From: a virus
Virus record (IMG/VR): IMGVR_UViG_3300009160_000213
Coordinates: 1 to 20,416 of that record
Strand: one strand, 5' to 3'
DNA: 20,416 nt
In this document: one piece after another, positions 1 through 20,416 of the stretch
Numbering within the stretch: position 1 is the first letter of the stretch
Layout of the letters: every line of letters begins with the position of its first letter
Program-made: the position numbers and the translations under genes
The notes under the pieces: generated by a model
Databases searched by the model: none
What the model was told of the DNA's origin: nothing
The model's input: the letters and a program-made list of their open reading frames with translations, nothing else

Positions 1-583
1 CGAAGGCTCTATCGTTAGTAATTACTGTCTCCAACTCGAAGCCTAGATATACACCCTGCTTAGACACACCCTTGAAGGTAACGGGTGGCTTACAATTATA
101 GTCGTGAACTATGGCGCGACAACGGCACGGGCGACCACTAATGGCTTCCCGACACTCGCAAGGGTCGCTATCGTAGTAACTCTCATTACAATCATCACAA
201 TAGTAGCAACTATCGGAGTAGCAACTATCGCATAGAGTATCATCACCTACGCTAGAGTAATCATTGTCATTACTATAACTTGTTTCGCATTGGCTACAAT
301 AGAAGGTGTTATACTCATAGCAACTCTGACACCAATACTCATCATCTACGCTATAAGTATCATCTCTATCCATACCCGTATCGCAACGCTGGCACTCGGT
401 AGAACACTCTTCACACCATAGGCTATCACTAACCCATCGTAATCTATCCATAGGTTCAACGCTTCTACAATTATCACAAGCATTAGCACACTCTTCACAA
501 TAGTAGTCGCCGTTAATCTCTAAGTTCAAGTCGGCGGGATTACTACAATCGTGGCACTCTAGTTCTTCATCTTTATCTTCCAT
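1..583 (-). CDS. Amidoligase-like protein with tandem zinc-ribbon N-terminus (partial, C-terminus beyond left edge)
   Basis: An open frame reads leftward from ATG at 583-581 through 194 codons and leaves the window. Residues 10-132 hold a ladder of CxxC pairs (10/13, 29/32, 36/39, 57/60, 64/67, 85/88, 96/99, 118/121, then a cluster to about 155). This gives four units of the form CxxC-x15-18-CxxC, as in treble-clef or LIM-like zinc ribbons, set in a very acidic Asp/Glu/Tyr-rich background. At residues 178-186 the sequence VYLGFELET matches the characteristic opening strand of the amidoligase (COOH-NH2 ligase, ATP-grasp-related) family found in many phages; the catalytic core would follow outside the window. 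Family members are thought to form amide bonds on peptides or proteins; the substrate here is unknown. A GAGAGGGGG ribosome site precedes the ATG and a near-consensus promoter lies just upstream. The zinc-ribbon part is certain from sequence; the amidoligase call rests on a short motif. Confidence 0.75.
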   Translation of the reverse strand, partial: MEDKDEELECHDCSNPADLNLEINGDYYCEECANACDNCRSVEPMDRLRWVSDSLWCEECSTECQRCDTGMDRDDTYSVDDEYWCQSCYEYNTFYCSQCETSYSNDNDYSSVGDDTLCDSCYSDSCYYCDDCNESYYDSDPCECREAISGRPCRCRAIVHDYNCKPPVTFKGVSKQGVYLGFELETVITNDRAF

Positions 584-611
584 ATCTACACCCCCTCTCT
601 TTCATAGTTGT

Positions 612-640
612 AGTATAGCATATCTCTATGCCCTTGTCAA
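612..640 (-). promoter_or_regulatory. Sigma70-type promoter for the amidoligase-like gene
   Basis: Read leftward: TTGACA (640-635), a 17-bp spacer, then TATACT (617-612), followed by the ribosome site and ATG at 583. This matches the bacterial consensus at 11 of 12 positions with ideal spacing. The -35 box lies inside the last codons of the upstream 61-aa gene, so the amidoligase-like gene has its own promoter within the leftward gene block. Unlike the three promoters further right it lacks the palindrome over -10. Confidence 0.8.
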
Positions 641-811
641 GTTCCGTTGGTTATCTAGCAAGGCGTTGGATATATGAGAGCGAAGTTCTTGTGCTTCTAT
701 CTCTAATACCTTGAAGTCGTTGCGCTTGTGCGTTTCCTCTTGTAGTCGTAGTGCTTGTCGCACTATCTCTACTTGTCTAGGTGTTAGGTCTAGTAGTAGG
801 TTATCTCCCAC
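626..811 (-). CDS. Small conserved-looking phage protein of unknown function, 61 aa
   Basis: GTG start at 811-809. The product reads LTPRQVEIVRQALRLQEETH in its first half and then continues as charged amphipathic helix to the end, a pattern common in short early proteins of actinobacteriophages. There are no Cys residues, signal peptide or membrane segment. The start lies inside the last codons of the upstream 32-aa ORF (11-nt overlap), suggesting translational coupling, and a purine-rich stretch (GGCGAGAG) precedes it. The 3' end carries the -35 box of the next promoter. I recognise no domain. A helical DNA- or protein-binding role is possible but unproven. Confidence 0.65.
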   Translation of the reverse strand: MGDNLLLDLTPRQVEIVRQALRLQEETHKRNDFKVLEIEAQELRSHISNALLDNQRNLTRA

Positions 812-899
812 GATACTCTCGCCTTCCCATTAGCCTATTGACTCTCGCCGTCAAGGCGATAATCGCTAGTGTTTCCACTAGGATAATTACTTCTAGCAT
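801..899 (-). CDS. Tiny putative membrane protein, 32 aa
   Basis: ATG at 899-897 and TAA at 803-801. Residues 2-18 are almost entirely hydrophobic (LEVIILVETLAIIALTA) and are followed by a basic tail (RVNRLMGRREYRGR). That is the layout of a single-pass membrane peptide with its positive end in the cytoplasm. A GAGAGGATAGG ribosome site sits just upstream, and a strong promoter with a palindromic operator lies 25-55 bp before the start, so this is the first gene of that transcript. Its end overlaps the start of the 61-aa gene by 11 nt in another frame, as expected of a coupled pair. The length is too small for recognition by similarity; support comes from promoter, ribosome site and overlap. 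Confidence 0.5.
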   Translation of the reverse strand: MLEVIILVETLAIIALTARVNRLMGRREYRGR

Positions 900-919
900 A
901 TCCTATCCTCTCTAACTTG

Positions 920-940
920 CGTAAGTGTATCACACTTACG
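920..940 (-). promoter_or_regulatory. Palindromic operator over the -10 box
   Basis: A perfect inverted repeat with 9-nt arms, CGTAAGTGT and ACACTTACG, around a 3-nt centre (21 bp). It covers the -10 hexamer of the leftward promoter at 924-953. Near-identical 15-bp cores recur over two other leftward -10 boxes (1324-1338, 1456-1470), so it is probably the binding site of a dimeric regulator. Confidence 0.65.
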
Positions 941-978
941 GCAGACTTGTCAAGTATCTTGACTAATCGGCGTGTCGC
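924..978 (-). promoter_or_regulatory. Leftward sigma70-type promoter with upstream box
   Basis: Read leftward: box GCGACACGCCGA (978-967), 13 nt, -35 TTGACA (953-948), an 18-bp spacer, then -10 TACACT (929-924). The -35 also forms the right half of a perfect palindrome GTCAAG-ATA-CTTGAC. The first gene downstream is the 32-aa ORF starting at 899. The same box recurs at the same distance upstream of the promoter at 1457-1485. Confidence 0.75.
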
Positions 979-1024
979 GTGTCGGACTCGCACCGACCAC
1001 TATCCGTGCCACTATGGGCGCGAC
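974..1024 (-). other. Stem-loop with tRNA T-arm/acceptor-like shape
   Basis: Read leftward, GTCGCG (1024-1019) can pair with CGCGAC (979-974). Just inside the 3' arm lies a 5-bp stem GTCGG/CCGAC closing the 7-nt loop TGCGAGT. This resembles the acceptor and T-arm of a tRNA, but only about 20 nt separate the two, leaving no room for D and anticodon arms, and no CCA follows. It lies directly after the stop codon (1029) of the 88-aa gene, so it may be a transcript-end structure or a degraded tRNA. Confidence 0.35.
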
Positions 1025-1028
1025 TATC

Positions 1029-1295
1029 TTACTTGTTATGGATATTGTTATTGGTTAGGTGCGTGCGCTCGCTATCTAATTGGTCGCGAAGTCGTGCCAT
1101 AGCCAATTCTGCTTCTTCATCACTTAGGGTCGGGAGTATCCTCTCACCCGCAACGGCGGTAGCCTTGCGAACGCGTCGCATAGCCTTGCCGTGGCTTGTG
1201 TCGGTTAAACGCCACCCGCGAGAGCCTAGCCTTGTGCTAGTTCCCCGAACTTGTCTAGGTGGCATTACGATATTCCCCCCGTAGGGGTTATACAT
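1029..1295 (-). CDS. Small phage protein of unknown function, 88 aa
   Basis: ATG at 1295-1293 with the ribosome site GAGAGAGG about 8 nt upstream. The N-terminal half is rich in Arg, Gly and Ser and strongly basic (PPRQVRGTSTRLGSRGWRL). The C-terminal half starts LPTLSDEEAELAMARLRDQL and is a probable amphipathic helix with alternating charge. An alternative ATG at residue 11 also has a G-rich site before it, so the true start may be 30 nt later. The gene is the first one downstream of the promoter at 1325-1353. No domain is recognised. The basic half would suit nucleic-acid binding, which is inference. Confidence 0.6.
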   Translation of the reverse strand: MYNPYGGNIVMPPRQVRGTSTRLGSRGWRLTDTSHGKAMRRVRKATAVAGERILPTLSDEEAELAMARLRDQLDSERTHLTNNNIHNK

Positions 1296-1323
1296 AATCT
1301 ATTCCTCTCTCTAGGTATTGCCT

Positions 1324-1338
1324 AAGTCTAACACACTT
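1324..1338 (-). promoter_or_regulatory. Second copy of the palindromic operator
   Basis: Read leftward AAGTGT-GTT-AGACTT, differing by one arm position from perfect symmetry. It has the same 15-bp layout as the copies at 923-937 and 1456-1470 and the same placement over a -10 box, here TAGACT. Confidence 0.6.
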
Positions 1339-1378
1339 AATTCTAATATACAAGTTAAGCCGAAGTTCGGGCGAGTCG
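1325..1378 (-). promoter_or_regulatory. Leftward promoter for the 88-aa gene, with upstream box
   Basis: Read leftward: CGACTCGCCCGA (1378-1367), 13 nt, -35-like TTGTAT (1353-1348), a 17-bp spacer, and -10 TAGACT (1330-1325), about 30 nt before the 88-aa gene start. The hexamers are weaker than at the other sites, but the box, spacing and palindrome over -10 match them, which strengthens the call. Confidence 0.55.
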
Positions 1379-1455
1379 TGATACCCACGGGCGACCCGCT
1401 TCTTCTAGGTAACTAATCAAGCCACCCGAACTTCTTGCTTATTAACTTGTAACCG

Positions 1456-1470
1456 AAGTATCTCACACTT
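1456..1470 (-). promoter_or_regulatory. Third copy of the palindromic operator
   Basis: Read leftward AAGTGT-GAG-ATACTT, with one arm mismatch. It overlaps the -10 hexamer GATACT exactly as the other two copies overlap theirs. Confidence 0.6.
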
Positions 1471-1510
1471 AACTTGGAAAGTCAAATTTGATAATTCTTC
1501 GGCGTGTCGC
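1457..1510 (-). promoter_or_regulatory. Leftward sigma70-type promoter with upstream box
   Basis: Read leftward: GCGACACGCCGA (1510-1499), 13 nt, -35 TTGACT (1485-1480), a 17-bp spacer, then -10 GATACT (1462-1457). The 12-bp box is identical to that at 967-978 and the distance to -35 is identical. No clear gene lies between it and the next promoter, so it may add transcription to the 88-aa gene through a leader of roughly 150 nt. Confidence 0.7.
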
Positions 1511-1645
1511 TTGTTTTGGATTAACCCATATTTAATTGACACCCGAAGGATACCACACCTTCCCCCGTTCACCTAATCTATTTTGGATAATCTCATATAG
1601 TAAGACGCTCAAGCGGTGTGAGTTATATCACCGAACACCTGTTCG

Positions 1646-1725
1646 ATTACTGGTGAGTAACCTACTGGTGAGTAACTTATTATGTTACCCGTCAGTAACT
1701 TATTATTATGTTACCCGCGAGTAAT
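1646..1725. repeat. Four-copy array of 16-bp GTTAC-N6-GTAAC-type sites
   Basis: Units at 1646-1661 (ATTAC-TGGTGA-GTAAC), 1661-1676 (CCTAC-TGGTGA-GTAAC), 1684-1699 (GTTAC-CCGTCA-GTAAC) and 1710-1725 (GTTAC-CCGCGA-GTAAT), with a further half-site GTTAC at 1726-1730. The first two are tandem with a 15-bp period; the last two are preceded by similar TTATTATG stretches. Clustered dimer half-sites with fixed 6-bp spacing fit a cooperative repressor/activator site or replication-initiator iterons. Confidence 0.7.
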
Positions 1726-1791
1726 GTTACTTGTCGGTAGATAGTCGGCTAATCAACTAATCTATTTACCGCTATATCTCTTTATCTATAT

Positions 1792-1805
1792 GTCGATTTA
1801 TCGAC
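1792..1805. other. Perfect 14-bp palindrome followed by TTTT
   Basis: GTCGAT-TT-ATCGAC can form a 5-bp stem with a TTTA loop. It is followed by TTTTG on the + strand. It could be a weak terminator or a protein site; the stem is short. Confidence 0.35.
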
Positions 1806-1908
1806 TTTTGACCCCATATGCTTAAGATTGCGCCCGCGTAACGTTTATAGTATCCCTAAATAATTTTCTGTTATATTGTCATATGCCCCTATATATGTCT
1901 AAAACTAT

Positions 1909-1927
1909 AGCCCTGACCAGGGCTTTT
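1909..1927 (+). terminator. Rho-independent terminator-like hairpin
   Basis: AGCCCT-GACC-AGGGCT forms a 6-bp GC-rich stem with a 4-nt loop. It is directly followed by TTT, then AAAG and TTTTT, in the + direction. On the - strand the trailing sequence (ATAGTTTT) is poorer. No + gene lies just upstream in the window, so it may stop stray rightward transcription or act as an attenuator before terL. Confidence 0.5.
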
Positions 1928-1963
1928 AAAGATTTTTCCGTATCTTTTGTTCGCTTTTGCACT

Positions 1964-1992
1964 TTGAACAGGTTATCTATAGTATATAAATA
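1964..1992 (+). promoter_or_regulatory. Possible rightward promoter for the late operon
   Basis: TTGAAC (1964-1969) followed after 17 bp by TAAATA (1987-1992) in an AT-rich tract, about 125 bp before terL. The whole tract is TA-rich, so chance matches are likely; the call rests on the need for a promoter here as much as on the hexamers. Confidence 0.35.
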
Positions 1993-1998
1993 TATATA

Positions 1999-2023
1999 CG
2001 GAGTCGCTCCGTTTAAGACTCCG
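1999..2023 (+). other. Alternative hairpins in the terL leader
   Basis: CGGAG (1999-2003) can pair with CTCCG (2007-2011), or CGGAGTC (1999-2005) with GACTCCG (2017-2023). The two stems share a strand and exclude each other. They lie between the possible promoter and terL, where an RNA switch could act, but no ligand or partner is evident. Confidence 0.35.
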
Positions 2024-2116
2024 CTCCTCCTATATAATATATAATAATATATATAATGGGACATCTATGCCGTTAAGCGGCTAGCGCTAAATGACTGTAA
2101 ATGATGGGACAAACTG

Positions 2117-3985
2117 ATGGGTAGAAAGCCAGGGATTCAAAATATCCCGAAGCGCGAGGCCCAGGAAAAGGTCCTCCAGGTCCTAGCTCAGGGCCAGACT
2201 ATAACGGCCGCTATGGCCACTGTGGGACGTTCTGACGTAGCATTTAGACAATGGGTAGCATCTGACCCTGACTTCAAGGAACGCGCCGAGGGCGCCCGCC
2301 TAGAGGGTAAAGGCATCAAGACTGACTTGAAAGAGTTGGCTAACATTTCCTTCCCCGACTTCTCGGAGCAGTTCCTAGATACCAAGCTCTTTGACCATCA
2401 CCTCGACTGGGTTGATTTAATCGAGGGCCGCGAGCCGCGATGGCTACATCCATCTATGACATATGAACCAGGAGCGGCGAACCGTGTCCTCATCAATGTT
2501 CCCCCAGAACACGCCAAGTCGACGGTCATCACGACGAACTACGTCGTCTACAAAATCGTCACTAATCCTAACGCTCGAGTTATCGTTGTATCCAAGACTC
2601 AAGGAATGGCTAGAAAATTTCTCGGAGCAATCAAGACCAGACTCTCACACCCAGCCTATACAAAACTCCAAGTAGCCTTCGGACCTAACGGAGGATATAA
2701 GGCTGACGCTACACAATGGTCAGCTGATATGATTTACCTAGGCACAGGCCGTGACTCAGGAGAGAAAGACCCTACCGTCCAAGCTCTAGGCTTTGGCTCC
2801 CAGATTTACGGAGCTCGTGCTGACTTGATTATTCTTGATGACGTGGTTATGGGAAGCAACGCCCACGAGTGGGAGAAACAGATTGAGTGGCTACAGAAGG
2901 AAGTTATCACGCGTCTAGGACGCCACGGTAAACTTCTTGTTGTAGGAACCCGCGTATCTCCAATTGACCTCTATAAGATGATTCGTGATGGCGACCAATG
3001 GACAGGTGGCAAGTCACCCTTTACTTACTTTGCACAGCCAGCCGTTCTTGAGTTTGATGAAGACCCAAGCAAATGGAAGACGCTCTGGCCAAAGACTACG
3101 ATGCAGGAGAACCAGATTGATGAAGTTGGAGAAGACGGACTCTACCCTAAGTGGGATGGACCCAGCCTCTTTACTCGAAGGTCTGAGGTTGCTCCGTCGG
3201 TCTGGGCTATGGTCTACCAACAGGAAGACGTTCAAGAAGATTCAATCTTTGCACCAGCCCTTGTCGCAGGGTGCGTCAATGGGATGCGCAAGCGTGGTCC
3301 CCTTAAGGCAGATACTCCAGGACATCCACGGAACATCGAGTCGACCTATACTGTAATAGGATTTGACCCTGCTGTAACTGGACGAAGCGCCTTTGTCGCT
3401 GTTACTTACAATAGGGCTGATGGAAAAATTTATGTTTTGGATTGTGTCAATATGGTTGACCCAACTCCACAGAAAGAAACTGCACTCATTCACGAATGGG
3501 TCGAGAAGTATAGGCCTCAAGAGTTTAGAGTCGAAATCAACGCACATCAAAAATACTATGCTATGGATGATGACTTGCGGAACTTCTTGGCTCAATACGG
3601 ATGCCAGTTAAATTCACACTTCACTGGCAAGAACAAGTGGGACGTATCATTCGGTGTAGCCTCTATGGCTAGCCTCTTTGGAAGTCTTCGTGATGGACGC
3701 TTCCAAGATAATAACATCATAGAAATGCCAAGCAATGAAGGCTCTGAAGGACTTAAGTCTCTTACACAGCAACTCATTACTTGGAAGCCTGACACCAAGA
3801 ACCCAACAGACTGTGTTATGGCTTTATGGTTTGCAATCATCCGCGTCCGCGAACTAATGCAATCTTCAAGCAAAGTTGGAAGATACCAAAAAAATCGTTG
3901 GGCTACTAGAGCGCAAGTCGCTGGTCGTAGTGGAATTAATTTAGACGAAGCCTTTGCAGAGCAATGGGCTGAAACTTATAACTAA
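2117..3985 (+). CDS. terL: Terminase large subunit with N-terminal HTH domain, 622 aa
   Basis: This is the DNA-packaging motor, an ATPase plus nuclease that binds the portal, pumps DNA into the procapsid and cuts it. Residues 128-136 (VPPEHAKST) are a Walker A of the PPxxxKS/T terminase type. LIILDD at 237-242 is Walker B, and GTR at 277-279 fits the coupling motif. The RNase H-like nuclease carries acidic residues at D417 (VIGFDP), E473 (RVEIN) and D565 (TDCVMALW). Residues 12-60 look like the helix-turn-helix of small terminase subunits (QTITAAMATVGRS, then FRQWVASDPDF). No separate small subunit is visible nearby, so a fused TerS-like domain is plausible. At 622 aa it is longer than a typical 450-550 aa TerL, consistent with the extra domain. 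GGGACAA lies 4 nt before the ATG. It heads the rightward operon. Confidence 0.95.
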   Translation: MGRKPGIQNIPKREAQEKVLQVLAQGQTITAAMATVGRSDVAFRQWVASDPDFKERAEGARLEGKGIKTDLKELANISFPDFSEQFLDTKLFDHHLDWVDLIEGREPRWLHPSMTYEPGAANRVLINVPPEHAKSTVITTNYVVYKIVTNPNARVIVVSKTQGMARKFLGAIKTRLSHPAYTKLQVAFGPNGGYKADATQWSADMIYLGTGRDSGEKDPTVQALGFGSQIYGARADLIILDDVVMGSNAHEWEKQIEWLQKEVITRLGRHGKLLVVGTRVSPIDLYKMIRDGDQWTGGKSPFTYFAQPAVLEFDEDPSKWKTLWPKTTMQENQIDEVGEDGLYPKWDGPSLFTRRSEVAPSVWAMVYQQEDVQEDSIFAPALVAGCVNGMRKRGPLKADTPGHPRNIESTYTVIGFDPAVTGRSAFVAVTYNRADGKIYVLDCVNMVDPTPQKETALIHEWVEKYRPQEFRVEINAHQKYYAMDDDLRNFLAQYGCQLNSHFTGKNKWDVSFGVASMASLFGSLRDGRFQDNNIIEMPSNEGSEGLKSLTQQLITWKPDTKNPTDCVMALWFAIIRVRELMQSSSKVGRYQKNRWATRAQVAGRSGINLDEAFAEQWAETYN

Positions 3986-3995
3986 GGAGAAATGA

Positions 3996-4172
3996 ATGGC
4001 TATAAATAATCCTGCATTTGGTAAAACAGACGCTCAAATGGCTAAAATTTTTGGTCTGTCAGCACCTGAATTTCAAAAGGCTAAAAAACAAATTATTGCA
4101 GAAATGACTAAACCAAAAGTTCCTAAGGCTCCCAAGGCTATTGTAATTCCAAAACCAAAATTAAAAAAATAA
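3996..4172 (+). CDS. Small basic hypothetical protein, 58 aa
   Basis: ATG at 3996 follows an AAGGAGA ribosome site that overlaps the end of terL. The start reads MAINNPAFGKTDAQMAKIFG, with a short predicted helix. The last third is a Lys/Pro repeat region (KPKVPKAPKAIVIPKPKLKK). It is too short for family recognition. The good ribosome site, tight packing after terL and composition like the other small basic proteins of this genome support a real gene. A nucleic-acid-binding or internal head role is only a guess. Confidence 0.6.
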   Translation: MAINNPAFGKTDAQMAKIFGLSAPEFQKAKKQIIAEMTKPKVPKAPKAIVIPKPKLKK

Positions 4173-4198
4173 TTTCCCTTTAACTGTTAGGAAGCAAA

Positions 4199-4441
4199 AT
4201 GAGAGAACGCACAACTGGTGGCATTAGTGGCAAGGGTGGCAAAAATGTAAACCCAGTATATGGTTTAGTTAATAAATTTGAAAAATACTTTGATAATATG
4301 TCAAAAGAATTTACTGAGCAAAACTCTGTTAAAAATAAATATGGTGTAAAAAGCAAAGAATATAAAGAAGCCAACCGTCAAGTAAAAGGTGCCGTGCTAC
4401 AAGGTCGCCGTTACACCAAAAATGGCAATCAAATTAAATAA
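4199..4441 (+). CDS. Small hypothetical protein with C-terminal LQGRRY motif, 80 aa
   Basis: ATG at 4199 with TTAGGA upstream. The N-terminus is Gly- and Lys-rich (GGISGKGGKN), the middle is a charged helix (residues about 20-60), and the C-terminus reads GAVLQGRRYTKNGNQIK. That tail closely matches the tail of the 92-aa protein at 17375-17653 (GALLQGRKYDNKTGKQIKKK), although the rest of the two proteins is unlike. It lies between terL and portal, a slot that in other phages can hold small packaging or head accessory proteins. Function unknown. Confidence 0.7.
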   Translation: MRERTTGGISGKGGKNVNPVYGLVNKFEKYFDNMSKEFTEQNSVKNKYGVKSKEYKEANRQVKGAVLQGRRYTKNGNQIK

Positions 4442-4468
4442 TTTTTTTAATCAATCGTTAGGACAACA

Positions 4469-6238
4469 ATGGCATTAACAATGGAACAGGTGACAGCGAG
4501 AGTTGAATCTCTACGTTATCGTAATCACGAACGTGATGCTCGCAACCTTGACGTCCTTGCTGTCCGTAAAGGTAAAATTGCTGAGGTATACCCAGACTTC
4601 TTTCCAGATGGCGTAGATGCTAACGTAGTAGCAAACTTTATTGATATCGTCGCACGCGACCTATCTGAAGTTATGGCTCCGCTTCCTGCCGTAAACTGCT
4701 CCGCAGCTAATCAGGTTTCCGATAGAGCAAGAACGTTTGCTGACAAGCGCACACGTATTGCCTCTAATTACTTTGCCCACTCAGACCTTGCAGTTCAAAT
4801 GTATTCAGGTGCTGACTGGTATATCACATATGGTTTCGTTCCGTTTATGATTGAACTGGACGATGAAAGCAATCTGCCTCGCATCCGCATAGAAAACCCA
4901 ATAGGTGCTTATCCTGAATTTGACCGCTATGGTCGATGCATTGCTTTTGCAAAACGTTACACAATGTCACTTGGCGAACTTGTTGCACAATTTCCTGACT
5001 ATGAGAGTGAACTACTTGGTGGCTACGGCTACAAGCAGGACCTCAATACTCAGGTTGAAATGATTCGCTATTACGATAAAGACCAATCAATCATCTATAT
5101 CCCAAGTAAACAGAATCTTGTTCTATCTAAAGCAAGCAATCCACTTGGTAAGATGATGGTTGTTGTTGCACGTAAGCCATCCATTGATGGAGAACTTCGT
5201 GGACAGTTTGATGACATCTTAGGAATTCAACTTCTTCGTAACCGTTTTGCGTTGCTAGCTATGGAAGCTGCAGAGAAATCTGTTCAGGCACCTATAGTTC
5301 TTCCACAAGATGTTCAAGAACTACAACTTGGTGGCGATGCGGTTATCCGCACATCTAACCCAGCTGGTGTTCGTCGTGTAGATTTAAATATACCAGCAGG
5401 TGCATTCACTGAACAATCATTATTAAATCAAGAACTTCGTGTTGGTTCTCGTTATCCAGAATCACGCACAGGAAATATCAACGCATCAGTTGTTACTGGC
5501 CAAGGCGTTCAAGCTCTTATGGGAGCTTTTGATACCCAGGTTAAATCAGCTCAAGCAATATTTGCTGCAGCTTTACGTGATGTTATTAGCCTATGCTTTG
5601 AAGTTGATGAAACAATCTACTCTGAAGAAAAGACAATTCGTGGTGTTGACTCAGGTTCACCTTACGAAGTAACGTATAAGCCAGTTAAGGATATTAAGCA
5701 AGATTATTCAGCTGATGTTCGTTACGGAATGCTTGCTGGCCTTAACCCAGCTCAAGGTCTTATTTTTATGTTACAAGCACTTGGTGGTGGATTAATCTCC
5801 AAGGATATGGCTATGCGTGAACTTCCATTCACAGTTAACGTCACATCAGAACTAGAAAAAATTGAAATCGAGAATATGCGTCAAGCGTTACTTGGTTCAC
5901 TTACCGCCTACACTCAAGCAATTCCACAGATGGCTACTCAAGGCCAGGATGCTTCTGAAGTAGTGCGTAAAATTGCTGCTGTCATAAAGGCACGCCAAAA
6001 GGGACAGGCACTTGAGGATGCAATTGAAGCAACCTTTGCCCCTCAGCAGCAAGCGGTTCCTCCTGCTGGAGCACCACAAGCGGTTGAGCAACCGTCCCCT
6101 GCTCCCGTTGGAGCCCCAGTAGGAGGCACTACTCCTCCAGAAATTCAAGCTGGTCCACCAGATATTATGAGTTTACTTTCAGGAATTACTGGAAGCGGAA
6201 CACCTACAGCAAGCGTTCGTAGCACAAGAAAACTTTAA
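4469..6238 (+). CDS. Portal protein, 589 aa
   Basis: Portal proteins form the dodecameric ring at one capsid vertex through which DNA enters and leaves. This protein directly follows the terminase, has the expected size, and shows the usual order: a helical and mixed alpha/beta wing (about 1-240), a helix-rich stem/clip region with QLLRNRFALLAMEAAEKS near residue 255, and a helical crown region (about 430-520). The last 65 residues are a Pro/Ala/Gln-rich low-complexity tail ending STRKL. GGACAACA precedes the ATG at 4469. The assignment rests on position, size and overall pattern, since portal families share little sequence. Confidence 0.85.
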   Translation: MALTMEQVTARVESLRYRNHERDARNLDVLAVRKGKIAEVYPDFFPDGVDANVVANFIDIVARDLSEVMAPLPAVNCSAANQVSDRARTFADKRTRIASNYFAHSDLAVQMYSGADWYITYGFVPFMIELDDESNLPRIRIENPIGAYPEFDRYGRCIAFAKRYTMSLGELVAQFPDYESELLGGYGYKQDLNTQVEMIRYYDKDQSIIYIPSKQNLVLSKASNPLGKMMVVVARKPSIDGELRGQFDDILGIQLLRNRFALLAMEAAEKSVQAPIVLPQDVQELQLGGDAVIRTSNPAGVRRVDLNIPAGAFTEQSLLNQELRVGSRYPESRTGNINASVVTGQGVQALMGAFDTQVKSAQAIFAAALRDVISLCFEVDETIYSEEKTIRGVDSGSPYEVTYKPVKDIKQDYSADVRYGMLAGLNPAQGLIFMLQALGGGLISKDMAMRELPFTVNVTSELEKIEIENMRQALLGSLTAYTQAIPQMATQGQDASEVVRKIAAVIKARQKGQALEDAIEATFAPQQQAVPPAGAPQAVEQPSPAPVGAPVGGTTPPEIQAGPPDIMSLLSGITGSGTPTASVRSTRKL

Positions 6239-6255
6239 AACTAGAAGGGGACAAA

Positions 6256-6798
6256 TTGACAACGATAATTGGTATCGAGCATAAAGACGCTGCAATTATT
6301 GTTGCTGATAGTCAGACAACTGATAGTAGTGGATTTATATATTCACATCCTAATGTTCAAAAGATTGCGGTCCGAGGTCCATATCTAATTGCTGGCTCAG
6401 GTGAAGTTCTACCTTGCGATGTAGCACAACATATATGGGAACCACCAGTTCCAACTAAGTTAGAGAAAAAAGATTTATACCACTTTATTATTGCAAAGGC
6501 TATGCCTTCGCTTCGCAAGTGCTTGACTGATAACGGATATAACTTTGATGAAGATAATAAAGAACTTAGGTTTCAGTTTATTATTGCACTCAATGGAGAA
6601 ATATTTGATGTAGACCAAGATTGCTCAGTATCTAAATCTGAACACGGAGTCTATGCAGCAGGTTCTGGAGCAGCATATGCACTTGGTGCATTACACGCTG
6701 GAGTCGATGCATATGAAGCAATGGAAATTGCAGCTAAGTTAACAGCATTTACAGCTGGACCATACTATTCAAAATCACAACCTAAACATATTAAGTAG
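6256..6798 (+). CDS. HslV/20S-proteasome-beta-like Ntn hydrolase (threonine peptidase), 180 aa
   Basis: The TTG start at 6256 (ribosome site GGGGACAAA) gives MTTIIGIEHKDAAIIVADSQ. Removal of Met would expose Thr as N-terminal nucleophile, as in HslV. D18 in VADSQTT corresponds to the conserved Asp17 of proteasome beta subunits and K36 (VQKIAV) to Lys33. GSGAAYALGALHAG at 136-149 matches the Ser129-region loop (GSGxxYAxGxL), and the following helix EAMEIAAKLTAFTAGP is also family-typical. The fold forms self-assembling peptidase rings. No propeptide is present. It lies between portal and capsid genes, where a capsid maturation protease would be expected, and no other protease is visible in the window. 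A role in processing head proteins is inferred; turnover of host or phage proteins is the alternative. No partner unfoldase ATPase is encoded here. Confidence 0.85.
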   Translation: MTTIIGIEHKDAAIIVADSQTTDSSGFIYSHPNVQKIAVRGPYLIAGSGEVLPCDVAQHIWEPPVPTKLEKKDLYHFIIAKAMPSLRKCLTDNGYNFDEDNKELRFQFIIALNGEIFDVDQDCSVSKSEHGVYAAGSGAAYALGALHAGVDAYEAMEIAAKLTAFTAGPYYSKSQPKHIK

Positions 6799-6806
6799 GA
6801 GACACC

Positions 6807-7253
6807 GTGGCAATGCAAGAAAATCGTGGTGGTTTACGCCCAACAGCTAAACAGAATAACCCTGCTAACATATCTGGAACAGGTGGAGCTGGACAAAGCG
6901 GAAAAGCAACTGGCTATGCTTACGGTATGAATAAAGCCATCAATGAACAACAGTCACAAGGCAACGCTGCAGTAGCATCTATGCCACAAACTGCCCCATC
7001 AACTGGTCCTTCGCTTCCTAGTGTAACTCCCATCACGGCCCCAACTCAAAATCCTAATGAGCCAATATTTAATGGTGCTCCAGTAGGACCAGGCGCTGGA
7101 CCTGAGGCAATGAATCTTCCACTACAGCAAAGTGAAGACCCAGATATTGATATGATTCGCAACTACTATCCAATTTTAGAATTTTGGGGAAGTCAACCTG
7201 ACACCTCTCAAGCGACCAAAGATTATATTCAATATCTAAGGACAATAATTTGA
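6807..7253 (+). CDS. Pro/Gly-rich probable structural protein, 148 aa
   Basis: GTG start at 6807 (reading GTG-GCA-ATG; ribosome site TAGGAGA). An ATG two codons later is an alternative. Residues 1-105 are low in complexity, rich in Gly, Pro, Ala, Gln and Asn (for example GTGGAGQSGKATGYAYGM), and probably disordered. Residues 108-148 form a compact acidic then aromatic segment (SEDPDIDMIRNYYPILEFWG). The stop overlaps the TTG start of the next gene by 3-4 nt, so the two are likely coupled. The layout of a disordered arm with a short helical tail suits a head accessory or linker protein, but I recognise no family. Confidence 0.65.
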   Translation: MAMQENRGGLRPTAKQNNPANISGTGGAGQSGKATGYAYGMNKAINEQQSQGNAAVASMPQTAPSTGPSLPSVTPITAPTQNPNEPIFNGAPVGPGAGPEAMNLPLQQSEDPDIDMIRNYYPILEFWGSQPDTSQATKDYIQYLRTII

Positions 7254-10200
7254 TAAATCGCTGGGAAGTTCTTGGCAATACTCAAGGTGTTTTTAAAAAT
7301 ACTCCTGTATCAAATTTGCCAACATCGCGTGATGGTCGAATTCCATTTAGCACTGGTTTAGATATTGCTCAAAACGTGCCAAAAAATCCTGGTGGTTGGC
7401 AAGATGATGCTAATAATGCTTTAGAAGCTGGACGTAAAGGTGCTCTAAACGTAGTTAGCAAAGCTAACCCAATTCTTCTTGGCGGAACTATTGGCCTTGT
7501 TGGTGGCCCTGTTGGCGCTGCAGCTGGAGCTGCAACTGGAGCTGCTGTTTTAGGAATAGATAAAGTTACAGATGGTGGAGCTACTAAAGTTCTACAAGCA
7601 GGACAAAAAAATCTTCGCTCGAACTATGCTTTTGTCAGAGATGTAGCTGACCAAGATGCAGCAATGGGACTATTTGCTGGACTAACAATGGTAGCTGGTG
7701 GAGTTATTGGCGGAGTTTTAGGCTCAGCCTTCGGCCCTGCTGGAACAGTTATTGGTGCTGGACTTGGTGCTAACCTAGTGGGTAAACTTACTCGAGAAAC
7801 TGCACAATCTGACCTTGGAAAATCAATTAGTGATACGCTTTATAAATCAGCTAAATTTTCTAGCACAGATGTAGGGCAGGAAAAATATAATCTTGGCAGA
7901 GACGTTGTTCACACAGCAGCAAAAATAACAACTTGGAATACATTAGGCGATACAACTAAAGGTATCGGAGCTATTACTTCTGGAGCTGTTAACTTTGTAG
8001 CTGAAGGAACTTTAGGAGCTGACGTTCTTGCTGCCCGCGGAGTTGGCATAGCTGCTAGAAAAGGTTTTGTCCGTCCAATTACAGAACCAATGCACGGCAT
8101 TACTAAAAAGATATATAGTAAAACTGAAGCAGACAGAGTTGGAAAGCGCTTAGCTGCTGACATAGATTTAATTGACAGAACTTTAGCTGGGGAAAAAACA
8201 CCGTATACTCCAGTATTTGATTTTTATCAGAAGAATGACGTATCTACTCTTGTAAAAAGAAAAGAGTTTGATAGCGAAACTGGAAAAATGGCTGCTGCTC
8301 TTCTGGCTGGCGAGACTCCAGAAGTTCAAGCTAAGATTATTAAGATTGGTCGCGGCGACCCTAATGCTTATGCTGACCTTGCTCTTACAAGAGCTGACAA
8401 GTTTGCCGAACTAACTAGATTAGATGATGCTTTAGAATATGTAAATACGAATGGAATATTTTCTCTGCAATATAAGGGACAAACCATTGTTATGTCCAAG
8501 CGGTTTAAGTCTAATATAGATATGGTAGCTGCTGAAGTTGAGTCCTTAAAGAAGGAAGTAAACTGGCTTAATGATGCCCTTGACCTTAAAGGACAATTAA
8601 AGAATAGAACAGTTTCCAAATGGGCTGTTGTAGAAAAAGTAAGAAACGATTTTGCTAAAGAAAATGCAGCGCGTGGTTTAGCTTCTAAAGATATTGCTTC
8701 TATGGAAACAACTGTTGGTAAGACATACCAATGGTTCTACCAAAAGAATCCTTTATCTCGTCCAATTCGTGGATTAGATAGAATGACAGATGACGCACCA
8801 CGTCAGGTTATTAACTACAACGAACCTCTTAATGGAACTGTAAGAATGCAGACAAGCCTTCGTTCTGCTGAAAAACACGGAGCTTCAATACCAACTGAAA
8901 ACGTTAAGATTATGGATAACTGGCTTAAGGCCAGAACTGAAGTAGAAAAAACAGCAGTTATAGAAAACTATGTTTCTACTGGTATGAAACTTATCGCAGC
9001 TAAATATGGCATTTCAGTTCCCGTAATTGAATTGGCTATTGAAAAGTATAATACTTCTCATCGCCGCTTGCGTGATGAAGCAGTTACTGCTCGCGAACTA
9101 AAACAGGGTTATATGAACGACCCTCAAGACCCTACAGGTCCACTAATCGCAGATGCTCAACTTATAACTCAGTTAGCAAACGGAGCAATCTTGCCTGACT
9201 GGAAGTTTGTAGATGGAGTATTGAAAGACTTCAGTAAGAACTATGGTAATACAACAAAAATTCAACAACGAACAGATAATCTTGTTTACCTAGCTGACGA
9301 ATTAAACAGCTTGTGGAGGACTGGAACTCTTTTAAGAACTGGTTACCCAGCTAACGTTATCAAAGACTCATATATCCGAGCTTGGGGAGACCTAGCAATA
9401 TTTGATATGTTCAAGTATGCTGGTCAAGATATTGTAGATAGTATCGCTAACAGTGGAAATACTGTTGCTAAGGTAAGTTCCTGGGCAAAGAGCGTATCAA
9501 ATCCAAAGTATAATATTAAAAAAGTTCGTCAAGATATAACAGCACGTCAAACAATCCTTGACGTATATGATAAAACGCTGCTCAAGGCTAAATATGATGT
9601 GAAGAACCCGCCAAAGGTAGTTCCAGCAGCACTGCAAAAAGATGTAGACCTACGAAATTCTCTAGCTTCTACCATTGACGTTCTACGTCAAAGCGAAAAT
9701 AAGCTTGTTTCTGGAATTAAAGAAAAAAGAGTATTCCGTCCTACCACTAAAGTAGATGGCGAAACATTTGAGTCAGCTTTTGCTGGTCGTTTTGGTGCTC
9801 TATACAAACAAAAGATTTCTCAGAAGGATGATTTACGCGCAGCGGTTGCTGGAGTAAGAGAACTTCAAATTGAAACTGCTCGCCGTGGACGCACTGGTGC
9901 TGGGGTAGTTCTCCCTACTGATGAAGTAAAGCATTTACAGTCTTGGTCTCAGATTCTAAACGATAAGATTAAATTCGACCCAGTTGCTCGATTAATTATG
10001 CAGGGTAAATCCAAGAAAGAAGTTGTTGCTTGGCTTCGCTCTCCAGAAGGTTTTGAATATCTAGATAGATTCAGTGAGAATCTACGCGATGCACCAAAGG
10101 TATACGAAAGAGTTAAAGTTCCTTTGGATATGTATGCCCCATCTAAGGCTATACGTGATTTAATTATAACTGACAAGCTAGACTTGGTAGCCCTTAAGAA

Positions 10201-12022
10201 ACTATACCCAGATATCAACCAACGTCCACCAGTATATGGAGACCTTGTAGATGATATGACTGGAGCAAGTTCTTTATCAAGAGATTTCCGTCAAAAAGCA
10301 AAAGATACCGTAGTCTGGATGTCTACAGTTCCAACAGCACGTTTGGCTTTTAGCCCATACTTTAGAGTTAAGTATGAACAAGAACTACAAAACCAAATCT
10401 GGTTAGCTAATGCTACTAAGACTCCAATAAATCGTTCTAAGTTTGAGGCAAATGCAAGAGCTTTTGCCATTAACGAATACAAAGAAAAGATGAACTCTTT
10501 TCACCGCGATATGAACTATTCAGGGTTTATTAACTATATCCTTGCGTTCTTTCCTGCGGTTGTAGAACAGTTCCGTGCATACGGACGTATTACTATGGAC
10601 AATCCTGATTTCATTATCAAGAAAATGATGATTTCTACCATACCAGAACGCATAGGACAGGTAGAAGAAGATGCTAATGGCAACCGATATATGGCTGTCA
10701 AGCTTGGTGTCCTAGGATTAGAAAGCCGCCTACCTGTCGAATGGTTTAATCCAGATAATCCTACAGGTGGAAGCTTAATATCATTTAGTCCAATTGCTGC
10801 TGCTAGTGTAAACCAGATAGCCAAGACATATAATATCGAGAACTATTTTACAGATAAAGTATTACCATTTGGTGTCCAAAGAAACTCTCTTAATGCACTG
10901 ACTCCTAATACTGGTCGTAGATTATTCCAGCTATGGCAAGCTTCTAACAAAACTGGAGACCAGTTTAATAAAGATTCTTATATGTTCCAGCAACAACTAT
11001 GGGAAGAGTATGTCAGAAAGAATGGCAAAGACCCAAGTGTTAAAAAGTTTGAGGACATTACAAAAGAATCTGAAAAGCGTGCAGTATATCTTTCAATCTT
11101 AAGAACAATTAGTGCTGCTACTCTACCAGTTCAGGGACGTGTAGTCACTTCTGTATCTGGATATGTTGATATCTTAAACAAGTATCAGACTAAATTTGGT
11201 GATGCTGGTGCTGAGCAATTCAGCTTAGACTACCCTGATGCTTATATGTTTATGGATAGACTATCTGATGCTACCTCTGGTGTAAACCCAGATGCTACCG
11301 CAGCTGCTCTTGTTAAAAAGAATATGGGCGGGGTCAAAAGCATTATGGCAGCAGTTGGACCTGACAATGCTACTGTTCTTGGAGCCATATTTAATGATGA
11401 TGAGTATGCTTTCTCTAGCGCTGCTCAGGCATACCTTCAAGATACAAAGATTCCTGGAGCTGGTAATAAAAAATTCAGAGATATCTCTGGCGCATTTGAT
11501 GCCACTCGGTCAGCTATCGTTGGCAAGGGTTGGAAAGATTACTTTGCTTTAAGACGAATCATAGGTGATGAACTTAGTCGAGCAAATATAAATCCGAATG
11601 GGCAATACGCTGATACAATTATGAAGAAGTATCAAGCTAGCTTTGTTGAAGCACAAAAAGAACAGAACAATATGTGGTGGCAAGAGTATGAAGCTCAATC
11701 TAAGGGCGGCTCTGGAAGCCGTCAAGCCGCTACAGTTACAGCCTTAACGGTTGCGCTTAATGATGATAAGTTATGGAAAGATTTGAGCAAGCAACCAAAG
11801 TTTCATATGATTGCTGACTACTTGAAATTCCGCTATACAGTCAAGGATAAGCTTGACCGTATGAACACAACAATTGATTCGATAAGAGCTTCTTCTGTGC
11901 GTAGAAAAGTTGCTTCAGTTGTTGCTGAAATGCGTGCAGCTGATATAAACTTTGATAAATTCTATTCAAGATACTTTGAGAACGATAAGTTCGATTTCGT
12001 ATACGAAGAGCCTGGAGCATAA
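7250..12022 (+). CDS. Giant probable internal virion / DNA-ejection protein, 1590 aa
   Basis: TTG start at 7250 with TAAGGACAA before it, overlapping the previous stop. Two glycine-zipper hydrophobic stretches lie at about 72-102 (GGTIGLVGGPVGAAAGAATG) and 137-178 (MVAGGVIGGVLGSAFGPAG). These are the kind of segment that inserts into or crosses a membrane. The remaining 1300 residues are mostly charged alpha-helix with many Lys/Glu/Asp and few Cys. A patch near residue 1100 (INYILAFFPAVVEQFRAYGR) and the tail (YSRYFENDKFDFVYEEPGA) recall very large phage proteins annotated as internal virion proteins. No lysozyme, transglycosylase, polymerase or MuF motif is visible. Its place between portal and capsid genes favours a protein packaged in the head and ejected with DNA, which is inference. 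A tape measure is less likely given the position inside the head module. Confidence 0.65.
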   Translation: MINRWEVLGNTQGVFKNTPVSNLPTSRDGRIPFSTGLDIAQNVPKNPGGWQDDANNALEAGRKGALNVVSKANPILLGGTIGLVGGPVGAAAGAATGAAVLGIDKVTDGGATKVLQAGQKNLRSNYAFVRDVADQDAAMGLFAGLTMVAGGVIGGVLGSAFGPAGTVIGAGLGANLVGKLTRETAQSDLGKSISDTLYKSAKFSSTDVGQEKYNLGRDVVHTAAKITTWNTLGDTTKGIGAITSGAVNFVAEGTLGADVLAARGVGIAARKGFVRPITEPMHGITKKIYSKTEADRVGKRLAADIDLIDRTLAGEKTPYTPVFDFYQKNDVSTLVKRKEFDSETGKMAAALLAGETPEVQAKIIKIGRGDPNAYADLALTRADKFAELTRLDDALEYVNTNGIFSLQYKGQTIVMSKRFKSNIDMVAAEVESLKKEVNWLNDALDLKGQLKNRTVSKWAVVEKVRNDFAKENAARGLASKDIASMETTVGKTYQWFYQKNPLSRPIRGLDRMTDDAPRQVINYNEPLNGTVRMQTSLRSAEKHGASIPTENVKIMDNWLKARTEVEKTAVIENYVSTGMKLIAAKYGISVPVIELAIEKYNTSHRRLRDEAVTARELKQGYMNDPQDPTGPLIADAQLITQLANGAILPDWKFVDGVLKDFSKNYGNTTKIQQRTDNLVYLADELNSLWRTGTLLRTGYPANVIKDSYIRAWGDLAIFDMFKYAGQDIVDSIANSGNTVAKVSSWAKSVSNPKYNIKKVRQDITARQTILDVYDKTLLKAKYDVKNPPKVVPAALQKDVDLRNSLASTIDVLRQSENKLVSGIKEKRVFRPTTKVDGETFESAFAGRFGALYKQKISQKDDLRAAVAGVRELQIETARRGRTGAGVVLPTDEVKHLQSWSQILNDKIKFDPVARLIMQGKSKKEVVAWLRSPEGFEYLDRFSENLRDAPKVYERVKVPLDMYAPSKAIRDLIITDKLDLVALKKLYPDINQRPPVYGDLVDDMTGASSLSRDFRQKAKDTVVWMSTVPTARLAFSPYFRVKYEQELQNQIWLANATKTPINRSKFEANARAFAINEYKEKMNSFHRDMNYSGFINYILAFFPAVVEQFRAYGRITMDNPDFIIKKMMISTIPERIGQVEEDANGNRYMAVKLGVLGLESRLPVEWFNPDNPTGGSLISFSPIAAASVNQIAKTYNIENYFTDKVLPFGVQRNSLNALTPNTGRRLFQLWQASNKTGDQFNKDSYMFQQQLWEEYVRKNGKDPSVKKFEDITKESEKRAVYLSILRTISAATLPVQGRVVTSVSGYVDILNKYQTKFGDAGAEQFSLDYPDAYMFMDRLSDATSGVNPDATAAALVKKNMGGVKSIMAAVGPDNATVLGAIFNDDEYAFSSAAQAYLQDTKIPGAGNKKFRDISGAFDATRSAIVGKGWKDYFALRRIIGDELSRANINPNGQYADTIMKKYQASFVEAQKEQNNMWWQEYEAQSKGGSGSRQAATVTALTVALNDDKLWKDLSKQPKFHMIADYLKFRYTVKDKLDRMNTTIDSIRASSVRRKVASVVAEMRAADINFDKFYSRYFENDKFDFVYEEPGA

Positions 12023-12023
12023 A

Positions 12024-12668
12024 ATGGGAGCAAATGATGTAGTTGGGTTTGATGCGAAAAGAGTAACTGACCTTGCTAAAAAAGCAGGGATTAAGTTATC
12101 TCCAGCTGCAGACACCATTGCCGTCGGGGAGGATTTATTTAATACATTCTCTAAGGCTCAAAAGAATCAACTAGCTATTACAATGAAAAAACTTGGCAAG
12201 ACTTCAAAGAATATTGCAGATTTAAAGAACAATTTAGAATGGTATTTTGGGGATATATATTCTAATGCTAGAAGTTTTGGTGAATTAAATAACCAACTAC
12301 TAGCAGAGTATCTACCAGGTGATGGCACAACTGCTAATCTTCCACGTCAAAATGTGCAACAATATGATGATGCTGTATTAGGCAAACTTGTAGATAAGGC
12401 ATATGCTGAAACTGGTAAACTACCAGACCAAAAGACTCGTTCTAAAATTGTAAAGCAATGGCAAGCTGAGATTGCTCAAGGAACAATTACCACAACTGAA
12501 AAGGTTGGTGGTAAAGTTAAGACTGTTACCACTCCTGGCTTCACAGCAGAAGAAGCAACTACTAAATTGTCAGAAAAGCTAAAGGTAACTGAGGCAGATT
12601 CAGTTAAGTTGACCAAGGCATTGGGTTTTGCCAATGATATGGATAAGATTATGGCGGGTGGAATGTAG
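12024..12668 (+). CDS. Probable structural protein of unknown function, 214 aa
   Basis: ATG at 12024 directly follows the previous TAA (12020-12022), with GGAG 8-10 nt upstream; a longer frame from 11952 would overlap the preceding gene by 70 nt and lacks a site. The protein is helical. It contains a stretch GEDLFNTFSKAQKNQLAITM, a likely compact N-terminal domain, and a Thr/Val-rich segment near residue 150 (GTITTTEKVGGKVKTVTT) that may be a beta hairpin. Its end overlaps the next GTG start by 1 nt. No known domain is recognised. Linkage to the giant protein and two following proteins suggests virion-associated genes that act together. Confidence 0.7.
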   Translation: MGANDVVGFDAKRVTDLAKKAGIKLSPAADTIAVGEDLFNTFSKAQKNQLAITMKKLGKTSKNIADLKNNLEWYFGDIYSNARSFGELNNQLLAEYLPGDGTTANLPRQNVQQYDDAVLGKLVDKAYAETGKLPDQKTRSKIVKQWQAEIAQGTITTTEKVGGKVKTVTTPGFTAEEATTKLSEKLKVTEADSVKLTKALGFANDMDKIMAGGM

Positions 12669-13525
12669 TGGCTGACACAACTAACGAACAAGCAGCATTG
12701 CTGCAAATGATTTTAACCCTATCGGAAACAGACCCTAACCTTAAAAAAGCCTGGGACGCATATCAAGCTGAGGATATGACATCTTTCCAGTCATATATTC
12801 TAGCATCTAGTTTCTACAGAAACAACAACAGTCTTGCCAGAACACGCCAGGAAGCTGCTGTCAATCAACCTGATGTATATAAGCAAGACCTAGAGTCTTA
12901 TAAATTAAAAGCAAAGAAGCGTTTAACTGCTACTGGTATTCAATGGACTACGGCAACAGAACAACAAGCAGAGCAGGCTTATAACAAAGGCCTAGATGAT
13001 AACCAACTTGATTCACTTATCATTAAATCAGGTCAAACTATTACACCAGCAGGAGCAATCCTTGGTGGTATTAATGAATTAAAAGCAGTAGCTAACGAGT
13101 TCGGTGTGGGTAACTTACTAGGTGCTGATTACTGGAATAATAAATCAACACAGTTATTCTCTGGAACTACAACCGCTGAAGATATAGCAAAAGAAATTAG
13201 AAATCTATCTGCTAGTGCGTTTCCAGCATATGCTGAAGGAATAGCAAATGGTCTATCATTAGATGTTCAAGCTACCAATATTAAACAAACAATGGCAACA
13301 TATCTTGAATTAGACCCAGATTCTATATCATATACTGACCCAGTATTTAGACAGATGCTACAATATACAGACCCAGTTACTGGCAAGCCAGCAATTATGC
13401 CACAATGGTTAGCAGAAAAAACTGTAAAGTCGCACCCATCTTGGGGGCTAACCAAGAATGCTCGCGACACTGTAGACTCTTTAACTTTGAAAGTAGCTAC
13501 TGACTTCTTTGGAGGGGCCATATAA
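12668..13525 (+). CDS. Probable structural protein of unknown function, 285 aa
   Basis: GTG start at 12668, sharing one base with the previous TAG. The protein is largely helical, with Gln/Asn-rich stretches and a conserved-looking C-terminus, TVKSHPSWGLTKNARDTVDS, then a hydrophobic end (VATDFFGGAI). The segment LSASAFPAYAEGIANGLSLD followed by an Asp-Pro motif (ELDPDSISYTDPVFRQML) resembles proteins of unknown role found before the scaffold in actinobacteriophages, from memory. There are no membrane segments or catalytic motifs. It probably works with the 428-aa protein downstream, whose ATG overlaps its stop by one base. Confidence 0.7.
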   Translation: MADTTNEQAALLQMILTLSETDPNLKKAWDAYQAEDMTSFQSYILASSFYRNNNSLARTRQEAAVNQPDVYKQDLESYKLKAKKRLTATGIQWTTATEQQAEQAYNKGLDDNQLDSLIIKSGQTITPAGAILGGINELKAVANEFGVGNLLGADYWNNKSTQLFSGTTTAEDIAKEIRNLSASAFPAYAEGIANGLSLDVQATNIKQTMATYLELDPDSISYTDPVFRQMLQYTDPVTGKPAIMPQWLAEKTVKSHPSWGLTKNARDTVDSLTLKVATDFFGGAI

Positions 13526-14811
13526 TGGCAATAGATAACGCGTATGAAGATGCAGCAATCCGTAGATTGCGTAATCAACCAGCAACGCCAGTGGTTACAG
13601 ACCCAAATAAGCTTGTTCCAACAATAACTATTGGTGGAGCTCCAGCTGGATACCAACCTCAATCAGTTGTTAATGCTCAAAAGCTTGCAGCGGATATGGC
13701 GGCAGCTGAAGAGAAAGCCCTTGCTGACGAAAAGAAGGCATTAGAAGAAGACGCAATAACCCAAGCTGCAAATGATGCTCTGCTTGCAGCTGGAAAAAAT
13801 CAACAGTTCCCACCAGCTGGGACATTTGCTGGTTATGATATAAGCGGAACAATGAAGCGAGCCAGATTTAATGATGGCAATGGTGGATTTTACTATGGAG
13901 CTTGGGAAAGCATTTCGGTCCCTGTTCCTACTACTACACCTACAGTAACTTCTACAACATCATCTTCGCTTCTTTCTGCCGATGAGCAAAAGCGTCAAGA
14001 TACGATGGCTGTCCTTGCTGATAGGTTTGCTAAGTATGGTCTTACAAGTTTAGTAACTAAAATTAAACAACTTGCTATTGAGGGTGCTTCTGAGTCAACG
14101 ATTACTTTGCAACTACAAGAAACACCAGAATATAAAGAAAGATTCAAGGCAAATTCTGAGCGTGTCAAAAAGAATCTACAGGTATTAACTCCATCAGAGT
14201 ATTTATCTATAGAAGATTCTTATCGCCAAGCACTTCGTGCTTATGGTTTAAACCAGTTTGACAACGATGCATATGTTTCACAATTCATAGCAAATGATAT
14301 GTCTCCGACAGAACTATCTAACCGTATCGTGACTGCAGTTCAGCGAGTTAAGAATGCTGACCCAGCCATAACAACACAACTACGTCAATACTACGGTATT
14401 GGACAAAATGATTTAGTAGCATATGTTCTAGACCCAGCGCAACAATTCCAAAAGATTGAACGTCAAGTAGCAGCAGCCGAAATTGGTGTAGTAGCTGGAC
14501 GCCAAGGCTTAGAAGCTGGTGTTAGCGTGGCTGAACAACTAGCAGCTCAAGGCATTACACAAGCTGAAGCTCAAAAGGGTTATGCAACTATTGCTGATAT
14601 TCTTCCAACATCTGAAAAGCTTAGCCAGATTTACGGAACTACTATGGATACATATGGTCAGTCAGAGGCTGAACAAGAAGTATTCAATCAATTAGCTTCA
14701 GCGCAAAGAAAACGTGAGAAGTTAAGTGCCCGAGAAATTGCGGCATTCTCTGCTTCTTCTGGAGTTAATAAGTCATCATTGACTACTCCATCAAGAGCGG
14801 GACAAATATAG
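13525..14811 (+). CDS. Probable minor structural protein, 428 aa
   Basis: ATG at 13525 overlaps the previous stop (TAATG), with GGAGGGG 8 nt upstream. Residues about 50-90 are a charged Ala/Glu/Lys helix that may form a coiled coil (MAAAEEKALADEKKALEED). Residues 103-131 form a small aromatic/Gly domain (GGFYYGAWESISVP), followed by a Thr/Ser-Pro linker. The rest is helical, with a segment LQETPEYKERF of the type seen repeated in large phage structural proteins. The tail RKREKLSAREIAAFSASSGV plus a short basic end is typical, in my memory, of the protein encoded before the scaffold/capsid pair in actinobacteriophages. Exact role unknown; a minor head or internal protein is the best guess. Confidence 0.7.
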   Translation: MAIDNAYEDAAIRRLRNQPATPVVTDPNKLVPTITIGGAPAGYQPQSVVNAQKLAADMAAAEEKALADEKKALEEDAITQAANDALLAAGKNQQFPPAGTFAGYDISGTMKRARFNDGNGGFYYGAWESISVPVPTTTPTVTSTTSSSLLSADEQKRQDTMAVLADRFAKYGLTSLVTKIKQLAIEGASESTITLQLQETPEYKERFKANSERVKKNLQVLTPSEYLSIEDSYRQALRAYGLNQFDNDAYVSQFIANDMSPTELSNRIVTAVQRVKNADPAITTQLRQYYGIGQNDLVAYVLDPAQQFQKIERQVAAAEIGVVAGRQGLEAGVSVAEQLAAQGITQAEAQKGYATIADILPTSEKLSQIYGTTMDTYGQSEAEQEVFNQLASAQRKREKLSAREIAAFSASSGVNKSSLTTPSRAGQI

Positions 14812-14930
14812 AATCCTGACACAGACCTATCGGCCCTGTGCAGCGTATAAGACCGAGAGTAGGAGCCAGCCAGTTTCCCCGAACTGAACTGTGGCCTGCG
14901 AACTAACAACGAATAGAAGGGTGGGTTGCT
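14812..14930 (+). ncRNA. Structured leader before the scaffold gene
   Basis: This is a 119-nt gap in an otherwise packed operon, more GC-rich than its surroundings. CACAG (14820-14824) can pair with CTGTG (14836-14840). GCCA-GC-CAGTT (14865-14875) can pair across TCCCCG with AACTG (14882-14886) and then TGGC (14892-14895). AACTG is present as a tandem pair, so two registers are possible. No frame is open with a start. It could set scaffold expression, process the mRNA or serve in packaging. No known RNA family is recognised. Confidence 0.4.
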
Positions 14931-15410
14931 ATGAGCAACAACTACTGGGATGAAGACGAAGACGACCAAGATACCGACAACGATGTGCCTATGGACGGAA
15001 GTGACTTACTTAAAAAGTTACGAAAAGCCAAGCGCAACGATGAGAAGCGTATCAAGGAACTCACTGAGCAACTTGAGGGACTATCCAAGTCGCAGCGTGA
15101 GCGAACAGTCAAAGAGGTCCTAGAAAAGAAGGGCGTAAATCCAAAGGCGCAACGTTTAATCCTTAAAGACTTGGAAGAAATTAGCGAAGAGTCAGTTAAT
15201 ACCTGGCTTGACGATAATGGAGACTTGTTTGGATTAACAACAACGCCAGAGGTTTCAGAAGAGCAAGAACTTAATCGTGCAGCTTTACGGCAGCAAGATA
15301 TTGTTACTCAACTGGGAACAAGCCCTGACCGAGCAGATGATTTATTGAACCGAATTAATAATGCGGCTTCCGCAGAAGAACTTAGTTCAATTATCTACTC
15401 TCAAAAATAA
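14931..15410 (+). CDS. Capsid scaffolding protein, 159 aa
   Basis: ATG at 14931 after a strong AGAAGGGTGGG site. The N-terminus is extremely acidic (NYWDEDEDDQDTDNDVPMDG). A Lys/Glu/Arg-rich coiled-coil region follows at about 26-75 (KRIKELTEQLEGLSKSQRER), then a helical C-terminus. Scaffolding proteins, which guide capsid shell assembly and leave before DNA filling, are typically short, charged, helical and encoded immediately before the major capsid gene, as here. No protease domain is fused. If the Ntn hydrolase acts in head maturation, this would be its most likely substrate (inference). Confidence 0.8.
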   Translation: MSNNYWDEDEDDQDTDNDVPMDGSDLLKKLRKAKRNDEKRIKELTEQLEGLSKSQRERTVKEVLEKKGVNPKAQRLILKDLEEISEESVNTWLDDNGDLFGLTTTPEVSEEQELNRAALRQQDIVTQLGTSPDRADDLLNRINNAASAEELSSIIYSQK

Positions 15411-15428
15411 TTTACATAGTAATACCTA

Positions 15429-15443
15429 TCACCTTGGAGGTGA
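15429..15443 (+). promoter_or_regulatory. Hairpin enclosing the major capsid ribosome site
   Basis: TCACCT (15429-15434), TGG, then AGGTGA (15438-15443) forms a perfect 6-bp stem whose right arm is the Shine-Dalgarno sequence. This site, GGAGGTGA, is the best in the window and ends 6 nt before the ATG at 15450. Pairing would hide it; opening by ribosomes ending the scaffold gene 19 nt upstream would expose it. Confidence 0.55.
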
Positions 15444-15449
15444 ACAACA

Positions 15450-16394
15450 ATGGCTAATGCATATACATCGTCCAGCGGTAACCTCGCTGGAACCGCTGGT
15501 GGTGCAGGTCTCGTCCAAAAGGCGTATGACCGTCTCCTAGACTTCGCGTTGCGTTCAGAACCCCTAATTCGTTCAGTCGCTGACAAGCGTCCTACAAAAT
15601 TAGCAAACCCTGGCTCAACAGTAGTCTTACAACTATACGCAGATTTGTCAGAACAGACAACTGCGCTAACAGAATCAACTGAGCGTGACTCAGTTCAGAT
15701 TGCTGCTCCTACATCAGTTACTATTACTCTTGCTGAGTATGGTAACTCTGTCCTTGTTACACGTGCTTTGGAACTATTCAGCCTTGCTGACGTAGACCCA
15801 GCAATTGCTAACATTATTGCATTCAACCTTGCAGGCTCAATTGATACAGTCGCACAGACTGAACTTCGTGGTGGAACTAACGTCATCTATGGTGGCACAA
15901 GAACTAACACAGTAACAATTGCTGCTACAGACACAATCACTTCTGCTAACATCCGCAAGGCTGTTGCTAAGTTGCGTTCAGGTCTAGCAGTTCCTCGTAA
16001 GGGTTCAATGTTCTGGTGCGGTATTCACCCAGAAGTTTCACACGATTTACGTGCTGAGACTGGTGCTGGTGGATGGCGTTTACCTCACGAATACAACTCA
16101 AATGACAACATTTGGGCTGGAGAAATTGGTTCATATGAAGGAGCCTACTTCGTAGAGTCTGCTCGTATGTTCAATGATACCGATGGTGCTTCAAGTGCCA
16201 AGGTATACCGCACAATTCTTGCTGGTAAAGAAGCACTTGCTGAGGCAGTTGCTGAAGAGCCACACGTAGTTATCGGTCCAGTTATTGACCAATTGATGCG
16301 TTTCCGCCCAATGGGTTGGTATGGCGTTCTTGGCTTCAAGCGTTACCGCGAAGCAGCCTTGTATCGTATCCTTAACGGTTCATCAGTCGCTTAA
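15450..16394 (+). CDS. Major capsid protein (HK97-fold, N4-gp56-like), 314 aa
   Basis: This is the shell protein. It follows the scaffold gene, has the best ribosome site, and uses more regular, GC-richer codons than its neighbours, as expected for the most abundant product. The N-terminus is Gly/Ala/Ser-rich (TSSSGNLAGTAGGAG), followed by AYDRLLDFALRSEPLIRSVA, a helix like the N-arm/E-loop entry of this capsid group. A beta-rich centre contains SVTITLAEYGNSVLVTRALE and KLRSGLAVPRKGSMFWCGIH. The C-terminal part, HVVIGPVIDQLMRFRPMGWY followed by GVLGFKRYREAALYRI, matches N4-gp56-type coat proteins as I know them. There is no N-terminal scaffolding (delta) domain, since that role is carried by the separate gene. 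Confidence 0.9.
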   Translation: MANAYTSSSGNLAGTAGGAGLVQKAYDRLLDFALRSEPLIRSVADKRPTKLANPGSTVVLQLYADLSEQTTALTESTERDSVQIAAPTSVTITLAEYGNSVLVTRALELFSLADVDPAIANIIAFNLAGSIDTVAQTELRGGTNVIYGGTRTNTVTIAATDTITSANIRKAVAKLRSGLAVPRKGSMFWCGIHPEVSHDLRAETGAGGWRLPHEYNSNDNIWAGEIGSYEGAYFVESARMFNDTDGASSAKVYRTILAGKEALAEAVAEEPHVVIGPVIDQLMRFRPMGWYGVLGFKRYREAALYRILNGSSVA

Positions 16395-16400
16395 TAATTG

Positions 16401-16454
16401 ACTGAAGGTTGGGCAGTGAGAACGGCGAACACGACTCACTGCCTGACATCAGTT
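16401..16454 (+). other. Strong stem-loop after the capsid gene
   Basis: GGCAGTGAG (16412-16420) pairs perfectly with CTCACTGCC (16435-16443) around a 14-nt loop. An outer stem ACTGA (16401-16405) with TCAGT (16449-16453) can extend it across a small internal loop. There is no T-run after it, so it is not a typical terminator. It may protect the 3' end of capsid mRNA or dampen readthrough into the next genes. Confidence 0.55.
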
Positions 16455-16469
16455 TAACTAAGGAGAAGA

Positions 16470-16742
16470 ATGGCAACATACACACTGACAACACCAACCC
16501 TGGAACAAGGTCCTATCGGTGGTCATCGGTTGCACACACACTTTAAACAACGGACAAAGAGTTACACCATTATCCTTAGTGGTGGAGTTTACTCACTAAC
16601 ACAATATCCATCTGAAGATGAGTTGCCAAACTATACTGCTTACTATATTGGTGGCTGTCAACATACTGGAATTACAGATGCTATTAGAACGGCAATGATT
16701 GCTGACGGCATTGTGACTTCCGCTAATTTTATAACAGAGTAG
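16470..16742 (+). CDS. Small post-capsid protein, possible head decoration, 90 aa
   Basis: ATG at 16470 after AAGGAGAAG. The protein is beta-rich and Thr/Gly/Tyr-rich (TYTLTTPTLEQGPIGGHRLH, then SYTIILSGGVYSLTQYP), with a C-terminal helix and TSANFITE end. It has no Cys cluster beyond one residue and no membrane segment. I recall similar short proteins placed directly after the capsid gene in actinobacteriophages, without known function. The beta-rich make-up and position suit a capsid decoration or head-completion protein, but this is inference. Confidence 0.7.
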   Translation: MATYTLTTPTLEQGPIGGHRLHTHFKQRTKSYTIILSGGVYSLTQYPSEDELPNYTAYYIGGCQHTGITDAIRTAMIADGIVTSANFITE

Positions 16743-16749
16743 GGACAAA

Positions 16750-17220
16750 ATGGATTGCGACCATATCAGCAAAGTTATTAAAGAGGGTTACAACCTAGTA
16801 GACGGACAGATGCATTCAGTAGTTTTTTTATGGGGATGCACTAAATGTGATGCCACATCAGAAGAACCATTATATGATATGAGTGCATCATTTGTAAGCG
16901 TAGAATTCTGCGAAGAAGATTGTGAATGTTTTGGCTGCAAGGCTAAGGGTTTACAAATGAACGCAGGAGATGCTAGAGGCGATGTTAATGCAAGTGGCAC
17001 TACTCAGAAAAAATGGAATTCTGAACTTAATGCATATCGCAGTGCTAGAGCACAGGGTATCCAACCTAATAGCACAAAAAGAAAAGATATAGAAGCAGCA
17101 CACAATGCCTCTGAAAGACTAGGCTCAGCCTATGATGGTAGCACTATGGTGCAAGCAAGAAAGTTAGACAAAAAAACCGCCCACGTAATGAAAGAACTCA
17201 AGGAAGCAGGAATCAAATAA
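16750..17220 (+). CDS. Zinc-ribbon protein of unknown function, 156 aa
   Basis: ATG at 16750 with GGGACAA upstream. C3 and H5, C30/C33 (CTKC), and C54, C58, C60, C63 form a cluster of candidate metal ligands in the first 65 residues. The C-terminal half is helical, with ELNAYRSARAQGIQPNSTKR and ASERLGSAYDG. That type of segment I have seen in short actinobacteriophage proteins of unknown role, where it follows different N-termini. The final basic helix is KKTAHVMKELKEAGIK. The stop overlaps the next ATG by one base. The protein may bind DNA or another virion protein through zinc; function unknown. Confidence 0.75.
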   Translation: MDCDHISKVIKEGYNLVDGQMHSVVFLWGCTKCDATSEEPLYDMSASFVSVEFCEEDCECFGCKAKGLQMNAGDARGDVNASGTTQKKWNSELNAYRSARAQGIQPNSTKRKDIEAAHNASERLGSAYDGSTMVQARKLDKKTAHVMKELKEAGIK

Positions 17221-17375
17221 TGCCTAAAGTCGGAAAAATGTCATTCCCATACACAGCAGCAGGTAAGAAGGCAGCCAAGAAGCAAGCCTACAAGACTGGT
17301 GAAAAGATGGAATCAAAGGCTATGAAGATGAAAGAAACTAAGATGGGTATGAAGAAAATGGGTAAGAAGAAGTAA
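17220..17375 (+). CDS. Lys/Met-rich micro-protein, 51 aa
   Basis: ATG at 17220 overlaps the previous TAA (ATAATG). Lys makes up 17 of 51 residues and Met 8. The start MPKVGKMSFPYTAAGKKAAK resembles short phage proteins opening MPKVGxxxFxYTxxG, known to me from several phages but without assigned function. The C-terminal half is a Met/Lys repeat (AMKMKETKMGMKKMGKKK). Strong basicity suggests nucleic-acid binding or DNA charge neutralisation in the head. Chained one-base overlaps on both sides support translation. Confidence 0.7.
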   Translation: MPKVGKMSFPYTAAGKKAAKKQAYKTGEKMESKAMKMKETKMGMKKMGKKK

Positions 17376-17653
17376 TGGCACACACACGCAATTCAGCGGG
17401 AGACCACTCAAATATGACTTCCGTATTTAAACCAATTGTTAGTTATGCTAAAACAGTAGGAAGTGCTGCTGCTGATTTTGGTAGCGCGTGGAAAGATGCC
17501 TTCAATAAAAGCGCAGACATCACACCAGGGGCAAATGCTCGTGCTCGTGCTGCTAACAAACGCCAAGGTGAAGAGCAAGGTCAATTCCTAGGAGCACTTT
17601 TACAAGGTCGTAAATACGATAACAAGACTGGAAAGCAAATTAAAAAGAAATGA
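17375..17653 (+). CDS. Small hypothetical protein sharing C-terminal LQGR motif, 92 aa
   Basis: ATG at 17375 overlaps the previous TAA by one base. The N-terminus is polar (MAHTRNSAGDHSNM), the middle Ala/Ser-rich helix. An ARARAANKRQGEEQGQ stretch leads into GALLQGRKYDNKTGKQIKKK. That last segment aligns with the tail of the 80-aa protein at 4199-4441. The gene overlaps the next ATG by 4 nt (ATGA). Both carriers flank the head genes, so the tail may be a docking or sorting tag, which is inference. Confidence 0.7.
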   Translation: MAHTRNSAGDHSNMTSVFKPIVSYAKTVGSAAADFGSAWKDAFNKSADITPGANARARAANKRQGEEQGQFLGALLQGRKYDNKTGKQIKKK

Positions 17654-17811
17654 AAAAGCCTAGCAAGAAGCAAGCCAAGGTTGGCAAGGTTATGAAAGAA
17701 TTTAAGTCTGGCACTCTTCACTCAGGTAAGGGTGGCAAGGTAGTAAAGAATCCTAAGCAAGCAATTGCTATCGCACTTAGCGAAGCAAAGATGGCTAAGA
17801 AGAAAAAATAA
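17650..17811 (+). CDS. DUF6496-like basic micro-protein, 53 aa
   Basis: ATG at 17650 overlaps the previous TGA (ATGA). The core VGKVMKEFKSGTLHSGKGGK followed by VVKNPKQAIAIALSEA matches the small family I know as DUF6496 (KVMxEFKxGxLxSxxGxxVxxxxQAIAIALSEA), widespread in bacteria and phages with no established function. Lys accounts for 17 of 53 residues. The Gln-Ala-Ile-Ala-Ile-Ala-Leu helix next to basic ends suggests nucleic-acid contact. Family recognition is from memory. Confidence 0.8.
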   Translation: MKKPSKKQAKVGKVMKEFKSGTLHSGKGGKVVKNPKQAIAIALSEAKMAKKKK

Positions 17812-17826
17812 ATTAAGGTGGGGACA

Positions 17827-18525
17827 ATGGCTAAACAAAAGAAAGAAACGCTAGCAGTTGCTTGGTGTGATAATGGTATGGTAGATGGCAAGTTTATGGA
17901 AGGTGTTGTTGACACCCTAATAAACTCAGGCGTAGAGTTTTGTGGCTCTCTTAGAGCACACGGCAATCAGATAGCACAACAGCGAGAGATGTTAGTTAAT
18001 CGCTGGTATAATAATAACAAATCTGATTGGTTACTCTGGCTTGACTCAGACGTTATGATTACTCCAGAAAAGTTTCTTAAACTCTGGAATCGTAGAGATG
18101 CCAAAGACATACCATTGCTCACGGGGGTTTACTTTACAAGTAATGAACCAGAGCAACCACTAATGAAACCGCTAGCAACTGTATATGAATTTGCTGAGGT
18201 AGCAGATGGTATTGGGATTAGAAGGCTAGACCCCCTGCCTAAGAATACCTTTATGAAAGTAAGTGCTGCTGGTATGGGCTTTTGCCTAATGCACCGCAGT
18301 GTAATAACAAGAATTAAAGAAGCACTACCAGGAGTTCCCTTTTTTACAGAAGTGGGTGCTAACAAGCAGTTCACTGGTGAGGACATCTACTTTTTTGCAG
18401 TAGTAAACAAAGCAGAGATTCCACTCTGGTGTGATACTGGTGCAACAGTAGGGCATATGAAACGATTTAATATGGACGAGAACTATTACGATGCGTTTGG
18501 TAGGGGCAAGGGTTATGCAAACTGA
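17827..18525 (+). CDS. GT-A type glycosyltransferase-like protein, 232 aa
   Basis: ATG at 17827 was chosen over a GTG at 17818 because the GTG lies within the ribosome site (AAGGTGGGGACA). DWLLWLDSDVMITPEKF at 67-83 contains the DxD metal/nucleotide-sugar motif (D73, D75) of GT-A enzymes. AAGMGFCLMHRSVI (148-160), FTGEDIYFF (182-190) and a C-terminal His in VGHMKRF are also usual for family 2-like phage glycosyltransferases. It should transfer a sugar from a nucleotide-sugar donor. The acceptor is unknown: virion protein, DNA or host envelope are options. Coupling to a methyltransferase gene by an 11-nt overlap suggests the two modify the same product. The 232-aa length is near minimal for a GT-A domain. 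Confidence 0.75.
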   Translation: MAKQKKETLAVAWCDNGMVDGKFMEGVVDTLINSGVEFCGSLRAHGNQIAQQREMLVNRWYNNNKSDWLLWLDSDVMITPEKFLKLWNRRDAKDIPLLTGVYFTSNEPEQPLMKPLATVYEFAEVADGIGIRRLDPLPKNTFMKVSAAGMGFCLMHRSVITRIKEALPGVPFFTEVGANKQFTGEDIYFFAVVNKAEIPLWCDTGATVGHMKRFNMDENYYDAFGRGKGYAN

Positions 18526-19108
18526 ATATCCTAACTGGTTTGAGATGACTGCAAAGCAGAACTTTGAGTCACAACTTACTCCACTTGCTGGCAAGTTTGG
18601 ATTAAGATTCCTACAGATTGGTGCCTTTACAGGCGATGCAACTGTATGGATGGTAGATAACATACTAACTCAAAAGGATTCAATCCTAGAGGATATAGAT
18701 ATTTGGACTGGCTCAGATGAAGATGAGCACAAGGCTATGGACTGGGCAGATGTTGAACGTGTGTATGACTCACGCATTGCATTTAGACCTAACGTAATTA
18801 AATACAAGATGGATAGCAGAGAGTATCTACGTTCTGTAGAAGAACCTACTTTTGACTTTATCTATATTGATGGAGACCATACCGCAGAGGGTGTGTTGCA
18901 AGATGCAGTGCTTGCTTGGCGATTACTTAAGCCAGGTGGCATTATGGCATTTGATGATTATTTATGGGAAGACCCTAGAGGTATAGAGTTCCAGCCAGGC
19001 TGGTCAATAGATACTTTTGTGGGAATAGTCAAGGACGAATCAGAGGTTTTACTATCAAACTCACAAGTATGGCTAAGGAAAAATAATGACAGCAGCCTGG
19101 ACACGTAA
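18515..19108 (+). CDS. Class I SAM-dependent methyltransferase, 197 aa
   Basis: ATG at 18515 with GGGGCAAGGG before it; an in-frame ATG at 18491 is possible but has no site. RFLQIGAFTGDATVWMVD (31-48) is the SAM-binding motif I. FDFIYIDGDHTAEGVLQDA (113-131) and LLKPGGIMAFDDYLW (137-151) fit the Methyltransf_24/TylF-like O-methyltransferase group, where the Asp residues can bind a metal. This group often methylates sugar hydroxyls. With the glycosyltransferase just upstream, O-methylation of the added sugar is a reasonable inference. The end overlaps the next gene by 23 nt in another frame. Confidence 0.8.
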   Translation: MQTEYPNWFEMTAKQNFESQLTPLAGKFGLRFLQIGAFTGDATVWMVDNILTQKDSILEDIDIWTGSDEDEHKAMDWADVERVYDSRIAFRPNVIKYKMDSREYLRSVEEPTFDFIYIDGDHTAEGVLQDAVLAWRLLKPGGIMAFDDYLWEDPRGIEFQPGWSIDTFVGIVKDESEVLLSNSQVWLRKNNDSSLDT

Positions 19109-19376
19109 AGAAGGCAAGAACCCTAAGGGTGGACTTAATGCCAAAGGCAGAGCCTCATACAAGGGTGGCACCTTAAAAGCCCCTGTAAAGGCTGGAGACA
19201 ACCCTAGACGGGCATCCTTCCTAGCACGTATGGCTGGCAATCCTGGACCAGAGCGTAAGCCAAATGGTGAGCCAACAAGATTACTTCTATCTCTACAGGC
19301 TTGGGGTGCATCATCTAAGGCTGATGCTAGAGCCAAGGCTGCAGCAATATCTAATAGAAACAAGGGTAAAAAATAA
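19086..19376 (+). CDS. DUF6321-like basic protein, 96 aa
   Basis: ATG at 19086 overlaps the methyltransferase end by 23 nt. The sequence AAWTRKEGKNPKGGLNAKGR, then VKAGDNPRRASFLARMAGN and ending with AWGASSKADARAKAA, matches the family I know as DUF6321 along its whole length. It is common in phages and of unknown function. It is highly basic with no Cys. An antisense frame of the same length exists but is a shadow. The stop overlaps the next ATG by one base. Likely a nucleic-acid-associated or virion protein; no direct evidence. Confidence 0.8.
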   Translation: MTAAWTRKEGKNPKGGLNAKGRASYKGGTLKAPVKAGDNPRRASFLARMAGNPGPERKPNGEPTRLLLSLQAWGASSKADARAKAAAISNRNKGKK

Positions 19377-19621
19377 TGGCAGGAACAGCGGGTAGTAGTT
19401 TAACAGCAGAATTAAATCGTCTTGCTGGCACAACTGGCAAGGCTGCACAAGGTGCTGCCAATGTCTATGCAGGCACATCTAATCTAGGTCTAAACGCAGC
19501 CCTTAACATTAAGGCTAGTGCTAATCGTCAACCTTCTGCATACAAGGGTCTTAATGCTGTTTGTAATGAACTAGCATCTACTACTGGTAAATCTGCAAGC
19601 GATGCATTAAGGACTCTATAG
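19376..19621 (+). CDS. Small Ala/Gly/Asn-rich hypothetical protein, 81 aa
   Basis: ATG at 19376 (TAATG). It is rich in Ala, Ser, Thr, Gly and Asn, with two related stretches, ELNRLAGTTGKAAQGAANVY and CNELASTTGKSASDALRTL. Both contain (E)L(A)xTTGKxAxxA, so the protein may be an internal duplication of one helix. It has one Cys and no charge clusters. The stop shares a base with the following GTG. Position before a probable connector suggests a small head-tail joining or structural protein; no family recognised. Confidence 0.65.
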   Translation: MAGTAGSSLTAELNRLAGTTGKAAQGAANVYAGTSNLGLNAALNIKASANRQPSAYKGLNAVCNELASTTGKSASDALRTL

Positions 19622-20416
19622 TGACTACATTAACCGATATGATTAACGAAGTGTCAATGAACCTTTCAGGTTACACACTTCAACAAGACCGTGCTACTCA
19701 CATTACAGCAGCCGTAGCAGCAACTGCCTCAACTATTGCCGCGCCAATTACTCTAACACTTGCATCTACTGACAGCGTAGGTAAAGGTATTGTTGAGATT
19801 GATGAAGAACTATTCTGGATAGATAACTATGACAGAGTTGGTAACACTGCAACTATTGCTCCCTATGGTAGAGCATATCTAGGAACTACTCTTGCTGCAC
19901 ATACAGAAGGCACTAAGGTTACTATTGCTCCTACCTTCCCTAGATTTGTAATCAAGCGAGCAATCAACGATACTATTTCTGCTATTGGTTCATCTATCTT
20001 TGCAGCAAAGACAACTACAATTACATCTAACGCTGCAGTCTCAGCCTTTAGATTACCTGCTACTGGTACTACCCTAAACATTCGTAACATCCTTGCTGTT
20101 GCATATCAATCGCTAGGTGCAAGCAAAGAATGGATTCCTCTTCGCACATACCGCTTTGATGGTAATGCCAACTCAACTGCATTTACTAGCGGTCAAACTA
20201 TCTCTCTTTATGATGGTATCCCTTCGGGGCGTACTGTTCAAGTTGTATATTCTACTGACCCAATTCCTTTTACTACTAACGCACAAGACTTTGCAACACA
20301 AACTGGATTACCTGAGTCTTGCAAAGACCTAGTTATTCTTGGTGCTACCTATCGTTTGCTATCTAACCTTGACCCAGCACGTGCATCAATGGTTAGCCCA
20401 CAGGCAGATGAAACAG
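19621..20416 (+). CDS. Probable head-tail connector/neck protein (partial, C-terminus beyond right edge)
   Basis: GTG start at 19621, open through 265 codons to the edge. The first 50 residues are helical then Thr/Ala-rich. A beta-rich domain with VEIDEELFWIDNYDRVGNTA and APYGRAYLGTTLAAHTEGT has the look of the conserved fold found in adaptor/neck proteins that report a flat value domain. The later part alternates helices (FVIKRAINDTISAIGSSIF) and beta strands, and DLVILGATYRLLSNLDPARA follows near the edge. Placement after the head genes and this mix of helix and beta suit a connector joining portal and tail. The call is by position and pattern, not by a diagnostic motif. Confidence 0.6.
   Translation, partial: MTTLTDMINEVSMNLSGYTLQQDRATHITAAVAATASTIAAPITLTLASTDSVGKGIVEIDEELFWIDNYDRVGNTATIAPYGRAYLGTTLAAHTEGTKVTIAPTFPRFVIKRAINDTISAIGSSIFAAKTTTITSNAAVSAFRLPATGTTLNIRNILAVAYQSLGASKEWIPLRTYRFDGNANSTAFTSGQTISLYDGIPSGRTVQVVYSTDPIPFTTNAQDFATQTGLPESCKDLVILGATYRLLSNLDPARASMVSPQADET

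Follow-up and report, generated by a model that had tools for sequence, protein, structure and literature searches.

The leftward promoters of this phage were preceded by boxes that formed a real, conserved, and promoter-linked feature with a WhiA-type sequence, and a separate RNA element mimicked the box at the middle promoter, P4. The box of promoter P3, and probably that of P5, would be a binding site of the host WhiA, and a phage-encoded WhiB would be the likely co-factor that raises leftward transcription; this reading, drawn from sequence comparison, was given a probability of about 0.48. The window, the whole stretch of DNA analyzed, was a 20.4-kb virus fragment from IMG/VR carrying terminase, portal, and capsid genes.

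The first-pass annotation had described three leftward promoters sharing one box at a fixed 13 nt from the −35 hexamer, and the three boxes and their spacings were exactly as described. The 12-mer GCGACACGCCGA was located on the minus strand at 978–967 and 1510–1499, exactly 13 nt ahead of TTGACA (953–948) and TTGACT (1485–1480), respectively, and CGACTCGCCCGA (1378–1367, minus strand) was 13 nt ahead of TTGTAT (1353–1348). The P3 box CGACACGCC (1501–1509, minus strand), containing the WhiA-type core GACACGCC, preceded the P3 promoter (1457–1485, minus strand), in which TTGACT was separated by 17 nt from an extended −10, GATACT (1462–1457), as read from the sequence and the relatives. The P4 promoter (1325–1353, minus strand) was composed of TTGTAT and TAGACT (1330–1325) with a 17-nt spacer that was confirmed in the alignment, and the orthologous promoters carried TTGACA. 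The P5 box CGACACGCC (969–977, minus strand) overlapped the 3' end of a tRNA-like motif and was followed by the P5 promoter (924–953, minus strand), composed of TTGACA, an 18-nt spacer, and TACACT (929–924). The pattern CGACnCGCC occurred three times in the window, always on the minus strand, far above the mean of 0.116 and the maximum of 2 in 500 dinucleotide shuffles. The box followed by a spaced TTG...TAnnnT promoter, a strict pattern that misses P3 with its GATACT −10, was found twice in the window and in none of 500 whole-window shuffles, and it never appeared twice in 2000 local shuffles.

The window terminase was 79% identical to those of phages E7 and F5 (LanE43-AprE7 and LanE43-AprF5), which were isolated on ‘Ca. 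Planktophila’ LanE-43 of the freshwater acI actinobacteria (PMC10202952). The window phage belongs to the same family as E7 and F5, and because of this identity its host is probably an acI actinobacterium. Bacterial genomes gave no match to the terminase, which thus provided no prophage or host link. Eighty terminase relatives were collected, and the close clade consisted of 20 relatives and the window. Among the leftward genes, the first ORF (1029–1295, minus strand; 88 aa) had no family match, and a 61-aa ORF (626–811, minus strand) was found, among the genomes compared, only in the box-bearing clade. The ORF at 2–583 (minus strand), open at the contig end, had LIM-like cysteines in its translation and, by our own reading of a GFELE motif, may be amidoligase-like.

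A tandem leftward promoter array was located about 0.5–1.8 kb upstream of the terminase gene in the close clade. Within 2.2 kb upstream of terminase, CGACnCGCC occurred 36 times on the leftward strand, some of these in more distant relatives with no −35 behind, and 7 times on the other strand; downstream it occurred once in 398 kb. The motif search in relatives proposed by the first-pass annotation found the box again at orthologous leftward promoters, and at P3 the GACACG was invariant in 21 of 21 genomes, 15–20 nt ahead of the −35. In an alignment that was not anchored on the box, no fully invariant block ahead of P3 was longer than GACACG. Among the 6-mers preceding 55 dereplicated leftward promoters it was also the best localized, with 16 copies sitting 16–19 nt before the −35. 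The box followed by TTGAC occurred 13 times in 11 of the 20 genomes and 0 times in the reversed-pattern control; the genomes compared share descent, and such box counts are non-independent events. The P4 equivalent of the box was GACnC in all genomes, and the P5 box was present in a minority only. The distance held at 13 nt within the window and varied among the relatives, since the −35 came 14–17 nt or 6 nt after the end of the 9-mer CGACACGCC in close-clade array copies. An extra CGACACGCC, 6 nt from a −35 and outside the RNA element, was found in three relatives (L010, L017, and L037), and G003 had one CGACACGCC outside the array, on the opposite strand and with no −35 behind. The absence from other early promoters that would have counted against the first-pass reading was not observed, since the orthologous promoters carried the box, but it was absent from the window promoter at 640–612 and from the arrays of E7 and F5. 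A site of the activator type near −55 is reasonable because the box was promoter-linked, conserved, and the best-localized 6-mer and also preceded promoters in other contigs. The earlier suggestion of an activator site about 50–60 bp upstream of the start is therefore plausible at P3 and did not extend to the middle box, which belonged to an RNA strand.

From its covariation, the middle box is the 3' strand of a predicted conserved leader RNA stem rather than a WhiA-type site. The 71-nt structured element E4 of the leftward leader (1363–1433, minus strand) contained the ‘displaced’ box CGACTCGCC (1378–1370), of which CGACTC was the 3' strand of the inner helix. In an alignment of the P4 region from 19 phages, E4 consisted of two stems, one of them the long closing stem, and a hairpin, and the segments CUYGAY, UAGUARCAG, and CACGAC were conserved. 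Pairing was found in 94.3% of the cells, both sides changed in 21 of 26 pairs, and the covariation score was 0.684, compared with 0.207 for shuffled controls and a maximum of 0.165 for slid ones. The CGACnC strand paired with GxCUYG, and its variable fourth base tracked the partner (columns 12–60: UA 9, GU 8, GC 1, one mismatch), while columns 16–56 contained GC in 16 and CG in 3 cases. The frequent G-U pairs indicate that the leftward transcript is the strand that folds. The one-base displacement at 1378 noticed by the first-pass annotation was present and was accounted for by this pairing: the middle box reads GACTC and appears displaced in the window because CGACnC is the helix strand, and GACTCGCC fitted neither GACAC nor GAYACRCY. 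The E4 model R1 gave one match per close-clade genome and none outside the close clade in the sequences searched. Similar to the riboswitch-like structured leader RNAs of Rfam 15, E4 had a covarying stem, conserved unpaired bases, and a 5' leader position, whereas the window and relatives matched no Rfam family (no match in window 500–2120 at E ≤ 1, and none at gathering score in 7 relatives). E4 may represent a new class of RNA among freshwater phages.

The tRNA-like motif ahead of P5 (974–1024, minus strand), recognized by sequence reading, had an acceptor (GTCGCG/CGCGAC) and a T-arm (GTCGG-TGCGAGT-CCGAC) with no anticodon arm, and its acceptor strand supplied the first bases of the P5 box. 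In other phages the acceptor and T-arm were kept with different bases, mostly running straight into TTGACA, and in L004 and L015 GACACGCC was inserted between them and TTGACA. An acceptor/T-arm directly before P5 was also observed in L021, L013, and L005. The motif is perhaps a site for RNase P or other processing; ARAGORN called no tRNA gene there and the folding z-score in the window was not significant, so it is treated as a lead only. A perfect inverted repeat, TAAGTGTgatACACTTA, was observed at the P5 −10 (938–922). The P3 −10 inverted repeats of the relatives changed in sequence with pairing partly kept (own stems 6.7 vs 4.8 crossed), and TAAGTGTgatACACTTA as a fixed operator was rejected on these grounds. 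Thus, the reading of one single box shared by three promoters was not supported, because the middle copy was a strand of a covarying RNA helix and the P5 copy overlapped a tRNA-like 3' end.

These overlaps raise the alternative that the boxes are mainly RNA, 3' segments of structured leaders kept for folding, with the next promoter adjacent only by tandem layout. The P4 strand in a covarying helix, the G-U pairs favoring the leftward strand, and the position of the P5 box all fit this account. However, the P3 GACACG was invariant although its possible upstream partners differ, the three extra copies lay outside the element 6 nt before a −35, and box promoters were also found without the RNA element, which together make the account unlikely. 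Structured sequence also lies ahead of the P3 box, and RNA selection may therefore contribute.

The published WhiA core site is GAYACRCY, which in Firmicutes and Mollicutes is followed by an auxiliary motif resembling a −35 (PMC11701221), and the footprinted Streptomyces WhiA motif is GACAC (PMC3781837). The P3 and P5 boxes, GACACGCC, fitted GAYACRCY and contained GACAC, the core match being a short one. WhiA, a regulator of host cell division, was encoded in all six acI genomes, and the LanE-43 WhiA aligned along its whole length with the Streptomyces protein in 8dy7 and 8dy9. In these structures, WhiB reportedly bridges sigma region 4 to WhiA. Of the 18 relatives, 15 encoded a phage WhiB, which in the nearest complete relative (G001) was located in the leftward operon; the window ended before the expected whiB position. 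A WhiB-like factor is encoded by E7 and F5 (PMC10202952), and 2–4 Wbl proteins were encoded in five of the six host-type genomes.

In the proposed mechanism, the host WhiA would bind CGACACGCC 14–17 bp upstream of a sigma-A-type −35 in the tandem array. In some relatives the distance is 6 bp, which brings the site closer by roughly one turn of the helix. The phage WhiB, produced from the leftward operon, would act with WhiA to give more leftward transcription and form a positive loop. Here we infer the phage host, the binding of WhiA, the direction of the effect, and the cooperation of WhiB with WhiA. The Streptomyces WhiA/WhiB promoters (PMC3781837, PMC4850268; 8dy7/8dy9) have in common with the phage the GACAC core, a WhiA with an orthologue in acI hosts, and a WhiB-type partner, here phage-encoded. 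The phage differs in its tandem promoter array, the longer constant box GACACGCC, the near-constant distance to a consensus −35, and the putative status of the site. The rpsJ WhiA site of Mollicutes and Firmicutes also has a GAYACRCY core followed by a −35-like motif, whereas WhiA represses there (PMC11701221) and the acI rpsJ was without the motif. Mycobacteriophage TM4 likewise encodes a WhiB-like protein, for which competition at the whiB2 promoter was described rather than a role in driving phage promoters (PMC6282962).

In the LanE-43 genome, the intergenic density of GACACGCY was about 10-fold the genic density, with 5 sites only, against 1.05 for the reversed control, and GAYACRCY overall was not enriched intergenically. 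In LanE-43, nrdR was preceded by CGACACGCC and ftsZ by CGACACGTT, and both genes are WhiA targets in Streptomyces (PMC3781837). In 8 other genomes, the GACAC at ftsZ, taken in either orientation, varied in position and strand. No GAYACRCY was found upstream of LanE-43 rpsJ, and the host sigma-A-like promoters scanned had no GACAC at the phage box spacing. As a separate observation, GCGACACGC was present upstream of recA and DUF6504-like genes, beside LexA-like boxes, in several acI genomes (L205–L207, L211, and L214).

The first-pass annotation had favored a dedicated phage activator. Because the box matches the WhiA core site and WhiA is encoded by acI hosts, the more economical binder would be a host protein, perhaps joined by the phage WhiB. 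Recognition by a phage protein, whether sigma-like, small and clade-specific, or WhiB alone, is quite improbable. A sigma-region-4-like protein was encoded in 17 of 20 records, and among the genomes compared only the box-bearing ones had two particular small ORFs, of 61 and 87 aa, but the sigma-like protein and WhiB also occurred in phages without the array, the 61-aa ORF matched no known DNA-binding family, and the promoters retained ordinary TTGACA and TAnnnT elements. A clade-specific DNA-binding gene as the dedicated activator was rejected, as the two exclusive ORFs gave no such evidence. There is only a slim chance that WhiA binds the box as a repressor or timing element relieved by the phage WhiB: Streptomyces WhiA is about equally activator and repressor (PMC3781837) and WhiA represses rpsJ in Mycoplasma (PMC11701221), but a box upstream of the −35 presumably need not block RNA polymerase. 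Chance, or simple inheritance of functionless promoter duplicates, was already disfavored and is scarcely credible: copies within the clade do share ancestry, but the flanks have diverged around an invariant GACACG and shuffles yielded far fewer boxes.

Public viral contigs contained at least 120 stretches that matched CGACACGCC-N5-18-TTGACAAG. Among the matches listed with a credible −10, most gaps between box and −35 were 13–17 nt. Many of the matches listed were loci of the window phage's family and a few lay outside it, and some had no RNA element. In one of them, L294, the box promoter was directly behind an intrinsic terminator and the portal belonged to another PHROG. A WhiB-like signature was present in a fair number of the matches listed, as a raw tally with no background rate.

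Other sites were observed near the array start. A CRP-like site, GGTGATATAACTCACA (1617–1632, minus strand), was located there, and a CRP/GlxR-like TGTGA-N6-TCACA was found ahead of the P1/P2 −35 in L003, L006, L008, L010, L012, and L021; Crp-type regulators were encoded in most acI genomes tested. A LexA/SOS-box-like CGAACAGGTGTTCG (1645–1632, minus strand) was also observed where the leftward array begins, as in L003 and L040. Short direct repeats of the GTTACTCACCAGTA type, possibly origin-like, lay between the terminase gene and the array (1640–1750).

Phages of actinobacteria widely carry WhiB genes, which serve as a marker for such phages (PMC10202952), and a literature search found no paper naming phage promoters served by a phage WhiB. 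Tentatively, a family of freshwater actinophages may wire its leftward operon into the host WhiA by means of a phage-encoded WhiB, and the leader may carry a new covarying RNA class and tRNA-like motifs between tandem promoters. Because a conserved WhiA-type box fronts a whiB-carrying operon, and because related phages and their Planktophila strain are available in culture, phage steering of WhiA/WhiB-dependent transcription would be directly testable.
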